Source of the DNA: Microbacteriaceae bacterium VKM Ac-2855
GTDB taxonomy: Bacteria; Actinomycetota; Actinomycetes; Actinomycetales; Microbacteriaceae
Reading direction: 5' to 3'
NCBI GenBank assembly: GCA_013204985.1
Contig: JABMLG010000002.1
Span: forward strand, 744,001 to 808,000
Length of the DNA stretch: 64,000 nt
Part shown: positions 1 through 64,000 of the stretch, piece by piece
Position numbering within the stretch: the stretch's first letter is position 1
Layout of the letters: each line of letters opens with the position of its first letter
Translations under genes and position numbers: made by a program
The notes under the pieces: model-generated
What the model was told of the DNA's origin: nothing
The model's database searches: none
What the model saw: only the letters and a program-made list of their open reading frames with translations

Positions 1-1
1 C

Positions 2-838
2 CTGCTCGCTCCGGGCATCGCGTACATGGTGCTGTTCTTCCTGACTCCGCTGATCTCGTTGATCTTCACGTCGTTCCAGGCCGAGGTGCCCGACGGTGAT
101 ATCGGCGAGTACATGCCCGGATTCGTCTGGCAGAACTACCTCACGGTGATGGCCGACTACTGGCCGCACGCGATCCGTTCATTCGGTTACGCTCTCATCG
201 CGACGCTCCTGGCCCTGGCGATCAGCTATCCGTTGGCCTACTTCATCGGTGTGAAAGCCCGTTCGAAGCCCCTCCTGCAGAATCTGCTGCTCACGCTCGT
301 GATCGCGCCGTTCTTCATCAGCTTCCTCCTGCGCACTCTGGCCTGGAAGCAGATCCTCGCCGACGAGAGCGTCGTCGTGCAGACGCTCAAGGCGGTCGCG
401 ATCCTGCCGGCGGACGGCCACCTCACGGGCACGCCGTTCGCGGTGATCTTCGGTATCACCTACAACTTCATCCCGTTCATGACGCTGCCGCTCTACACGA
501 CCCTCGAGCGGTTGGACACCCGGTTCCTGGAGGCGGGCAGCGATCTCTACGCGCATCCGGCGACCGTGTTCTGGAAGGTGACGGTGCCGTTGTCGATGCC
601 GGGCATCGTCTCGGGCACCCTGCTCACCTTCATCCCCGCGGCCGGCGACTACATCAACGCCAGCCGCGACTTCCTCGGCTCCTCGCAGACCTCGATGGTC
701 GGTAACGCGATCGAGGCGAACTTCCTCACCCTCGAGAACTACCCGGCGGCGGCCGCGCTCTCGATCGTGCTGATGGCGGTCATCCTGATCATCGTCGGCT
801 TCTACGTCCGCCGCAGCGGAACGGAGGACCTCCTGTGA
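2..838 (+). CDS. ABC transporter permease, PotB-like (5' end cut by window edge)
   Basis: Membrane permease subunit of a binding-protein-dependent importer of the spermidine/putrescine type. The open frame enters from the left edge, and a first-helix stretch (LLAPGIAYMVLFF) is already under way, so the real start is upstream; the ATG at 26 lies inside that helix. About six membrane segments are readable. The cytoplasmic EAA loop that docks the ATPase is visible as EAGSDLYAHPATVFW. The stop overlaps the next start (GTGA), indicating translational coupling to the partner permease. The ATPase and binding-protein genes are expected to the left. Polyamine specificity is inferred from the family and from the GABA aminotransferases nearby. 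Confidence 0.88.
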   Translation: MLAPGIAYMVLFFLTPLISLIFTSFQAEVPDGDIGEYMPGFVWQNYLTVMADYWPHAIRSFGYALIATLLALAISYPLAYFIGVKARSKPLLQNLLLTLVIAPFFISFLLRTLAWKQILADESVVVQTLKAVAILPADGHLTGTPFAVIFGITYNFIPFMTLPLYTTLERLDTRFLEAGSDLYAHPATVFWKVTVPLSMPGIVSGTLLTFIPAAGDYINASRDFLGSSQTSMVGNAIEANFLTLENYPAAAALSIVLMAVILIIVGFYVRRSGTEDLL

Positions 839-1695
839 CGACGACAACCGGATCCGCGCAGGAGCTCCTCGGCGCACCGGCACCGAGAACCGTGCGTGAG
901 CCCCGCAGCTTCAAGGGCCTCGGGCTGGGCATCTACACCGCCATCGCCTTGATCTTCCTGCTCTTCCCGATCGCCTACACCTTTGTGTTCTCGTTCAACG
1001 ACTCACTGCGTTCGAATATCGCCTGGCGCGGTTTCACCTTCGATAAGTGGGTCTCGGCATGGACGAGCGAAGAAGTGATGACCGCGTTCGGCAACAGCCT
1101 GCTGGTCGGCCTGATCTCGACGGTTCTGGCGACCGCGCTCGGTACCGCCATCGCGATCGCGCTGGTGCGGTACCGTTTCCGGTTCCGCTCGGCGATCAGC
1201 CTGCTGCTGTTCCTGCCGATGGCGACCCCCGAAGTCGTTCTCGGAGCCGGTCTGGCCGCACAGTTCCTGGCGGTCGGAGCAGAGAAGGGACTCGTCACGA
1301 TCATCCTGGCGCACACGATGTTCTGCATCAGTTTCGTGGTCGTCACGGTCAAGGCGCGGGTCGCGAGTCTGGATCCGAGACTGGAGGAAGCGGGGCGCGA
1401 TCTCTACGCCTCGCCGGCGCAGGTCTTCTGGCGGATCACGTTCCCACTGCTGCTACCCGGCATCACGGCCGCGGCGCTGCTGAGCTTCGCGTTGAGTTTC
1501 GACGACTTCATCATCACGAACTTCAACTCCGGCTCGGTGAGTACGTTCCCGAAGTACATCTACATCGCAGCGGCTCGAGGGATCCCGGCCGAGGCCAACG
1601 TGATCGCCAGCGCCGTTTTCCTGCTGGCCATCGTCATCGTCGTGGTCACCCAGGTGAGCTCGGCGGCTCGGGCGAAACGCCTCGCCCGCCAGTAG
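835..1695 (+). CDS. ABC transporter permease, PotC-like
   Basis: Second permease of the same importer, 286 residues, with about six membrane helices and the EAA loop (EEAGRDLYASPAQVFW) that contacts the ATPase. It has the PotC-type first-helix and periplasmic pattern (YTFVFSFNDS). The GTG start at 835 overlaps the upstream stop by 4 bp, so the two subunits are made together as a heterodimer. A strong symmetrical hairpin follows at 1710-1746 and ends the operon. The substrate is probably a polyamine or related amine; this is family knowledge, not seen in the sequence. Confidence 0.9.
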   Translation: MTTTTGSAQELLGAPAPRTVREPRSFKGLGLGIYTAIALIFLLFPIAYTFVFSFNDSLRSNIAWRGFTFDKWVSAWTSEEVMTAFGNSLLVGLISTVLATALGTAIAIALVRYRFRFRSAISLLLFLPMATPEVVLGAGLAAQFLAVGAEKGLVTIILAHTMFCISFVVVTVKARVASLDPRLEEAGRDLYASPAQVFWRITFPLLLPGITAAALLSFALSFDDFIITNFNSGSVSTFPKYIYIAAARGIPAEANVIASAVFLLAIVIVVVTQVSSAARAKRLARQ

Positions 1696-1709
1696 CGGCT
1701 GGTCTCACC

Positions 1710-1746
1710 CTGCGAGGGACCCCGCCTCGGTTCGGGTCCCTCGCAG
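1710..1746. terminator. Bidirectional terminator, short copy of the CTGCGAGGGACCC palindrome
   Basis: A perfect 13-bp inverted repeat (1710-1722 with 1734-1746) and an 11-nt loop lie between the stop of the permease operon and the convergent asparaginase stop. The arms match the outer arms of the longer palindromes at 8062-8146 and 16653-16727. Confidence 0.8.
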
Positions 1747-1754
1747 ACGGCGGG

Positions 1755-2750
1755 TCAGACGTAAGAGGCGCGGATGACGCCGACGGGTCGTCCGCCACCG
1801 TGCACGGTGAGGGCGAGACGCGAGAGCACGTCGTTCGCGGCGGCGCGTTCGACGACGCCCTCCTCGACCAGGAGCTTCAGCGCCACTACGGTCGCGGCTC
1901 GCAGACTGCCGTCGAGCATCTTCAGCGCGATGGTGGTCCCGTCGGGCGCCGCCATGATCATCACACCCTCGGCGCCGAGCTTGGCGACAAGGCCGAGTTT
2001 CTCGATCACAACGGTGTTATCGCGTCCGGGGCCGTCGATCGCCCACGCGTTGTCCAGGATCGCCCGGGTCAGGATGCCCGCCTGGCGGTACAGCCCGAAC
2101 GGTGACGCGGGGGAGGAGGAGACGATCTTCGAGATCCCCTTGGCCAGCGCCAGGAGCGACATCGCGTGCACGGGGGCGCCGCAGCCGTCGATCGCGGTGT
2201 GCGCCACGCGCTCGCCGGTCATCCGCTCGACCGTTTCTCTGATGTGCACCTGCAACGGATGCGCGGGGTCGAGATAGCTGCCGATGTCCCAGCGGTTCTG
2301 CACGCAGGCGAGCAGCATCGCGGCGTGCTTGCCGGAGCAGTTCATGAAGAGCGCATCCGGACCACCGCCCGCGCGTACGATCTGCTGGCGGGTCGTGGAG
2401 TCGCCCGGCCAATCGGCCGGGCACTGCAGTGCGGTGTGATCGAGGCCTGCGCGAAGCAGCAGGTTCTGCACGAGGGCGACCTGTTGCGGCAGCGCGGCAT
2501 GGCTCGCGGTCGCGATCACGGCCTCGGGCCCGTCGAGCTCGACACCGGCGGTCATCACAGCGAGCACTTGAAAGGGCTTCATGCACGAGCGCGGCAGGAT
2601 CGCCGCTTCCGGGTTGCCGAGACGGCGGGTGACGGATCCGTCGGGCGCGAGCAGAACGGCGGAGCCCGCGTGCCGCGACTCCACGAATCCGCTGCGCTCG
2701 ACGACGGCCAGCTCGACGGCTTCGGTGACGGTGAAGGTTCCGGATGGCAT
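1755..2750 (-). CDS. L-asparaginase, PF06089 family (Rhizobium etli type)
   Basis: Predicted cytoplasmic enzyme hydrolysing L-asparagine to aspartate and ammonia; 331 residues from the ATG at 2750. That start fits the family and has a CAAGAT box 6 nt upstream; the longer in-frame ATG at 2792 would add an unusual N-terminus. Family signatures are SCMK (Ser55-Lys58, the SxxK nucleophile motif), CSGKHAAM and DGCGAP, which match the zinc and catalytic positions of the R. etli inducible enzyme. It is convergent with the permease operon and downstream of gabT on the same strand, separated from it by a hairpin. Confidence 0.85.
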   Translation of the reverse strand: MPSGTFTVTEAVELAVVERSGFVESRHAGSAVLLAPDGSVTRRLGNPEAAILPRSCMKPFQVLAVMTAGVELDGPEAVIATASHAALPQQVALVQNLLLRAGLDHTALQCPADWPGDSTTRQQIVRAGGGPDALFMNCSGKHAAMLLACVQNRWDIGSYLDPAHPLQVHIRETVERMTGERVAHTAIDGCGAPVHAMSLLALAKGISKIVSSSPASPFGLYRQAGILTRAILDNAWAIDGPGRDNTVVIEKLGLVAKLGAEGVMIMAAPDGTTIALKMLDGSLRAATVVALKLLVEEGVVERAAANDVLSRLALTVHGGGRPVGVIRASYV

Positions 2751-2782
2751 TCGTCTATCTTGGCATCCGACGCGCTGCGGTC

Positions 2783-2817
2783 CCGGTCGCACGCGCGTGA
2801 CGTGCGCCCGCGACCGG
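2783..2817 (-). terminator. Hairpin after the first GABA aminotransferase
   Basis: CCGGTCGC (2783-2790) pairs with GCGACCGG (2810-2817), with inner GCACG/CGTGC pairing. It lies just beyond the aminotransferase stop on the minus strand. No clear U-tract follows, so the termination role is likely but not certain. Confidence 0.5.
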
Positions 2818-2837
2818 AACCCTGGAGCCGTCGACGA

Positions 2838-4199
2838 CTAGAGCGTGGCGAAGCCGTCGGCGAGCACCGACAGGGCGTCGTCGAGCAGTTCGTCGGTGAC
2901 CGCCAGGCTCGGCAGGAATCGGAGCACGTTGCCGTACGTGCCGGCGCTGAGGACGAGCACGCCGTGCTGAGCGGCGTAGTCCACGATCGCGGTCACCGCG
3001 GCGGCGTTGGGCGCCTTGGTCGTGGCGCCGGTACCGGGCTGGACCAATTCGATGGCGACCATCGCGCCGATGCCGCGCACGTCGCCGATGATGTCGAAGC
3101 GCCGCTGCAACTCGAGCAGGGCGGGAATGAGGCGCGCGCCGATGCGGGCGCCCTCCGCGAGCAGATTATCGGACTCGATCCGCTCGAAGACGGCGACGGC
3201 CGCGGCCGCCGCGACCGGGTTGCCGCCGAAGGTGCCTCCGAGCCCGCCGGGCTGAGCCGCGTCCATGATCTCGGAGCGGCCCGTGACGCCGGCGATCGGC
3301 AGACCGCCGGCGATGCCCTTCGCCGAGAGGACCACATCCGGCACCAGGCCGAAGTGCTCGCTCGCGAAGTAGGCACCGGTGCGCGCCATGCCGCTCTGGA
3401 TCTCGTCGGCGACGAAGACGATGCCGTTGTCGGTGCACCATTTCTGCAGCGCGACGAGGTAGCCCTCGGCGGGCACCATGAAACCACCCTCGCCCTGGAT
3501 CGGTTCGACGACGAGGCATGCGAGGTCACTCGCGCCCACCGTCTTCTCGAGGTAAGCGATGGTGCGTGCTGCGGCTTCGGCACCGGTCAGCCCGTCGTGG
3601 TACGGGTACGAGCTGGGGGCGCGGTAGACATCGCCGGCGAACGGGCCGAAGCCGAGTCCGTACGGCAGGGCCTTGAAGTTCATCGCCATCGTCAGGTTCG
3701 TGCGGCCGTGATAAGCGTGATCGAGCACGGCGACGCCGGGGCGGCCCGTGTACTTCCGGGCGATCTTCACCGCGTTCTCCACCGCTTCGGCACCGGAGTT
3801 GAGCAGCACGGTCTTCTTCGCGTGCGTGCCGGGCGTGTGCTCGGCGAGCAGCTCGGCGACCCGCACGTACTCCTCGTACGGCGTCACGGTGAAGAGGGTG
3901 TGCGTGACCTTGTTCAGCTGCGCCGTCGCGGCCGCCACAACGGCTTCGTCCGTGTGACCGATGGTCGTGACGCCGATGCCGGCCCCGAGGTCGATGAACT
4001 GATTCCCGTCGACGTCCACGAGGATGGCGCCGTGGGCGCGATCGATGTAGACCGGCAGCGCTGTGCCGACACCCGCGGGGACCACCGCCAGACGTCGTTC
4101 GTGGATCGCCTGCGACTTCGGACCGGGGATCGCCGTGGCGATCCGGCGTTCCTGCGGAACGGTCGACGTGGGAACCTGGGGAGCGAGCGTGTCTGTCAT
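2838..4199 (-). CDS. gabT: 4-aminobutyrate aminotransferase (first copy)
   Basis: PLP enzyme moving the amino group of GABA to 2-oxoglutarate, giving succinate semialdehyde and glutamate; 453 residues, the usual class III length. Readable signatures: GHTDEAVV near the N-terminus, LNSGAEAVENAVKIAR for cofactor phosphate binding, DHAYHGRT, VVEPIQGEGG, FVADEIQSG with the cofactor aspartate, and SAKGIAGG with the Schiff-base lysine. A TACACT box lies 9 nt before the ATG. A paralog lies at 5623-6960. Together with the PotBC-like importer it suggests putrescine/GABA breakdown; no succinate-semialdehyde dehydrogenase is in the window. Confidence 0.92.
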   Translation of the reverse strand: MTDTLAPQVPTSTVPQERRIATAIPGPKSQAIHERRLAVVPAGVGTALPVYIDRAHGAILVDVDGNQFIDLGAGIGVTTIGHTDEAVVAAATAQLNKVTHTLFTVTPYEEYVRVAELLAEHTPGTHAKKTVLLNSGAEAVENAVKIARKYTGRPGVAVLDHAYHGRTNLTMAMNFKALPYGLGFGPFAGDVYRAPSSYPYHDGLTGAEAAARTIAYLEKTVGASDLACLVVEPIQGEGGFMVPAEGYLVALQKWCTDNGIVFVADEIQSGMARTGAYFASEHFGLVPDVVLSAKGIAGGLPIAGVTGRSEIMDAAQPGGLGGTFGGNPVAAAAAVAVFERIESDNLLAEGARIGARLIPALLELQRRFDIIGDVRGIGAMVAIELVQPGTGATTKAPNAAAVTAIVDYAAQHGVLVLSAGTYGNVLRFLPSLAVTDELLDDALSVLADGFATL

Positions 4200-4291
4200 C
4201 GTGCAGACAGTGTAACCACGGCGACGCGTCGACGGGCGAACACGCGACAGGGCTTATCGCCAGGAATTGGCACTCGATTGTAAGGAATTCG

Positions 4292-4759
4292 ATGAAAAAC
4301 AGCCACGAATACGCGGTCTCGGTGGTCTGGGAAGGTAATCGCGGTACCGGTACGAGCGGTTACCGCGACTACGGGCGCCAGCACACGGTCTCGGCGGAGG
4401 GCAAGCACGATATCGCCGGCTCGGCCGATCGCCCCTTCCGTGGCGACCCCGACCGCTGGAATCCCGAGCAGATGCTGCTCGGTGCGCTGGCGCAGTGCCA
4501 CATGCTGTCGTTCCTGCATGTCGCCGTTATGAACGGCGTCGTGGTCACGGACTACAGCGACGACGCGATCGGCACGATGGTGCAGGAGGGCGACGGGGGT
4601 CGTTTCACCAGCGTGACGCTCCGGCCCAGGGTGACGATCGCGGATCCGGCGCAGCTCGAACTCGCGCAGTCGCTGCACGGCAGCGCGAGCGAACTGTGCT
4701 TCATAGCGTCATCGGTGAACTTCCCGGTCGGCCACGATCCGGTCACCACCACCACCTGA
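4292..4759 (+). CDS. OsmC/Ohr family peroxiredoxin-like protein
   Basis: Small cytoplasmic thiol protein of the OsmC family, which reduces organic hydroperoxides or protects against osmotic/oxidative stress; 155 residues. The two redox cysteines are Cys69 (LAQCHML) and Cys136 (ELCFIA), at standard spacing. The N-terminal HEYAVSVVWEGN and the PEQMLLGALAQC core are typical of the YhfA-like branch. It is divergent from gabT across a 92-bp gap, with TAAGGA about 6 nt before the ATG as ribosome binding site. It converges on the acyltransferase. Confidence 0.88.
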   Translation: MKNSHEYAVSVVWEGNRGTGTSGYRDYGRQHTVSAEGKHDIAGSADRPFRGDPDRWNPEQMLLGALAQCHMLSFLHVAVMNGVVVTDYSDDAIGTMVQEGDGGRFTSVTLRPRVTIADPAQLELAQSLHGSASELCFIASSVNFPVGHDPVTTTT

Positions 4760-4797
4760 TCGGAAGCCGGTCCGCACGGAGGTCGACGCCGGGAGCC

Positions 4798-5553
4798 TCA
4801 GCGCCGCTCGTGCGGCAGAGCCTGACGGATGCGGTCGACCGTGCCGACGGCCGGCGCCTCGTTGTAGGCGTTGGCGAGTTCCTGGCCCGAGAGCGCGTGG
4901 ATCGCGGCCATCACCTCATCCGTCGCGTGCCGACGCGCACGACCCGAATCCGCGGATCCGTGCGGCGAGAGGTCGAGCGGTTCGCCGAAGCGGACGGTGA
5001 TCCGGTGCAGGCGCGGAACTCTCGCGCCGGGCGGCTGCAACTCGGGTGTTCCGATCAAGCCGACGGGCACGACCGGCGAGCCCGTGATCAGCGCCAGCCA
5101 CGCGACTCCTGTGCGGCCGCGGTAGAGCCGACCGTCACGCGAACGGGTGCCCTCCGGGTAGATCGCGAAGGCACTGTCGTTCTCGAGGATCGCCCGGCCC
5201 ATGTCGAGGGCGGACTGCGCAGCCTGACCCGCACCGCGCTCGACCGGCACGGCACCGACACTGCTGAAGAACGATTTCGAGGCCGCCCCCTTGATCCCGG
5301 TGCCGGTGAAGTACTCCGACTTTGCGAGGAACTGCACCGGCCGCGGCGCCAACAGGGTGATCACCGGACTGTCGATGAACGACAGGTGGTTGCTGGCGAG
5401 CAGCACACGCCCACTCATCGGCACGTTGTCGCGGCCTTCGACGTGCGGCCGGTAGACGAGACGGCCGATGCCGCCGATCGCGAAGCGCGCAAAGCGAGCG
5501 GAGTCGCCGATCTCCGGGGGAGTGGGCAGGGAGGCCTCGTCGTCGGTGCGCAT
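4798..5553 (-). CDS. 1-acyl-sn-glycerol-3-phosphate acyltransferase (PlsC family)
   Basis: Membrane-associated enzyme adding a second acyl chain to lysophosphatidic acid in phospholipid synthesis; 251 residues. Motifs: NHLSFID (catalytic His56, Asp61 of HX4D), the FFSSVGAVPVERG stretch for glycerol-phosphate binding, and YPEGTRSRDG (motif III). The C-terminus is degenerate and charged. The start is supported by TAGCCT 7 nt upstream, i.e. a leaderless mRNA. The promoter abuts the terminator of the upstream aminotransferase. Other members acylate lysophospholipids or glycolipids, so the substrate is a family inference. Confidence 0.85.
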   Translation of the reverse strand: MRTDDEASLPTPPEIGDSARFARFAIGGIGRLVYRPHVEGRDNVPMSGRVLLASNHLSFIDSPVITLLAPRPVQFLAKSEYFTGTGIKGAASKSFFSSVGAVPVERGAGQAAQSALDMGRAILENDSAFAIYPEGTRSRDGRLYRGRTGVAWLALITGSPVVPVGLIGTPELQPPGARVPRLHRITVRFGEPLDLSPHGSADSGRARRHATDEVMAAIHALSGQELANAYNEAPAVGTVDRIRQALPHERR

Positions 5554-5566
5554 CCGGACGAGGCTA
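5554..5566 (-). promoter_or_regulatory. -10 box of plsC-like gene (leaderless start)
   Basis: TAGCCT on the minus strand (5561-5566) is followed by 7 nt and the ATG; there is no Shine-Dalgarno sequence. Confidence 0.5.
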
Positions 5567-5568
5567 CC

Positions 5569-5602
5569 GGCGTGTTCATTCCGGGCTCGGAATGAACACG
5601 CC
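5569..5602 (-). terminator. Terminator of the second GABA aminotransferase
   Basis: A perfect 14-bp stem (5569-5582 with 5589-5602) with a 6-nt loop lies 20 nt past the aminotransferase stop on the minus strand and directly upstream of the acyltransferase promoter. Confidence 0.8.
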
Positions 5603-5622
5603 TCCGGCTGACCCGCCCGGCC

Positions 5623-6960
5623 CTAGGCGCTGAGCCTCGCCAACGCTTCTTCGATCACGGTGGCCGCGTCGTCGATGAGTTCCTCGGAGATGACCACGCT
5701 CGGCATGATCCGCAGCACGCTGTCCCAGCTGCCTGCATCCAGCGCGATGACACCGTTCGTCGTGACGTGCTTGAGCACCGCCGTCAACGCCTCCGGGTTC
5801 TGCTTCTTCGTGCCAGGAACGACCAGTTCGACGCCGAACATCACGCCCTTGCCGCGCACCTCGCCGACGACGGAGAACCTCGACGCCCAGTCGCCGATCC
5901 GCGCCCAGAGCAGCCTCTCGACACGCTGCGCCTCAGCGATCAGGCCCTCGGACTCGATGGCCTCGAAGGTGGCCAGCGCTGCGGCCGTCGAGACGGGGTT
6001 GCCGCCGAAGGTGCCGCCGATTCCGCCGGGCTGCACCGCGTCCATGATCTCGGCGCGCCCAGTGACCGCGGCGAGTGGGAAGCCGCCGGCGATGCCCTTG
6101 GCCGTGGTGATGAGATCGGGCACGACGCCGTGGTGCTCGATGGAGTACCAGGCGCCGGTGCGGGCGATCCCCGCCTGGATCTCATCCGCGACGAAGACGA
6201 TTCCGTTCTCGGTGCAGAACTCGGAGAGGCGCTTGAAGTAGCCGTCGGCCGGGATGATGATTCCACCGTCGCCCTGGATCGGCTCGACGAACAGTGCCGC
6301 GAGCTCGGTGGCGCCGATGTGCGTGTTGATGTAGTCGATCGAGCGTTCGGCCGCCTCGAGGCCCGTCATTCCTTCCGGGTCACGGAAGGGGTAGCTGATG
6401 GGCAACGAGTAGATTTCGCCGGGGAACGGGCCCATGCCGGCGCGCTCCGGCCAGGGGCGGTACGTCATCGCCATCGTCAGGTTCGTACGACCGTGGAAGG
6501 CGTGGTCGAGTGTGGCGATCGCGCGGCGACCGGTGAACTTGCGGGCGATCTTCACCGCGTTCTCCACGGCTTCGGCGCCCGAGTTCACCAGGATCGAGTG
6601 CTTCTCGAAGTCGCCGGGGGTGATCTCGGCGAGCTTCTCCGCGACCTTCACGTAGTTCTCGTACGGGGTGACGGTGAACAGGGTGTGCGTCAGCTTCGTC
6701 GCCTGTTCGGCCGCCGCCGCCGCGACAGCCGGGTGCGCGTGGCCGATGGTCGTGACGCCGATGCCGCAGCCCAGATCGATGAGACGGTTGCCGTCGACAT
6801 CGACGAGGATCGCGCCCGAGGCGTGGTCCATGTAAATGTTGGCGAGGGTGCCAGCGCCCCGCGAGACGCTCGCGACCCGGCGCTCCTGCAACGCGACCGA
6901 GCGCGGGCCCGGTAGCTCAGTGACGAGGGAGCGGGACTGGGGAACCGAGAATTCGCGCAT
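5623..6960 (-). CDS. gabT: 4-aminobutyrate aminotransferase (second copy)
   Basis: Class III PLP aminotransferase of 445 residues, clearly paralogous to the copy at 2838-4199 (shared LNSGAEAVENAVKIARK, FVADEIQ.G.ART, AKGIAGG, GGTFGGNPV). It probably works on GABA or a close omega-amino acid. The ATG at 6960 is chosen over the in-frame ATG at 6969 because TAGCAT lies exactly 7 nt before it, the leaderless pattern used throughout this window. It is its own transcription unit: divergent from the FKBP lipoprotein gene and closed by the hairpin at 5569-5602. The two copies may differ in substrate. Confidence 0.9.
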   Translation of the reverse strand: MREFSVPQSRSLVTELPGPRSVALQERRVASVSRGAGTLANIYMDHASGAILVDVDGNRLIDLGCGIGVTTIGHAHPAVAAAAAEQATKLTHTLFTVTPYENYVKVAEKLAEITPGDFEKHSILVNSGAEAVENAVKIARKFTGRRAIATLDHAFHGRTNLTMAMTYRPWPERAGMGPFPGEIYSLPISYPFRDPEGMTGLEAAERSIDYINTHIGATELAALFVEPIQGDGGIIIPADGYFKRLSEFCTENGIVFVADEIQAGIARTGAWYSIEHHGVVPDLITTAKGIAGGFPLAAVTGRAEIMDAVQPGGIGGTFGGNPVSTAAALATFEAIESEGLIAEAQRVERLLWARIGDWASRFSVVGEVRGKGVMFGVELVVPGTKKQNPEALTAVLKHVTTNGVIALDAGSWDSVLRIMPSVVISEELIDDAATVIEEALARLSA

Positions 6961-6973
6961 GGCGACCATGCTA
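6961..6973 (-). promoter_or_regulatory. -10 box of second gabT
   Basis: TAGCAT on the minus strand (6968-6973) lies 7 nt before the ATG at 6960 and decides the start choice. Confidence 0.45.
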
Positions 6974-7096
6974 GGTCAGCTATTCCGAGCGGCGCCTCAG
7001 CCGCGCCCGCATCCAGCCCTTCCCGAGATACGGTCGCCACAATGACAGTCTCCCCACTCGTTCGACCGGCTCCGCCGCGTCACGGAAAGGTGCCCT

Positions 7097-8059
7097 GTGC
7101 GCAGAAACCTCGCGATCCTCGCCGTCCTCGGCTCGACCCTCGCCCTCGCTGCCTGCACGGGCTCCACGTCGGAGACGGCCACGCCGACCCCGACTGCGCT
7201 GAGTTGTGCGAGCAGCGGAACCGCCTCCGACTCCGTCGAGAGCAGCGGCGACTTCGGCGCGAAGCCGATCACGATCTTCCCGTCGCCGCTCGAGGTCGAC
7301 ACGACGGAGGTGAGCGTGGCGAGCGAGGGGACGGGCGCGACCGTCGCCGAGGGTGACACCGTGCTGATGGACTACACGCTGTACAACGGCACGACCGGGG
7401 CCGAGTTCAACGCGAGCGGATACGCGGCCGGCGGCCACGCGGCGCTCGAGGTCGATGCCGAGCAGTACCTGGTGGGGCTCGTCAAGGCGGTGAACTGCGC
7501 GACCGTCGGTTCGCGCGTAGTAGCCGTGGTCCCTCCGGCGGATGCGTTCGGAGCCGAGGGCAACACCACCTACGGACTCGGCGCGACAGACTCGATCGTG
7601 ATGGTCATCGACGTCGAATCGATCATCCCGACGGCCGCGGACGGCGAGCCGCAGACGCCGGTCGACGGCTTGCCGACCGTTGTGCTCGACGACACTGGCG
7701 CCCCCACCGTGACGATCCCCGACACCGCGGCGCCCGCCGAGCTCCAGCTCGAGGTCTTGAAGAAGGGCGCCGGGGCGGCCGTCGTCGACGGCGACAGCCT
7801 GATCGTGCAGTACCAGGGCGTCAACTGGACCACGGGCGAGGTCTTCGACCAGAGCTGGGGCTCCGGTACACCCGCGTCGTTCGGAACCGGCGACGTCATC
7901 CAGGGCTTCTCGGAGGCGGTGGTGGGCCAGACCGTCGGCTCGCAGGTGCTGGTCGTGATCCCGCCGGACAAGGGCTATGGCACCAGCGGTCAGTCCAGCG
8001 CCGGCATCTCGGGCACGGACACCCTCGTCTTCGTGATCGACATCCTCGCGATCAACTGA
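7097..8059 (+). CDS. FKBP-type peptidyl-prolyl isomerase lipoprotein with two domains
   Basis: Extracytoplasmic prolyl cis-trans isomerase anchored as a lipoprotein; 320 residues. The GTG start is preceded by GGAAAGG. The signal peptide ends in a lipobox (LAAC, Cys20) followed by a Ser/Thr linker. Two FKBP domains follow, about residues 70-175 and 220-320. The C-terminal one keeps the hallmark pattern ([32 protein letters not shown]); the N-terminal one is more divergent ([16 protein letters not shown]) and may be non-catalytic. Likely role: folding of exported proteins. A long palindromic terminator follows before dxr. Confidence 0.87.
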
Positions 8060-8061
8060 CC

Positions 8062-8146
8062 CCGCCCTGCGAGGGACCCGCCCTGTGCGCGTCGGACCCG
8101 CGCAGGGCGGGTCCGACGCGCACAGAAGGGGTCCCTCGCAGGGCGG
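8062..8146 (+). terminator. Two-tier palindromic terminator (long copy of CTGCGAGGGACCC element)
   Basis: Outer arms of 18 bp (8062-8079 with 8129-8146) and inner arms of 18 bp (8083-8100 with 8108-8125) around a 7-nt loop form one hairpin of about 85 nt just after the FKBP stop. The same two-tier design recurs at 16653-16727. Confidence 0.75.
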
Positions 8147-8187
8147 CGTGGGCAGCGGATGGTGGCGGCGCGTGGCACGATGGCGGG

Positions 8188-9270
8188 ATGCGCAGAGTGC
8201 TGATCCTCGGATCGACCGGATCCATCGGAACCCAGGCCCTGGACGTGATCGCCGCGAACCGCGACCGCTTCGAGGTGGTCGGCCTCGCCGCAGGCAGCAA
8301 CCGCGCGGCCGTCGCCGAGCAGGCCCGTACCTTCGGCGTCGAGCACACCGCATTCGGCGCGGATGAGGCGGAGCAGCTCATCCGCACCGTCGATGCGGAT
8401 GTGGTGCTGAACGGAATCACGGGTTCGGTCGGGCTCGGCCCGACCCTCGCCGCGCTCGAGACTGGCCGCACCCTCGCGCTCGCCAACAAGGAGTCGCTCA
8501 TCGTGGGTGGCGAGCTGGTCACCTCGATCGCCGCCCCCGGACAGATCGTGCCGGTCGATTCCGAGCACTCCGCGATCGCGCAGTGCCTGCGGTCCGGATC
8601 CGCCGGCGAGGTTCGCCGGCTCGTGCTCACCGCATCGGGCGGACCCTTCCGCGGCCGTGCCCGCGCCTCCCTGCGCGACGTGACTCCGGCCGAAGCGCTT
8701 GCGCATCCGACGTGGGACATGGGCCTGGTCGTCACGACCAACTCGTCGACCCTGGTGAACAAAGGGCTCGAAGTGATCGAGGCGCACCTGCTCTTCGACG
8801 TGCCCTACGAGCGGATCGCCGTGACCGTGCATCCGCAGTCGGTGATCCACTCGATGGTCGAGTTCGTCGACGGCTCGACCATCGCGCAGGCCTCACCGCC
8901 CGACATGCGGCTGCCGATCTCGCTCGGCCTGGACTGGCCCGAACGCGTCGCCGGCGTCGGCGTCCCGCTCGACTGGAGCCGCGCGCACAGCTGGAACTTC
9001 GAGCCCCTCGATGAGGAGGCGTTCCCGTCGGTCGCTCTCGCCAAGCGAGTCGGCACGGCCGGCGGGTCCTACCCGGCCGTCTTCAACGCCGCGAACGAGC
9101 AGGCGGTGCACGCCTTCCACGCCGGGCGCATCGGTTACCTCGACATCCTCAGCACGATCGAGGCGGTCGTCGACGCGCACACGGTCGATGGACCGCTCAC
9201 CCGCGCCTCGCTCGCTGCGGCGGAGCAGTGGGCGCGACGTGCGGCGGATGCGCGGATCGCCGCCGCCTGA
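8188..9270 (+). CDS. dxr: 1-deoxy-D-xylulose 5-phosphate reductoisomerase
   Basis: Second enzyme of the MEP isoprenoid pathway: NADPH-dependent rearrangement and reduction of DXP to MEP, needing Mg2+ or Mn2+. 360 residues, slightly short at the C-terminus. Motifs: LGSTGSIG (NADPH loop, from residue 6), [21 protein letters not shown] with metal ligands, TASGGPFR, and HPTWDMG with the mobile-loop His and Trp. CACGAT lies 6 nt before the ATG, suggesting a leaderless mRNA. Another MEP gene, ispG, follows 4 kb downstream, with an M50 protease before it, the usual actinobacterial grouping. Confidence 0.95.
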
Positions 9271-9283
9271 TCCTCGCTTGCCC

Positions 9284-9366
9284 GACTCCGGATCGCCCGG
9301 TTCTGGGTCCCCTGGTTCTGGGTCCCCTGGTTCTGGGTCGCCTGACTCCAGGTCGCCTGACTCTAG
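9284..9366. repeat. 15-bp tandem repeat (minisatellite) between dxr and reductase gene
   Basis: Five units of 15 bp (9284-9358) plus a partial one. The central three read GGTTCTGGGTCCCCT or one base different; the outer ones diverge (GACTCCAGGTCGCCT). It sits between two convergent stops. One minus-strand frame would give a GDPEP-type pentapeptide repeat, but no credible gene contains it. Confidence 0.8.
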
Positions 9367-10280
9367 AAGAGGCGGTTCGCTCGCACGGTCGCCTCGAGCG
9401 CCTCGTCCCACGGCGTCGCGGTGATACCGAGCAGCCGCGTCGTCTCGCTCGCGTCATCGATGAACGGTGCGGTGAATTGATAGCTCGAGCGCTGCACCTC
9501 GCGTAGGTCGGGTGAGAAGAGACCGATCGCGCGCAGCACGACGTCGGGGTAGCGGCTGATCCGTCCGGTCGCACCGTAGCGATCGCGCAACTGTTCGAGG
9601 ATCCGCGTCCGCGGAAGATCGCTCGCCGGTGGCACATGCCAGATGCGGGAGCCGTCGCCGTGCGCGTCGATCGCAGCCTCGAGCGTGCGGACGATGTCGG
9701 GCAGAAACGCCCAACTGTGCGCGAGGGACGGATCGCCGACGACGCGTGCCGTCCGACCGGCGAGAACGGGGCCGAAGAAGTCAGAACCGAGGTGGGCGTT
9801 CGAGTCGGCGGTCGGCCCGAAGTAGTCGGAGGCGCGCACCTCGACCGCACGGAAGCCTGATCGATCGGCGGCCTCGAGGATCGTGCGCCAGCCGCGCATC
9901 CGGATGCGCCCTTTCTCCTCGGTCGGCTGCTCCGGCGAGGACTCGGTCATGGGCATGACGGCCCGGCCGTAGGAGTAGAGATTGCCCATCTGGACCACGG
10001 CGGCGGACGTGGCGCTCGCCGTAGCAGCGATCGCCGCGAATGCGGGCGGCCATGCGGTCGGCCACTCGCCGTATCGCGGGTTGATCGCGTTCACGATCAC
10101 ATCGGCACCATCGGCGGCTCGGGTCAGGGCGGCGGAATCGGCGACGTCCAGTGCGACGGCGCGTGCGCCGGGCACCGGCGTGCCGCGGCGGGAGGCGACG
10201 GTGACGGTGTCGCCGCGATCGATCAGGCGGGTCGAGAGGTCGCGGCCGATGAGGCCCGCGCCGAGGATGAGGATCGTCAT
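9363..10280 (-). CDS. NAD-dependent epimerase/dehydratase-family reductase
   Basis: Rossmann-fold protein of 305 residues of the extended SDR/NAD(P)-binding type, with GAGLIGRDL (GxGxxG, residues 6-11) and the early DVADSAAL acidic turn. The YxxxK motif is not conventional (QMGNLYSYGRAVMP carries the tyrosine), so activity is uncertain. The start at 10280 is chosen because TACCGT lies 7 nt upstream, with TTGCTT a further 17 bp away. It is divergent from a TetR regulator, which probably controls it. Substrate unknown. Confidence 0.8.
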   Translation of the reverse strand: MTILILGAGLIGRDLSTRLIDRGDTVTVASRRGTPVPGARAVALDVADSAALTRAADGADVIVNAINPRYGEWPTAWPPAFAAIAATASATSAAVVQMGNLYSYGRAVMPMTESSPEQPTEEKGRIRMRGWRTILEAADRSGFRAVEVRASDYFGPTADSNAHLGSDFFGPVLAGRTARVVGDPSLAHSWAFLPDIVRTLEAAIDAHGDGSRIWHVPPASDLPRTRILEQLRDRYGATGRISRYPDVVLRAIGLFSPDLREVQRSSYQFTAPFIDDASETTRLLGITATPWDEALEATVRANRLF

Positions 10281-10316
10281 GCCGCTGACGGTAAACGGCT
10301 GCCGTAGAAAAAGCAA
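10281..10316 (-). promoter_or_regulatory. Promoter of the reductase gene
   Basis: On the minus strand, -35 TTGCTT (10311-10316), a 17-bp spacer and -10 TACCGT (10288-10293), then 7 nt to the ATG. Confidence 0.55.
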
Positions 10317-10328
10317 GAGCGGTGCTCT
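10316..10328. promoter_or_regulatory. Candidate TetR operator between divergent promoters
   Basis: AGAGC-GGT-GCTCT, an inverted repeat with 5-bp arms, sits between the two divergent -35 boxes. This is where a TetR repressor would block both promoters. Position supports it; binding is inferred. Confidence 0.4.
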
Positions 10329-10331
10329 CGT

Positions 10332-10366
10332 TTGTGAATGGTGATCTGGAATGTCACCATGGATCC
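10332..10366 (+). promoter_or_regulatory. Promoter of the TetR gene (leaderless start)
   Basis: -35 TTGTGA (10332-10337), a 17-bp spacer, -10 CACCAT (10355-10360), then 6 nt to the ATG at 10367. Confidence 0.5.
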
Positions 10367-11044
10367 ATGATGGCGACGGCACGCGAAATGGCTCGCGAGC
10401 GGTTCACGTCCGACATCCTCGAAACGGCGACGCGGCAGCTGGCGGAGGTCGGAGCGGCTGCCTTGAGCCTGCGTTCGGTCGCACGTGAGCTCGGTGTCGC
10501 CTCATCGGCGGTCTACCGCTACGTACCCAGTCGCGACGCGTTGCTGACGGAGCTGATCCTGCGCGCCTACAGAGACCTCGGCGCGGAGGCCGTCGCTGCC
10601 GAGACGGCGGTGCCGCGAGGCGAGCTCGCCGAGCGTTTCCGCGCCGTCGCGACGGCTATCCGCGCCTGGGCTCAGGCGCATCCGCACCGCTACGCGCTGA
10701 TCTTCGGGTCTCCCGTGCCGGGCTACGAGGCGCCGAGGGAGACGGTCGATGCGGCGTCGATCGTGACGATGCTGCTCGTGCAGCTGCTGCAGAATGCGCA
10801 CGGGGATCGTGTCGACGACGGCGCGGGGGATGCGGACGGGCTCGTGCCCGGCGTGGCGGAGCAGGTCGGCTACACAGGACCGAGACGATTCCTCGTCGAG
10901 GGCATCCGTGCCTGGAGTGAGACGTACGGACTGGTCAGCTTCGAGCTGTTCGGCCACTTCGTGGGTTCAGTCGCAGATGCGGAGAGGTTCTTCCAGGCAG
11001 CGGTCGATGCGATGGTGATGCGACTGGGCTTGACCCATGATTGA
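10367..11044 (+). CDS. TetR/AcrR-family transcriptional regulator
   Basis: DNA-binding repressor, 225 residues. The N-terminal helix-turn-helix is clear (LSLRSVARELGVASSAVYRYV, residues about 34-54, followed by SRDALLTELI). The C-terminal half resembles the WHG-type ligand domain seen with actinobacterial TetR proteins (HRYALIFGSPVPGY). The ATG at 10367 fits the -10 at CACCAT; an upstream in-frame ATG would read through the promoter. It likely represses itself and the divergent reductase. The stop at 11044 lies 41 bp before the next lipoprotein start. Confidence 0.88.
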   Translation: MMATAREMARERFTSDILETATRQLAEVGAAALSLRSVARELGVASSAVYRYVPSRDALLTELILRAYRDLGAEAVAAETAVPRGELAERFRAVATAIRAWAQAHPHRYALIFGSPVPGYEAPRETVDAASIVTMLLVQLLQNAHGDRVDDGAGDADGLVPGVAEQVGYTGPRRFLVEGIRAWSETYGLVSFELFGHFVGSVADAERFFQAAVDAMVMRLGLTHD

Positions 11045-11085
11045 GGAAGCGGGGGAGAGGCCCTCGCCCGATCTCTGGGGGAATC

Positions 11086-11784
11086 GTGAACGCACTGGCG
11101 CGCTCCCGCTCCGCACTCGTTCTTATCACGGTCGCCGCGGCGGCGCTGACCGGTTGCACCGCCGCGCCTGACACCTCGACTCCATCGAGCACCTCGGCGT
11201 CCGGTCCCGGCCCCGCCTCGACGACGCCCTCCGCTTCCGCGACGAGCGCGCCCTCCGCCGCCTCGGTGATCCTGGGCAGCCGCGTCGCCGACATCGTTGC
11301 CGCCGACAGCTCGGTGATCGGCCGCATCGACTTCTTCGGCGCGACCGACTCCGCTGTCGAGGTGCTCACCACCGCCTTCGGTGCGGAGCCCGACGTCTCG
11401 GAGTACGCGGCCGGAATCGAGTCGCCGGCGGGCACCGAGTACGACTGGGGCGGGTTCCGCCTCCGCGACCCCGAGCCGGCCGGGTCCACGCCGCTCGATC
11501 CCGAATTCTTCGCGCAAGCCAGCGCCCCCTCGGTCGGCGACGTCGTGATCGCGGGTCCGGGCGGCGTCCGTGTCGGCGACGGCGTAGCCGACCTCTCGGC
11601 GAAGTGGGCCGACGAGCCTGCCGTTCGGATCGGCGAATCGTCGTTCTCGTTCGACATCGTCGAGGTCGGCCCGGCGGCGTCACCCGGCGAGCAGGTCAAA
11701 GAACTCTCCGTCTTCGCCGTCGCGCAGGATACGGCGGACACGATCACGATGATCTCGACCCCGGTGCAGAACTGGGGGGTCTGA
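11086..11784 (+). CDS. Putative lipoprotein of unknown function
   Basis: 232 residues. The GTG at 11086 starts a lipoprotein signal ending in LTGC (Cys24), followed by a Ser/Thr/Pro-rich linker to about residue 60; a longer in-frame frame start at 11041 would bury the signal. The mature part has alternating hydrophobic and acidic stretches and no motif I recognise. GGGG precedes the start. It lies downstream of the TetR gene on the same strand and upstream of the M50 protease; it may be cotranscribed with TetR. Function unknown. Confidence 0.72.
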   Translation: MNALARSRSALVLITVAAAALTGCTAAPDTSTPSSTSASGPGPASTTPSASATSAPSAASVILGSRVADIVAADSSVIGRIDFFGATDSAVEVLTTAFGAEPDVSEYAAGIESPAGTEYDWGGFRLRDPEPAGSTPLDPEFFAQASAPSVGDVVIAGPGGVRVGDGVADLSAKWADEPAVRIGESSFSFDIVEVGPAASPGEQVKELSVFAVAQDTADTITMISTPVQNWGV

Positions 11785-11848
11785 GGGGCTCGGGTCGCGC
11801 CATAGCCGTCCCCCAGCCCGCATCCAGCACGGCCCGACGCCGGGACCG

Positions 11849-11860
11849 TACAGTGTGCGG
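11849..11860 (+). promoter_or_regulatory. -10 box of the M50 protease gene (leaderless start)
   Basis: TACAGT (11849-11854) followed by 6 nt and GTG at 11861; it supports that start over the GTG at 11855. Confidence 0.5.
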
Positions 11861-13300
11861 GTGGAATCCGTGCTGCTGTTCATCCTGGGCGTCGTCGTCA
11901 TCTTCGTCGGCGTAGCCGCCTCGATCGCCCTGCACGAGCTGGGCCACCTCGTCCCGGCGAAGCTGTTCGGTGTCAAGGTGACGCAGTACATGGTCGGCTT
12001 CGGTAGGACCGTCTGGTCGCGACGACGTGGCGAGACCGAATACGGCCTCAAAGCGATCCCGCTGGGCGGATACATCGCGATGATCGGGATGTACCCGCCG
12101 AAGAAGCCGGGCGACGCCGTCGGCGAATCCAGCACCGGGTTCTTCAACGCCCTCGAGGGCAATCGGAACACGAAGGTGGGAGAGATCGGCAGCACCGATC
12201 TCCCGCTCGATCTCGGGCCTGACGGCTCGGAACAGTCGCCCCGGCGCGGTGCGTACGCGTCCATGATCGACGAAGCGCGTGCTGCGAGCGCAGAGACCAT
12301 CGGCGAGGGCGAGGAGCACCGCGCCTTCTATCGACTTCCGGTCTGGAAGCGCATCGTCGTGATGTTCGGCGGGCCTTTTATGAACCTGGTCATCGCGGGC
12401 GTGCTCTTCACGATCCTGCTCTGCGGCATCGGCATGCCGCAGTACAGCAGCACGCTGGCGAGCGTCTCGGCCTGCGTGTTGCCCGCCACGAGCACCAGCA
12501 CCACCTGTACATCGGCCGACGCGGTTTCGCCGGGGGCTCAGGCCGGGTTGGAGCCGGGGGACACCATCGTGAGCATTGACGGTACGGCCGTGGCGACGTG
12601 GGCCGAGGTCACTCCGCTCATCCGTGCCGCCGCGGGCGTGCCGCTGACGATGGTGATCGAGCGCGACGGTGCCGAGCAGACGGTGACGATCACGCCGACC
12701 GAGAACACGGTCGCGAAGACGGATGCGAACGGGGCCGCGATCACAGACAGCGCGGGGAACGTCGAGACCGAGGTGGTCGGCTTCGTCGGGATCTCGCCCA
12801 CGAGCGTGCTCGTGCAGCAGCCGATCACGGCCGTTCCCGAGACGATGGGCAACAACATCGCCAGCGTCGCCGGGGTCATCCTGAATCTGCCGCAGCGACT
12901 GATCGACGTGGCTCAGGCCGCGTTCGGTACCGAGGAGCGCGACGCCAACGGCCCCATCAGCATGGTCGGTGTCGGACGCATCGCAGGCGAGGTCGCCAGC
13001 TCCGATCAGTTCACGATCACCGGCAAGATCCAGCTGATGATCAGCGTGCTCGCGTCACTCAACATCGCGTTGTTCGTCTTCAACATGGTGCCGCTGCTGC
13101 CGATGGACGGCGGTCACATCGCTGGAGCGTTGTGGGAGGGCCTGCGCCGTCGCGTCGCCAAACTCTTCGGCCGCAAGGACCCGGGTCCTGTCGACATCGC
13201 CAAACTACTGCCATTGACCTACGCCGTCGTGATCATCCTCGGCGGGATGAGCGTCCTGCTGATGTACGCCGACATCGTCAAACCCATCAGCCTCTTCTAA
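11861..13300 (+). CDS. Site-2-type intramembrane metalloprotease (Rip1/RseP family)
   Basis: M50 protease that cleaves membrane-bound regulators such as anti-sigma factors within the lipid bilayer; 479 residues. HELGH (His25-His29) supplies zinc ligands and the catalytic Glu in the first helix. The distal motif [12 protein letters not shown] supplies the third ligand. A PDZ domain lies between (about residues 200-290: [17 protein letters not shown]). Helices flank both ends. Position between dxr and ispG is the conserved actinobacterial context. Start at the GTG 6 nt after a TACAGT box. Confidence 0.92.
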
Positions 13301-13336
13301 CCCCCTCCGCACTCCCGAGCAAGAGCACCCTCGCGA

Positions 13337-13404
13337 GCACTGGCGCAGGGTTGTCCATTCTTTGCGAGCCTGCGAGCACAGAATTGACAACCCTGCGCCA
13401 GTGC
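13337..13404 (+). terminator. Large inverted repeat after the M50 protease gene
   Basis: A perfect 19-bp stem (13337-13355 with 13386-13404), with a further ATTCT/AGAAT pairing inside (13357-13361 with 13380-13384), starts 36 nt past the protease stop. Probable terminator; the long apical part is unusual. Confidence 0.6.
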
Positions 13405-13463
13405 GACCCAGCGACACGCGCGCAGCGCCGTGTCGCGAGTCCACCCACCCCGATGACGCCCGC

Positions 13464-13636
13464 GTCAAAGAAACGGCAACCCGGAGCCTGGTGCCTCCGC
13501 TGGGTGCGTCCGCGGTCAAAGAAACGGCAACCCGGTGCCTGTTGCGCCCGCCAGGCGCGCCCGCGTCAAAGAAACGGCAACCCGGTGCCTGTTGCGCCCG
13601 CCGGGTGCATCCGCGGTCAAAGAAACGGCAACCCGG
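13464..13636. repeat. Four 50/51-bp interspersed direct repeats
   Basis: TCAAAGAAACGGCAACCCGG (20 bp, each preceded by G) occurs without a mismatch starting at G13464, G13515, G13565 and G13616. The 30-bp linkers are GC-rich and related to each other (TGCCTGTTGCGCCCGCC in two of three). In copies 2 and 3 GCAAC can pair with GTTGC across the core edge. The alternating 50/51 period breaks any reading frame, so the array is non-coding. Similar linkers rule out CRISPR spacers. Confidence 0.85.
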
Positions 13637-13682
13637 CGCTGGCCGCGCGCCCCGCGCACACGTTCCTGTCACTCGGCGCGCG

Positions 13683-13695
13683 TACGATATCGAAC
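13683..13695 (+). promoter_or_regulatory. -10 box of ispG (leaderless start)
   Basis: TACGAT (13683-13688), 7 nt, then GTG at 13696. It lies 47 nt after the repeat array. Confidence 0.5.
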
Positions 13696-14856
13696 GTGCC
13701 AGCAGTCAATCTGGGGATGCCCAAGATCCCCGAAACCCTCGCCCCGCGTCGCAAGACCCGCCAGATCAAGGTGGGCAAGGTGCTCGTGGGCGGCGACGCC
13801 CCCGTCAGTGTGCAGTCGATGTGCACCACGCCGACGACGAACATCAACGCGACTCTCCAGCAGATCGCCGAGCTCACGGCCTCCGGCTGCGACATCGTGC
13901 GGGTCGCCGTTCCGAGTCGCGACGATGCGGAGGCGCTGCCGATCATCGCGAAGAAGAGCCAGATCCCGGTGATCGCCGACATCCACTTCCAGCCCAACTA
14001 CGTCTACGCCGCGATCGACGCCGGCTGCGCGGCCGTGCGAGTGAACCCGGGCAACATCCGCAAGTTCGACGACCAGGTGGGCAAGATCGCCGCCGCGGCC
14101 AAGGCCGCAGGCGTTTCGTTGCGGATCGGTGTCAACGCGGGCTCGCTCGAGCCGAGCATCATGCAGAAGTACGGCAAGGCCACCCCCGAGGCGCTCGTCG
14201 AGAGTGCGGTGTGGGAGGCGAGCCTCTTCGAGGAGCACGACTTCCACGACTTCAAGATCTCGGTCAAGCACAACGACCCGGTCGTGATGGTCAAGGCATA
14301 CCGTTTGCTCGCCGAGCGGGGCGATTGGCCGTTGCACCTCGGCGTCACCGAGGCCGGCCCCGAGTTCCAGGGCACCATCAAGTCGGCGACCGCGTTCGGC
14401 ATCCTCCTCTCCGAGGGCATCGGCGACACCATCCGGGTCTCGCTGTCGGCGCCGCCCGCTCAGGAGGTGAAGGTCGGCCTCCAGATCCTGCAGTCGCTGA
14501 ATCTCCGCGAACGCAAGCTCGAGATCGTCTCGTGCCCCAGCTGCGGTCGTGCCCAGGTCGACGTCTACACGCTCGCCAATGATGTGACGACGGGCCTCGA
14601 GGGCATGAGCGTCCCGCTCCGCGTCGCGGTGATGGGCTGCGTCGTGAACGGGCCCGGCGAGGCCCGTGAGGCCGATCTCGGCGTCGCCTCGGGCAACGGC
14701 AAGGGTCAGATCTTCGTCAAGGGCGAAGTTATCAAGACCGTTCCGGAGTCGGAGATCGTCCGCACACTGATCGAAGAGGCCAATCGTCTCGCCGCCGAGA
14801 TGCCCGCGAGCGAGGGCGGCACCGGTGCACCGACCGTCAGCGTCGGCGCGCACTGA
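13696..14856 (+). CDS. ispG: 4-hydroxy-3-methylbut-2-enyl diphosphate synthase
   Basis: MEP-pathway [4Fe-4S] enzyme converting ME-cPP to HMBPP; 386 residues. The GTG at 13696 gives an N-terminus ([18 protein letters not shown]) matching the actinobacterial family; the open frame continues upstream through the repeat array, but that part is not protein. Signatures: [43 protein letters not shown], and the cluster ligands in [11 protein letters not shown] and [12 protein letters not shown] leaderless promoter precedes it. proS follows after 22 bp. Confidence 0.95.
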
Positions 14857-14878
14857 GCCACCGTTAGACTCTTCCCTC

Positions 14879-16645
14879 GTGGTTACCCGTCTGTCGAAGC
14901 TGTTCGTCCGCACCCTCCGAGAGGACCCGTCCGACGCCGAGGTGGCCAGCCACCGGCTCCTGGTGCGCGCGGGTTACATCCGTCGGCAGGCTCCGGGCGT
15001 CTTCGCCTGGCTGCCGCTGGGCCTGCGGGTGCGCCGCCGGATCGAGGCGATCATCCGCGAAGAGATGGACGGCATCGGAGCGCAGGAGGTGCACTTCCCG
15101 GCACTGCTGCCGCGCGAGCCCTACGAGCTCTCGGGGCGCTGGACCGAATACGGCGACGGTGTGTTCCGCCTGAAGGACCGCAAGGATGCCGACTACATGC
15201 TGGCGCCCACGCACGAAGAGTTCTTCACCCTGCTGGTGAAAGACCTCTACTCGTCCTACAAGGACCTCCCTCTTTCGATCTACCAGATCCAGGACAAGTA
15301 CCGCGATGAGGCGCGTCCGCGTGCCGGCCTGCTGCGCGGGCGCGAGTTCACCATGAAGGACGCCTACTCGTTCGACTACACGGATGCGGGTCTCGACGCC
15401 AGCTACCAGCTCCAGCGCGACGCGTACGAGAGGATCTTCGACCGCTTGGGCCTCGGCTACGTGATCGTGCAGGCCGACGCCGGCGCGATGGGGGGCTCGC
15501 GCTCGGAGGAGTTCCTGCACCCGACCGCGGTCGGCGAGGACACCTTCGTGCGCTCGGCCGGCGGGTACGCGGCCAACGTCGAGGCGTATCGCACGGCGGT
15601 TCCGGATGCGATCCCGCTTGAGGGCCTCTCCGCCGCGCGGATCTTCCCGTCTCCCAACACGCCGACGATCGCGACGCTCGTCGATCTCGCGAACGCGCAA
15701 CAGCCCCGAGACGACGGCCGGGACTGGACCGCTGCGGACACCTTGAAGAACGTCGTGCTGGCGTTGACCCATCTAGACGGTTCGCGCGAGCTCGTCGTGA
15801 TCGGCTTGCCCGGCGACCGCGATGTCGATCTCAAGCGCGTCGAGGTCGCCTTCGCTCCGGCCGAGGTCGAAGCGGCGACCGAGGCGGACTTCGCCAAGAA
15901 CCCCGGCCTCGTGAAGGGCTACATCGGGCCCTGGAGCGAGGACGGCGCCATCCTTGGTGAGACGTCCGCTACCGGCATCCGTTTCCTGCTCGACCCGCGC
16001 GTGGTCGACGGCACGCAGTGGATCACCGGCGCGAACGTCGCCGGGTACCACGTGCTCGACCTCACCGCGGGGCGCGACTTCGTCGCCGACGGCTTCGTCG
16101 AGGCGGCCGAGGTCCGTGCGGGCGATCCCGCCCCCGACGGCTCCGGGCCGATCGAAACCGCACGCGGTATGGAGATCGGCCACGTCTTCCAGCTCGGCCG
16201 CAAGTACGCGAACGTCCTCGGTCTCAAGGTGCTCGACGAGAACGGCAAACTCGTGACCGTCACGATGGGCTCCTACGGTATCGGGGTCACTCGCATCCTG
16301 GCGATCATCGCCGAGGCGAATCACGACGAGAAGGGCTTGATCTGGCCCGAGAACGTCGCACCGTTCGATGTGCACGTCATCGCGACGGGCAAGGACGCCG
16401 CCGCGCTCGAAGCCGCCGAGACCATCGCCGCAGCGCTGGAGACGGCGGGTAAGGACGTACTGCTGGACGACCGTCCGAAGGTCTCGCCGGGTGTGAAGTT
16501 CGGCGATGCGGAGCTGATCGGCGTACCGCAGATCGTGATCGCGGGCCGCGGCGCCGCCGAGGGCATCGTCGAGTTGTGGGACCGTCGCAGCGGCGAACGC
16601 ACTCAGGTACCCATCAACGAGGTCTCCGCCCGCCTCCTCGGCTGA
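14879..16645 (+). CDS. proS: Proline--tRNA ligase (bacterial type)
   Basis: Class II aminoacyl-tRNA synthetase charging tRNA-Pro; 588 residues, as usual for the bacterial form with an inserted editing domain. Motif 2 region [20 protein letters not shown], the insertion domain about residues 220-400, motif 3 [13 protein letters not shown], and the C-terminal anticodon-binding domain are all readable. Start at the GTG at 14879, 22 bp after ispG, with TAGACT 8 nt before it, so its own leaderless transcript is possible. A two-tier palindrome ends the unit at 16653-16727. Confidence 0.95.
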
Positions 16646-16652
16646 CCCCGTA

Positions 16653-16727
16653 CTGCGGGGGACCCCGCCTGTGCGCGTGGGACCCGCCCTGGGCGGGTCC
16701 GATGCGCACAGGAGGGGTCCCTCGCAG
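16653..16727 (+). terminator. Two-tier palindromic terminator (third copy of CTGCGAGGGACCC element)
   Basis: Outer arms 16653-16666 with 16714-16727 (one mismatch); inner arms built on CTGTGCGC.T.GGACCCGCCC with two mismatches. Same architecture and order of motifs as at 8062-8146; it lies 8 nt after the proS stop. Confidence 0.75.
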
Positions 16728-16740
16728 GAGGTTCGTCGGG

Positions 16741-16746
16741 TAATCT
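16741..16746 (+). promoter_or_regulatory. Possible -10 box for the nusA operon
   Basis: TAATCT, 91 nt before the nusA GTG, immediately after the palindromic terminator. It would give an untranslated leader of about 85 nt. No good -35 is visible. Confidence 0.35.
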
Positions 16747-16837
16747 AGAGGGCTGAACCCGGGTGCGCGAGCGCCCGCAAGAGAAGTACGGTTGCGGCCA
16801 CCGCTGCGACATCAAAGTGAATACTGGAGGCTTGCCC

Positions 16838-17860
16838 GTGGAAATCGACCTGAGCGTATTGCGACTCATGGAGCGCGAGCGAGAGATCCCGTTCGACGAG
16901 CTGGTGCAGATCATCGAGCAGGCGATCCTGACCGCCTACCTCAAGCACGTCGGCCAGACCGATGCGGCCGAGAAGGCCGAGCGCGAGAAGACTCCGTTCC
17001 CGGCGACGGATGCGCGCGTGCATCTCGATCGCAAGACCGGTCACGTCTCGGTGTTCGTTCCCGAGTACGACGACGAAGGCAATGTCATCGGCGAGGCCGA
17101 GGACTCGCCCAGCGACTTCGGCCGCATCGCCGCGTTCGCCGCCAAGCAGGTGATCAACCAGCGCCTGCGCGACATCGCCGACGAGCACGTGCTCGGTGAG
17201 TTCAAGGGCCGCGAGGGCGACATCGTCGCCGGCATCATCCAGCAGGGCCCGAACCCGCGGATGATCCACGTCGATCTCGGTTCCATCGAAGCGATCCTGC
17301 CCCCTGAGGAGCAGGTGCCTGGTGAGGACTACTCCCACGGCCGGCGCATCCGCGTGTACGTGACCAGCGTCAGCAAGGGCACCAAGGGTCCGTCGGTGCA
17401 GGTCTCTCGCACCCACCCCGCCCTCGTCCGTAAGCTCTTCGCTCTCGAGGTGCCGGAGATCGCCTCGGGCGTCGTCGAGATCGTCTCCCTCGCTCGCGAG
17501 GCGGGCCACCGCACGAAGATCGCCGTCCGTGCGACCGAACCCGGCGTCAACGCCAAGGGCGCCTGCATCGGTGAACTGGGACAGCGCGTGCGCGCCGTCA
17601 CCGCCGAGCTGAACGCCGAGAAGATCGACATCGTCGACTACTCGCCCGATCTGCCGACGTTCGTCGCGAACGCCCTCTCGCCCGCGAAGGTCACCAGCGC
17701 ATTCGTGATCGACCAGAGCCTCAAGGCCGTCCGCGCGCTCGTGCCGGACTACCAGCTCTCGCTCGCGATCGGCAAGGAGGGCCAGAACGCCCGCCTCGCT
17801 GCAAAGCTCACCGGAGCCAAGATCGACATCCAGCCCGACTCGGTGATGGACGGCGAATAG
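16838..17860 (+). CDS. nusA: Transcription termination/antitermination factor NusA
   Basis: RNA polymerase-binding factor acting in pausing, termination and antitermination; 340 residues, the short actinobacterial form without the C-terminal acidic repeats of enterobacteria. N-terminal polymerase-binding domain (to about 120), S1 domain (about 125-190: GDIVAGIIQQ...IHVDLGSIEAILP), then two KH domains (VSRTHPALVRKLF; LAIGKEGQNARLAAKLTGAKIDI). The GTG at 16838 is preceded by ACTGGAGG; the longer frame from 16763 is untranslated leader. The gene rimP, usually just upstream, is absent here. Confidence 0.94.
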   Translation: MEIDLSVLRLMEREREIPFDELVQIIEQAILTAYLKHVGQTDAAEKAEREKTPFPATDARVHLDRKTGHVSVFVPEYDDEGNVIGEAEDSPSDFGRIAAFAAKQVINQRLRDIADEHVLGEFKGREGDIVAGIIQQGPNPRMIHVDLGSIEAILPPEEQVPGEDYSHGRRIRVYVTSVSKGTKGPSVQVSRTHPALVRKLFALEVPEIASGVVEIVSLAREAGHRTKIAVRATEPGVNAKGACIGELGQRVRAVTAELNAEKIDIVDYSPDLPTFVANALSPAKVTSAFVIDQSLKAVRALVPDYQLSLAIGKEGQNARLAAKLTGAKIDIQPDSVMDGE

Positions 17861-17928
17861 CCGCATACGGCGTGTCGGAGTGTCCTCTCAGCAAGTCGGC
17901 TGGGCGGGCCTCCGAACGAGGGAGTAGT

Positions 17929-18243
17929 ATGGATCCGGTCAGAACGTGCATTGGTTGCCGTCTGCGTGCCCCGCGAGCCTCCCTGTTGAGGCTCGTCTCC
18001 CCCCTGAACGAAGTCGTGGTTGATCCGCGCGCCGTGATGGTGGGTCGGGGAGCGTGGCTGCACGATTCGCACGAGTGTTACGAACTCGCGGTCAAGCGCC
18101 GCGCTTTCGGCCGGGCGTTCCGGAGTCGCGAGGCTCTGAACACGCATCCGGTCGAGCAGTACGTGACACGCGATCTGACGTCTTCGATTCCTCACCCGGA
18201 GGAAGCGATGAAGAGAGAACAGGCAGAACGGCCCGTGAACTGA
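17929..18243 (+). CDS. ylxR: YlxR family RNA-binding protein
   Basis: Small protein of the DUF448 family, 104 residues, encoded between nusA and infB in most Gram-positive bacteria; homologs bind RNA or RNase P and act as regulators. The conserved VRTCIGCR (Cys7, Cys10) and GRGAWLH motifs are present. ATG at 17929 with GAGGGAG just upstream; the extended frame to 17872 overlaps the end of the nusA region and lacks family similarity. The C-terminal 25 residues are charged and less conserved. Same transcription unit as nusA. Confidence 0.88.
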   Translation: MDPVRTCIGCRLRAPRASLLRLVSPLNEVVVDPRAVMVGRGAWLHDSHECYELAVKRRAFGRAFRSREALNTHPVEQYVTRDLTSSIPHPEEAMKREQAERPVN

Positions 18244-18305
18244 TCATGAGCATCGACTGATGAGCGGCTCGAAATGAGACCCGTCCGTTTGTAATGGCCT
18301 GCCCC

Positions 18306-18327
18306 GTCTTGGGCGCAGGCCCAAGAC
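18306..18327 (+). other. Leader hairpin touching the infB ribosome binding site
   Basis: GTCTTGGGC (18306-18314) pairs perfectly with GCCCAAGAC (18319-18327) around a GCAG loop. The stem ends immediately before AGGAG (18328-18332), so folding could affect initiation on infB. Confidence 0.55.
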
Positions 18328-18336
18328 AGGAGAAAA

Positions 18337-21222
18337 GTGGCAAAACCACGCGTACACGAGATCGCAGCTGAGCTCGGTGTCGACAGCAAGGTCGCACTTG
18401 CGAAATTGAAAGAACTGGGCGAGTTCGTCAAGGGACCGTCCTCCAGCATCGAGCCTCCCGTGGCTCGCAAGCTGCGTCAGGCGCTGCAGTCGGAAGGTTC
18501 GACCGCTCCGGCTGCGTCGAGCGCTCCCGCGCGCCCCGCGGCTCCGCGCCCCCCGGTGGCCCGTCCCACGGCTGCGCCGACCCCTGGATCCGCTCCGGTG
18601 CCCGGCCCCGCACGTCCCGCAGGCCCCGTCCCGGCTCCGCCGATGACGGTCGCCGAGCGTCAGGCCGCGGCTCAGGCCGCGCAGAAGGCTCAGGCCGCAG
18701 CGAAGGCGGAGGAGCAGAAGGCTCGCGAAGCCGCTGCGGCTGCTGCCGCTCCGGCTCCCGCCGCCGCGCCCGAGAAGCCCGCCGCCGCGCCGGCTGCCGG
18801 TGCTGCTGCGCCGCGCCCCAACGCGGCGCCGCGTCCGGCCCCGACCCGCGACACCCCGCGCCCCGGTGGCACGGCCGGTGGCGCCGGTCGCCCTGGTGCG
18901 CCGCGTCCCGGTAACAACCCCTTCGCGAGCAACCAGGGCATGGGTCAGCGTCCCGCTGCTCCGCGCCCGGGAAACAACCCGTTCGCGTCCTCGCAGGGCA
19001 TGGGCTCTCGCCCGACGCCCGGCAACATCCCGCGTCCCGCAGCTCCCCGTCCCGGCGCACCGCGTCCGGGCGGTCCGGGCATGGGTCAGCGTCCGGCCGG
19101 CTTCGGCCAGCGTCCGGGTGCCGGTGGAGCAGGTCGTCCCGGCGGTGCCGGTGGCGCTCGTCCGGCCGGCGGAGGCTTCCAGCGTCCCGGTGGCGGCGCT
19201 CCCGGTGCCGGCGGAGGCTTCGCGCCCCGTCCCGGTGGCGGCGGCGGTCGTGGCCGTGGTCCCGGTGGTGGTACCGCCGGTGCGTTCGGTCGCGGTGGCG
19301 GCAAGAGCAAGGCCCGCAAGTCGAAGCGTACGAAGCGTCAAGAGTTCGAGCTCAGGGAAGCCCCGTCGCTCGGCGGCGTGAACGTACCCCGCGGCGACGG
19401 CAAGACCCCGATCCGTCTGCGCCGCGGCGCTTCGATCTCGGACTTCGCCGACAAGATCGAGAACATGACCGGCGTGCCGGTGCCCCCCGGCAACCTGGTG
19501 ACCGTCCTCTTCGCCCTCGGCGAGATGGCGACCGCCACCGAGTCGCTCGACGAGGCCACCTTCGAGGTGCTCGGCGCCGAGCTGGGCTTCAAGATCCAGG
19601 TCGTCTCGCCCGAGGACGAGGACAAGGAGCTCCTCGAGGGCTTCGGTCTCGACCTCGAGCAGGAGCTCGACGACGAGACGGATGAGGACCTCGAGATCCG
19701 TCCGCCGGTCGTCACCGTCATGGGTCACGTCGACCACGGTAAGACGCGCCTGCTCGACGCGATCCGCAACGCCAACGTCGTGGCCGGTGAGGCGGGTGGA
19801 ATCACCCAGCACATCGGTGCGTACCAGGTGCTTGCGGAACACGAGGGCATCGAACGTCCGATCACCTTCATCGACACCCCGGGTCACGAGGCGTTCACCG
19901 CCATGCGTGCTCGTGGTGCCCAGGTCACCGACATCGCGATCCTCGTGGTCGCGGCGGACGACGGCATCATGCCGCAGACCATCGAGGCGCTGAACCACGC
20001 TCAGGCGGCGAACCTGCCGATCGTGGTCGCGGTGAACAAGGTGGACAAGCCCGACGCCAACCCGGCCAAGGTGCGCCAGCAGCTCACCGAGTTCGGTCTG
20101 GTCGCCGAGGAGTACGGCGGAGACGTGATGTTCGTCGACGTGTCGGCGCGTGTCGGCACCGGCATCCAGGACCTCCTGGACGCCGTGCTGCTCACCGCGG
20201 ACGCCGGTCTCGACCTGCGCGCCAACCCGAACAAGGAGGCACGCGGCGTCGCCATCGAGGCCAAGCTGGACAAGGGACGCGGTGCGGTTGCGACCGTGCT
20301 CATCCAGTCCGGAACGCTTCGCGTCGGCGACGCGATCGTCGCGGGTACGGCTTACGGCCGCGTCCGTGCGATGGCGGACGAGAACGGCAACGCCGTCCTC
20401 GAGGCCTTCCCCTCCCGTCCGGTGCAGGTGCAGGGACTCTCGTCCGTGCCCCGAGCAGGCGACACCTTCCTCGTCACCGAGGAGGACCGCACCGCTCGTC
20501 AGATCGCCGAGAAGCGCGAAGCCGCTCAGCGCAACGCCCTGCTGGCCAAGGCCCGCAAGCGCATCTCGCTGGAAGACTTCACCCGTGCTCTCGAAGAGGG
20601 CAAGGTCGAGTCGCTCAACCTCATCATCAAGGGCGACGTGTCCGGTGCCGTCGAGGCACTGGAGGAGTCGCTCGTCAAGATCGAGGTCGATGATTCGGTG
20701 CAGCTGCGGATCATCCACCGCGGCGTTGGTGCGATCACCGAGTCGGACGTCAACCTCGCGACGATCGACAACGCGATCATCGTGGGCTTCAACGTCCGCC
20801 CCGACCCGAAGGCACGCGAGCGTGCCGCCCGCGAAGGCGTCGATGTCCGGTTCTACTCGGTCATCTACAACGCCATCGAGGAGATCGAGAACTCGCTCAA
20901 GGGCATGCTCAAGCCCGAGTACGAGGAAGTCCAGTCGGGTGTGGCCGAGATCCGCGAGGTGTTCCGTTCCTCCAAGTTCGGCAACATCGCGGGTGTCATC
21001 GTCCGCTCCGGAACGATCACCAGGAACGCCAAGGCGCGGGTCATCCGCGACGGCGTGGTGGTCGGCGACAACCTCGCCATCGAGTCGCTGCGTCGATTCA
21101 AGGACGACGTCACCGAGGTGCGCACGGACTTCGAGGCCGGTATCGGTCTCGGCAAGTTCAACGACATCCAGATCGGCGACGAGATCGAGACGATCGAGAT
21201 GAAAGAGAAGCCGCGAGGCTAG
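18337..21222 (+). CDS. infB: Translation initiation factor IF-2
   Basis: GTPase that places initiator tRNA in the ribosomal P site; 961 residues. N-terminal IF2N domain ([25 protein letters not shown]), then a long low-complexity Pro/Ala/Gly linker (about residues 60-325) with internal repeats such as [13 protein letters not shown], a second IF2N region, the G domain (G1 GHVDHGKT at 463-470, DTPGH, NKVDKP), and C-terminal beta-barrel domains. GTG start with AGGAG 4-5 nt upstream, following a hairpin. A UUCG-capped terminator follows, before rbfA. Confidence 0.96.
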
Positions 21223-21233
21223 TTCTTTCTCCC

Positions 21234-21270
21234 GGGTCCCCGGGCGGTTCGCCGCCCGGGGACCCTTCTC
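21234..21270 (+). terminator. UUCG-capped intrinsic terminator after infB
   Basis: A perfect 14-bp GC-rich stem (21234-21247 with 21252-21265) closed by a TTCG tetraloop and followed by TTCTCTCATTTT. It lies between infB and rbfA and should reduce read-through. Confidence 0.85.
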
Positions 21271-21294
21271 TCATTTTCAGAAGGAGGTTGGACC

Positions 21295-21735
21295 ATGGCG
21301 GATCCGGCACGCGCGAGGAAGCTCGCGGACAGGATCAAGGTCATCGTGGCCAAGCGGCTGGAGCGCGGAATCCGCGACCCGCGGCTGGGCTTCGTGACCA
21401 TCACGGATGTGCAGGTCACGGGTGACCTGCAGCACGCATCCGTCTTCTACACCGTGTACGGCACGGATGAGGAGCGAGCAGACTCGGCCGCGGCTCTCAA
21501 AGCCGCGACAGGCATGCTGCGCACCGAGGTGGGCAAGAACATCACCTCGCGGCTGACGCCCTCGCTCGAGTTCATCCTCGATGCGATCCCCGAGAACGCG
21601 AAGCACATCGAGGATCTTCTCGCTCAGGCGCGCAATCAGGACAGTCAGGTGCAGAGCCTGGCCTCCACGGCGAACTACGCCGGCGACGCGGACCCGTACG
21701 TCAAGCCGCGCGAGTTCGACGACGACGAGGACTAG
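21295..21735 (+). CDS. rbfA: 30S ribosome-binding factor A
   Basis: Assembly factor for the 5' region of 16S rRNA in the small subunit; 146 residues. The KH-like fold signature is clear: ARKLADRIKVIVAKRLERGIRDPRLGFVTITDVQVTGDL and LRTEVGKNITSRLTPSLEFILD. The C-terminal 30 residues form an acidic tail common in actinobacteria. AAGGAGG sits 7 nt before the ATG. It is the last gene of the nusA-infB block and is closed by a shared bidirectional hairpin. Confidence 0.94.
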   Translation: MADPARARKLADRIKVIVAKRLERGIRDPRLGFVTITDVQVTGDLQHASVFYTVYGTDEERADSAAALKAATGMLRTEVGKNITSRLTPSLEFILDAIPENAKHIEDLLAQARNQDSQVQSLASTANYAGDADPYVKPREFDDDED

Positions 21736-21744
21736 CCCACACGG

Positions 21745-21803
21745 ACGAAGGGGGTTGTCACTGTGTACCGCGTTCTGCGGGTCGAAGTGACGACCCCCTT
21801 CGT
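21745..21803. terminator. Bidirectional terminator between rbfA and the RNB nuclease gene
   Basis: An 18-bp stem (21745-21762 with 21786-21803) with one G-T pair. On the plus strand it follows rbfA. The right arm ends at the last base of the convergent nuclease stop codon. Confidence 0.8.
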
Positions 21804-23221
21804 TATGCCACGACGAAGGTCGTGAGGCCCGCGGCGACGTCGACGGATTCGAGGCGGAGGCGGACGTCGGCACCGATGCTCAGACGGGCTGCGATGTCGA
21901 CCGTGAGTTCCGGCTCCCGCAGCTGCACCGTGGAACGCTTGCTGGAACCGGAGACGACGACACCGTCGAAGGATTCACCGATGCGTCCTCGAAGCACGGC
22001 CGCCTCGACGATCGGCTCAGAGAGTCGCTCGACGCTGCCCGCGAGGCGGTCGCTCGCCGACATCATCGCGGGCAGGCCCGGCAGCGAATCGCGCACCCAG
22101 GCGGGCACGTCCTCGTCGTTCTCCAGCGCCACGCACAGGGCGAGCACGAAGCGGTCGACCAGCCGACGCAGGGGAGCGGTCGTGTGCGCGTACGGCGCGG
22201 CGAGAGCGGCCTGTTCGGGCGCATCCGGTGGCGAGCCGTCGAAGGCGGTGTATCCGGCACCCCGGAAGAGCGAGGCCGCCGCGTACATGATCGCCAGTTG
22301 CGCCGGAACGGCGGTGTCGAGGCCGCGCAGGTAGGCGCCGTATCCGATGTCCTCCGACCAGGGGTGGCCGAGCGTCTCGGTGCGTCGACGGAACGCGGCG
22401 ACCGCCTCCGCATCCGCCGGCGGCATGGTGCGCAGGATCCCGATCCCGGCGTCCAGCATGATCCGTGCGGCGGCCATTCCCGTCATCAGGGAGATCTGAG
22501 CGTTCCACGCCTCGACGAGCAGCGGGGCGCGGCGCTCGATTCGGTAACCGGCTTCGTCGCGAACGATCTCCTCGTCAGGGAGGGTCAGGCTCGCGCCGCC
22601 GCGGGCGGCCTCCAACACCATCCGCTGCTCGCCGACCCGGCTGAGCAGCGCTATCGACGGATGCGGGGTTCCCGCGTCGAACGAACGCTGCACGCCGCCG
22701 TAGTCGAGACGCGCGACACTCACGATCGTCGCGCGCTGGAGGCGCGTGCGGCTGGGCTCGCCCGAGGAATCCAGCTCGAACGTCCAGACGATGGCCCGTC
22801 GGGAGACTCCCGGCAGGAGCGATGCAGCCGACTCCGAGAGCACCGGCGGATGCAGAGGGACCCGCTCGTCAGGGAGGTAGATGGTCTGTCCGCGGCGTCG
22901 CGTCTCAACATCGAGAGCGCCTCCGGGAACAACGTACGAGGGCACATCCGCGATCGCGTAACGGACGACGGTGACACCGCCCTCCTCCGTGATCAGCACC
23001 GCCTGGTCGAGGTCGAGGGAGCCGACCGGATCGATCGTCACGAACGGCAGCGCCGAGCGGTCGACACGTGCTGCCGGGTCCGGTGCCGATGCCGCGCGTC
23101 GCGCATCCGCCGACACCTCCCCCGGGAAGTCGATGTCGAGTTCGTGCGCGCGGCGGACGGCGGCGAGGGCGTCTTCGACGGCGGTGTCGGGAGCGGCGAC
23201 GCGGATACGGCGAGTGGTCAC
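21803..23221 (-). CDS. RNB-domain exoribonuclease
   Basis: 3'-5' exoribonuclease of the RNase II/R superfamily; 472 residues, so only the catalytic RNB domain plus a C-terminal S1-like barrel. Active-site signature: PFVTIDPVGSLDLDQAV, an RNB-type aspartate cluster; later YAIADVPSYV and the GGALDVETRRRGQTIYLPDERVPLHPPVLSE segment. The N-terminal cold-shock domains of RNase R are missing, as in other actinobacterial short forms. The GTG at 23221 is preferred because TAGCGT lies 7 nt before it; a GTG 9 bp further upstream is also possible. Confidence 0.88.
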   Translation of the reverse strand: MTTRRIRVAAPDTAVEDALAAVRRAHELDIDFPGEVSADARRAASAPDPAARVDRSALPFVTIDPVGSLDLDQAVLITEEGGVTVVRYAIADVPSYVVPGGALDVETRRRGQTIYLPDERVPLHPPVLSESAASLLPGVSRRAIVWTFELDSSGEPSRTRLQRATIVSVARLDYGGVQRSFDAGTPHPSIALLSRVGEQRMVLEAARGGASLTLPDEEIVRDEAGYRIERRAPLLVEAWNAQISLMTGMAAARIMLDAGIGILRTMPPADAEAVAAFRRRTETLGHPWSEDIGYGAYLRGLDTAVPAQLAIMYAAASLFRGAGYTAFDGSPPDAPEQAALAAPYAHTTAPLRRLVDRFVLALCVALENDEDVPAWVRDSLPGLPAMMSASDRLAGSVERLSEPIVEAAVLRGRIGESFDGVVVSGSSKRSTVQLREPELTVDIAARLSIGADVRLRLESVDVAAGLTTFVVA

Positions 23222-23234
23222 CTGGTCCACGCTA
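23222..23234 (-). promoter_or_regulatory. -10 box of the RNB nuclease gene
   Basis: TAGCGT on the minus strand (23229-23234), 7 nt before the GTG at 23221. Confidence 0.45.
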
Positions 23235-23272
23235 GTCCCGCTCCGGGCGTCCGTCGCGGCGCCGCGTTCGGG

Positions 23273-24148
23273 TCACCCGAGCGGCAGCAGATACCCCGTG
23301 TCGTCTTCTCCCACTGCGAGGCCGTCGCGGACGAGACCGGCCAGCGCCCGCTCGAGCTGCACGGCGTCCGGCCAGAGCGAGTCGATCTCGGCGCGCGACA
23401 CCGTACCGTGAGCGGCGCGGAGCTCGGCCATGATCATTCCGCGCACTTGCCGGTCCGAGCCCTCGTACTTCTTCTGCACGACCTTGCGCGGGCCGTCGTA
23501 CGCCGGATAGCCGGCGAGCCGCCACGCGCACGAGTCAGCCAGGGGGCACCGGTCGCACTTCGGCGACCGAGCGGTGCAGACCACGGCACCGAGTTCCATC
23601 ATGCCCGCGTTGAACGCCGCTGCGGTCGGCAGGGACTCCGGCAGCAACGCCGACATCGCCGCGAGATCGCGCTTAGCAGGCGGGCCCGGCTCTGCGTCGC
23701 CTTCGACCGCGCGTGCGATGACCCGGCGGATGTTGGTGTCGACCACCGGATGCCGGCGACCGTAGGCGAAGACCGCGACCGCCCGGGCGGTGTAGTCGCC
23801 GATGCCGGGTAGCGCGAGCAGCTCGTCCACCGACTCCGGCACGACCCCGCCGTGCCGATCGGTGATCGCGACCGCGCACGCGTGCAGCCACAGAGCGCGT
23901 CGCGGGTAGCCGAGCGACTGCCACGCGCGCACGGCCTCCCCGGAGGGAACGGCCGCGAGAGCCGCCGGCGTCGGCCAACGCGTCAGCCATTCCTCGAGCC
24001 GGGGGATGACGCGTGAGACCGGAGTCTGCTGCAGCATGAATTCGCTCACCAGCGTTCCCCACGCCGTGAATCCGTCGCGACGCCAGGGCAGATCGCGCGC
24101 ATTCTCGCGGTACCAGCCGACGACGGCGGAGGCAAGTGCGGAGGTCAC
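23273..24148 (-). CDS. mutY: A/G-specific adenine DNA glycosylase
   Basis: Base-excision repair enzyme removing adenine opposite 8-oxoguanine; 291 residues. Visible: VSEFMLQQTPV with the catalytic Glu, the helix-hairpin-helix LPGIGDYTARAV, VDTNIRRVIAR with the catalytic Asp, and the iron-sulfur motif C-X6-C-X2-C-X5-C (CTARSPKCDRCPLADSC). The C-terminus is a short winged-helix-like segment, not the NUDIX-like 8-oxoG reader of E. coli MutY. Start at the GTG at 24148, 7 nt after TAGGCT; the open frame extends 78 codons further but runs through the divergent gene. Confidence 0.92.
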   Translation of the reverse strand: MTSALASAVVGWYRENARDLPWRRDGFTAWGTLVSEFMLQQTPVSRVIPRLEEWLTRWPTPAALAAVPSGEAVRAWQSLGYPRRALWLHACAVAITDRHGGVVPESVDELLALPGIGDYTARAVAVFAYGRRHPVVDTNIRRVIARAVEGDAEPGPPAKRDLAAMSALLPESLPTAAAFNAGMMELGAVVCTARSPKCDRCPLADSCAWRLAGYPAYDGPRKVVQKKYEGSDRQVRGMIMAELRAAHGTVSRAEIDSLWPDAVQLERALAGLVRDGLAVGEDDTGYLLPLG

Positions 24149-24161
24149 TCGCCCCAGCCTA
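24149..24161 (-). promoter_or_regulatory. -10 box of mutY (leaderless start)
   Basis: TAGGCT on the minus strand (24156-24161), 7 nt before GTG. Confidence 0.5.
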
Positions 24162-24184
24162 GGCTCTGAGCGCCCGGTCGCGCG

Positions 24185-24196
24185 TAGGCTCGGAGC
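24185..24196 (+). promoter_or_regulatory. -10 box of the kinase-like gene (leaderless start)
   Basis: TAGGCT (24185-24190), 6 nt, then ATG at 24197. It faces the mutY promoter, so the two overlap in a 48-bp gap. Confidence 0.5.
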
Positions 24197-24796
24197 ATGA
24201 CGAAGTGGGCTCCGGCCAAGCGTGACGTTCTCGATGCTCTGGCGACCGAGATCCTGCACAACTACGGCCGGGGGCGGGCCATCGTCGCGATCGACGGAGA
24301 CGTCGCAGCCGAGTCGGGTGCGTTCGCGGATGACCTCGCGACATCTCTCCGCGCCGCGGGGCACGCCGCCTTCGCTGCCCACCTCGACGGTTTCCAGCGA
24401 CCGTCGTCAGAGCAGACGCGGCATCCGGCGACGCCCGACGAACACGATTACCACCACCGCTACGACTACGACACGTTGCGGCGCGTATTGATCGACCCGT
24501 TTAAGATGGGCGGCAGCACCGGCTTCGTGCTGGCCGCGTTCGATGCGCACCGCGATGCCCCCATCGAACCGAAGTGGACCACGGCCCCGCGCGACGCGCT
24601 GCTGCTGGTGGACGGTCCGTTCGCCTTGCGCCCCGAACTCCGGGGCGCCTGGAACAACACGATCCGTCTCGACTCCGGCGAGCCGGCGCACAACGCCGCC
24701 TATCGCGCCGCGTTCGACGTGCGTGCGAACGCGACGATCCTCGTCGACAACCGCGACCCGGAGCATCCGCGGCGCCTGTTCGCCGACGCCTGCTGA
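24197..24796 (+). CDS. Uridine kinase-like protein with degenerate P-loop
   Basis: 199 residues with the layout of the uridine/pantothenate-kinase branch of P-loop NTPases: a first strand IVAIDGDVAAESGAFADDLA where the Walker A should be, then HLDGFQRPSSEQ, DYHHRYDYDTLRRVLIDPF, LLLVDGPFALRPELRGAWN and a C-terminal NRDPEHPRR. The loop lacks the GxxxxGKS/T lysine, so ATP binding by the usual mode is doubtful. Actinobacterial genomes carry similar proteins called uridine kinase. It is convergent with the panE-like gene, 6 bp apart. Confidence 0.72.
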   Translation: MTKWAPAKRDVLDALATEILHNYGRGRAIVAIDGDVAAESGAFADDLATSLRAAGHAAFAAHLDGFQRPSSEQTRHPATPDEHDYHHRYDYDTLRRVLIDPFKMGGSTGFVLAAFDAHRDAPIEPKWTTAPRDALLLVDGPFALRPELRGAWNNTIRLDSGEPAHNAAYRAAFDVRANATILVDNRDPEHPRRLFADAC

Positions 24797-24802
24797 CCGC
24801 CG

Positions 24803-25801
24803 TCAGATCGCGCGGATCCGCTCGGTGACCGTCTCGGAGGGCAAATAAGCACCCGAACGTTCGACCTCGTGCACGAGTTCGACGAGAGCCGCGTTGATCG
24901 GGGCGTCCGCACCTGCCCGCTGAGCCGACCTTACGACGGCGCCGGCGAGGTGGTCGATCTCGCTCGGCTGGCCGCGGCGGATGCTCTGCAGAGTGGAACC
25001 AGGATTGGGAACGTCGCCCATCCGCTTCGCCATGGCGCGAGGAACCGCCTCGACCAGCGCGAGCGGGGAGTGCGCGAGAAGTCGGATGCGGCCGTGGTCG
25101 AGTCCTTGGATCGCGCCGAAGCGCACACCCGTTGCGAGACCCGTGCGAGCCGCCTCCCGAAGGCTGCGCGCCAGCACGCGCCGCAGGCCGGCGTCGGCGA
25201 TGGTCTCCTGCACCGACAGTCCCGTGATCGCCGGGAGCGTGTTGACCTGGTTCACCAGCAGCTTCGTCCACTGCACTCCGAGGAACTCGTCGGTGACCTC
25301 GGTCGGCATCACCGCGCCCAAGACGGCCGCCGCTCGCCGAACGGCCTCGCTGACGGGAGCACCCGGGACCCCGAGATACGTCGGCCCTGCCGCCGTGACG
25401 GTGACGGTACCCGGCGTCAGGAAACTGGCGGCGTACAACGCCAGAGCTCCAATCACCGCGGAGTCCTTGAGCAGCCGCTCCGCAGCACTCACCCCGTCGA
25501 GCCCGTTCTGCACCACAACGACGTCCACGCCGTCGACGGTGCGGCGGTTCTCGCGCAGCGCGTTCTCAGCATCCTGTGCTTTCGTGCACACGAAGACCAG
25601 ATCGGGCCGCAGATCCAGCGTTTCGCCGCCGCGCAGCCATGCCGTGTGCGCACCCCATGCGCCGTCAAGGCGCAGACCCGAGCGGCGGATGCTGGCGAGA
25701 TGATCGCCTCGCGCCGTGACCTCGACGTCATGGCCACCGCGATCGAGGAGCGCGGCGATCGTTCCGCCGATCGCCCCTGCACCCAGGACTCCGATTCGCA
25801 T
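24803..25801 (-). CDS. 2-dehydropantoate 2-reductase (ketopantoate reductase family)
   Basis: NADPH-dependent reductase of the ApbA/PanE family, 332 residues; PanE makes pantoate for coenzyme A. Rossmann motif GVLGAGAIGG (from residue 4), VFVCTKAQD, VVVQNGLDG, and the C-terminal domain with the conserved WTKLLVNQVNTLPAITG lysine and asparagine and PSEIDHLAG. Start supported by TAGGCT 6 nt upstream. The family includes enzymes acting on other 2-oxo acids, so the pathway role is probable rather than certain. Single-gene unit. Confidence 0.85.
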   Translation of the reverse strand: MRIGVLGAGAIGGTIAALLDRGGHDVEVTARGDHLASIRRSGLRLDGAWGAHTAWLRGGETLDLRPDLVFVCTKAQDAENALRENRRTVDGVDVVVVQNGLDGVSAAERLLKDSAVIGALALYAASFLTPGTVTVTAAGPTYLGVPGAPVSEAVRRAAAVLGAVMPTEVTDEFLGVQWTKLLVNQVNTLPAITGLSVQETIADAGLRRVLARSLREAARTGLATGVRFGAIQGLDHGRIRLLAHSPLALVEAVPRAMAKRMGDVPNPGSTLQSIRRGQPSEIDHLAGAVVRSAQRAGADAPINAALVELVHEVERSGAYLPSETVTERIRAI

Positions 25802-25813
25802 GCGGCCAGCCTA
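25802..25813 (-). promoter_or_regulatory. -10 box of the panE-like gene (leaderless start)
   Basis: TAGGCT on the minus strand (25808-25813), 6 nt before the ATG. Confidence 0.5.
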
Positions 25814-25857
25814 GGGTGTCCCTCTCTCCGCGGGCCGGGCATCCAGGTGAGCGCTGG

Positions 25858-25870
25858 TACTCTCGACGGC
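25858..25870 (+). promoter_or_regulatory. -10 box before truB and its mini-ORF
   Basis: TACTCT (25858-25863) followed by 7 nt and a GTG at 25871; transcription should begin at or next to that GTG. Confidence 0.5.
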
Positions 25871-25900
25871 GTGTTTGCAGCGAGAACGGCCTGGTCATGA
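25871..25900 (+). CDS. Leaderless 9-codon mini-ORF overlapping truB start
   Basis: GTG at 25871 opens a 9-residue frame (MFAARTAWS) whose stop TGA (25898-25900) overlaps the truB ATG (25897-25899). The GTG lies 7 nt after a TACTCT box, exactly where leaderless starts lie for other genes here. Ribosomes finishing it could restart on truB, which has no ribosome binding site of its own. Expression is inferred from position only; the alternative is an ordinary 27-nt leader. Confidence 0.45.
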   Translation: MFAARTAWS

Positions 25901-26802
25901 CGACCCCCAGCGGCATCCTGCTCCTCGACAAGCCCGCCGGGATCACCAGCCACGACCTGGTCTCCCGAACGCGACGCCGAGCGAACACGCGCAAGGTCGG
26001 TCACGCGGGCACGCTGGACCCGATGGCGACCGGTCTGATGATCCTGGGCATCGGCAGCTCGACCCGACTTCTCACTTTCGTGGTGGGACTGGGCAAGACG
26101 TACGACGCCACCATCCGGCTCGGAGCCGCCACGGTCACCGACGACGCCGAGGGTGACGTCATCGAACTCGCGGATGCAGGGGCCCTCGCAGCGGTCACCG
26201 GCGAAGGCATCGCCGCCGGCATCGCGCGGCTGACCGGACCGATCCTGCAGATACCGAGCACCGTCAGTGCGATCAAGATCGACGGCAAACGCGCCTACGC
26301 GCGCGCCCGAGCGGGGGAGGAGGTCGTGCTCCCCGCCCGGCCCGTGACCATCAGTGCGTTCGACGTGCTCGAGCGCCGCGACGGTGACGGCTGGATCGAC
26401 CTCGACGTCCGCGTCGACTGCTCCTCCGGCAGCTACATCCGCGCCCTTGCACGCGACCTGGGCGCCGGCCTCGGTGTCGGCGGCCACCTGACCCGGCTCC
26501 GACGCACCTCCATCGGACCGTTCGCTGTGCAACTAGCCGGCGATATCGACGAGATCGAGGTGACGGATGCGCTGCTGCCCCCCGCCGACGTCGCGCGCGC
26601 CCTTTTCACCGTGGTGACACTCGACGCCTCCGACACCATCGATCTCGCCAACGGCAAGCGGGTTCCCGCGGCGGATGCTCCGAACGGCATCACGCTCGCC
26701 GCGATCGGCCCCGGCGACCGCCTGATCGGACTCGCCGAACGCCGTGGTGACACGCTCAAGACCGTCGTCAACTTCCCGACCGACGCAGAGGCCACACCGT
26801 GA
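25897..26802 (+). CDS. truB: tRNA pseudouridine(55) synthase
   Basis: Makes pseudouridine 55 in the T-loop of tRNAs; 301 residues. The N-terminal SGILLLDKPAGITSHD and the catalytic motif GHAGTLDPMATGLM (active Asp) are textbook, as are SAIKIDGKRAYARAR and GSYIRALARDLG. The C-terminal portion is the actinobacterial short PUA-like form. The ATG at 25897 overlaps the stop of a leaderless mini-ORF. Its stop overlaps the next membrane gene by 4 bp (GTGA). In this genome the link rbfA-truB is broken by five genes, while ribF follows 2.4 kb later. Confidence 0.95.
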   Translation: MTTPSGILLLDKPAGITSHDLVSRTRRRANTRKVGHAGTLDPMATGLMILGIGSSTRLLTFVVGLGKTYDATIRLGAATVTDDAEGDVIELADAGALAAVTGEGIAAGIARLTGPILQIPSTVSAIKIDGKRAYARARAGEEVVLPARPVTISAFDVLERRDGDGWIDLDVRVDCSSGSYIRALARDLGAGLGVGGHLTRLRRTSIGPFAVQLAGDIDEIEVTDALLPPADVARALFTVVTLDASDTIDLANGKRVPAADAPNGITLAAIGPGDRLIGLAERRGDTLKTVVNFPTDAEATP

Positions 26803-27167
26803 TCGACTGGTTCACGACCATCCAGATCAGCCTCGCCGTCATCGCCGGCCTGCTCTGCCTCATCCTCGGCCTCCTCGGCCGGCAACCATCCGACCTCACC
26901 GTCGGCGCCACCGCGATCGTCGAACTCCTGCTGATCGTACAACTCGGCGTCACGATCGTCTCGCCCACCGCCGGCAACGAACCGACAGGCAGCCTCCCCG
27001 AGTTCTACATCTACCTGATCTCCGCCCTCCTCCTGCCCCCAGCAGCCGGCTTCTGGGCCCTCATCGAGCGCACCCGCTGGAGCACCGTCATCCTCGGCGT
27101 CGTCTGCCTCGCCCTCGCCGTGATGCTCTACCGCATGAACCAGATCTGGAACGTGCAGTCCTTGTAG
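26799..27167 (+). CDS. Small four-helix membrane protein, unknown function
   Basis: 122 residues with four predicted membrane helices (about 7-28, 36-55, 68-88, 95-114) and almost no loops. The GTG at 26799 overlaps the truB stop (GTGA), so it is translationally coupled to truB. Actinobacterial truB-ribF neighbourhoods often carry such a small integral membrane gene, but I do not recognise the family. Role unknown. Downstream lie hairpin repeats. Confidence 0.75.
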   Translation: MIDWFTTIQISLAVIAGLLCLILGLLGRQPSDLTVGATAIVELLLIVQLGVTIVSPTAGNEPTGSLPEFYIYLISALLLPPAAGFWALIERTRWSTVILGVVCLALAVMLYRMNQIWNVQSL

Positions 27168-27180
27168 GCGGATCTCCTCG

Positions 27181-27299
27181 TTCCTCGTCGATCCGCGGCC
27201 GTCGGCTCGAGCGGGTGGGCGGGTTGTGTGGAGCCGATTGCGGCGCGCTGCAAAGAATCCGCTGAGACGCGGATTTTTGTCGCGGCGCTTCGCGCGACA
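27181..27299. repeat. Hairpin repeat family, copy A (full)
   Basis: Head (27181-27247: TCGTCGATCCGCGGC and GTCGGCTCGAGCGGGTGGGC) followed by two hairpins. Stem 1 is AATCCGC 27256-27262 with GCGGATT 27269-27275 around TGAGAC and may extend outward by A-T pairs. Stem 2 is TGTCGCG 27278-27284 with CGCGACA 27293-27299 and an 8-nt loop. T-tracts after stem 1 could also make it a terminator of the truB unit. Confidence 0.75.
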
Positions 27300-27332
27300 G
27301 GACGTGAGGCGTGGTGTCGGGTGGTGTTCTTG

Positions 27333-27399
27333 TTCCTCGTCGATCCGCGGCGGTCGGCTCGAGCGGGTGGGCGGGTTGTGTGGAGCCGGCTGCGGCGCG
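27333..27399. repeat. Hairpin repeat family, copy B (head only)
   Basis: 67 bp matching the head of copy A with three mismatches, 152 bp downstream. The hairpin part is missing; sequence after 27399 leads to the end of the convergent secreted-protein gene. Confidence 0.75.
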
Positions 27400-27443
27400 T
27401 CGTGGAGGACACGGGCCTCCTACGACCTGAGCGATACCTCGGC

Positions 27444-28295
27444 TCAGGCTGGAACCGTGACCGTGGCTGCAGCGGACTTCGTGCCGGCGGGGGAGGTCGA
27501 GGTGATCTCGACGATGTAGTCACCGGGTTGGAACGGAGCAGGTTGGGTGAACGTGCCGCTGAAGTACCCGGGATTGTCAACGGCGGCGAACAAGGCGTCG
27601 GTCAACTGTGAAGTCTCCAGGACGGCATCATCACTCACGCGGGTGATGGTGTAACTCCACGGAACGTTGAACGAGCGTGTCGGGTCCGAGCCGAGATAGT
27701 CGGCGGACGCGGTCCAGGCGATGTTCTCCATCCATGGGCCGTTCGCAGCGGAATAGCTCGCCTGCACGCCGACGCCGATCTCATCGATCGATGATGCGGG
27801 GGCCACGGTTCGCGGCCGGAAGCGGAACTCTCGCCACGCTTCCCGAGACTGATTCCCCGAGATCACAGCAATGACGAGCTGGTAGTAGCCGCCGGGGATG
27901 CTGTCGGTATCGACGGTTCCGCCACCGACCCAGTGCGCGTCCTTCGTCAGCTGTTCGTCGCCCGATGCCACCAGGATCGGCGCGATGCTGGTGTCGTGCT
28001 GATTCACGAGCTGAACACTCCACGAGAACGATGCGATCGCGGGATCGTTCGGGCCATAATACACGTATTCGATGCTCGTTGTGTAGGTCAGCAAACCCTC
28101 GGTCTCATCGGACAGAGAGCCCGACGGGGCGCGGACAACGAAATTGGACGCACCCGACACGTTCGTCGAGGCGGCTGCAGATGGTGCAACGGCGATGATC
28201 GCGACGACGGGCAGACTCCAAGCGCCGCCACGGACCACAGTCCGTCGTGTGGGCGAACTGTGCGCGGGTGAGGGTGTGCAAGATGAAATGAGCAT
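27444..28295 (-). CDS. Tat-type secreted protein of unknown function
   Basis: 283 residues. The N-terminus carries a twin-arginine-like signal (PTRRTVVRGGAWSLPVVAIIAVAPSAAAS), with cleavage likely after the AAA. The mature part is rich in beta-type sequence, Ser and Thr, with a terminal Ig-like stretch (FQPGDYIVEITSTSPAGTKSAAATVTV). Probably an exported or cell-wall-exposed protein. A TAGAGT box 6 nt before the ATG supports the start. The same signal design occurs at 56786-57427. Codon use looks less GC-rich than neighbours, and hairpin repeats flank it on both sides, so recent insertion is possible. Confidence 0.68.
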   Translation of the reverse strand: MLISSCTPSPAHSSPTRRTVVRGGAWSLPVVAIIAVAPSAAASTNVSGASNFVVRAPSGSLSDETEGLLTYTTSIEYVYYGPNDPAIASFSWSVQLVNQHDTSIAPILVASGDEQLTKDAHWVGGGTVDTDSIPGGYYQLVIAVISGNQSREAWREFRFRPRTVAPASSIDEIGVGVQASYSAANGPWMENIAWTASADYLGSDPTRSFNVPWSYTITRVSDDAVLETSQLTDALFAAVDNPGYFSGTFTQPAPFQPGDYIVEITSTSPAGTKSAAATVTVPA

Positions 28296-28307
28296 AAATC
28301 AACTCTA
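28296..28307 (-). promoter_or_regulatory. -10 box of the secreted-protein gene (leaderless start)
   Basis: TAGAGT on the minus strand (28302-28307), 6 nt before the ATG at 28295. Confidence 0.5.
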
Positions 28308-28316
28308 CATTCGGTT

Positions 28317-28380
28317 GTTGCGGCGCCCTGCGAAGCTCCACTGGCGACGCGGAGTTCGCTCGCGGCCCATGACGCGAGCG
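28317..28380. repeat. Hairpin repeat family, copy E
   Basis: Stem 1 is CGAA-g-CTCC-a-C (28331-28341, one bulge, one mismatch) with GCGGAGTTCG (28349-28358) around TGGCGAC. Stem 2 is CGCTCGCG 28357-28364 with CGCGAGCG 28373-28380, perfect, with an 8-nt loop. Order and loop sizes match copy A; the stem sequences differ. Confidence 0.65.
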
Positions 28381-28463
28381 GCAGAGGGGAGGCGGCGACG
28401 CAAACTCGGCTGAGAGCGGTGCACAGCCCCGATGGGCGCTGACGGAAGCTCTCCGCCGAGATT

Positions 28464-28517
28464 GTGTCGCCGTCGAGTAACCAGGCCCACCTGGTTGCGG
28501 CGCTGGGCGCGCGACAC
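28464..28517. repeat. Hairpin repeat family, divergent copy F
   Basis: AACCAGG 28479-28485 pairs with CCTGGTT 28490-28496 (loop CCCA), enclosed by GTGTCGC 28464-28470 with GCGACAC 28511-28517. GCGGCGCT...GCGCGCGACA after the inner stem resembles the stem-2 region of copy A. Membership is less certain than for the other copies. Confidence 0.45.
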
Positions 28518-28708
28518 GGTGTGGCAGTTCCTCCTTCGGCGAGGAAGGATCATGCGGGCGCGGAGAGGAAGTCGGGTTTTCTCCTGATTCGGTCAGGATG
28601 ACCGTGCCCGAGGTCGACAGGCTCGAACTGGGCGGTCGCTACAGGCGGGTCGACAGGAATGAGCGCACGGACGCGGGGAGGGTGGGGAACGTCTAGCATT
28701 GACGAGCG

Positions 28709-29194
28709 ATGTCAGAACAGCAGATCGGCGCCCGCAGCAGCAGCGCTCAGCGCGACCCACGCCGCCCGAACCGCGGCACCGGAGTCCTCCGTCTCCTCGT
28801 CGTCGTCTACGGGATCCTCGCGCTCGCCGCGACCGGACGGTCCGTCTTCCAGATCATCGACCGCTTCGACGAAGCTCCGATCGCCTTCAGCCTCTCGGCG
28901 CTCTCCGCCGTGGTGTACATCATCGCGACCATCGCCCTGATCGCACCCGGTCGCACCTGGAACCGGATCGCATGGATCACGATCACCTTCGAGCTCGTGG
29001 GCGTCATCGTGATCGGCGCGATCAGCGTGCTGGCACCGTCGCTCCTCGGGCTCAGCTCCATCGACCCGTTCGGTCGCCAAGCGACGGTGTGGTCGGTATT
29101 CGGAGCCGGCTACCTCTGCATCCCCCTGATCCTCCCGATCCTCGGACTCTGGTCGCTGCGCAGCCGTCGCGTGCGCGAAACGGTCGGCTCATGA
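28709..29194 (+). CDS. Four-helix membrane protein, unknown function
   Basis: 161 residues: a charged N-terminal tail of about 25 residues, then four predicted membrane helices (about 27-45, 58-80, 88-108, 125-145) and a short basic end. The family is not recognised. The stop overlaps the ribF start by 4 bp (ATGA), so it is expressed with ribF. TAGCAT lies 9 nt before the ATG and no Shine-Dalgarno sequence is seen. Possibly a transporter accessory or envelope protein; there is no direct evidence. Confidence 0.75.
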   Translation: MSEQQIGARSSSAQRDPRRPNRGTGVLRLLVVVYGILALAATGRSVFQIIDRFDEAPIAFSLSALSAVVYIIATIALIAPGRTWNRIAWITITFELVGVIVIGAISVLAPSLLGLSSIDPFGRQATVWSVFGAGYLCIPLILPILGLWSLRSRRVRETVGS

Positions 29195-30117
29195 GGATCG
29201 AAACCGATCCGGCGGCAGCCCGCGGGATCGGGCCCTCCGCGGTCACGATCGGGAAATTCGACGGGGTTCACTCGGGCCACCGAGCGGTGATCGGCGAACT
29301 CCTCAGCGAGGCGCACCGCCGAGAGCTCGCCGCCGTCGTCGTGACCTTCGACCGCAACCCGCTCAGCGTGATCGCGCCCGAATACACGCCGATCCCGCTC
29401 GTCAGCAACGACCAGAAACTCGCACTGCTGGCCGGGACTGGTGTCGACGCGACCCTGATGCTCGCCTTCGACGAGACGCTCATGCGGCTGAGCCCGGAAG
29501 AGTTCGTTCGACGCGTGCTCGTCGACGCGTTGCAGGCTCGGATCGTGCTCGTCGGCGGCGACTTCCGTTTCGGTGCTCGCGGCGCCGGCGACGTCGCCCG
29601 CCTCACCGAACTCGGCGCGCAGTTCGGTTTCGAGGTGCGGATCATCGATGATGTGCGACCCGAAGACGGTCGCCGCGTCTCCTCCACGTGGATCCGCGAG
29701 TTGCTCGATGAAGGCGACGTCGAGCACGCCGGTCGCCTTCTCGGCCACGAACCCGTCGTGCGCGGCATGGTGGTGCACGGTGCGAAGCGCGGGCGTGAGC
29801 TCGGCTTCCCCACTGCCAATCTTTCGCCCGCATCGCAGGGCCTCATCCCCGCGGACGGCGTGTACGCCGGCCGGCTCACGGTCGGCGACCGCACCTACAT
29901 GGCCGCCATCTCGGTCGGCAACAACCCGACCTTCGAGGGTGTTCCGCTCAAGCAGGTCGAGGCCTACGTACTCGATGAAACGCTCGACCTCTACGACAAG
30001 ATCGTCGACGTCACCTTCGTCGCGCGCATCCGCGGCATGGTCGCGTTCACCGGCATCGAGCCGCTGATCGTGCAGATGAACGACGACGTCGAACGAGCCC
30101 GAATGCTGCTGCGCTGA
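29191..30117 (+). CDS. ribF: Bifunctional riboflavin kinase/FAD synthetase
   Basis: Makes FMN and then FAD from riboflavin; 308 residues. The N-terminal nucleotidyltransferase domain has TIGKFDGVHSGH (HxGH-like) and RVSSTWIRELL. The C-terminal flavokinase domain has GRELGFPTANL and a VGNNPTF-type segment. The ATG at 29191 overlaps the upstream membrane-protein stop (ATGA). In actinobacteria truB-ribF order is conserved; here two small membrane genes and a secreted-protein gene separate them. A repeat array follows. Confidence 0.95.
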   Translation: MRIETDPAAARGIGPSAVTIGKFDGVHSGHRAVIGELLSEAHRRELAAVVVTFDRNPLSVIAPEYTPIPLVSNDQKLALLAGTGVDATLMLAFDETLMRLSPEEFVRRVLVDALQARIVLVGGDFRFGARGAGDVARLTELGAQFGFEVRIIDDVRPEDGRRVSSTWIRELLDEGDVEHAGRLLGHEPVVRGMVVHGAKRGRELGFPTANLSPASQGLIPADGVYAGRLTVGDRTYMAAISVGNNPTFEGVPLKQVEAYVLDETLDLYDKIVDVTFVARIRGMVAFTGIEPLIVQMNDDVERARMLLR

Positions 30118-30144
30118 GCCGATCGGTCGATCTCCTCGTGCCTC

Positions 30145-30275
30145 GTCGATCGACGGCGGTCGGCTCGGGTGCGGTGGCGGATTCGAAGAGCCGGTTGGGT
30201 TCGCGTACGACGAAATGCTGAGGACGCATTTCGCCGGTTACGCTCGCGCGGAAGCGGTTGCGTTAACGAGGTCGT
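30145..30275. repeat. Hairpin repeat family, copy C (131-bp unit)
   Basis: Head GTCGATCGACGGCGGTCGGC, then stem 1 CGAAATGC 30211-30218 with GCATTTCG 30226-30233, perfect 8 bp around TGAGGAC. The second hairpin region (GGTTACGCTCGCGCGG) is less regular. Almost identical to copy D. Confidence 0.8.
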
Positions 30276-30421
30276 GTCGATCGACGGCGGTCGGCTCGGG
30301 TGCGGTGGCGGATTCGAAGAGCCGGTTGCGTTCGCGTACGACGAAATGCTGAGGACGCATTTCGCCGGTTACGCTCGCGCGGAGGCGGTCGTTTTCACGA
30401 GGTGGTGTCGGTCGACGGCTC
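30276..30421. repeat. Hairpin repeat family, copy D plus start of a third unit
   Basis: Starts exactly 131 bp after copy C and differs from it at only a handful of bases. Stem 1 is at 30342-30364. From 30407 a third unit begins (GTCGGTCGACGGCT) and breaks off. Confidence 0.8.
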
Positions 30422-30476
30422 GCTACCACCCCGCCCGGGTCGGCGCCAGCCACCGCGAACGGTCAGGGCGTCCGCG

Positions 30477-30488
30477 TAGCGTGAGGGC
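30477..30488 (+). promoter_or_regulatory. -10 box of the SDR-DUF2867 gene (leaderless start)
   Basis: TAGCGT (30477-30482), 6 nt, then ATG at 30489. Confidence 0.45.
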
Positions 30489-32024
30489 ATGACCGCCACG
30501 TCCAAGCCCGGCCTTGCCCTCGTCACCGGCGCCACCGGCTACATCGGTGGTCGGCTCGCGCCACGGCTGCTGCAGGCCGGCCGACCCGTCCGCGTGCTCG
30601 CCCGCAATCCGCGCAAGCTCGCGGACGTACCGTGGGCGGGCGAGGTCGAGATCGCCCAAGGCGACCTCGGTGACCCCGCATCCCTCACCGCAGCCTGCGA
30701 GGGCGTAGAGGTTCTCTACTACCTCGTGCACTCGATGGGCGCCGGTAAGGACCACGCGCATTTCGACGACACCGAGCGCGAGGCGGCGCAGAATGTCGCC
30801 AAAGCGGCCAAGGAGGCCGGAGTCAAGCGGATCGTCTACCTCGGCGGCCTGCACCCGGACGTCGAGAAGCTCTCTAAGCACCTCCGTTCGCGGGCGGAGG
30901 TCGGTCGCATCCTGATGGACTCGGGCGTGCCGACGATCGCCTTGCAGGCGGGGGTCGTGATCGGCTCGGGCTCGACCTCGTTCGAGATGATCCGGCACCT
31001 CACCGACATCCTCCCGTACATGCCGGCACCGCAGTGGGTGCGCAATCGTATCCAGCCGATCGCCGTGAGAGACGTGATGCACTACCTCATCGGTGCGGCG
31101 GATCTCGAGGACGAGACCATCAATCGCACCTTCGACATCGGTGGACCGGACGTCCTCCGGTATGGCCAGATGATGAACGGTTACGCCCTCGAGGCCGGGC
31201 TGCACCAGCGGCCGATCGCGTCTTTGCCCGTCTTCACGCCGTGGCTGGCGTCGCAGTGGGTCAACCTGGTCACGCCCATCCCGCGCAGCCTGGCGGTTCC
31301 CATCATCGCGTCGCTGCAGTACGACTGCGTGGTGCACGAGCAGGACATCCGCGCCCTCATCCCCGACCCGGAGGGCGGTCTCACGGGTTACCGCCGCGCC
31401 GTGCGACTCGCGCTCGGCAAGATGCGCGAGGGCGAGATCGAGACCAGCTGGCAGAATTCCGCCGTCGTCGGCGCCCCCAGCGATCCGCTGCCCAGCGACC
31501 CGGAGTGGGCCGGGCACACCGTCTACACCGATCTCAAGGTGCGCCGCACAACGACTGACACCGCGAAGCTCTGGCGGGTGATCGAGGGCATCGGTGGCAC
31601 GAACGGCTGGTACTCCTTCCCCCTCGCCTGGGCGGTCCGCGGGTGGATGGACAAGCTGGTGGGTGGCGTCGGCCTGCAGCGGGGCCGCCGCGATGCCGCC
31701 CGGCTGCACGCCGGTGACGCTCTCGACTTCTGGCGGGTCGAGGCGATCGAACGGGGGCGCCTGCTGCGTCTGCGAGCCGAGATGAGGGTGCCCGGCGGCG
31801 CGTGGCTCGAGATGCGCGCCGATCCGGATGCGTCGGGCGGCTCCGTCTACACGCAGCGTGCAGTGTTCTTCCCGCGCGGGCTCTCGGGGCGGCTCTACTG
31901 GTTCGCGATCCTGCCGTTCCACGGTGTGATCTTCAACGGGATGGCCAATCGCATCACCGCCACAGCGGCCTCCCTGCCCGACGAAGCTCAGCCGACACCT
32001 GGCGGCGAGGGTCGTGACGGGTGA
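30489..32024 (+). CDS. NAD(P)-binding oxidoreductase fused to DUF2867 domain
   Basis: 511 residues in two parts. Residues 1 to about 300 are an atypical SDR (LVTGATGYIGGRLAPRLL glycine motif, LARNPRKL, YYLVHSMG, RIVYLGGLHPD). From about 340 the DUF2867 domain follows (DLKVRRTTTDTAKLWRVIEGIGGTNGWY... DFWRVEAIERGRLLRLRAEMRVPGGAWLEM), which resembles lipid-binding START-like folds. Such fusions are common in actinobacteria; the substrate is unknown, perhaps a hydrophobic or quinone-like compound. The start follows a TAGCGT box by 6 nt. The SGNH hydrolase follows 51 bp downstream. Confidence 0.85.
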   Translation: MTATSKPGLALVTGATGYIGGRLAPRLLQAGRPVRVLARNPRKLADVPWAGEVEIAQGDLGDPASLTAACEGVEVLYYLVHSMGAGKDHAHFDDTEREAAQNVAKAAKEAGVKRIVYLGGLHPDVEKLSKHLRSRAEVGRILMDSGVPTIALQAGVVIGSGSTSFEMIRHLTDILPYMPAPQWVRNRIQPIAVRDVMHYLIGAADLEDETINRTFDIGGPDVLRYGQMMNGYALEAGLHQRPIASLPVFTPWLASQWVNLVTPIPRSLAVPIIASLQYDCVVHEQDIRALIPDPEGGLTGYRRAVRLALGKMREGEIETSWQNSAVVGAPSDPLPSDPEWAGHTVYTDLKVRRTTTDTAKLWRVIEGIGGTNGWYSFPLAWAVRGWMDKLVGGVGLQRGRRDAARLHAGDALDFWRVEAIERGRLLRLRAEMRVPGGAWLEMRADPDASGGSVYTQRAVFFPRGLSGRLYWFAILPFHGVIFNGMANRITATAASLPDEAQPTPGGEGRDG

Positions 32025-32075
32025 GAATAAAGGCGGGTGTGCGCTCATGCGCGATGCCCGTGAGGAAGGAAAACG

Positions 32076-32681
32076 ATGACGGATGCCGCGACGCTCGAAC
32101 TCGGAAAGACCTATTTCGTCGGCGACAGCCTGACGGAGGCCGGTGACTGGGGGGCCTGGCTGCCCGCCTCGGAGGTGGTGAACGGCGGCACTGGAGGCAC
32201 GACGACCGCCGACGTGCTCGCCCACCTCCCCGAAATCATCGAGGCCGCGCCCGACACCGTGGTGATCCTGATCGGTACGAACGACCTCGCCTGGCACAAG
32301 AGCACCGAGCACATCGTGCGCAATATCGAGACCACGTTGGTCACACTGCGCCGCGATCTGCCCGATGTGCGCATTCTGCTGCAGTCGGTACTGCCGCGCG
32401 CCCGCGAGTTCGCTCCGCAGATCCGCGATGTGAACCGGCACCTGTGGCAGTTCGCGCCGACCGTGCACGCGAAGTACCTCGATCTCTGGCCGACCTTCGC
32501 GCAGGAGGACGGCGAGATCGTCTCCGAGCTGTCTCCCGACCGGTTGCACCTGTCGGAGGCGGGATACCAGACGTGGCTCGCAGAGTTGGCTCCGGCGCTG
32601 GACGCGTTGCTCCGGATGGCGCCGCGGACGCGTCCGATCACGCTGCCGTACGACGAGTTCTCCCGACCGGCGACGGCCTGA
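32076..32681 (+). CDS. SGNH/GDSL-family hydrolase
   Basis: Esterase or lipase-like hydrolase, 201 residues, without signal peptide. Block I VGDSLTEAG has the nucleophile Ser, block III IGTNDLAW the oxyanion Asn, and block V DRLHLSEAGY the catalytic Asp and His. AGGAAGGA lies about 5 nt before the ATG. Probably cotranscribed with the SDR-DUF2867 gene just upstream and convergent with the M20 peptidase, whose stop lies 1 bp away. The natural ester is unknown. Confidence 0.85.
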   Translation: MTDAATLELGKTYFVGDSLTEAGDWGAWLPASEVVNGGTGGTTTADVLAHLPEIIEAAPDTVVILIGTNDLAWHKSTEHIVRNIETTLVTLRRDLPDVRILLQSVLPRAREFAPQIRDVNRHLWQFAPTVHAKYLDLWPTFAQEDGEIVSELSPDRLHLSEAGYQTWLAELAPALDALLRMAPRTRPITLPYDEFSRPATA

Positions 32682-32682
32682 G

Positions 32683-34044
32683 TCAGCTGTCGGTGACCAC
32701 GCGGCGATAGAAGTCGATGCCGCGGTACCACGAGGCGAGGGGCAGCCGCTCGTCGATGGCGTGCAGCGTGCCGCGGATCTCGGCGTTCATCCGGAACGGC
32801 GTGAAGCGGTACACGTTCGGACTGATGCGGGTGAAGTGTCTGCTGTCGCTCGCGCCGAGCATCACATAAGGCACCACCAGCGCGTCCGGGTAGCTGGCCG
32901 CGATCGCCGATGCGATGCGCTGCCAGGGCGGCCCGGACATGGGTGAGACGGGCGAGGCCATGGAGGCGCCCGGCAGCACGTCGATGCGGATCGCGGGGTC
33001 ACGCACCGCTTGCACGATGTGCTGACGCACCTGGTCGAGCGTTGTGCCGACGGCGATGCGGATGTTCACTCGTGCCCACGCGCGCTCCGGAAGCGCGTTG
33101 GCGGCCGCACCGGCGCCGAGTTGCGTGACCGCGGCCGTTGTTCGCACCATGGCATTGGTCTCCGGACCGAGTCTCGCGAATACGAGTCCGAGCGGGCCGG
33201 CGAGGGCGTCCGGTCGACGGTAGATTTGCGCATACGGGTTGGTCGCTCGAGCGCCGATCCGACGGAGCATCTCGCGACTCACCGTGCCGAGTCGTACAGG
33301 GAACGGGTGTCGGGCCAGACGGACGATCGCCCGCGCCAGCCGATCCGTGGCGATGTCCTTCGACGGCATCGACGCGTGTCCACCGGACTGCGCGACGCTG
33401 AGTTCGAGGGTGGTGATGCCCTTCTCGCTGACTCCGACGACGGCGACCTCGTCGCTCACGCCGGGGAAGAAACTCTCGATCACCGCTCCGCCTTCGTCGA
33501 GGACGAAGGCAGGAGCCACTCCGCGGCGTGTCAACTCGGCGGCGACCTCGCGGGCACCGTCTCCGGCGACCTCCTCGTTGTGTCCGAAGCAGAGATAGAT
33601 GTCGTGGCGGGGTACGAAGCCGGCCTCGAGCTCTGACTCGACCGCCTCCATGATCGCCGCGAGCGCACCCTTGTCGTCGAGCGTGCCGCGGCCCCAGAGC
33701 AGCGCGTCGTCGCCGATGCCGGTGATCGTGGGTTCGAACGGCGGATGCGACCAGCCGTCGGCGGGAGCGGGCACGACGTCGTAGTGAGCCATCAGGACGG
33801 TCGGCGCGTCCGCGGCGGCGCCCTGCCAGCGGTAGAGCAGCGCACCCCCGGCGATCTCGGTGCGTTCCAGCGCCGCGTGGGCGAGGGGATACAGCTCGGT
33901 CAGCGTCGAGACGAAGAGCGCGAACGCTTCGTGGTCGACGTCCTCCGCGCGATCCGGCGAGACGGTCGGGATGCGCAGCAGGGTTCGCAGGCGTTCGAGT
34001 GCGGACTCCCGCTCGAGTCGGGTCTGCTCATCCGGTGTCGCCAT
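32683..34044 (-). CDS. M20-family metallopeptidase (first copy)
   Basis: Cytoplasmic zinc-dependent peptidase or deacylase of the M20/CPS1-like branch, 453 residues. Visible: AHYDVVP (zinc His and catalytic Asp), GRGTLDDKG (bridging Asp), HNEEVAGDG (catalytic Glu and zinc Glu), LDEGG (zinc Asp region) and the C-terminal HAIDERL (zinc His). The dimerisation domain is present (about 190-310). A paralog is at 54799-56151. Start supported by TAGGGT 6 nt upstream. Substrate (dipeptide, N-acyl amino acid) cannot be told. Confidence 0.87.
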   Translation of the reverse strand: MATPDEQTRLERESALERLRTLLRIPTVSPDRAEDVDHEAFALFVSTLTELYPLAHAALERTEIAGGALLYRWQGAAADAPTVLMAHYDVVPAPADGWSHPPFEPTITGIGDDALLWGRGTLDDKGALAAIMEAVESELEAGFVPRHDIYLCFGHNEEVAGDGAREVAAELTRRGVAPAFVLDEGGAVIESFFPGVSDEVAVVGVSEKGITTLELSVAQSGGHASMPSKDIATDRLARAIVRLARHPFPVRLGTVSREMLRRIGARATNPYAQIYRRPDALAGPLGLVFARLGPETNAMVRTTAAVTQLGAGAAANALPERAWARVNIRIAVGTTLDQVRQHIVQAVRDPAIRIDVLPGASMASPVSPMSGPPWQRIASAIAASYPDALVVPYVMLGASDSRHFTRISPNVYRFTPFRMNAEIRGTLHAIDERLPLASWYRGIDFYRRVVTDS

Positions 34045-34056
34045 GTCTCGACCCTA
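34045..34056 (-). promoter_or_regulatory. -10 box of the first M20 peptidase gene (leaderless start)
   Basis: TAGGGT on the minus strand (34051-34056), 6 nt before the ATG. Confidence 0.5.
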
Positions 34057-34232
34057 GAACATGCTCGCGATCGGGTCGCTCGAGGTTTCGGCCGACTCTT
34101 AGCGCAGCGATCGGGAGGTCATAGTCGCCGCATAGGGCCGCGGCCGAGAGTACCGACGTGCCGAGCCCGTTCGGAGCCCGTACCACCCGCCGAGCCCACT
34201 CGGCGCCGATCTCGTGGAGAGGAGTCGTGCTC

Positions 34233-34667
34233 ATGAGCTCGACCGTCGAAGAAGAGCAGCGCGATGCCGCGCAGCACCAGCCCCGGCAGCCGACCGAACC
34301 TGTCGGCGCACCCGGGGCCCACTACGCCGCACCGGATGCCGCCGCGCGCGCCGCGGACCCGGTCGCCGCCCCTGGGGTGGCGCCGGTCGCATCAGCGAGC
34401 AGCGCGCCACCCGCACGCAAGCGGCGGTGGCGCCTCCTGACAGCCGTGGTCATCGCCGGTCTGGTGCTCCTCGGCGGCGGTTTCGGCATCGGATACGCCG
34501 TCGGGCAGGCGACGGCCACCCCGCCCATCGGCCAGTTCGATCCGAGCCGGATGGGTGGAGGGCCCGGAGGCGGCGCGGGATTCGACGGACCCGGCTCGCA
34601 GGACGACTCCGGCTCGCAGGACGACTCCGGCACGCAGAGCGGCACCGAGTCCGGTTCGGTCAGCTGA
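34233..34667 (+). CDS. Single-pass membrane protein with glycine/acid-rich tail
   Basis: 144 residues: a disordered Ala/Pro-rich N-terminal region, one membrane helix (about 68-88, after RKRRWR), then an exported Gly/Asp/Ser-rich tail with the repeat GSQDDS. Topology: N-terminus in, tail outside. GGAGAGGAG at 34215-34223 gives 9-nt spacing to the ATG at 34233, so this start is preferred to GTG 34227. Function unknown; low-complexity tails of this kind are common in actinobacterial envelope proteins. Confidence 0.68.
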   Translation: MSSTVEEEQRDAAQHQPRQPTEPVGAPGAHYAAPDAAARAADPVAAPGVAPVASASSAPPARKRRWRLLTAVVIAGLVLLGGGFGIGYAVGQATATPPIGQFDPSRMGGGPGGGAGFDGPGSQDDSGSQDDSGTQSGTESGSVS

Positions 34668-34681
34668 CGCTCGCCGGGATG

Positions 34682-35188
34682 CTAGGCCAGCGCCGCCTGG
34701 AACTCCGCGAGGGCGTTCTCGGAGAACAGCACGAAGCGAACGTCCAGGTCTCCGAGCGCGAGCTCCTCCGTGACGGCCGCAACGGCGATCCTCGCCGCAT
34801 CGTCCATCGGCCAGCCGTAGACCCCCGCCGACACGGCGGGGAAAGCGACCGAGTGGGCGCCGAGATCGCGCGCGAGCCTCAGCGACGATCGGTAGGCGGA
34901 TGCGAGCAGGGCCGATCGGTCCTCGCTCCGGCTGTACACGGGGCCCACGGTGTGCACGACCCATCGCGCTGCGAGCCGACCAGCGGTCGTCGCGACGGCC
35001 GAGCCGGTCGGCAGCCCCTCGCGAAGCGTTGTCGCACGGAGCTGCCGGCACTCGGCGAGGATCAACGGCCCACCGGCCCGATGAATCGCGCCATCGACGC
35101 CGCCCCCACCCAGCAGACCCGAGTTGGCGGCGTTGACGATCACGTCGACCTGCTGTCGGGTGATGTCGCCGAGCTCGGCCGCGATCAT
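34682..35188 (-). CDS. Macrodomain protein, O-acetyl-ADP-ribose deacetylase-like
   Basis: 168 residues, one macrodomain of the YmdB/MacroD type. GDITRQQVDVIVNAANSGLLGGGGVDGAIHRAGG holds the adenosine Asp, catalytic Asn and the diphosphate glycine loop; GSAVATTAG, VVHTVGPVYS and FPAVSAGVYGWP complete the pocket. It removes ADP-ribose esters or hydrolyses O-acetyl-ADP-ribose; known from the family, not shown here. The start overlaps the stop of mmuM by 4 bp, and mmuM overlaps the CsoR-type gene, making a tight three-gene operon. Confidence 0.9.
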   Translation of the reverse strand: MIAAELGDITRQQVDVIVNAANSGLLGGGGVDGAIHRAGGPLILAECRQLRATTLREGLPTGSAVATTAGRLAARWVVHTVGPVYSRSEDRSALLASAYRSSLRLARDLGAHSVAFPAVSAGVYGWPMDDAARIAVAAVTEELALGDLDVRFVLFSENALAEFQAALA

Positions 35189-36099
35189 CGTTCGGATCCG
35201 ATCGCGGCCGCGATGTCCGCGATTTCAGCGGGGCCGACCCGACAGCATCCGCCCACCAGCGTTGCGCCGGCGGCCACCCATTCGTCGACCAGATGGTGCG
35301 GAAAAGCGGGGTCGCCGCTCCATCGGCGGTTCTTCGCATCCCACTGCTCGCCGCTGTTGGGGTAGACGACGATCGCCTTGTCGGTCACCTCGCGCGCCGC
35401 GATGATCGCCGGCGTCACCTCGGCCGGGTAGCAGCAGTTCACACCGACGGCGAGGACCTCGGGCGCCGCAGCCGCCGTGGCGAATGTTTCGCGGAGATCA
35501 TCGCCGGCGCGAGTGAGGCCCATGGCCGGCGTCACCGCGATCCAGGCCGGCACGCTCGAGCCCCGGAGGGCGTCGACGACGGCGCGCACCTCGACCAAGG
35601 ACGGGATGGTCTCGACCGCGAGCATCTCCGCGCCCGCGGCGGCGAGCGCTCGCATCCGTGGTCGATGCCAATCGGCGAGTTCGCCGCGACTCAACCCGTA
35701 GTCGCCCCGGTACTCCGAGCCGTCGGCGCGCATGGCACCGTAGGGTCCGACCGACGCCGCCACCCAGCGCTGCACGCCGTCGCGGCGCTCGTCGCGCGCC
35801 CGCAGGGCGAGGCGGACGCTGTCGGCGAGCGCGGCGAAGGCGTCGTCCTCCGTCAGCCCTGCGGCGGCGAACCCCTCAGCGGAGACCTGGTACGACGCGG
35901 TGATCGCCACGCGGGCGCCGGCATCGAAGAACGCGCGATGTGCCTGGAGAACGTGCTCCGGTGCATCGCGAAGCAGCCGGGCGCTCCACAGGGCCGAGGA
36001 GACGTCGTCGCCGGTGCTCTCGAGAAGGGTCCCGAGGCCGCCGTCGAGCACCAGCGGATGCGCCGCCTCGGCGAACAGGAAGCCGGCCGGCACGCTCAC
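35185..36099 (-). CDS. mmuM: Homocysteine S-methyltransferase
   Basis: Zinc-dependent methyltransferase using S-methylmethionine (or AdoMet) to methylate homocysteine to methionine; 304 residues. LDGGLGTLLES at the N-terminus, TASYQVS, VETIPS, and the zinc cysteines in GVNCCYP and VGGCCRVGP are present. It overlaps the metal-sensor gene by 4 bp (ATGA) on one side and the macrodomain gene by 4 bp on the other. The pairing with a CsoR/RcnR-type sensor suggests that metal or aldehyde stress controls it, which is unusual for this enzyme. Confidence 0.92.
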   Translation of the reverse strand: MSVPAGFLFAEAAHPLVLDGGLGTLLESTGDDVSSALWSARLLRDAPEHVLQAHRAFFDAGARVAITASYQVSAEGFAAAGLTEDDAFAALADSVRLALRARDERRDGVQRWVAASVGPYGAMRADGSEYRGDYGLSRGELADWHRPRMRALAAAGAEMLAVETIPSLVEVRAVVDALRGSSVPAWIAVTPAMGLTRAGDDLRETFATAAAAPEVLAVGVNCCYPAEVTPAIIAAREVTDKAIVVYPNSGEQWDAKNRRWSGDPAFPHHLVDEWVAAGATLVGGCCRVGPAEIADIAAAIGSER

Positions 36100-36374
36100 G
36101 CCCTGTTGTTGGAGAGCTCGTACAGTTTGACGAGCTCGAGAACCGCTGCCTCGCGCTCGTCTCCGCCCGCCTCGAACATCGCCGTGACATGCGTGCGGAG
36201 ATGGTTCTCCACGAGCAGCTTGTTCAGCGAGCCCAGCGACTTCTGGATCGCGAGCGACTGCGTGACGATATCGACGCAGTAGTCCTCGTTCTCGATCATC
36301 TTCTCGAGGCCGCGCATCTGCCCCTCGAGGATCCGCGTGCGGTGCAGTGCCCGCTTCTTCAGGTCTTCGATCAC
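36096..36374 (-). CDS. CsoR/RcnR-family metal-sensing repressor
   Basis: 92-residue all-helical DUF156 repressor; members sense Cu, Ni/Co, formaldehyde or persulfide. Ligand positions: Cys33 (NEDYCVDIV), His58 (ENHLRTHV) and His62, where CsoR has a second Cys. The Cys-His-His set is closer to RcnR-type Ni/Co sensors than to copper sensors. GTG start, with TAAGGT 6 nt upstream (leaderless). First gene of an operon with mmuM and a macrodomain gene. Specificity is inferred from three residues only. Confidence 0.85.
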   Translation of the reverse strand: MIEDLKKRALHRTRILEGQMRGLEKMIENEDYCVDIVTQSLAIQKSLGSLNKLLVENHLRTHVTAMFEAGGDEREAAVLELVKLYELSNNRA

Positions 36375-36386
36375 GCGCCCACCTTA
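36375..36386 (-). promoter_or_regulatory. -10 box of the CsoR-mmuM-macrodomain operon (leaderless start)
   Basis: TAAGGT on the minus strand (36381-36386), 6 nt before GTG. The G-tract GGGGTAGGGG further upstream (36400-36415) resembles G/C-tract operators of the family. Confidence 0.5.
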
Positions 36387-36458
36387 CGCCGCGCGGCCAT
36401 AGGGGGTAGGGGTACGTTCACGGTGCGTCCGCCATCTCGCCGATAGGATCGATGGGTC

Positions 36459-36827
36459 ATGAGCAGCCGCCAGCCGTCGCCCCGCTACCCACAGAAGTCG
36501 TTCGGCCGGATGGCCCTCGCCCCCGGGATCCTCGCCGCGGTGATCCTTCTCGCCGGGCTCGCCCTCGTCGGCTCGGAGGCGTTCGTCTGGATCCAGTACC
36601 CGATCGCGATCCTCGCGGCCATCGTCGGATGGTTCGCGATCCAGGGGCGGGCTTACTGGTGGCTCCTCGGTCTGGTGCCGATCCTCGTGCTGTGGAACCC
36701 CGTCGTCCCGATCGAGCTGAGCGACACCGTGCAGTACTCGTTGCAGATCGCGGCGATCGGCGTGTTCATCCCCGCCGGATTGATGATCAAGGTGCCGCTC
36801 GCCCCCGAGGACGCGTCGCGGCGCTGA
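36459..36827 (+). CDS. Small membrane protein (DUF6804-like)
   Basis: 122 residues with four predicted helices (about 20-38, 43-60, 64-80, 90-108) and the pattern AFVWIQYPIAILAAIVGWFAIQGRAYWWLLGLVPILVLWNPVVPI typical of a small actinobacterial membrane family (DUF6804, named from memory). TAGGAT lies 9 nt before the ATG, so the transcript has almost no leader. Divergent from the metal-sensor operon. Function unknown. Confidence 0.75.
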   Translation: MSSRQPSPRYPQKSFGRMALAPGILAAVILLAGLALVGSEAFVWIQYPIAILAAIVGWFAIQGRAYWWLLGLVPILVLWNPVVPIELSDTVQYSLQIAAIGVFIPAGLMIKVPLAPEDASRR

Positions 36828-37073
36828 GCCCGATCGGCACCGCGGTCGGCGCTCGCCGGTCGATGCGCGTAGAATCGTCGCGCGCCCGCATCCCGGAGTC
36901 GTGGGGACCGTCCATCGGACAGTTGCTCCCCGCGCTGATCGGCGGTCGGCGTGAACGGTCCGCCCATCGGGCTGTCCCGCACTCGCGAGTCGGGGCCATC
37001 GATGTGGCGAGAGGATTCGACGGCTCGATTCGGGATCACCCGGAGCGATGTCCGTCACACGTCGAGGAGGAGC
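36828..37073 (+). other. 246-bp leader region of the SNF2 gene
   Basis: No gene seen. TAGAAT (36870-36875) is a possible -10 box, giving a leader of about 190 nt. Two similar blocks, GGACCGTCCATCGGACAG and CGGTCCGCCCATCGGGCTGT, can form alternative pairings. GAGGAGGA at 37064-37071 is the ribosome binding site. Confidence 0.4.
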
Positions 37074-39230
37074 ATGGCTCGCAGCGGCCAGCGTCAAACC
37101 GGAGCACGCCGACAGGCCAGCGCGGCCGGGAGTCGACCGCGGACGCGTTCGCGCGGCACGGACAACGTCGGGATCATCCCGATCCTCGCGCGTCGCGTTC
37201 GCGAGGTGGAGGCGAAGGCCCAGGGCGGCAAGGTCGGTCCGACCAACCGCACGAAGTTCCTGGTGATCGCCCTACTGATGCGCGAGGAACGTGCGCGGGT
37301 CAAGACCGACACGGAACTCGGCGACGCGCAGCGCGCCGAGGAGTTGAAGCGCCTCGACGGGATCGCGACCATTCTCGCGAAGACCGCTGCTCGTGACACG
37401 AGCCTCATCACGCTCCTCGAGACCGAAGCGGCCGTGTCCTCCGCTGCGCAGAAACTGCGCCGCGACTGGCTGATCGAGGCAGGCGCGGAGCTCACACCCG
37501 ATGAACTGCTGATCGTCACGGAGCCGGAGCCCAAACCCGAGATTCCGGAGAACCAGGTCGTGCCGCAGTCGGTGCGCGCGCGCCAACTGGCGAACCCCTT
37601 CCTCCCGCCCGACTTCTCCAAGGCGGCCGTGAGCTCGGCCACCCCGCGTCGTCGTCTCGACGGCTGGGAGCTACTCGGGCCACTGTTCAAAGCGTTCGAG
37701 TACGGTGCCGGAGGCCGAGCGGCGAGCATGGAGCTGCCCGAGCCGCCACTGATCGATCGCGTGACGCCACGCGGCCTCGAACTGATGCGGCACCAGGCGA
37801 GCTTCATCGAGAGCGCCCGCGAGGGTCACCGAAGCTTCCTGCTCGCCGACGAGCCGGGTCTCGGCAAGACGGCGCAGAGCCTGCTGGCCGCATCCGTGAC
37901 CGATGCGTATCCGCTGCTCGCCGTGGTCCCCAACGTCGTCAAGATGAACTGGGCCCGCGAGGTCGAACGCTGGACGCCGCAGCGTCGCGCCACCGTGATC
38001 CACGGCGACGGGCGGACCCTCGACGCCTTCGCCGACGTCGTGATCGTGAACTACGACATCCTCGACCGGCACCTCGGTTGGTTGAGCACTCTCGGTTTCA
38101 AGGGAATGGTCGTCGACGAGGCGCACTTCATCAAGAACCTGCGATCGCAGCGCTCGCAGAGCGTGCTCTCGCTGGCCTCCCGCATCCGCGAAACCACTCC
38201 GGGCGGCGACCCCCTGATGATCGCGCTCACCGGTACGCCGCTGATCAACGATGTCGATGACTTCCGCGCGATCTGGCGCTTCCTCGGCTGGATCGATGAG
38301 TCCAAGCCCGCTCCGAAGCTGATGGCCGAACTCGAAGAGACCGGATTGACTCCCGCCGACACCGGCTTCTACCCGGAGGCGCGCGAGGCGGTCATCGATC
38401 TCGGTATCGTGCGGCGCAAGAAGATCGACGTCGCTGCCGACCTGCCGGCGAAGCGCATCGTCGATCTGCCGGTCGAACTCGACGACGACCTGGGCCGCTC
38501 CATCCAGAAGGCCGAGCGCGAACTCGGCGCCCGGATGCTCACCCGATTCAAGTCCGCGACCGCATCCATCACGCACGACCTCGACGAGGACGAGCGCGAG
38601 CGCTTCATCCGCATCGTCGCGCAGAGCGAGCTGGAGGAGTCGAAGTCGGCCAAGACCGGCGAGAACGTCTTCACGATGGTGCGGCGGATCGGCCAGGCGA
38701 AAGCCGCCCTTGCGGCCGACTACGCTTCGCAGCTGGCTCGTTCGGTGGGCAAGGTCGTGTTCTTCGCCAAACACATCGACGTGATGGATCAGGCCGAGGA
38801 CACCTTCGAGAAGCGCGAACTGCGCTCGGTCTCGGTGCGCGGCGATCAGTCGGCACCGTTCCGACAGGCTCAGATCGACGCCTTCAACCAGGACCCGGAT
38901 GTCTCGGTCGCGGTGTGTTCGCTGACCGCCGCGGGTGTCGGAGTGAATCTGCAGGCCTCGTCCAACGTGGTACTCGCCGAGCTCTCCTGGACCTCCGCGG
39001 AGCAGACGCAGGCGATCGACCGCGTGCACCGCATCGGCCAGGAGGAGCCGGTCACGGCCTGGCGCATCATCGCGGCACACACGATCGATGCCAAGATCGC
39101 CGAGCTGATCGACGCGAAGGCAGGCCTGGCCGCACGCGCCCTCGACGGCTCCGACGCCGAGATCACCTCGGCGGACGGCGTGCAGCTCGATGCCCTGATG
39201 CACGTGCTCCGCGAGGCGATCGGGAGCTAG
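37074..39230 (+). CDS. SNF2-family DEAD/DEAH ATPase
   Basis: DNA-translocating helicase-like ATPase of the SNF2 superfamily; 718 residues. N-terminal basic and charged region (about 1-190) of unknown role, then the two motor lobes: Walker A ADEPGLGKTAQS (about 258-268), DEAH at 348, LTGTPLIND (motif III), and in lobe 2 GVGVNLQASSNV and QAIDRVHRIGQ (motif VI). The single-lobe spacing and lack of bromo, HNH or methylase domains resemble bacterial stand-alone SNF2 proteins. The ATG at 37074 follows GAGGAGGA. It converges on sbcC. Confidence 0.9.
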   Translation: MARSGQRQTGARRQASAAGSRPRTRSRGTDNVGIIPILARRVREVEAKAQGGKVGPTNRTKFLVIALLMREERARVKTDTELGDAQRAEELKRLDGIATILAKTAARDTSLITLLETEAAVSSAAQKLRRDWLIEAGAELTPDELLIVTEPEPKPEIPENQVVPQSVRARQLANPFLPPDFSKAAVSSATPRRRLDGWELLGPLFKAFEYGAGGRAASMELPEPPLIDRVTPRGLELMRHQASFIESAREGHRSFLLADEPGLGKTAQSLLAASVTDAYPLLAVVPNVVKMNWAREVERWTPQRRATVIHGDGRTLDAFADVVIVNYDILDRHLGWLSTLGFKGMVVDEAHFIKNLRSQRSQSVLSLASRIRETTPGGDPLMIALTGTPLINDVDDFRAIWRFLGWIDESKPAPKLMAELEETGLTPADTGFYPEAREAVIDLGIVRRKKIDVAADLPAKRIVDLPVELDDDLGRSIQKAERELGARMLTRFKSATASITHDLDEDERERFIRIVAQSELEESKSAKTGENVFTMVRRIGQAKAALAADYASQLARSVGKVVFFAKHIDVMDQAEDTFEKRELRSVSVRGDQSAPFRQAQIDAFNQDPDVSVAVCSLTAAGVGVNLQASSNVVLAELSWTSAEQTQAIDRVHRIGQEEPVTAWRIIAAHTIDAKIAELIDAKAGLAARALDGSDAEITSADGVQLDALMHVLREAIGS

Positions 39231-39248
39231 GTCCGAGGCTGCGGGCGG

Positions 39249-39315
39249 CTCTGCGAGATGCCTCTTATGCACGCGACACGCCGGGGAGGGCGTGCATAAG
39301 AGGCATCTCGCGGAG
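39249..39315. terminator. Bidirectional terminator between SNF2 and sbcC
   Basis: A 26-bp stem (39249-39274 with 39290-39315), perfect over the inner 21 bp, with a 15-nt loop, between two convergent stops. Confidence 0.85.
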
Positions 39316-39347
39316 GGCTGGGGTGGGGACGGCCCTTGGATGAGGTG

Positions 39348-42284
39348 TCACGCCACCCTGATGCGCGAATCGCCTCGGTCGGTGATCTCCACGTGGAGGC
39401 CCACCGGGATGCGCTCCTTCATGACCTCGACGTGACTGATCAGGCCGACGGTGCGTCCACCGGCGCGCAGGCCGTCGAGGGTCGACATCGCGATCTCGAG
39501 GGTCTCGGGGTCGAGGGAACCGAAACCTTCGTCGATGAACATCGTGTCGAGCGTGATCCCTCCGGCCTGCGCCGTCACCACATCGGCCAACCCGAGCGCG
39601 AGAGCGAGGGAGGCGAGGAAGGTCTCGCCTCCGGAGAGCGAACTCGGCTGGCGTCGCGCCCCCGTGTAGGCATCGGCGACGACGAGACCGAGACCGGATG
39701 CCGCCCCTCGGTAGGCGAGCGAGTCGTCGTGGGCGAGGCTGTACCGACCGGTGGTCATCGTCGCGAGCCGTGAATTCGCGGCGTCCACGATCTCCTCGAG
39801 GCGTCCGGCCAGCGCGAAGGCCTCGAGATCCATCCGGCGATTGTTCTGTCCCTTGCCGTCGACGGCCTCGGAGAGCGCGCGCAGTTCGTCGAAGCCGCGG
39901 AGTTCGCGAGCCGACCGACGCACTCGTTCGATGGCGGTCGCGACCCGGCCGGCCAGACGACCGGCGTCACCGACGAGCGTCGCGTGCCGAGCGAGCGCCT
40001 CGTCACGTTCCGTTCGCGTGATCTCCACAGCGGTGATCCACTCCGCGGGTTCGACGGGCTCCGTCCGAAGATCGGCCAGCTCGGGTTCAGCCAGGATCGC
40101 GGCCACTGCGGCCCGGCGCTCGGCATGCTCTTCCATCCGCTTCGTCAGGCGCTCGACGTCGGCTGCCGTGCGGTGCGATGCGACCACGTCGGCGCGGTCG
40201 GCGAATCCGCACGCCTCGAGCTCGGTCACGACGGCTTCGCCTGCTGCGGATGCGGCCTCGGCCCGACTCGCCGCGGATGCCGTCGCCGTGCGCGCAGCGG
40301 TGGCCAGATCACGTCGGCGCTGCAGATCCGCGGCGCGCTCGGCGACGGTGGCGAAACCGTCGCGGTGACTCTGCACGCGGGAACGCAACGCAGCCGCTTC
40401 AGTTGCCGCCGCCGTCGCGGCGGACACGAGCTCGTCGCGACGCGCGCGGGCCGTGGCGAGTTCGGTGGCGAGGGAATCGCGTTCCGTGAGAAGCGCGCGG
40501 CGGTCGCGTTCGAGGCGGTTCGTCGTCTGGATCGCCTTCTCGGCCTCCGCCAGGGCGGCTCGGTCGGATCGGAGCGTCGCGGCCGATCGTTCGACCGAGG
40601 AATCGCCGGCGCGGGCGGTGAGTGCCGCCAGTTCTTCGCCGTCCGCGGCGGCATCCGCCGCAGCGATGCCGGTCGCTCGGGCGAGCCGAGCGACCTCGGC
40701 CCAAGCCTCGTCGACCTCTTCGGGGCTGACGGAACGGGTGTCGATGTGTACGGCAGGCGCCGGGTGCTCGAGGGCGCCGCACACCGCGCACGGCTCACCA
40801 TCGCGCAGCCGCGCGGCGAGTTCGGCGGCGAAGCCGGAGAAACGCTCGGCGACCAGTCCGGCATGCCGTCGGGTGGCGGCGGAATGCTCATCGACGAGGG
40901 CGAGGTGCGCGCGCACCGATCGGCTGTGCCGACGCGCCGCCTGCTCGGCCGCCACGGCCGCCTCCGCGCGCGCGAGGCTCGCCGTGACGGTGGCGGCGCG
41001 TGAGTCGAGCTGATCGGCCGTACTGCGGGCTGCGCGAAGAGCGGTTTCGATCTCGTCCAGTCGAGGCGGGATCTCGGCCAGTGCTCGCTCCTGCTGAACC
41101 CTCGTCGCATCCGCACGCTCGAGCGCGACGGCCGCCGCGGCCGCCGAGCGCTCCGTCGCGGGGAGGCGCTCCTCCTCGGCCACGGCCGCTTCGATCGCAC
41201 CGAGCTGTGCGGTGGCGGTCTCGCCGATCGCCTCGGCGTCCGCTCCCTCGCCGCATACCGCTTCGAACGCCCTCGTGGCACGCGCCGCCGCCGCCGCCGC
41301 ATCAGCCGCAGCCGCCTCGGCGCGCTTCTCGACCGCGAGCAGAGGCCACACCGCATCCGCTCGACGTGCGCGCTCGACGAGCACTCGAAGCTCGGCGACC
41401 TCGGCGTCGCTCTCTGCGAGCCGGTCGCGTTCGTGCACCGCGGCAGCGCGGCGGCGTTGCAGAGCCTGTAGCCGGACGACCTCGTCGCGACGAGAGACAG
41501 CCATGGCGAGCCGCTCGTCGGCCCGCGCGGCGGCTTCGGCCGCTACGGCGACCCTCGGCGCGAGTGCGGGCGCGAGGGCCGCGAACCACTCCTCGTCGGG
41601 GGAAGTGGATTCGTCGACGCCGGCCAGATCCGCCGCCTCCTTGGCCAACTGGGCGATGATCGTGCGCTCGGCGTCGAGAGCGAGGGCCGAGGTCTGCCGT
41701 TTCTCGATCAATCGCTTGCGGAGAACGTCGAAACGCTCCGTCGCGAACAGGCTGCGAAGCAGCCGCTGCCGATCGTCGTTCTTGGCGAGCAGGAACTCGT
41801 GGAATCGGTTCTGGGCAAGAAGCATCACCTGCAAGAACTGATCTTTCGTGAGCCCGACCAGCGCCAGCACCTCATCACCGATCTCCCGAGCGTGGGTCGA
41901 GACGCCCTCCCACGCATCGCCGCGCCAGACGGCGAGCTGCGCCTTCGCTGCGTTCTTGGTGAGTCCGCCGCCGCGCTTGGCGGGCCGCTGATACTCGGGC
42001 GAGCGGAACAGGAGGTAGCGCCCGCCACCGGCTTCGAACTCCAGCTCCGCGAAGCTCGGGTCCTCGGGACCGCTGTGGTCGCTGCGCAGGTTCGACGGGC
42101 CGCCGTCGAAGCGCGGCACGGATCCGTACAGGGCGAAGCAGATCGCATCGAGGATGGTGGACTTGCCCGCGCCCGTGCGCCCGGCGATCAGGTAGATGCC
42201 GTCATCCTCCAGACCCTCGAAGTCGATGCTCTGCTCGTCGCGATAGGGGCCGATCCCGGCGAAGCGGACGCGGAGGATCCTCAT
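39348..42284 (-). CDS. sbcC: SbcC-type AAA ATPase, nuclease subunit (Rad50-like)
   Basis: SMC-like ATPase of the SbcCD complex, which opens hairpins and trims protein-blocked DNA ends; 978 residues. Walker A GRTGAGKST (about 35-43), two long Ala/Glu/Arg-rich coiled coils, the zinc hook CAVCG (GEPCAVCGALEHP), the signature LSGGETFLASLAL and the Walker B FIDEGFGSLD. It overlaps sbcD by 4 bp (ATGA) and is translated after it. Very high Ala/Arg content in the coiled coils is usual for high-GC hosts. Confidence 0.93.
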   Translation of the reverse strand: MRILRVRFAGIGPYRDEQSIDFEGLEDDGIYLIAGRTGAGKSTILDAICFALYGSVPRFDGGPSNLRSDHSGPEDPSFAELEFEAGGGRYLLFRSPEYQRPAKRGGGLTKNAAKAQLAVWRGDAWEGVSTHAREIGDEVLALVGLTKDQFLQVMLLAQNRFHEFLLAKNDDRQRLLRSLFATERFDVLRKRLIEKRQTSALALDAERTIIAQLAKEAADLAGVDESTSPDEEWFAALAPALAPRVAVAAEAAARADERLAMAVSRRDEVVRLQALQRRRAAAVHERDRLAESDAEVAELRVLVERARRADAVWPLLAVEKRAEAAAADAAAAAARATRAFEAVCGEGADAEAIGETATAQLGAIEAAVAEEERLPATERSAAAAAVALERADATRVQQERALAEIPPRLDEIETALRAARSTADQLDSRAATVTASLARAEAAVAAEQAARRHSRSVRAHLALVDEHSAATRRHAGLVAERFSGFAAELAARLRDGEPCAVCGALEHPAPAVHIDTRSVSPEEVDEAWAEVARLARATGIAAADAAADGEELAALTARAGDSSVERSAATLRSDRAALAEAEKAIQTTNRLERDRRALLTERDSLATELATARARRDELVSAATAAATEAAALRSRVQSHRDGFATVAERAADLQRRRDLATAARTATASAASRAEAASAAGEAVVTELEACGFADRADVVASHRTAADVERLTKRMEEHAERRAAVAAILAEPELADLRTEPVEPAEWITAVEITRTERDEALARHATLVGDAGRLAGRVATAIERVRRSARELRGFDELRALSEAVDGKGQNNRRMDLEAFALAGRLEEIVDAANSRLATMTTGRYSLAHDDSLAYRGAASGLGLVVADAYTGARRQPSSLSGGETFLASLALALGLADVVTAQAGGITLDTMFIDEGFGSLDPETLEIAMSTLDGLRAGGRTVGLISHVEVMKERIPVGLHVEITDRGDSRIRVA

Positions 42285-43438
42285 CGAGTCGCCTCCGCGT
42301 CGATCTCGGCGAGGGTGTCGGTGATGATCGTCGCCTCGCCCGGAGTGGCGCCCACGCCGTTACGGACGTGGGCGAGGAAGTCGCCGACGATCTGAGCGTC
42401 GCTGCGACCGCGGATGCGGGTCGCGTAGCGCGTGGGCCCGTCGATCGCGGCTACCGGCGGTCGGTGCTCGAGAGCGGCGCAGTGCGGGAAGCGCGACTGC
42501 AAGCGCGCCATCGCGTCGAGCGGGCGCAGCGCGTCGGTGAGGGTCGCGAAAACCCAGTCCTCCTCGTACTCGGTGTTCGAGGGGTCGTTCAGGAGTTCGT
42601 CGAGAGTGCCCTCGAGGCGGGTGAGGCGGCGGGGGACCGGCAGCGGCGACCACTCCGCGCCGGCGAAGCCCGTGGCGCCGAGCTCGATGATCCAGCCGCC
42701 ACGCGGTTTGTCGCCCTCCCCGAAGGAGTAGTGCAGCGGTGCGCCCGAGTACCGCACCGCGTCGCGCAGCACGGCACGGCCGTGGATGTGGCCGAGTGCG
42801 ACGTAATCGGGCCCATCGAAGCGCTCCAAGGCAACGTAGTCGAGTCCGCCCGCGGTGATGTCGCGTTCGACGTCGGCCGAGGATTCGGCGGCCACTCCCA
42901 CGGCGAAGCAGTGCGCCAGCACGACGGAACGTCCGCCCCGCTCAGCGGCGTCGGCGCGGATGCGGCTCATCACGAAGTCGAGGACCTCGTCGTGTCGGCG
43001 CAGCGCCGCTTCCGGATGCCGGTGCCGGAAGAGCGAGGGCTCGAGGTAGGGGATGCCGTAGATCAGAACAGGGCCGTGCTCGTCGTTCAGCTCGACCGGC
43101 TCGAGGATCTGCTCGGACTGCGTGATCACGTGGACGCCGGAGCGGCCGAGGAACGCGGATTGGAATCCGAGCCTCGCCGCTGAATCGTGGTTGCCGCTCG
43201 TGACGACGACGACCGCCCCGGCGTCGCGCAGTGCCACGAGCGTCTCGGAGAGGAGGGTGTAGTGCTCGGCGGCCGGCAACGCCGAATCGAACACGTCACC
43301 GGCGATGAGCACGACGTCGATCCGCTGCGTCGCGACGGTATTCACGAGTGCCGCGAGCACATCGCGCAGCGCCGACACGGTCGAGTGCCCGTGGAAGGTG
43401 CGCCCGATATGCCAGTCGGAGGTGTGCAGGAGTCTCAT
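42281..43438 (-). CDS. sbcD: SbcD exonuclease (Mre11-like)
   Basis: Mn2+-dependent nuclease subunit of SbcCD; 385 residues. Phosphoesterase motifs in order: LHTSDWHIG (residues 3-11), IAGDVFDSALP, TSGNHDSAARL, VLAHCFAVG and ALGHIHGRA. The C-terminal capping domain follows. First gene of the sbcDC operon; its stop overlaps the sbcC start. Divergent from corA with an overlapping upstream region. No clear -10 was found near its start. Confidence 0.93.
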   Translation of the reverse strand: MRLLHTSDWHIGRTFHGHSTVSALRDVLAALVNTVATQRIDVVLIAGDVFDSALPAAEHYTLLSETLVALRDAGAVVVVTSGNHDSAARLGFQSAFLGRSGVHVITQSEQILEPVELNDEHGPVLIYGIPYLEPSLFRHRHPEAALRRHDEVLDFVMSRIRADAAERGGRSVVLAHCFAVGVAAESSADVERDITAGGLDYVALERFDGPDYVALGHIHGRAVLRDAVRYSGAPLHYSFGEGDKPRGGWIIELGATGFAGAEWSPLPVPRRLTRLEGTLDELLNDPSNTEYEEDWVFATLTDALRPLDAMARLQSRFPHCAALEHRPPVAAIDGPTRYATRIRGRSDAQIVGDFLAHVRNGVGATPGEATIITDTLAEIDAEATR

Positions 43439-43551
43439 GCCGCTCTCGGGATCGAAGTATTCACGAGTTCGACGGTAGCCACTGCCACCGACATTCGCGT
43501 GCAGGGACCAGAATGAGGAGCGTCGTGAGCCGGATCCGGAGGGAGCGAACG

Positions 43552-44691
43552 ATGAAGATGCCCAAGGTCCCGTCCGCCATCCGCGTTCTCGGCCAGCGAC
43601 CCAAGCCCTCGCCGCTCTCCGAGGACACGGCGCCGATCGCGGTGTCCGCGCAGCTGGCCGCCCAGCGCGGCAGCAGCACCGTCGACAACGCGATCTACAT
43701 GCACGGAAAGCGGGTCTACTCGCCGTCGAGCATCCCGGAGACCCTGCAGATGCTGCAGAAGCTGCCCGATTCGATGGCGTGGATCGGCCTGTACCGGCCG
43801 ACCGAAGACGAACTCTCCTCGCTGGAGGAGGAGTTCTCGATGCATCCGCTCGCGATCGAGGACGCGATCGCCGCGCATCAGCGCCCGAAGCTCGAGCGCT
43901 ACGGGACCGACATGTTCCTGGTGCTGCGGGCGGCGAGCTACTCGGACGCGCGCGAGGAGGTCGATTTCGGGGAGTTGCACCTCTTCATCGGCTCGAACTT
44001 CGTCGTCTCCGTCCGTCACAGCGAGAAGCCCAATCTCGGCCTCGTGCGCCAGCGCATGGAGCACGACCCTGAGATGCTCACCCTCGGCCCCGTCGCGGTG
44101 CTCTACGCGGTGCTCGACGCTGTCGTGGACCAGTATTCGCCCGTCGTCGCCGGACTCGAGAACGACATCGACGAGATCGAGGCGCAGGTCTTCGCGGGAG
44201 ATCCGGGGGTCTCTCGGCGCATCTACGAGTTGAGCCAGGAGGTGCTCGACTTCCAGCGCGCCACGGCGCCGCTCACCGGGATGCTCCAGCGTCTGGTGAC
44301 CGACTTCGCGATCTTCCAGTCGAACGTCGAGCTGCGGCGCTATCTGCGCGACGTCGCCGATCACGTAGCCGTGGTGAACGAGCGCGTGGACGGCTTCCGG
44401 GTGACCCTGCGCGAGATCCTGACCGTGAATGCGACGCTGGTCGCCCAGCGCCAGAACGAGGACATGCAGAAACTCGCCGAAGCGAGCAACAAGCAGAACG
44501 ATGAGGTCAAGCGGATCTCGGCCTGGGCCGCGATCTTCTTGGCACCGACCCTGATCTCGAGCATCTACGGGATGAACTTCGATGTCATGCCCGAATTGCA
44601 TCTCGCGTGGGGCTACTTCGCCGCACTGGGTCTGATGGCCGTATCGAGCGTCACCCTCTACGCCGTGTTCAAGCGCTGGGACTGGTTGTAA
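43552..44691 (+). CDS. CorA-family divalent cation transporter
   Basis: Magnesium/cobalt channel of the CorA family; 379 residues. A long cytoplasmic alpha/beta and helical domain is followed by two C-terminal membrane helices; the pore signature SSIYGMNFDVMPEL ends the first helix (GMN, with MPEL in place of MPEL/MPEH variants). The ATG at 43552 is preceded by GGAGGGA at 7 nt; longer upstream frames overlap sbcD. The N-terminal 60 residues are a charged extension. Mg2+ transport is the family role. Confidence 0.92.
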   Translation: MKMPKVPSAIRVLGQRPKPSPLSEDTAPIAVSAQLAAQRGSSTVDNAIYMHGKRVYSPSSIPETLQMLQKLPDSMAWIGLYRPTEDELSSLEEEFSMHPLAIEDAIAAHQRPKLERYGTDMFLVLRAASYSDAREEVDFGELHLFIGSNFVVSVRHSEKPNLGLVRQRMEHDPEMLTLGPVAVLYAVLDAVVDQYSPVVAGLENDIDEIEAQVFAGDPGVSRRIYELSQEVLDFQRATAPLTGMLQRLVTDFAIFQSNVELRRYLRDVADHVAVVNERVDGFRVTLREILTVNATLVAQRQNEDMQKLAEASNKQNDEVKRISAWAAIFLAPTLISSIYGMNFDVMPELHLAWGYFAALGLMAVSSVTLYAVFKRWDWL

Positions 44692-44784
44692 CGCATCCCC
44701 GTAGCCGGTCGCGGCCCGCCGCTGTCAACACCCTGCGCCGATCCGCTGCGACGCGTACCGTCGCAAGCGACGCAGGAGGTCCGG

Positions 44785-46290
44785 ATGAGGCACGCAGCCG
44801 CCACGACGATGCTGACCGGTTCGATCTGGAGGGCTGCGCACGAGCCGATCCCGAGCGACGAGTTCGAGGTGGGCGCTCACTACGACGATCTGATCGTCGG
44901 AGCAGGGCTGTCCGGCCTCGTGACAGCGCTGATGCTGCAACGCTCCGGCCGCCGCGTCGCGGTTCTGGAGGGTCTGAACGTGGGCGGGGCGGCGACGGGA
45001 GGCAGCTCGGCGAAACTCAGCCTTTTGCAGGGTGAGCATCTCGGGCTCATCCGTGAACACAACACCGCAGCGGTGACGGCGGCGTACGTCGCGAGCAACC
45101 TGGCTGGAATGGGGTGGCTGCTCGAGTATCTGTCGGCGGCCGGGGTGCCCGTCGACCGCCGAACCGCTTACAGCTTCGCGGCGCGACCGGAGGGGGTCGA
45201 GACGCTCCGCAGGGAACACGCCGTCACGCGGGAGTTCGGCTTGGCGACACGGTTCGTCGAGAAGCCGGAGGTCCCCTTTCCCGCGTTCGGTGCAGTGGCC
45301 CTCGACGACCAGGCGCAGTTCGATCCGATGGCGGTGCTGGCAGCATTGGCGGCCGACTTCCGCGCCCTCGGCGGCGTGCTGATCCAGCGCACCCGCGTGC
45401 TCGGGATGCGCGCGAGCTCTCCCGTGCGGGTTCGTACGAGCCGCGGCGAGGTCTCGGCCGATCGCGCCTACCTCCTGACCGGTTCGCCCATCCTCGATCG
45501 GGGCCTGTACTTCGCGAAGCTGACGGCGCACCGCTCCTACCTGGTCGCCTTCCGCCAGGCGTCGGGGATCCCGGACGGGATGTACCTCTCGATCGATGAG
45601 CCCACCCGCTCGTTGCGCGACGTCGAGATCGACGGCGAGCGCCTGCTCCTCGTGGGCGGCAACGGCCACTCAGTGGGCCGTGAAGACTCCGCCCAGCGCC
45701 GGATCGAGGATCTGATCGGTTGGACGCAGCGGCACTTCCCGGGCGCGGAACCGACGGCTGCTTGGGGAGCGCAGGACTACCGGTCGCCCCATCGCGTTCC
45801 CTTCGTCGGCTGGCTGCCGCGAGGCCGCGGCCGTATCTTCCTCGCGACCGGCTACGACAAATGGGGCATGAGCAACGCGGTCGCCGCCGCTCTCACGCTG
45901 ACCGGAGACCTCGACGGTGCTACACCGCCCTGGGCATCGGTGCTGCATCGACGACCGACACTTCCGAAAGCGGTCGCGGAGGGAGCCGGATCCGGGCTCG
46001 CCGTAGCCGAGTGGGCCGCAAAAGGGTGGTGGACAGCGCTGCGTGCGAAGCCGACGCTGCTGAGGGAGGGCGCCGGATCCGTGTCACGGGAGGGTGTACT
46101 GCCCGTCGCGGTGTCGATGATCGACGGGAAGCCCTGCGCGGTCTCGGGCGTCTGCAGCCACCTGGGCGGCGTGGTGAGGTGGAACGATCTCGAGCGTTCG
46201 TGGGACTGCCCGCTGCACGGCTCCCGCTTCGCGCCCGATGGATCGGTGCTGGAAGGCCCGGCGACGCGACCGCTGCCGCCGCGCCGCTGA
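44785..46290 (+). CDS. FAD-dependent oxidoreductase with C-terminal Rieske domain
   Basis: 501 residues. N-terminal DAO-type FAD domain: LIVGAGLSGLVTAL (GAGLSG at 39-44), SSAKLSLLQGEHLG, and the late FAD motif ATGYDKWGMSNAVAA. C-terminal Rieske [2Fe-2S] domain with Cys457-x-His459 and Cys475-xx-His478 (CSH, CPLH). This fusion belongs to a family of soluble redox enzymes of unknown substrate found in several phyla. CAGGAGGT about 5 nt before the ATG is the ribosome site, with TACCGT upstream. Likely its own unit after corA. Confidence 0.88.
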   Translation: MRHAAATTMLTGSIWRAAHEPIPSDEFEVGAHYDDLIVGAGLSGLVTALMLQRSGRRVAVLEGLNVGGAATGGSSAKLSLLQGEHLGLIREHNTAAVTAAYVASNLAGMGWLLEYLSAAGVPVDRRTAYSFAARPEGVETLRREHAVTREFGLATRFVEKPEVPFPAFGAVALDDQAQFDPMAVLAALAADFRALGGVLIQRTRVLGMRASSPVRVRTSRGEVSADRAYLLTGSPILDRGLYFAKLTAHRSYLVAFRQASGIPDGMYLSIDEPTRSLRDVEIDGERLLLVGGNGHSVGREDSAQRRIEDLIGWTQRHFPGAEPTAAWGAQDYRSPHRVPFVGWLPRGRGRIFLATGYDKWGMSNAVAAALTLTGDLDGATPPWASVLHRRPTLPKAVAEGAGSGLAVAEWAAKGWWTALRAKPTLLREGAGSVSREGVLPVAVSMIDGKPCAVSGVCSHLGGVVRWNDLERSWDCPLHGSRFAPDGSVLEGPATRPLPPRR

Positions 46291-46422
46291 TCAGCGCTGG
46301 GAGGTACCGGGCTCCGACTCCGCCTCATCGGAGGCGGCCTCCGCGTCGTCAACGTGCAGGTCAGCGTCCTCGGGCACCGAGAAGTCGCCGAGCGGGTTCA
46401 GGGGTTCGTTGTCGCGGGTCAT
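46291..46422 (-). CDS. 43-residue acidic small protein
   Basis: Minus-strand frame of 43 residues beginning MTRDNEPLNPLGDFSVPEDAD and rich in Asp/Glu/Ala thereafter, with no membrane segment. Support: the frame fills the gap exactly from the end of the Rieske gene to a TAGCGT box placed 6 nt before its ATG, the same leaderless spacing as its neighbours. The stop lies directly after the convergent oxidoreductase stop. Family not recognised. It may belong with the maltokinase gene just upstream on this strand (45 bp away). Confidence 0.6.
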   Translation of the reverse strand: MTRDNEPLNPLGDFSVPEDADLHVDDAEAASDEAESEPGTSQR

Positions 46423-46434
46423 ACTCCGACGCTA
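46423..46434 (-). promoter_or_regulatory. -10 box of the 43-residue protein gene
   Basis: TAGCGT on the minus strand (46429-46434), 6 nt before the ATG at 46422. Confidence 0.45.
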
Positions 46435-46466
46435 GGTCCCCGCACCGAGCGACGGAAGGCCTTGCG

Positions 46467-47858
46467 CTACGAGGCGGCGCTGCGGTGCGCCAACCGAGCG
46501 ATCGCTGCCGTCGGGATGGACAGCCAGGCGGGTCGATTGCGTGCCTCGTAGATGGCCTCGTAGATCGCTTTGTCGATCTCGAATGCGTCGAGCACGGTGC
46601 GGTGCGCACGCAGGTCGTAGCCGGAGCGCGCGATGTAGCCGTCCACGAAGGCGCGGCGTGCTCTGCTCGCCCACTCGGCGGCATCAGAATCCGGATGCTC
46701 CTGAAGATGCGCTCCCGCGGCGTAGTCGAAGGATCGCAGCATCCCGGCCACGTCGCGGAGTGTGACGTCGGGCATCCGTCGCTCGTTCATCGGGCGCAGC
46801 GGCTCGCCCTCGAAGTCGAGCAGCACCCAGCCCCGATCCGGGACGGCGAGCACCTGACCCAGGTGGTAGTCGCCGTGGATGCGCTGCAACGGCGGCCACG
46901 GAGCGGTTTCGGCGGCCGTGAAGACGGCCTCGATGGCCGCGTCGTCCTCCGCGATCTGCGGCACCTCGTCGACGGCGATGGCGTGGCGGCGGCGCATGGT
47001 TCCGACGATCCGGCGCACCGTCTCGGGAGTGGCCTCCTCGGTCTCCATCGCGCCGGCCAGGGTGGCGTGCACCTCAGCGGTCGCCTCACCGAGCGCGTAG
47101 GCCTGGGCGCTGAAGTCCTCGCCGGCCTCGACGGCGTCCAGCGCCACGCGCCAGGCATCGCGGACGCCGGGCAGGAACTCCTGGGCGAAGGCGAGGTGCC
47201 CGTGGGCGCGGCCGGAGGGTTCGCCGGAGTCGTCCCACTCCCCGGTGACGTTACCGACGACGGGCGGAACGAGGGTGCTGCCGGCGGCGTTCAGAGCGGA
47301 CTGCACGGTTACATCAGGGTTGTCGCCGTTGTGCAGGGCGCGGAAGACCTTGCAGATCACGGGCGTGCCGACGGAACCGTCCGCCGTGCGGGTTCGGTAG
47401 ATGATCGAGGTGTTCGACTGCTCTCCGCTGAGCACCCGCGAGGACTCCACGGTATCCACCACGGCGCCGGGTTGCAGGTGCCCCTCGGCGCGCGCGCCCC
47501 CCACGGCGCCGGCCTGGAGGGAGGCGCTGCCGGTGACGATCAACCGGAGGAGCGACTCGGCGAAGGCCGGGTCATGCGGCCCGTCGTAGACCCAGCCGGT
47601 GGGCGTAGTGGTGACGAGCGCCGGTTCGAGCGAGGGCCCGGGTTGTGACCGCAGCGTGAGCGGAACCTGGTACAGAACGGGCAGCGCACCGGCGCGATCG
47701 ATCAGCAGGAAGACCATGATCTCGGCATCCGGGGTGCTGAGGCGCCACAGGCCCTTGACCTCGAGCGTCGGGAGTTTGCCCTTACTGGCGTACCAGCGTT
47801 GGCCCGCCACCCACGGCGTGAGCGCCTCGATGATCTCGGGGATCGACGGCTCCGTCAT
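46467..47858 (-). CDS. mak: Maltokinase
   Basis: Phosphorylates maltose to maltose 1-phosphate for the GlgE glucan pathway; 463 residues. N-terminal cap domain (TPWVAGQRWYASKG, typical of Mak/Pep2) and a kinase-like C-lobe with IHGDYHLGQV (catalytic HxDxxxxQ) and LLDFEGEP. Usually fused to or beside treS; no treS or glgE is in this window, so the partner must lie elsewhere. GAAGGG lies 8 nt before the ATG. Upstream is oligopeptidase B on the same strand, 150 bp away. Confidence 0.88.
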   Translation of the reverse strand: MTEPSIPEIIEALTPWVAGQRWYASKGKLPTLEVKGLWRLSTPDAEIMVFLLIDRAGALPVLYQVPLTLRSQPGPSLEPALVTTTPTGWVYDGPHDPAFAESLLRLIVTGSASLQAGAVGGARAEGHLQPGAVVDTVESSRVLSGEQSNTSIIYRTRTADGSVGTPVICKVFRALHNGDNPDVTVQSALNAAGSTLVPPVVGNVTGEWDDSGEPSGRAHGHLAFAQEFLPGVRDAWRVALDAVEAGEDFSAQAYALGEATAEVHATLAGAMETEEATPETVRRIVGTMRRRHAIAVDEVPQIAEDDAAIEAVFTAAETAPWPPLQRIHGDYHLGQVLAVPDRGWVLLDFEGEPLRPMNERRMPDVTLRDVAGMLRSFDYAAGAHLQEHPDSDAAEWASRARRAFVDGYIARSGYDLRAHRTVLDAFEIDKAIYEAIYEARNRPAWLSIPTAAIARLAHRSAAS

Positions 47859-48007
47859 ACTGGCTGCCCTTCATCGTCGCTGTCCATGCCGGAATCCGTG
47901 CCGGCACGCGGCAGGAGGCGTGGTCGACTTCGACCACTGACCCCCCTCCGAGCGTAGTCCCGGGGAGCCGGCCGATGCCGGGGGTTGCGCCGCGAGTGCG
48001 CCGTCTT

Positions 48008-50167
48008 CTAGTCGTTCTCGGCGGCGGTCCCGGATGCTTCCGCGCGGCCGAGGACGTCGAGGATCCAGGCGTACTCGAACGCGACCTCGCGCCAGCGTTC
48101 GTACCGTCCACTCACTCCGCCGTGGCCGGCCGACATCTCCGTCTTCAGCAGTACCGGCGCCCCGACCTCGCGCAGTCGGGCGACCCATTTCGCTGGTTCG
48201 ACGTAGAGCACGCGTGTGTCGTTCAGGCTGGTGGTGGCGAGGATGCGCGGGTACGTCGCGTCGGCGCGCACGTTCTCGTACGGCGAGTAGGAGCGCATGT
48301 AGGCGTAGACCTCGGGATCATGCAGCGGATCGCCCCATTCATCCCACTCGATCACGGTGAGCGGGAGCGACGGGTCGAGGATCGACGTGAGAGCGTCCAC
48401 GAACGGCACCTGCGCGAGGACGCCGGCGAAGAGTTCCGGAGCGAGATTGGCTACGGCGCCCATCAGCAGGCCGCCCGCCGAACCACCCTGTGCGACCAAC
48501 GTCTGCGGCGTGGTGAATCCGTTCGCGACGAGGTGGCGGGCGCTGTCGACGAAGTCGGTGAAGGTGTTCTTCTTCGTCAGCGTCTTGCCCTGCTCGTACC
48601 AGGCGCGGCCCATCTCACCGCCGCCGCGCACGTGGGCGATGGCGAAGACGACGCCGCGATCCAGCAACGACAGTCGTGCGATCGAGAAGCCGGGATCGAT
48701 ACTCGATTCGTAGGAGCCGTAGCCGTACAGAACCAGGGGCGCGGCCGTCGTACCCGGATCCGCGGCGTCCGCCCGCCAGACCAGCGAGAGCGGGATCCGC
48801 GTGCCATCGGCCGCGATCGCCCACTCGCGCCGCTGCACGTAACGTTCGGGGTCGTAGTCGCCGAGGACGGGTTGCTGCTTCAACACGGTGCGCCGGCCGG
48901 TCTCGACCTCGATCTGCAGAACGGTCGCGGGCGTGACGAAGGAGGTGAACACGACACGGATGCCGGGCTGGTGCCACTCGGGGTTGCCCGAGAGACCGGT
49001 GTCGTACAGCGGCTCGTCGAACGCGATCTCGCGCACGGTCGCGGGCTCCGTGCCGGGTGCGATGTCGAGGAGGCCGATACGGGTCAGGCCCTCCCGTCGG
49101 TAGGAGAGCACCAGGTGCTCGGCGAAGGCGTCGACCCCCTCGAGACGCGTGCCCGGGGTGTGCGGCAGCAGCACGCGGCGCTCGGCGGCCCGGTCGGCGG
49201 GGGTGCGGGTGAGGTCCGCCGACTCGAGGACGAGCTCGAAATCGAGTGCGTTGGAATTGTGCACGACGAGCAGGGTGTCATCACCGTCGATCACGGCGTG
49301 CTCGACCTCGTACTCCACACCCTCGCTGCGGGGCCAGACCGGGCGGAATTCTCCGGTGGGATCGGCGGCGTCGAGCAGCAGCGTCTCGCTCGTGATCTTC
49401 GAACCGACCTCGATCAGCAGGTACTTGCGACTGCGAGTCAGACCGACACCGGTCCAGAACCTCTCGTCGGGCTCGGTGAAGACCACGACGTCGGTGGAGT
49501 CGGTCGTGCCGACCTCGTGCCGCCAGATCGTGTCCGGTCGCCACGAGTCGTCCACCGTGGGGTAGAAGACGTAGCGCGCATCGGCTCCGAAGGTAGCGCC
49601 ACCCCCCGTGCCCTCGATCACGTCGGGCAGGTCGGTGCCGCTGCGCAGATCGCGGATCCGCAGGGTGTATCGCTCGTCGCCCTCCACATCCACTCCGAAC
49701 AACAGGAAGTCGCCGTCCGTGCTGATGTCGAAAGTTCCGAGCGAGAAGAACTCGTGACCCTCCGCTTCGAGATTGCCGTCGAGCACGACCTCCTCGCCGG
49801 GCAAAGATTCGCCATCGGCGATGCTCGGCGGCGTCCAGTCGTCGTCCGCGGCGATCGGCGCACGGCACTGCACGCCGTACTGCTTGCCCTCGAACGAGCG
49901 CGAGAAGTACCACCAGGCGCCCTCTCGCACCGGCACGGAGAGATCCGTCTCCTTCGTGCGCGACTTGATCTCGTCGAAGATCCGCTGTCGCTGACCCGCG
50001 AGATGGCTCAGTTGCGCGTCGGTGAAGTCGTTCTCGGCCTCGAGGTGCGCGATGACGTCGGGACTCTCTTTCTCGCGCAGCCACTCGTAGTCGTCGATGA
50101 CGACATCGCCATGATGGTGGCGCTCGACCGGGACGCGAGGGGCGATGGGGGGAAGGGCTGCGCTCAT
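48008..50167 (-). CDS. ptrB: S9-family serine peptidase, oligopeptidase B-like
   Basis: Cytoplasmic endopeptidase cutting short peptides after basic residues; 719 residues. N-terminal beta-propeller (about 75-420) and C-terminal alpha/beta hydrolase: GGSAGG nucleophile elbow, catalytic Asp in SLNDTRV, catalytic His in SAGHGGVSGR. Sequence RHHHGDVVIDDYEWLREKE at the N-terminus is characteristic of the PtrB branch. TAGGCT lies 6 nt before the ATG. No signal peptide, so it acts inside the cell. Confidence 0.92.
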   Translation of the reverse strand: MSAALPPIAPRVPVERHHHGDVVIDDYEWLREKESPDVIAHLEAENDFTDAQLSHLAGQRQRIFDEIKSRTKETDLSVPVREGAWWYFSRSFEGKQYGVQCRAPIAADDDWTPPSIADGESLPGEEVVLDGNLEAEGHEFFSLGTFDISTDGDFLLFGVDVEGDERYTLRIRDLRSGTDLPDVIEGTGGGATFGADARYVFYPTVDDSWRPDTIWRHEVGTTDSTDVVVFTEPDERFWTGVGLTRSRKYLLIEVGSKITSETLLLDAADPTGEFRPVWPRSEGVEYEVEHAVIDGDDTLLVVHNSNALDFELVLESADLTRTPADRAAERRVLLPHTPGTRLEGVDAFAEHLVLSYRREGLTRIGLLDIAPGTEPATVREIAFDEPLYDTGLSGNPEWHQPGIRVVFTSFVTPATVLQIEVETGRRTVLKQQPVLGDYDPERYVQRREWAIAADGTRIPLSLVWRADAADPGTTAAPLVLYGYGSYESSIDPGFSIARLSLLDRGVVFAIAHVRGGGEMGRAWYEQGKTLTKKNTFTDFVDSARHLVANGFTTPQTLVAQGGSAGGLLMGAVANLAPELFAGVLAQVPFVDALTSILDPSLPLTVIEWDEWGDPLHDPEVYAYMRSYSPYENVRADATYPRILATTSLNDTRVLYVEPAKWVARLREVGAPVLLKTEMSAGHGGVSGRYERWREVAFEYAWILDVLGRAEASGTAAEND

Positions 50168-50179
50168 CCGCCCAGCCTA
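50168..50179 (-). promoter_or_regulatory. -10 box of the oligopeptidase gene (leaderless start)
   Basis: TAGGCT on the minus strand (50174-50179), 6 nt before the ATG. Confidence 0.5.
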
Positions 50180-50232
50180 CGGACTGCACCGTCCGCGATG
50201 CTGCTCACGGTGCCAGCGTGTAGACAGGAGGT

Positions 50233-51759
50233 ATGGCGACAGCGATGCAGACCGAGATCGAGCGCAAGTACGACGTGGACGCGGCGGCCGCGGTACCCGA
50301 TCTGCAGGGTGTCGACCTCGTCGTTTCCAGCGTCGTGCAGCGTCCCGTCTCGATGAAGGCGGTCTACTACGACACCGCCGACCGCGCGCTCACTCGGGGT
50401 CGCATCACGATGCGTCGACGGGTCGGCGGTGAGGACGAGGGGTGGCACGTCAAGCTCCCCGGCGCGAAGGCGCGCACGGAGCTGCACGTGCCCCTCACGC
50501 GCAGCAGCATCGTCCCGGCAGAGGTGCGCGCCCCGGTACTGGCTTTCGTCGGAACGGAACCGCTGCGGAGGATCGCGCGTCTGAACACGACGCGAACGAT
50601 CGTGCGGCTGCTCGACGCGGGCGGTGCGCAACTGGCCGAACTCGCCGACGACCTCGTCGTCGCCGTCGACCTGCGCGATGCGACCGAGCGACGCTGGCGG
50701 GAGTGGGAGGTGGAGCTGAAGGACGGGGCGCCGGGCGGTGATGCAGCGCGAGCGGAACTGCTCGACGCGATCGCTGAACGGCTGAGCGAGGCCGGTGCGG
50801 CACCGGCATCGAGCGTGTCCAAGCTCGCTCGTGCCACCGGCCGCACCGGTACCGAGCGTACGGAGCCGACGCCTCCGGCCGATGGATGCGCAGCGGCGCT
50901 CGCCGCGATCGAAGGGCTTGTCGCGGCCATTCGCTCCGCCGACCCATGGGTGCGCCTGGATACCGACGATGCGGTGCATCGGATGCGGGTACTGACTCGC
51001 CGCTTGCGCAGCGTGTTGGCGGCGTCGCGCTCCGCACTCGACCGGGGCGTCACGGACCCGTTGCGCGTCGAATTGAAGTGGATCGCCGGTCTGCTCGGCG
51101 AGGCTCGCGATGCCGAGGTGGCGCGGTCGAGGATCGAGCAGGTGTTCGCCGACGTCCCCGGCGGCGAGCAGGCTCGCGAGCGCATGACGGCGGAGCTCGA
51201 CGGTCGTTACACTCGGGCGCACCGGATGCTGTTGCGGGCCCTGCGAGGACGCCGTTATCTGGCGTTGCTGACTGCGCTCGATGCGCTGGTCGCTGCGCCA
51301 CCGGTCGTCTCCGAACGATCCACGCGTTCTTTCGTCGCGAAGGCTCTGGCCCGTGAGGCTCGTCGGGTCGGCAGGCTCACGGCCGACGCGGATCGCTCGA
51401 CGGAGGATCGGCACGAGCTGCGCAAGGCTTCGAAGCGGCTGCGCTACGTCGGCGAAGCCCTGGCCGCGACGGCGCCCGATGCGATCCGTAAGCGGGAGAA
51501 GTCGCGCACGGCGCTGGCCGAGGACGCGGCGGATGCGCTGGGGGAGGAGCGCGACGGGTTGGCGTTGTGCAACGAGCTCCTGCTGGGCGCGGCGCGCGCC
51601 CGTCGGGCCCGTGCGGACACGTTCGCCTACGGTGCCGCGTGGGCGAACGCTCGGTCCATCGCGGAGGAGGCCGAGGGCCGTGCCGCGTCGGTAGTCGTCC
51701 GGCTCCGGGACGGCATGCCCCGAGCCGAGTCAGATGCGCTGTCCGCGAACCCGGCCTGA
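50233..51759 (+). CDS. CYTH and CHAD domain-containing protein
   Basis: 508 residues. The N-terminal CYTH domain (about 5-200) opens with the diagnostic EIERKYDV motif and carries the charged tunnel residues of triphosphate-binding enzymes (RITMRRR, WHVKLPG). The C-terminal CHAD domain (about 225-490) is helical with conserved histidines (DAVHRMRVLTRRLRSVL, HELRKASKRLRYVGE) and binds polyphosphate. Role: polyphosphate or triphosphate metabolism or sensing. TAGACA precedes the ATG by 6 nt, and GGAGG lies in the same space. Divergent from the oligopeptidase gene. Confidence 0.9.
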   Translation: MATAMQTEIERKYDVDAAAAVPDLQGVDLVVSSVVQRPVSMKAVYYDTADRALTRGRITMRRRVGGEDEGWHVKLPGAKARTELHVPLTRSSIVPAEVRAPVLAFVGTEPLRRIARLNTTRTIVRLLDAGGAQLAELADDLVVAVDLRDATERRWREWEVELKDGAPGGDAARAELLDAIAERLSEAGAAPASSVSKLARATGRTGTERTEPTPPADGCAAALAAIEGLVAAIRSADPWVRLDTDDAVHRMRVLTRRLRSVLAASRSALDRGVTDPLRVELKWIAGLLGEARDAEVARSRIEQVFADVPGGEQARERMTAELDGRYTRAHRMLLRALRGRRYLALLTALDALVAAPPVVSERSTRSFVAKALAREARRVGRLTADADRSTEDRHELRKASKRLRYVGEALAATAPDAIRKREKSRTALAEDAADALGEERDGLALCNELLLGAARARRARADTFAYGAAWANARSIAEEAEGRAASVVVRLRDGMPRAESDALSANPA

Positions 51760-51798
51760 GATGAACGCGACGGTAACGTTGCGGAAACACCCAGGGGT

Positions 51799-51810
51799 TA
51801 TGTTGTGCAC
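51799..51810 (+). promoter_or_regulatory. -10 box of the Stealth gene (leaderless start)
   Basis: TATGTT (51799-51804), 6 nt, then ATG at 51811. Confidence 0.45.
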
Positions 51811-53355
51811 ATGTCCTCCGTCCGCGCACTTCCCGCCACCGCCATCCGGCCACGCCATTTCGACCGCGACGACGTCGTCGTGCACGAAGGGCTCTTCTCC
51901 CTGGTCAATTCGGCGACGACGCCGCGTTCGGCCTGGTTGCAGGATCTGTTGACCCTGGGTGACGTCCTCGACGCCAGCGGGCTTCCGTACCGACTGATCC
52001 GCGGGAACGACGGCCTTCCCTTCATCGCGGTCGATCGCGCGCTCACGGCAGAACTCACCGAGGTCCTCGCTACCGCCTTCGCGCAGGAGCCGTTCTACGT
52101 GAAGACGCTCGACAAGCGCGGCACTCCGCCCCGCCTCGTCGCGGGCGGGGTCATCGCGCCGTACGCGCGCGCCGCCGCGTTCTCGTTCTTCCGCCCGCGC
52201 GTGTCCGTCAGCGGCTCGTTGCGATACGGCTCGCGCAGCGGAGTCCGCCTCGAGCTCTGGAAGATCGGCACCGACCAGATCACGGCTCCCTCCGAGAACG
52301 TGCTGATGCGCAAGAAGCTCCCGCTCGTGGAAGCCATCGATGACGACGTTCTGCTGTACGGACGCTCCTGGCCCACCTTCGCCGGCATGTTCGAGCCTCT
52401 TGTATCGGACATCCGCTTCGACATCGACATCGTCTTCTCGTGGGTTGACGGAACCGACATCGATTTCCAGCGCGCTCGAGCGGCACGGATGGCGAGCTAC
52501 GTCGTCGGCGAAGGCGACGACGCCCCCGCGCGGTATCGACAGATCGACGAACTGAAATACGCTCTGCGCAGCATCTACATGTACGCGCCCTGGGTGCGGC
52601 ACATCTACATCGTGACCGACTCGCCGCGTCCCCGTTGGCTCGCCGAGCATCCCGACGTGACGGTCGTCCGCAGCGAGGACCACTTCCGCGACCTCTCGGT
52701 GCTGCCGACCCACAACTCGCACGCCGTGGAGAGCCAGTTGCACCGCATCCCCGGGCTCAGTGAGCACTTCCTGTACTCCAACGACGACATGTTCTTCGGG
52801 CGCGCGGTCGATCCTTCGATCTTCTTCTCGCCGGGTGGCGTGACGAAGTTCATCGAAGCGACCACGCGGATCGGGATGGGTCAGTCGGATGCCGCCCGCA
52901 GCGGATTCGAGAACGCTGCCCGCGTCAATCGCGCGCTGCTGCGCGACCGTTTCGGAGCGGTCACGACACGCCACCTCGAGCATGCCGCGACGCCGCTGCG
53001 CAAGTCCGTCATGAGCGAACTGGAGGAGGAGTTCGACGCGGAGTTCCGGGCGACGGCCGCAGCGCGTTTCCGCTCCGCGACGGATATCTCGGTGACGAAC
53101 TCGCTGTACCACTACTACGCACTCATGACGGGTCGTGCGGTCGTGCAGGAGAACTCCACGGTGAAGTACGTCGACACCACCATGCACCAGGGTCTCGCCG
53201 ACATGAAGTCCCTGCTCAAGTCGCGTGGCGTCGACTTCTTCTGCCTGAACGACGGCAGCTTCCCTGAGATCTCCGCCGAGGAGCGCGCCAAGGCGGTCCT
53301 CGACTTCCTCGACGAGTACTTCCCGATCGCCGCACCCTGGGAGCTCGAGGAGTAG
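51811..53355 (+). CDS. Stealth-family capsular polysaccharide phosphotransferase
   Basis: Predicted hexose-1-phosphate transferase building a surface polysaccharide; 514 residues. Stealth regions are in order: CR1 DIDIVFSWVDGTD (about 210), CR2 YRQIDELKYALRSIYMYAPWVRHIYIVTD, CR3 around HFLYSNDDMFFG, and CR4 near the C-terminus (TVKYVDTTMH). The N-terminal 200 residues are an actinobacterial extension. The ATG at 51811 is preferred to the GTG at 51805 because of the 6-nt spacing from TATGTT. No other capsule gene is next to it. Confidence 0.9.
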   Translation: MSSVRALPATAIRPRHFDRDDVVVHEGLFSLVNSATTPRSAWLQDLLTLGDVLDASGLPYRLIRGNDGLPFIAVDRALTAELTEVLATAFAQEPFYVKTLDKRGTPPRLVAGGVIAPYARAAAFSFFRPRVSVSGSLRYGSRSGVRLELWKIGTDQITAPSENVLMRKKLPLVEAIDDDVLLYGRSWPTFAGMFEPLVSDIRFDIDIVFSWVDGTDIDFQRARAARMASYVVGEGDDAPARYRQIDELKYALRSIYMYAPWVRHIYIVTDSPRPRWLAEHPDVTVVRSEDHFRDLSVLPTHNSHAVESQLHRIPGLSEHFLYSNDDMFFGRAVDPSIFFSPGGVTKFIEATTRIGMGQSDAARSGFENAARVNRALLRDRFGAVTTRHLEHAATPLRKSVMSELEEEFDAEFRATAAARFRSATDISVTNSLYHYYALMTGRAVVQENSTVKYVDTTMHQGLADMKSLLKSRGVDFFCLNDGSFPEISAEERAKAVLDFLDEYFPIAAPWELEE

Positions 53356-53400
53356 TTCGCGGCAGTGCGGATGCCCGTGGCGTCAGCGGCGCCGGGATCC

Positions 53401-53412
53401 TACGATGAGGCC
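53401..53412 (+). promoter_or_regulatory. -10 box of the 64-residue membrane protein gene
   Basis: TACGAT (53401-53406), 6 nt, then ATG at 53413. Confidence 0.45.
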
Positions 53413-53607
53413 ATGTCCCGACGCTTGCTGCCGACCCTGCTCTGGTCCGCGGGTGGTGCGCTCCTGGGCCTCGGCCTCGGGCTGCTCTGCACCCTCATGT
53501 TCGAGGGCATCGGATTCGCGTTCGGGATCGGCATCGGGATCGCGCTCGCGGCCGCGCTCGGCTTCGCCGGGTTCCTCTACGCTCGCGATCGCTCCACGCG
53601 TTCGTGA
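53413..53607 (+). CDS. 64-residue membrane protein, unknown function
   Basis: Two predicted hydrophobic helices (about 8-30 and 34-54) rich in Gly, Ala and Leu, basic ends (MSRRLLP, YARDRSTRS). The ATG at 53413 follows TACGAT by 6 nt, which makes this a leaderless gene; upstream in-frame codons overlap that box. Likely an inner-membrane hairpin protein. Family not recognised. It converges on the phosphoesterase gene, 19 bp away. Confidence 0.65.
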   Translation: MSRRLLPTLLWSAGGALLGLGLGLLCTLMFEGIGFAFGIGIGIALAAALGFAGFLYARDRSTRS

Positions 53608-53626
53608 ACGGCGTGGTCGATGTGCG

Positions 53627-54580
53627 TCAGGCGACGATGCCGATCGCCTCGGTGGTCGGCGGGTACAGGGGATGCTCGGCAGGAACCGGCAGTGCGGGAG
53701 CCGCCGCGATCGCGACCTGCTTCTCGGCGAGAATCCGCTGGGTCTTCTCGGCCGAGACATAGGACACCTCGGCGTAGCTGCCGATCGGTACAACGGAATG
53801 CAGCACGGTGTTCTCGTAGACATGGATCAGGTTGAACGCCTGCGCCCCGTCGCGGGCGCGGGTTCCGCCGACCGGGACGTTCAGATCCTGCGTGTAGCAG
53901 GTCGCCGAAGCGACGGAGACCGGGATGCCGGCGAAAGTGGCTGTCGACGAGTAGTGCAGGTGTCCGGCGATGATCGCCCGGACATCCGTCCCCTCGAGCA
54001 CCTCCGCGAGCGACGGCTGGTCGCGGAGTTCGACCAGCACGGCCAGATCGAGCACGCTCGGCACCGGCGGGTGGTGCAGCGCCAGGATGGTGCCGTGGGG
54101 GGCGGGGCTCGAGAGCTCCTCCGCCAGCCAGTCCAGCTGATCGCTCGAGATCTCGCCGTGATGGGATCCCGGCACCGTCGAGTCCAACGCGATGATGCGT
54201 AGTCCGTTCACGTCGTGGACCCGATCGATCGGGGCGGTACTGCCGACCTGGCCGAGAAGGCCGCGTCGGAACGAGGCGCGATCGTCGTGGTTCCCCATCA
54301 CCCAGACGACCTCTGCGCCGAGGCGCGCCGCTGCGGGCTCGATGATCGCACGCAGCTTGTCGTAGGCCTCGGGCTCGCCCTTGTCGGCGAGATCGCCGGT
54401 GATCACGATGGCTTCCGGGCGACCGCCCGATGCCTCCAGTTCGTCGAACAAGCGGCGCAGCTGCCCCTCGCTGTCCACCGTCGACCCGTACAGGCCGCCG
54501 TCGCCGGCGATGAAGTGGGTGTCGCTGAGGTGCAGGATGAAGTGATTCGGCCGCGGGTATTCGGCCTGACGGAGAGTCAT
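53627..54580 (-). CDS. Metallophosphoesterase, cyclic nucleotide phosphodiesterase-like
   Basis: 317 residues of the CpdA/Rv0805 type. Metal-binding motifs in order: LHLSDTHF (Asp, His), [10 protein letters not shown] (Asp), VMGNHDDR (Asn, His), LALHHPP (His) and AGHLHYS (His-x-His). Family members hydrolyse cyclic AMP or other phosphodiesters. The C-terminal 60 residues, after the metal core, are an extension as in actinobacterial homologs. Substrate not decided by sequence. Downstream of the second M20 peptidase gene on the same strand but separated by 218 bp with its own hairpins. Confidence 0.9.
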
Positions 54581-54798
54581 GATCCTCGGGTTTCAGAAAT
54601 TCAGGGGTGGTGAATCAACTGTTTCACTCATCACCCTAGCGAACGAGCCTCGGCGAAACCATGCGTCCTGCTCCGCGATGTCACATCGAGTCGATCACGG
54701 CGGAGTGAACGCCGAGCCAACGACCGGCAACGAGTCCGCGAAAACATTGCCAGAGTGTTGCGTCGGCGGCAAGCGTTTTCAGAATGTGCGCCCAGGAT
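54581..54798. other. 218-bp interval with hairpins
   Basis: Contains the hairpin GGGTGGTGA 54605-54613 with TCATCACCC 54628-54636 (one G-T pair), a GATGTCACATC palindrome near 54680, and a probable minus-strand terminator at 54741-54772. No gene is supported. Confidence 0.55.
54741..54772 (-). terminator. Possible terminator of the second M20 peptidase gene
   Basis: On the minus strand a short stem TTGCC/GGCAA (54768-54772 with 54747-54751) is followed by TGTTTT. The stem is weak. Confidence 0.4.
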
Positions 54799-56151
54799 CT
54801 ACAGGCGTTGGAGAAGGCGCCCATAGAACTCGATCGCCGTCGCGAACTGCTCGAGACCGACGTATTCGTCGGCTCCGTGGATGCCCAATTGCTGGCGAGG
54901 ACTGATCTCGAACGGGATGAAGCGGTACACCCCAGTGCTGATGGCGGCGAAATGCCGGGAGTCGCTGCCGCCGGTCTGCACGTACGGGGCGACGATCGCC
55001 TCGGGGAACGTCTGCTCGATCGTCGTGCGGAGCAGGTCGTACGGGCCGCCATCGCCCGGCACGCCTGTCGGGGAGACCGGCGCGGGTTCGTTCGCGACGA
55101 GCACCGTGATCTCGACGTGCGGGTCGTCGACCACCTTCCGGATCCGACGGACGACCTTCTCGACGCTGGAACCCGGATTGATGCGGACGTTGGCGACCGC
55201 GACGGCCGACGAGGCGAGGACGTTCGCGCCGGTGCTGCCGCGGAGCTGGGTCACGGCGACCGTAGTGCGCAACATCGCAGCCGAACGGTTCGAGTGCTCC
55301 CCGAGCGCCCGGATGACGGCGGCCTCGTTCTCGCGGGGCTGCGCGTAGATCTCGCGATGAGCGGCGTCCGCGTGAGGTGCTGCGGCGATGACGAGTTCGG
55401 CGATCGGCTCCGGGAGTGTGGCCGCGAAGGGTTTCTTCGTCAGCCGGTGGATCGCACGGGCGAGTCGTTGAGTGGCGAGGAGGCCCGGCGGCGGCGGCGG
55501 AGCGGATGCGTGCCCGCCAGCGTCTCGGACGGTGAGTTCGACATTCATGATCCCGCGCTCGGTGACGCCGACGACCGCGATCGGCGTCTGCACCCCGGGC
55601 AGGATTCCGCGACGGACGTTTCCGCCCTCGTCGAGCACGAAGCGAGGTCGGATGCCGCGCGAGCGCATCACATCGACCACGGCCGGTGCTCCGTCCCCGG
55701 CGGTCTCCTCGTTGTGCGACGACAGCAGGTAGATGTCGTGCTGCGGGCGGAAACCGGCGACGACGGCCGACTCGACCGCCTCGAGGAGAGCGACCAGCGA
55801 GCCCTTGTCGTCGACGGCACCGCGCGCGATCACCACGGTCTCGCCGTCCGGATGCGTGGTGCACGCGGCCTCGAACGGCGGGCTCGACCACTCGTCGGCT
55901 GTGACGCTCACCACGTCGTAGTGCGCCATCAGCACCGTCTCGTCGCCGGGTTCGAGCCCGACCCATCGCCACAACACGGAATGATCGGCGACGATCTCGC
56001 GAGTCAGATGGGCGTGCAGAGCGGGGTAGAGCTGTTCGAGCAGATCGACGAGAGTGGAGAACGTCGCCCAGTCGGTGAGTTCCTCGTCCACGTGCGAGAC
56101 GGTGGCCAGTCGAAGAACCGAGCGCAGCCGCTCGAGGGGAGGAGTCGTCAC
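54799..56151 (-). CDS. M20-family metallopeptidase (second copy)
   Basis: 450 residues, paralogous to 32683-34044: AHYDVVSV, ARGAVDDKGSL, SHNEETAGDG, FVLDEGGN and the C-terminal GIHGADEYV zinc His. Start: the open frame extends 256 codons upstream, but that part is low-complexity and overlaps the divergent NUDIX gene. GTG at 56151 gives the family N-terminus (TTPPLERLRSVLRLATVSH), with TAGGCT 7 nt upstream. GAGGAGG between box and start is spacer rather than ribosome site. Substrate probably a dipeptide or N-acyl amino acid. Confidence 0.87.
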   Translation of the reverse strand: MTTPPLERLRSVLRLATVSHVDEELTDWATFSTLVDLLEQLYPALHAHLTREIVADHSVLWRWVGLEPGDETVLMAHYDVVSVTADEWSSPPFEAACTTHPDGETVVIARGAVDDKGSLVALLEAVESAVVAGFRPQHDIYLLSSHNEETAGDGAPAVVDVMRSRGIRPRFVLDEGGNVRRGILPGVQTPIAVVGVTERGIMNVELTVRDAGGHASAPPPPPGLLATQRLARAIHRLTKKPFAATLPEPIAELVIAAAPHADAAHREIYAQPRENEAAVIRALGEHSNRSAAMLRTTVAVTQLRGSTGANVLASSAVAVANVRINPGSSVEKVVRRIRKVVDDPHVEITVLVANEPAPVSPTGVPGDGGPYDLLRTTIEQTFPEAIVAPYVQTGGSDSRHFAAISTGVYRFIPFEISPRQQLGIHGADEYVGLEQFATAIEFYGRLLQRL

Positions 56152-56164
56152 CCTCCTCAGCCTA
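56152..56164 (-). promoter_or_regulatory. -10 box of the second M20 peptidase gene (leaderless start)
   Basis: TAGGCT on the minus strand (56159-56164), 7 nt before GTG. Confidence 0.5.
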
Positions 56165-56230
56165 CGACGGCGACTGGCGAGGTCCTGCCAGACGGACGGA
56201 GCGCATCGGACGCGGGTGTGACGAGCGCGT

Positions 56231-56275
56231 TCCGGTCGGATCGGCTCCGGTCGGATCGGCTCCGGTCGGATCGGT
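56231..56275. repeat. Three 15-bp tandem repeats in the NUDIX promoter
   Basis: TCCGGTCGGATCGGC is repeated three times without a gap; the last unit ends in T, which is the first base of the TAGGGT -10 box. The -35 region and spacer of that promoter are therefore made of repeat units. Confidence 0.85.
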
Positions 56276-56286
56276 AGGGTGCAATC
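56275..56286 (+). promoter_or_regulatory. -10 box of the NUDIX gene (leaderless start)
   Basis: TAGGGT (56275-56280), 6 nt, then GTG at 56287. Upstream are the three 15-bp repeats. Confidence 0.5.
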
Positions 56287-56799
56287 GTGTCCCATCCCGA
56301 GGTCTGCGTCGTCTACGTCATCCGTCGCGCGGCCGATGGCCGAGAAGACGTCCTCCTCGGTCGTAAGCGCCGTGGGCTCGGCGAGGGACGAATCGTCGCC
56401 CCCGGCGGCAAGCTCGAGCCGGGCGAGAGCGCAGTGACCGCTGCCGCTCGCGAATTGGCAGAAGAAACCGGGCTGTCGGCGAGACCGATGGATCTGGAGC
56501 CTCGCGGTCGCCTCGACTACGTGTTCCCGAGCCGGCCGGCGTGGAGCCAGCGCTCGCACGTGTTCGTCTGTCGCCGGTGGTCCGGGAGCCTGGTCGCTTC
56601 GGCCGAGCTCGAGGCTCGATGGGTGCCGCTGACGGACGTGCCCTACTCCGACATGTGGTCGGATGCACGGTGGTGGCTCCCCGCCGTTCTGAGCGAGAGC
56701 GCCGCGGTGGGGGCCCGTTTCGAGTTCGGCGACGACCTCGCCTCCGTCACCGATTCGGACCACCCGTCCTGGCGGGATCCGCGACTCAGCGCACGGTGA
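56287..56799 (+). CDS. NUDIX hydrolase, MutT/MTH1-like
   Basis: 170 residues. The Nudix box is complete (PGGKLEPGESAV followed by AARELAEETGL, residues about 38-61: GX5EX7REUXEEXGU). The early residues VYVIRRAADGREDVLLGRKRRGLGEGRIVAPGGK resemble MTH1-like 8-oxo-dGTP hydrolases rather than ADP-ribose hydrolases, and PYSDMWSDARWWLPAVL is also MTH1-like. Likely cleans oxidised nucleotides. GTG start, leaderless. The last 14 bp overlap the convergent secreted-protein gene. Confidence 0.88.
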   Translation: MSHPEVCVVYVIRRAADGREDVLLGRKRRGLGEGRIVAPGGKLEPGESAVTAAARELAEETGLSARPMDLEPRGRLDYVFPSRPAWSQRSHVFVCRRWSGSLVASAELEARWVPLTDVPYSDMWSDARWWLPAVLSESAAVGARFEFGDDLASVTDSDHPSWRDPRLSAR

Positions 56800-57427
56800 T
56801 CGATCGGCGCGCCGAATTGTTGCTCGACCGGATTTCGCCCGGCAGCACCTGGAGCGTGGCGTCGAGCTTCGCGGACGAACAGTGCGAGCTCCAGCCGCGG
56901 GTGTCCTTCCAGCCGGCATGAGCGCGTTGCGCGCCGCCGAGCGGTGCCGCCCGAGTGACGTCGATGGGGAGGACGAGGGTCGCGCCGGCCGCGACCGCTA
57001 CGGTCAGGAGACCGGTGACGATCCCGTCCGTTTCGGTCGCTGTCACGGAACCATCGGTGAAGCGGGCTGCGATCAGGGCGGGGTCGAAGCTCAGTGTCAC
57101 TGCGGTTCCGACGGGGATGGCGCCTCGCTGGGCTCGGATCGTCACGCACGTCGGGGCGTTGCGGATGTTGCAGTCGACCGAGGGGGGCTGGCAGCCTTCG
57201 AGATCGATGCATCCGTCGACCGGCTTGGAGCCGTGGCTCGCGGCCGCCGACGGAGCCGCTGCCAGCACCGTGATGACGGGTCCACTCCAGGCGGCTCCGG
57301 CGACGACCCGTCGTCGGGTCATGACGGCGGAGGAGGGCGACGTCTGAGCGGTCGGAGCGGCGGGCGAGGAGGTGGATCCGCCGTCGGAGAGAGCGGAGTG
57401 CTGGTGCTGCGGGTGTACTTCGGACAC
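56786..57427 (-). CDS. Tat-type secreted protein of unknown function (second)
   Basis: 213 residues. A 35-residue polar N-region precedes a twin-arginine-like signal (MTRRRVVAGAAWSGPVITVLAAAPSAAAS), the same design as the protein at 27444-28295. If the start is the internal ATG at 57322 the signal is conventional; the GTG at 57427 is kept because GGGGGAAT precedes it. The mature part has cysteines (DGCIDLEGCQPPSVDCN, HCSS) and a beta-rich Ig-like core. Its stop lies inside the 3' end of the NUDIX gene (14-bp overlap). Unknown role outside the cell. Confidence 0.65.
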   Translation of the reverse strand: MSEVHPQHQHSALSDGGSTSSPAAPTAQTSPSSAVMTRRRVVAGAAWSGPVITVLAAAPSAAASHGSKPVDGCIDLEGCQPPSVDCNIRNAPTCVTIRAQRGAIPVGTAVTLSFDPALIAARFTDGSVTATETDGIVTGLLTVAVAAGATLVLPIDVTRAAPLGGAQRAHAGWKDTRGWSSHCSSAKLDATLQVLPGEIRSSNNSARRSITVR

Positions 57428-57488
57428 GGTGATTCCCCCGGAGGTCGAGTGATGAGCGATCGAGATGAGCCGGCGGCGTGGCCGGAAC

Positions 57489-57531
57489 GTCGCGGAGGCC
57501 CGAGCGGGGCAGGTTGCCCGGGCTCCGCGAC
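57489..57531 (-). terminator. Hairpin after the MBL-fold hydrolase gene
   Basis: GTCGCGGAG (57489-57497) pairs with CTCCGCGAC (57523-57531), with further CCCG/CGGG pairing inside. It lies 89 bp beyond the MBL stop and upstream of the secreted-protein gene on the same strand. Confidence 0.55.
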
Positions 57532-57619
57532 GCGATCATCTTGTCACCCGGACGAGGGGCGCGCGTACGGGGGTGGTCGACGCGGTGATTTCTGTCGCGT
57601 CAGCGCATATCTCGTGTCG

Positions 57620-58258
57620 TCAGATGTCCCATGTCTGCTCGGGAGCGAGCGCCCGGTACTCACCGCCGCCCTGTTCCGTCGCCCAACCGATCCGCGAGTG
57701 CGAGAGTTGTTTGCCGGCCTCGGAGAGAACCATCTCGTGCGTCGAAAAAGCTCGTCGCGGCGAGAGCGCGAGTACGTAGTCCATGGACTCCGCGAGCTTC
57801 ATCCACGGTGCCCCGGCGGGCGCCGCGAGGGTGTCGACCTCCACGCCTTCGGGGACGGTGAACGAATCCCCTGCGTAGTAGAAGGCGTCGTTCACGAGTA
57901 CACCCACGTTGTCGATCACAGGGATGCTCGAGTGGATGACCGCATGACGGGCGCCGAAGAACCGCAGGCGGAACGGACCGACCTCCACCGTGTCTCCGTC
58001 GGCGACGACCTCGATGTCGAAGTCGCTCGCCGCCGATGCCACGCCGGCCGGGCCGAGGATCCGCGCGGTCGGGTTCGCCGCAAGAACCCGCTGCAGATGC
58101 TCGGGGGTCCAGTGGTCGGCGTGCTCGTGCGTGATCACGATCGCGACGGTGTCGCTCGAATCCGGTAGCGGGGCGGTGAACGAGCCGGGGTCGATCACCA
58201 ACCGCTTCCCGTTCTCGTCGATGAGCAGGGTCGCGTGTTCGAGTTTCGTCAATCGCAT
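57620..58258 (-). CDS. MBL-fold metallo-hydrolase, UlaG-like
   Basis: 212 residues of the metallo-beta-lactamase fold. Zinc motif THEHADHW (HxHxDH), earlier MRLTKLEHATLLID and LVIDPGSF, and later AGDSFTVP. The short beta-lactamase-like family with UlaG (ascorbate-6-phosphate lactonase) is the nearest group, but members have many substrates. The start at 58258 is chosen from family length; a frame extending to 58588 overlaps the divergent lipid kinase. GGAG lies about 13 nt upstream. Function not fixed. Confidence 0.82.
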   Translation of the reverse strand: MRLTKLEHATLLIDENGKRLVIDPGSFTAPLPDSSDTVAIVITHEHADHWTPEHLQRVLAANPTARILGPAGVASAASDFDIEVVADGDTVEVGPFRLRFFGARHAVIHSSIPVIDNVGVLVNDAFYYAGDSFTVPEGVEVDTLAAPAGAPWMKLAESMDYVLALSPRRAFSTHEMVLSEAGKQLSHSRIGWATEQGGGEYRALAPEQTWDI

Positions 58259-58332
58259 GCGTCGATCCAACTCCTCGCCGGGCCGGTGGGCAAATGTCAC
58301 GTGTCGTGACGTGAGCAGACCCGACCGGGCGG

Positions 58333-58345
58333 CATAATCGCCGCT
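58333..58345 (+). promoter_or_regulatory. -10 box of the lipid kinase gene (leaderless start)
   Basis: CATAAT (58333-58338), 7 nt, then ATG at 58346. Confidence 0.5.
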
Positions 58346-59269
58346 ATGCCCACCGATGTGCGGACGACACCCGCCGCCGGCCGCATCGTCGTCGCCGCGA
58401 ATCCGCAGGCGGCCTTCGGACGCCGTCGGGATGCGGGTGATGAGGTCGCCGCGCTGCTGCGGAGTGCGGGATACGCTGTCGACTTCTGCCGAGCCGACAG
58501 CTATGTGGCGCTGCGAGACGTGGTCCGAGCGGCGCTGGATCCCGTTCCCGACGCGCTGGTCGTCGTCGGCGGCGACGGCATGGTGCACCTCGGGGCCGGT
58601 CTGCTCGCCGAAGGGCCTATCGCCCTCGGCATCGTCGCGACGGGTACGGGGAACGACGCGGCACGCTCACTCGGGCTGCCGATCTCGGACGTGTCGGCGG
58701 CGACCGCGCGACTGCTCGCATCCCTTCGCTCTTCGCCGCGGTCGATCGATCTGGCCCGGGTCGACCGAGTCGGTGCCGAGCGGGAATGGTTCGTCTGCGT
58801 GCTCTCGGCCGGATTCGACGCCGTGGTCAACGAGCGCGCGAACCGGATGCGACACCCGCGCGGCGCCGGGCGCTACGTGCTCGCGCTGCTGCGAGAACTG
58901 GTGTTCCTCCGCCCGCTCCGTTATCGGCTGGTGATCGACGGTGTATCGGAGTCCGTCGACGCCCTGCTGGTCTCCGTCGCTAATGGCGGCTCGATCGGCG
59001 GCGGTATGCGGATCGCTCCGAGTGCGGTGCTCGACGATGGCGAGCTCGACCTGGTCGTGGTCCACCCGCTGGGGAGAATCGCGTTCCTGCGCTTCTTCCC
59101 GCGGGTGTTCCGCGGCTCCCACGTCACACTCTCGGCCGTTTCTCTTCGCCGTTGCCGAAGCGTGCGGATCGAGGTCGAGGGCGTCACGGCCTATGCGGAC
59201 GGCGAGCGGATCGGGCCCTCGCCATGGGAAGTGACGATGGTGCCGGGCGCTCTTCGGGTGCTCGTGTGA
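58346..59269 (+). CDS. Diacylglycerol kinase-family lipid kinase
   Basis: Phosphorylates diacylglycerol or another membrane lipid; 307 residues. The catalytic core has VVGGDGMVHLGAG (GGDG loop) and ATGTGNDAARSL, then a C-terminal beta-sandwich (VANGGSIGGGMRIAPSAVLDDGELDLVVV). Typical of the DagK/YegS group of actinobacteria. The leaderless ATG lies 7 nt after CATAAT. Divergent from the MBL hydrolase gene. The two tRNA-Glu genes follow. Confidence 0.9.
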   Translation: MPTDVRTTPAAGRIVVAANPQAAFGRRRDAGDEVAALLRSAGYAVDFCRADSYVALRDVVRAALDPVPDALVVVGGDGMVHLGAGLLAEGPIALGIVATGTGNDAARSLGLPISDVSAATARLLASLRSSPRSIDLARVDRVGAEREWFVCVLSAGFDAVVNERANRMRHPRGAGRYVLALLRELVFLRPLRYRLVIDGVSESVDALLVSVANGGSIGGGMRIAPSAVLDDGELDLVVVHPLGRIAFLRFFPRVFRGSHVTLSAVSLRRCRSVRIEVEGVTAYADGERIGPSPWEVTMVPGALRVLV

Positions 59270-59283
59270 GCGATATCGCGATT

Positions 59284-59312
59284 TTGACGAGCGCGGATGC
59301 TTGTGACATACT
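59284..59312 (+). promoter_or_regulatory. Promoter of the first tRNA-Glu gene
   Basis: -35 TTGACG (59284-59289), a 17-bp spacer and -10 CATACT (59307-59312), 17 nt before the mature 5' end. Confidence 0.75.
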
Positions 59313-59329
59313 CTTCGAGTTGCAAAAAC

Positions 59330-59402
59330 GGCCCCATCGTTTAGCGGCCTAGGACGTCGCCCTCTCACGGCGGTAACGCGGGTTCAAATCCCGCTGGGGT
59401 CA
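59330..59402 (+). tRNA. tRNA-Glu(CTC), first copy
   Basis: 73 nt, with CCA encoded at 59403-59405. The acceptor stem GGCCCCA/TGGGGTC (with one G-T pair), anticodon loop CTCTCAC with anticodon CTC, and T-arm GCGGG TTCAAAT CCCGC fold normally. It differs from the second copy only at the T-loop position (A instead of G). Followed by a clear terminator hairpin. Confidence 0.95.
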
Positions 59403-59412
59403 CCACATGCAC

Positions 59413-59452
59413 AAGCCCCGTCTCCCTGTTCACCAGGGCGGCGGGGCTTTCT
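59413..59452 (+). terminator. Terminator after the first tRNA-Glu gene
   Basis: AAGCCCCG (59413-59420) pairs with CGGGGCTT (59442-59449), inner CCCTG/CAGGG, followed by TTCTC. Confidence 0.85.
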
Positions 59453-59556
59453 CATTCGCAGCCTTCCGCGCGCGGAGCGACGGTCGGGCCGGCAGCGGAT
59501 CGTCGACGGTGTCCGGGCTCGCGCCGAGTGTGGCATACTCGTCGGGTTGCGAAAAC

Positions 59557-59629
59557 GGCCCCATCGTTTAGCGGCCTAGGACGTCGCCCTCTCACGGCGG
59601 TAACGCGGGTTCGAATCCCGCTGGGGTCA
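59557..59629 (+). tRNA. tRNA-Glu(CTC), second copy
   Basis: 73 nt, 227 bp downstream of the first copy, with CCA at 59630-59632. Same anticodon CTC; T-loop TTCGAAT is the canonical form. The -10 CATACT (59534-59539) is shared with the first copy, but no good -35 is seen, so this promoter may be weaker. Confidence 0.95.
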
Positions 59630-59635
59630 CCATCA

Positions 59636-59682
59636 CGACGGAAGGCCCCTCCCTCTTCGAGCGGACGGGCCTTCTGTCGTCT
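59636..59682 (+). terminator. Terminator after the second tRNA-Glu gene
   Basis: CGACGGAAGGCCC (59636-59648) pairs with GGGCCTTCTGTCG (59667-59679), with one G-T pair. Confidence 0.75.
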
Positions 59683-59687
59683 CGGCC

Positions 59688-59699
59688 TACGCTTGTCGG
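59688..59699 (+). promoter_or_regulatory. -10 box of the 159-residue protein gene (leaderless start)
   Basis: TACGCT (59688-59693), 6 nt, then ATG at 59700. Confidence 0.5.
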
Positions 59700-60179
59700 A
59701 TGACGACTCTGACGATCCCCGGGCACGTGACCCTCGACACCCTCGACACCCCCGCCGGCCTCGTGGGCTGGACGGGGCTGCTTCCGTTCGGCTCCTCGGA
59801 GGCCACCCGGGACGCATCGCGGGACGGGATCGACGTGAGCGTACTCATCGGCGAGGACGACGACGTCGCGGGCCTCGACCTGCCGTTCATGGCATCCGTT
59901 CTCGCCGATCTCGATGGAGTACTGCAGCTCGCGGCCGGTGCCGTCCGCTCCGCCGTCGCGGAGGATCCGGCTCGTTTCGGTGCCGAGGAGGAGGCGGAGT
60001 TCGGTCTGGACGGGCCTGAGCTGACCTTCGGGCTCGGTCACGCCTGGACCCTCCGATTCGCGGACTGCACGCTGCCCGGTACGGTCGAACTCGGTGTCGC
60101 CGTCTACTTCGAGGGAACCACGCCGGTCGAGGTCGACGAACTCGCGGACGTCGAGGACGACGTCGTCGACCACGACTGA
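59700..60179 (+). CDS. Acidic 159-residue protein of unknown function
   Basis: Soluble, strongly acidic protein without signal or membrane segments. The middle (LPFMASVLADLDGVLQLAAGAVRSAVAEDPARFG) looks helical and the last third beta-like (WTLRFADCTLPGTVELGVAVYFEGTTPVEVDEL). A leaderless ATG follows TACGCT. The last codons (VDHD plus stop) belong to a 23-bp sequence repeated twice more downstream, so the 3' end has been duplicated. Family not recognised. Confidence 0.72.
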   Translation: MTTLTIPGHVTLDTLDTPAGLVGWTGLLPFGSSEATRDASRDGIDVSVLIGEDDDVAGLDLPFMASVLADLDGVLQLAAGAVRSAVAEDPARFGAEEEAEFGLDGPELTFGLGHAWTLRFADCTLPGTVELGVAVYFEGTTPVEVDELADVEDDVVDHD

Positions 60180-60226
60180 TACGCATCGTCGACCACGACT
60201 GATACGCATCGTCGACCACGACTGAT
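60164..60226. repeat. 23-bp tandem repeat across the stop of the 159-residue gene
   Basis: CGTCGACCACGACTGATACG plus CAT repeats at 60164 and 60187; a third, partial unit begins at 60210. Each unit contains the VDHD-stop coding segment; only the first is in frame. 23 is not a multiple of 3, so loss or gain of a unit leaves the protein unchanged. Confidence 0.85.
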
Positions 60227-60268
60227 CCGCGCGGCTGAACGCGGCTCCGCGGGTCGCGCGCCGTGCGC

Positions 60269-60280
60269 TATCCTGACAAC
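60269..60280 (+). promoter_or_regulatory. -10 box of the terC riboswitch transcript
   Basis: TATCCT (60269-60274); transcription should begin near 60281, the first base of the riboswitch. Confidence 0.5.
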
Positions 60281-60412
60281 CGCGAAGGGGAGTATCCCAC
60301 TCCTCCGCGCCCGTCAGTACGTTCCGTGTCGTCGCGGTTCCGGGCCGGAGCGGCAGCGGCCCTCGGCTCGCGTCGGGGAGAGACTTTCGACTCTCCTCCG
60401 ACCCCGAAAGGC
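60281..60412 (+). ncRNA. yybP-ykoY (manganese) riboswitch upstream of terC
   Basis: The leader starts with CGCGAAGGGGAGTA, the conserved 5' loop motif of the family, and ends with GAGAGACTTTCGACTCTCCT and CCCCGAAAGGC, the usual 3' loop and stem partner in actinobacterial terC leaders. Between them is a variable stem (GGTTCCGGGCCGGAGC). The family senses Mn2+ and turns on exporters such as TerC/MntP. Boundaries are approximate. Confidence 0.75.
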
Positions 60413-60418
60413 GCCTCG

Positions 60419-61456
60419 ATGCTCCAACTCCCCGTCTGGTTCGAGATCGGCTCCTTCGTCGTTCTCATCCTCATCCTCGCCGCAGACCTGTTGATCGTCT
60501 ACAAGCGCCCGCACGTGCCGAGCTTGAAGGAGTCCAGCATCTGGGTGGCGTTCTACGTCGGCCTCGCCCTCGTGTTCGCATTGTTGATGCTGATCTTCGC
60601 GGGTGGCGAGCCCGCCGGGCAGTTCCTCGCCGGCTGGCTCACCGAGTACAGCTTGTCGATCGACAATCTGTTCGTCTTCGTGATCATCATGGGCCGCTTC
60701 GCCGTGCCGCCGAAGTACCAGCAGGAGGTGCTGATGGTGGGCATCGTGATCGCGTTGATTTTCCGCGGCGTGTTCATCCTGCTCGGCGCGCAGCTGATCG
60801 AGAGCTTCAGCTGGATCTTCTACATCTTCGGTGCGTTCCTCGTCTACACCGCGTGGAACCAGGCCTTCGGCAGCCACGAAGACGAGGGCAAGGACAACCT
60901 GCTGATCCGACTCCTGCGACGCCGCGTGGCGATCTCCGACGATTTCGACGGGGCCAAGATCCGCACCGTCATCGACGGCAAGAAGTTCTTCACCCCGATG
61001 CTGATCGTCTTCCTGGCGATCGGCTCGACCGATCTTCTCTTCGCGCTCGACTCGATCCCGGCGATCTTCGGCATCACCCAGAGCCCGTTCATCGTGTTCA
61101 CCGCGAACATCTTCGCCTTGATGGGGCTGCGCCAGCTCTACTTCCTCCTCGGCGGCCTCATCGACAAACTCGAGTACCTCAAGTACGGGATCGCCTTCAT
61201 CCTGGCGTTCATCGGTGTGAAACTCGTGCTGCACGCACTGCACGAGAACGAACTGCCGTTCCTCAACAACGGTGAGCACCTCGAGGTCTGGGACATCGAC
61301 ACGTGGACCTCACTCGCTGTGATCATCGTCAGCATGGCCGTCGCAACGATCGCGAGCCTGATCAAGATGCGACGCGATCACGAGCACATCGAACTGCACG
61401 ACGGCCACCCGGAGGTCGTGCACGACACCGATACGCCCTCGGTCACGAAGGACTGA
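60419..61456 (+). CDS. terC: TerC-family membrane protein (probable manganese exporter)
   Basis: 345 residues with about nine membrane helices and the family patterns EYSLSIDNLFVFVIIMGRF (acidic residues in helix) and GSTDLLFALDSIPAIFGIT. Relatives export Mn2+ and protect secreted enzymes from mismetallation; the manganese riboswitch directly upstream supports that role here. The ATG at 60419 lies after the riboswitch; longer frames read through it. GAAAGG is the ribosome site. The PP2C gene follows 3 bp after the stop, so it shares the transcript. Confidence 0.92.
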   Translation: MLQLPVWFEIGSFVVLILILAADLLIVYKRPHVPSLKESSIWVAFYVGLALVFALLMLIFAGGEPAGQFLAGWLTEYSLSIDNLFVFVIIMGRFAVPPKYQQEVLMVGIVIALIFRGVFILLGAQLIESFSWIFYIFGAFLVYTAWNQAFGSHEDEGKDNLLIRLLRRRVAISDDFDGAKIRTVIDGKKFFTPMLIVFLAIGSTDLLFALDSIPAIFGITQSPFIVFTANIFALMGLRQLYFLLGGLIDKLEYLKYGIAFILAFIGVKLVLHALHENELPFLNNGEHLEVWDIDTWTSLAVIIVSMAVATIASLIKMRRDHEHIELHDGHPEVVHDTDTPSVTKD

Positions 61457-61459
61457 CGC

Positions 61460-62236
61460 GTGACGGAGAGCACCATCACCCTGCCGACGGGGACTCTCCG
61501 GCTCACGGCGAGTGCGTACAGCGATGTGGGGCGGGTGCGCACCGTGAACGAAGACGCGTTCGTCGTCGAGTCCGGACTGTTCGCCATCGCCGACGGCATG
61601 GGGGGACACGCTCGCGGTGAACTCGCCAGCTCGGCGGCCGTCGCCACCGTGCGTGCTCTGCATCCGGAGGGTGGAGTGCTCTCGGTCGACGACGTCTTCG
61701 GCATGGTCGGCGAGGCCAACGAGGCGGTTCGCGGGCTCGACGTCGGCGGCGCGATCTGCGGCACGACGCTCACCGGCATGGTTCTCGCCGAGGGGGAGGC
61801 GGGCACGGGTCCTGGTTGGGCGCTCTTCAACGTCGGCGACTCCCGGGTGTATCGCTGGGACGGCGCGGCGCTCGTGCAGCTCACGGTCGACCATTCCGCG
61901 GTGCAGGAACTGGTGAACGCAGGATTCCTGACGCCGGAGCAGGCGGAGACGCATCCGGACCGGAACATCATCACCCGCGCTCTCGGCGCGGAGGACGTCG
62001 TCGAGGTGGACGTCTGGACCCTGCCGCTGCTGCCGCAGGCGACCTATCTGCTGTGCTCCGACGGATTGACGAAAGAGCTGTCGGATGATCGAATCGCGCT
62101 GCTGTTCGCGCGCCGTGACGGCAAGGATTGGCTGCGAGCGGACTTCGCGAGTCTGCTGGTGCAGGAGGCGGTCGACGCCGGCGGGCGGGACAACGTCACG
62201 GTGATCGTGATCGACGCGGAGTGGACGGCGGGCTGA
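61460..62236 (+). CDS. PP2C-family serine/threonine phosphatase
   Basis: Mn2+/Mg2+-dependent phosphatase of the PstP/Stp type, 258 residues, soluble. Motifs: SDVGRVRTVNEDAF, IADGMGGHARGE (metal Asp, Gly), GDSRVYRW, SDGLTKELSDD and GGRDNVTVIVI (metal Asp). Lacks the membrane segment and extracellular tail of PstP. GTG start with AAGGA 8 nt upstream. It lies 3 bp after terC, the gene controlled by Mn, and the enzyme itself needs Mn2+; whether the link is functional is inference. Confidence 0.9.
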   Translation: MTESTITLPTGTLRLTASAYSDVGRVRTVNEDAFVVESGLFAIADGMGGHARGELASSAAVATVRALHPEGGVLSVDDVFGMVGEANEAVRGLDVGGAICGTTLTGMVLAEGEAGTGPGWALFNVGDSRVYRWDGAALVQLTVDHSAVQELVNAGFLTPEQAETHPDRNIITRALGAEDVVEVDVWTLPLLPQATYLLCSDGLTKELSDDRIALLFARRDGKDWLRADFASLLVQEAVDAGGRDNVTVIVIDAEWTAG

Positions 62237-62237
62237 C

Positions 62238-62597
62238 ATGACGGATCCGTCGGGCGACAGGGGAGTCCGCAGGTATCGGGTCGCGATGGGCGTGGTGCTC
62301 TCCGGATTCATCGTCGTGGCGTCGGGCGGTCTGGTCGTCCGCGCGGTGTCGGATCCGACCGCGGCGGGTGAACTCGGTCTGTCGGTCCTCCTCCTCGGTT
62401 GCGTGGGGGCACTCGTCGTCGTCGCCACTTTCCTTCCTCGAGTCTGGAGATCCGGGCGATCGGGTTCCCGGATCCTCGTGGCCGGGCTGCTGCTGGTCGT
62501 CGGCGTCGCCGCGATGGTCGGTGGAATCGTTTTGTTCGGCGCGCTTCGAACGGTAGCCGGTTCGGACCCGAGCGTGATCGATGCCCTTATGCGCTGA
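62238..62597 (+). CDS. Small membrane protein, unknown function
   Basis: 119 residues with three predicted helices (about 16-36, 47-67, 78-100) and a basic N-terminal region (DRGVRRYR). It begins 1 bp after the phosphatase stop (TGACATG), so it is cotranslated with it. No recognisable domain. It may be an accessory of the phosphatase; that rests on position only. Confidence 0.72.
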   Translation: MTDPSGDRGVRRYRVAMGVVLSGFIVVASGGLVVRAVSDPTAAGELGLSVLLLGCVGALVVVATFLPRVWRSGRSGSRILVAGLLLVVGVAAMVGGIVLFGALRTVAGSDPSVIDALMR

Positions 62598-62660
62598 GTA
62601 CCCGGTTGCGATATCGTGTCCCGTTGGATGCCGGAACGAGCTTTCGGGCTCCTGGTTCGG

Positions 62661-62673
62661 CATAATTCAGCCT
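62661..62673 (+). promoter_or_regulatory. -10 box of the DUF6584-like gene (leaderless start)
   Basis: CATAAT (62661-62666), 7 nt, then ATG at 62674. Confidence 0.5.
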
Positions 62674-63249
62674 ATGGACACCGCCGAGGCTCTCGATCGT
62701 GCGAAGACGCGCTTCGCCGACGGCGACGTGAACGGTGCGGTGTCCTTGCTCGAGCGATGTGTTCAGGCCGACCCGGGATGGGTGGACCCACGAATCCTGC
62801 TCTCGGAGGTGTATCGCCGCAGCGGCGACCTGATCGAGGCCGGGCGATGGGGGTATCTCGTGGAAGACGGCGCAGCGCCGGAGGAGTTGAGTGCATTCGA
62901 GCGAGCACTCGTCCGCTCGGGTGAGGACCCGTTCCTGCTCGCCGAGCGAGCACTGGTGTCACCGCTGATCCTCGCGGAGGAATCGGATCACGCGGCTCGA
63001 ATGCTCGCAGCGCTGCCGCAGAAACTGATCGAAGCCGCTCACTACGAGCTCGGCGAGCCCGATCCGCTCGACGGGGAATGGTTCGAGCACGAGGCCATCG
63101 CCTCCCCGGTACCTCGCCGCGGAGGCATCGTGGGATTCATCCGGAGCATGGTCGCGGGCGTGTTCGTGATCGGCGGAGTCGTCCTGGGTGCAGCGGTCAT
63201 CGTCGCCGGCTCATTCCTCCTGGTCGCCGCATTGATCGGCTCGGGTTGA
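62674..63249 (+). CDS. TPR-like protein with C-terminal membrane helices (DUF6584-like)
   Basis: 191 residues. The N-terminal half looks like one or two helical repeats (ALDRAKTRFADGDVNGAVSLLERCVQADPGWVDPRILLSEVYRRSG), the layout of TPR units. The last 45 residues hold two membrane helices (about 150-168 and 172-188). The ATG at 62674 follows CATAAT by 7 nt; a longer frame exists but begins inside the previous gene. DUF6584 is my best family name, from memory. Function unknown. Confidence 0.7.
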   Translation: MDTAEALDRAKTRFADGDVNGAVSLLERCVQADPGWVDPRILLSEVYRRSGDLIEAGRWGYLVEDGAAPEELSAFERALVRSGEDPFLLAERALVSPLILAEESDHAARMLAALPQKLIEAAHYELGEPDPLDGEWFEHEAIASPVPRRGGIVGFIRSMVAGVFVIGGVVLGAAVIVAGSFLLVAALIGSG

Positions 63250-63338
63250 ACGCGCCGTTCCCGGACTCCCGCGCCGCACCGGTGCCTGCTCATGTCGAGA
63301 AGTACCGAGAGCTCCTGAAGAGGTCTCGCGTCGGGTGC

Positions 63339-63350
63339 TATTCTCATCCC
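63339..63350 (+). promoter_or_regulatory. -10 box of the leuC leader transcript
   Basis: TATTCT (63339-63344), 6 nt, then the leader-peptide GTG at 63351, so the RNA should begin with that GTG. Confidence 0.6.
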
Positions 63351-63404
63351 GTGTTGTTCGGCCGGCTCCTCCTTAGCTGCCGCGACGAGTCCTCGTTCGA
63401 GTAG
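63351..63404 (+). CDS. Leucine leader peptide
   Basis: A 17-codon leaderless ORF ([17 protein letters not shown]) with Leu at 2 and a run of three Leu codons (CTC CTC CTT, residues 6-8). It starts where transcription should begin (6 nt after TATTCT). The terminator hairpin starts inside its coding region. Ribosome pausing at the Leu run when Leu-tRNA is scarce should prevent the terminator and allow leuC expression. The RLLLSCR pattern is the type known from actinobacterial leucine leaders. Confidence 0.8.
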
Positions 63405-63428
63405 GCCTCCCTCGTCGCGGTGTTTCTC
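63379..63428 (+). promoter_or_regulatory. Transcription attenuator upstream of leuC
   Basis: CGCGACGAG (63381-63389) pairs with CTCGTCGCG (63411-63419), extended outward by C-G and G-T, followed by TGTTTCTC as the U-rich end. The left arm overlaps codons 11-13 of the leader peptide, so a ribosome stalled at the Leu codons can alter folding. Confidence 0.75.
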
Positions 63429-63483
63429 GTCGGCTGACCACCCTTTCTGAGGCATCGACCTCGAACGCAGGAGACCACAAGAA

Positions 63484-64000
63484 CATGAATGACAGCGCGC
63501 CCGTCGCCCGGCCCCGCACCTTGGCAGAGAAGGTCTGGGACGACCACCTGGTGAAGAAGGGTGAGGACGGCACTCCCGACCTGATCTACATCGATCTGCA
63601 TCTGGTTCACGAAGTGACCAGCCCGCAGGCCTTCGACGGACTCCGTCAGGCCGGGCGGCCGTTGCGGAGGCTCGACCTCACGATCGCGACGGAGGACCAC
63701 AACACCCCGACGCTCGCCATCGACAAGCCGATCGCCGATCTCACGAGCCGCACCCAGATTCAGACGTTGCGCAACAACGCCGAGGAGTTCGGCGTTCGCC
63801 TGCATTCGCTCGGTGACATCGAACAGGGCATCGTGCACGTGGTCGGTCCCCAGCTGGGCCTGACCATGCCCGGCATCACCGTCGTCTGCGGCGACTCGCA
63901 CACCTCGACGCACGGTGCGTTCGGCGCGATGGCCTTCGGCATCGGCACCTCAGAGGTCGAGCACGTGATGGCGACGCAGACCCTGCCTCTGAAGCCGTTC
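63484..64000 (+). CDS. leuC: 3-isopropylmalate dehydratase large subunit (3' end beyond the window)
   Basis: Leucine-pathway [4Fe-4S] isomerase of 2- to 3-isopropylmalate; 172 codons visible of about 470. Readable: [73 protein letters not shown], which holds the first cluster cysteine ([12 protein letters not shown]). GCAGGAG lies about 10 nt before the ATG. Behind a leader-peptide attenuator. leuD is expected next. Confidence 0.95.

Follow-up and report, generated by a model that had tools for sequence, protein, structure and literature searches.

The window, by which we mean the whole stretch of 64,000 nucleotides that was analysed, contains members of a family of dispersed elements headed by a hairpin (P1), whose loop is nearly constant and whose stem varies from copy to copy; most heads with the exact loop start next to a stop codon on the same strand. 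We tentatively favour, at somewhat less than an even chance, the explanation that they are dispersed cis-acting RNA hairpins of gene 3' ends, predicted from the sequence to be read by a putative factor and spread by some mechanism. The main rival is a mobile repeat made of single-stranded DNA hairpins.

Copies in the window and in the genome

Copy A (27167-27299, forward strand, as are all features below) is related to copies B, C and D. It begins on the last base of an ORF (26799-27167), whose TAG stop (27165..27167) shares its final base with the P1 stem. The P1 hairpin of this copy (27167..27197) has the stem GGCGGAT/ATCCGC with a closing C-G pair and the loop TCCTCGTTCCTCGTC at 27175-27189. 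It is followed by a hairpin termed here P3, of type A (27250..27279; AAAGAATCCGC TGAGAC GCGGATTTTT), and by a tail hairpin seen in type A copies (27278..27299); these correspond to stems 1 and 2 of an earlier note on this DNA. Copy B, a second unit (27326 to about 27400), has a head without a paired 5' arm and a body that breaks off. Copy C lies behind ribF (29191-30117; TGA stop at 30115..30117), which ends 7 nt before its P1 hairpin (30125..30155; stem GGTCGAT/ATCGAC, loop TCCTCGTGCCTCGTC), and its P3 is of type B (30211..30233; CGAAATGC TGAGGAC GCATTTCG). Copy D (30276..30406, P3 at 30342-30364) is a tandem duplicate of C with a unit of 131 nt, 95% identical to 30145-30275 and missing the 5' arm of P1.

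The earlier note had grouped A, C, D, E and F as related copies, which holds for A, C and D. E (28316..28392) belongs to the family as a type-A body without a head: it matches type-A bodies with 45.5 bits, against at most 32.8 bits for 100 two-base-block shuffles, and a search with head R1 gave no match at E, which lies in a divergent gap. Copy F was dropped as a family member, its best score of 31.0 bits being within the range of the shuffles.

The genome search proposed in the earlier note found dispersed extragenic palindromic copies in large number, with 36 heads at E<0.001 and 40 at E<=1; two queries gave 53 and 55 matches at E<=1, and 29 heads carry the exact loop. The whole unit measures about 123-142 nt and comprises two or three hairpins. 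Clusters of copies are head-to-tail tandem arrays (C1:670, C1:34, C3:64, C25:23, C4:49 and others), and a single inverted pair (C24:206999 and C24:207321) lies behind two convergent genes. The Rfam covariance-model search of positions 27100-30480 found no known RNA family, with 0 matches at E<=1. Genus-wide scoring of heads covered 18 candidates per genome, and the counts obtained from it are therefore lower bounds.

A constant loop on a compensated stem

That the copies share a head block, as the earlier note had stated, is correct; what it overlooked is that the head forms a separate hairpin, whose stem is compensated and which lies behind stop codons. The P1 loop (TCCTCG-N3-CTCGTC, near-constant) is a conserved, pyrimidine-rich segment of 15-17 nt, while the stem of 7-8 bp varies from copy to copy and remains mostly complementary. 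Covariation was assessed on 26 distinct heads out of 28, after prior exclusion of 11 tandem or degenerate heads, with permutation controls that do not remove the relatedness among copies. In this set 84.6% of the stem cells are paired (control: 54.7%), 65 cells carry a change on both sides (shuffles: 21.5), and the covariation score of 0.787 (shuffles: 0.220) was reached by none of 500 shuffles and is far above that of every slid version. All 8 pairs show a change on both sides, but the same count was reached by 81 of the 500 shuffles. The hairpin is imperfect, with the two central pairs open in 8/26 and the outermost pair open in 13/26 distinct heads. G-U combinations outnumber A-C mismatches by 6 to 1 in well-formed P1 stems and by 17 to 9 in all of them, the bias that folding of the sense strand would produce.

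A second covarying hairpin, P3, follows about 55-65 nt after P1 and usually has the loop TGNNAC. In type A it is an A-rich/T-rich GC stem with TTTTTG at the 3' arm, while type B has no T run. From 25 copies located by head and end motif, 4 near-duplicates were removed, and the remaining 21 full copies provided 15 distinct arm pairs, in which 112/120 cells are paired, compared to 84.5 (sd 4.6, maximum 101) in 10,000 re-pairings; the search pattern fixes the two innermost pairs in the observed and re-paired sets alike. Pairing is thus far above chance, which was the check named in the earlier note. The G-U excess of P3 (14 vs 4 A-C) comes from a list preselected for at least 6/8 pairs and is not independent, since 13 of the 14 are G-T and many derive from one pair common to type A. 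A stem always bounded by AA and TT, as described in the earlier note from the window, was not upheld genome-wide, where the P3 stem is more variable. A further helix, P2, formed by GCGGTCGGCT with AGCCGGTTGC, was considered but is not put forward, as its 3' side often reads GAGCG... while the 5' side is constant, so that pairing is lost. The MAFFT alignment of full copies misplaces gaps in P1 and P3; the RNAalifold structure derived from it, with the end of the loop paired to GGTCGGC and P1 not formed, was set aside.

Orthologous sites show the selection directly: the loop is kept, the letters of the stem are lost, and the pairing is kept. At 7 sites common to the window's genome and a sister species, loop letters are identical in 102/105 positions and stem letters in 37/98, while within the respective genomes 84/98 stem positions are paired. 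Fourfold codon sites compared between the sister species are identical in 349/617 cases at the five correctly framed sites; L025/L109 and L178/L146, misframed by the ORF finder, were kept out of this count and included in those of loop and stem. The stems of L025/L109 are identical, and excluding this pair leaves 23/84 identical stem letters. The loop is more conserved than the fourfold sites (p=2e-19), and the stem letters are more diverged than the fourfold sites (Fisher p=0.0007), which is unexpected under plain drift with a pairing constraint. Further across the genus, the site behind pyk is filled in 11/15 genomes, with compensated stem changes (GGA/TCC, GGG/CCC, GGT/ACC, GTC/GAC), and that behind exaC in 8/9 genomes in which a match reached E<=1e-150; a longer loop variant is present in half of these (4/8). 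Some sites are thus kept over long evolutionary times with compensated stems. Together with P1 and P3 pairing above the controls, this bears out the view in the earlier note that kept pairing reflects selection for structure. G383 lacks the element at exaC and G000 lacks it at pyk, so that it is dispensable at these sites.

Placement behind genes

Among the 29 exact-loop heads, 24 start between -3 and +9 nt from a same-strand stop codon of a frame of at least 130 codons, while random controls fall at such stops in 269/10,271 cases on the same strand (2.6%) and in 266/11,600 on the opposite strand. At the nominal tail of the element, the end of a frame on the opposite strand was seen in 2/29 cases. 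Of the five exact-loop heads without an adjoining stop, two are later copies in tandem arrays, two others (C1:244222 and C12:36008) have no clear frame beside them, and one lies 14 nt behind a tRNA-Thr gene; the last indicates that the stop codon is not the only cue. The possibility that the TGA itself is part of the element found no support, as TGAGT is also present behind those pyk and exaC genes that lack the element. In a plain listing by family search the upstream genes are mostly housekeeping ones (pfk, ppc, glpX, purH, argG, dapF, def, ribF, murB, ispE, pyk, rpsT and others); pyk and rpsT were named by this search, and the names aspartate aminotransferase and E2 come from matches below curated cut-offs.

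The placement at gene ends points to what may be an undescribed signal. In the favoured explanation, the element would be part of the upstream gene's transcript, as its 3' UTR, a putative trans factor (protein or RNA) would read the P1 loop, and P1 and P3 would set the stability of the 3' end or dampen translation, comparable to the effect reported for E. coli REP hairpins near stops. The copies would have spread somehow and afterwards been retained for the 3'-end role; this explanation supplies no mechanism of spreading, which the dispersal and the tandem copies need, and this counts against it. At pyk and rpsT, moreover, a long terminator-like hairpin precedes the element (in 10/11 pyk copies and at all seven rpsT loci seen), which may leave most of the element untranscribed at these sites.

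The same observations bear on a distinctly unlikely alternative, in which P3, and perhaps P1, would end or insulate transcription of the upstream gene as a terminator or back-up terminator. The location at gene ends agrees with this, as does the type A P3, with its A-rich/T-rich GC stem ending in TTTTTG, and heads 0-9 nt past the stop leave no space for another terminator in between. However, scanning A, C and D against a consensus gave no terminator-like site, the type B P3 lacks a T run, the hairpin already ahead of the element at pyk and rpsT is a stronger terminator-like structure, and termination needs no constant 15-nt loop. The statement in the earlier note that the copies are not simply terminators remains likely, although not for the reason given, a copy in a divergent gap: this copy, E, is headless and says little about the placement of intact elements, and the type A P3 with its T run resembles a terminator stem.

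Landmarks at the DNA level, such as a cruciform or a site for gyrase or a nucleoid protein at gene ends, are less probable still. BIMEs have a gyrase-binding role, and the positions behind housekeeping genes, which are probably well expressed, and behind terminator-like hairpins would suit a landmark; but a protein binding the loop in duplex DNA needs no compensated stems, and one strand shows a preference for G-U over A-C.

Mobility and comparison with known repeats

The preference for gene ends could also be that of a REP-like non-autonomous mobile DNA, with single-stranded hairpins whose loop is read by a transposase or recombinase, and with passive persistence of the copies, a reading we regard as possible but on the whole doubtful. 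Dispersed copies, tandem arrays and headless fragments are consistent with it, as is the ribF site, where the element is found in 2/15 genus genomes and 13 are empty. Copies behind terminator-like hairpins, a tRNA gene and stop codons agree better with a structural target than with a translational role, and the orientation bias would suit directed insertion. On the other hand, loop conservation above that of fourfold sites is not expected of passive copies, and sites are retained across the genus. The earlier note had seen no RAYT-type transposase in the window, and the wider search agrees: Y1 transposases (PF01797, the one family searched) were found in 0/1 own and 0/15 genus genomes, with 5/14 control genomes positive. 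Mobilisation by RAYT/IS200 was accordingly rejected.

The resemblance to REP/BIME elements suggested in the earlier note holds for the layout (dispersed hairpins near stops, at the 3' side of genes) and not for membership, given the missing RAYT, the missing tag and the conserved loop on a variable stem. REPs and BIMEs with RAYTs, of the GTAG and CGTC superfamilies, are described as short hairpins that are dispersed and lie for the most part downstream of coding sequences, and CGTC repeats likewise lack a dedicated transposase (PMC3733652). Similar to these, the element has several copies per locus, is suspected to be mobile and may plausibly act as RNA; REP/BIME loops, unlike the long one here, are mostly short (PMC3733652). 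REP/BIME neighbours mostly have opposite orientation, whereas the clusters here are head-to-tail but for the one inverted pair, and the unit, at about 123-142 nt, has two or three hairpins. No fixed tetranucleotide tag (GTAG/CGTC) was found 5' of the P1 stem in 57 heads; CGTC sits inside the P1 loop, and GTAG occurs in some copies only, e.g. in A.

A position like that of P1 is known from E. coli, where ribosomes are reported to stall at REPs that lie no more than 15 nt from a stop codon (ref. 17 of PMC12306157). These share with the element a hairpin directly behind the stop codons of many genes; 446/4,072 predicted REPs lie within these 15 nt, against the 24/29 exact-loop heads here, a comparison by position only (PMC12306157). 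The pneumococcal BOX, RUP and SPRITE repeats are likewise modular, dispersed and of predicted RNA structure, and some are co-transcribed 3' extensions; BOX also forms 5' extensions, unlike the element here, and a hairpin with constant loop and variable stem is not described for the three in the accessible portion of the paper (PMC3049150).

Nannocystis, too, combines a retron reverse transcriptase (RT) with hairpin repeats dispersed in its genome, namely chromosomal repeats resembling retron msDNA. An origin of the element as dispersed copies of the ncRNA of the genome's own retron-type RT is barely tenable here. In its favour, 12/15 genus genomes have a single RT match each (retron class checked in two), and the RT is missing from G263 and G221, the two genomes in which no head, or a single weak one, was found. 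Yet the best match between 65 element cores and 11 RT loci has 39.2 bits (E 2e-5) against 35.6 for the reversed control, both short, and the strong matches of RT loci belong to different repeats, which flank truncated elements or lie within them. Furthermore, G401 has the pyk element and no detected RT, and G402 has an RT and no element at pyk. Without convincing similarity of the cores to the 11 RT loci, retron origin was not adopted, and the likeness to Nannocystis extends to dispersed hairpins and a retron RT, with no convincing sequence link between core and RT.

Returning to the 3'-end RNA hairpin, an extended form of it, which we consider rather unlikely, would have a single RNA-binding factor recognise the P1 loop at the ends of dozens of housekeeping genes, as a portable post-transcriptional regulon with stems rewritten faster than synonymous sites. 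Diversifying selection or hairpin-templated arm replacement might rewrite the stem, keeping it paired and locus-specific. Hairpin repeats behind genes are often dismissed as inert, REP-like litter; here, in a genus with no detected RAYT, the question of parasite or regulator becomes testable at single sites, and the constant P1 loop offers a ready bait for its putative reader. As an idea, the loop, which contains UCCUC twice, might act as an anti-Shine-Dalgarno sequence.

In the literature searched, which was largely without subscription papers, we found no published mention of the P1 loop sequence and no publication on Actinobacteria with both REP and RAYT, and none of the matches listed concerned a repeat family of Rathayibacter or Microbacteriaceae. 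The loop motif also occurs in another genus (g63), within a different hairpin repeat, and the likeness is that of the motif only.

Anatomy and pairing of the hairpin repeat

Read outward from the gene end, the element comprises 0-10 nt, a head hairpin (P1) with the loop TCCTCGTTCCTCGTC on a 7-8-bp stem of variable sequence, GGCGGTCGGC followed by ~25 variable nt, GAGCC or GAGCG, and a second hairpin (P3) with an 8-10-bp stem and a loop that is mostly TGNNAC. One of the two P3 body types (type A) has an additional GC-rich hairpin 3' of P3. Second units of tandem arrays often lack the paired 5' arm of P1, which is kept in some (C1:670, L121). A stretch from the sister species G383 (L147) contains three loops in series, GGCACAG-loop-CTGTGTC..., then GGCCTTTT-loop twice, with AAAAGGC last, which looks like stepwise expansion of the head.

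Among 26 distinct heads, 84.6% of 208 P1 cells are paired against 54.7% (sd 2.7) after shuffling, with a covariation score of 0.787 versus 0.220 in shuffles, while slid versions of the stem are only 26-48% paired. Two-sided changes are found in 8/8 P1 pairs (equalled by 81/500 shuffles), and the open pairs are the outermost in 13/26 heads and the two central ones in 8/26. A wider count of 32 heads, degenerate ones included, gives 158/224 strict pairs versus 85.0 by chance (sd 6.5, maximum 114 of 10,000). For P3, 112/120 cells are paired against 84.5 in re-pairings. Of the copies in the window, A, B, C, D and the fragment E proved real; the supposed copy F cannot be told apart from chance.

Distribution and placement behind genes

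The genome search by which the earlier note proposed to check its family does return further copies: in the 4.7-Mb genome of VKM Ac-2855 (G000), whose contig 12 includes the window, the head model R1 reports 40 heads with E up to 1, of which 36 score <0.001. The exact 15-mer loop, with one base free, occurs 29 times in this genome, always at an R1 head; read backwards, it occurs 0 times. Within Microbacteriaceae at least 33 of 398 genomes match at E<=0.01, including 8/10 sampled genus members, and many of the lone matches outside the genus are weak. On deeper scoring, G383 has 30 heads and six further members of the genus have 2-9 each, with one weak head in G221 and none in G263. A scan of named genome contigs for the exact head signature yielded 18 stretches, from Rathayibacter spp., VKM Ac-2854 and one metagenome-assembled Actinomycetota.

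In 24/29 exact-loop heads the stem starts at -3 to +9 nt relative to the stop codon of a same-strand frame of >=130 codons, a placement found for 269/10,271 random positions in the same stretches; one of the five remaining heads has tRNA-Thr 14 nt 5' of it. The upstream genes (NCBIfam/Pfam) include argG, def, exaC, mmsA, dapF, pfk, glpX, purH, ppc, ribF, murB, ispE, trkA, pyk, rpsT, several regulators, a mannose-1-phosphate guanylyltransferase relative and an E2 relative. In other genus genomes, copies are located 3' of rpsT at seven loci and 3' of pyk in ten genomes, there directly after a long terminator-like hairpin. These positions, together with that behind the tRNA, weaken a purely translational role; they also leave some weight on the reading of a mobile element acting as single-stranded DNA, which we regard as rather unlikely.

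Orthologous sites and the folded strand

G000 and G383 both carry heads at seven orthologous sites, where 102/105 loop letters but 37/98 stem letters are identical (23/84 omitting the single identical-stem site), compared with 349/617 fourfold positions in the genes upstream (counted at five of the seven sites), and 84/98 stem positions are paired. Thus, the loop is conserved above and the stem letters below fourfold sites, with pairing mostly retained. The pyk element is present in 11/15 genus genomes, with compensated stem changes between near relatives (GGA/TCC vs GGG/CCC; GGT/ACC vs GGG/CCC) as well as GTT/ATC, with one mismatch, vs GTC/GAC. For exaC, nine genomes give a match at E<=1e-150 and eight of these carry the element; at both sites the P1 loop in other species reads TCCTCG-N3-CTCGTC or TCCTCG-C-N3-G-CTCGTC. 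The ribF element is confined to G000 and G383 among the 15 genus genomes; the family is therefore old at some sites and expanded more recently at others.

The combination of a constant loop with an exchangeable stem is the design of a hairpin offered to a loop-reading factor, to which it would display the P1 loop single-stranded, and disfavours a site in duplex DNA, for which compensated stems would be needless. The sense strand is favoured as the folded one, judging from the orientation behind genes and from the excess of G-U over A-C cells (6:1 for the well-formed P1 stems, 17:9 for P1 stems overall and 14:4 for P3, counts that are small and partly non-independent). On these signs and the loop/stem logic we place first, tentatively and at somewhat under even chances, the reading that the element acts as RNA.

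Known systems and neighbouring repeats

The nearest kind is that of REP elements, described in PMC12306157 and PMC3733652 as extragenic hairpins frequently 3' of genes, some of them <=15 nt from stop codons, where they are reported to cause ribosome stalling (PMC12306157). The likeness to REP/BIME drawn in the earlier note holds to this extent and not as membership: for the element family the RAYT test, in its own genome and the genus genomes, and the test for a fixed tag beside the stem were both negative, and hence we refrain from naming it REP. BOX-type repeats (PMC3049150) share its modularity and its predicted 3' co-transcription. Rfam gave no match, and no published description stood among the open-access papers listed. 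Dispersed gene-end hairpin repeats are an already known kind; new here is the unusual constant-loop, rewritten-stem design, with direct evidence of maintenance.

Several other repeats were observed. In genus g63 (L116, L117, L128, L129, L161-L167) the 17-mer CTCCTCGTTCCTCGTCG that the element carries is also located in the loop of another hairpin repeat, whose stem is a different one and likewise varies. At the exaC 3' end of G383 (L201) a GTTGTCACTCCGTCCC...GGGACGGAGTGACAAC hairpin repeat, also present in L131 and L158, occupies the place that the element has in other species. Tandem units of ~50 nt with GTCAAAGAAACGGCAACCC occupy window positions 13457-13653 and occur in L019, L044 and L055; elsewhere this motif forms inverted pairs in intergenic places, some adjoining heads. 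An 87-nt palindromic repeat, TGCGAGGGACCC...GGGTCCCTCGCA, lies at 8056-8142 and 16642-16728 of the window, in L046, L060 and L226, 3' of two truncated heads and just 5' of a retron-type RT gene. An RT match, one per genome, was found in 12/15 genus genomes (L225:958-2349 on contig 20 in G000), and its class is retron in both genomes tested (PADLOC RT_other/RT_outgroup). Upstream of the RT lies a conserved, structured-looking region, by eye in opposite orientation in G000 and G383. Finally, window positions 59302-59632 contain a 104-nt direct repeat, 95% identical, that holds two tRNA genes.
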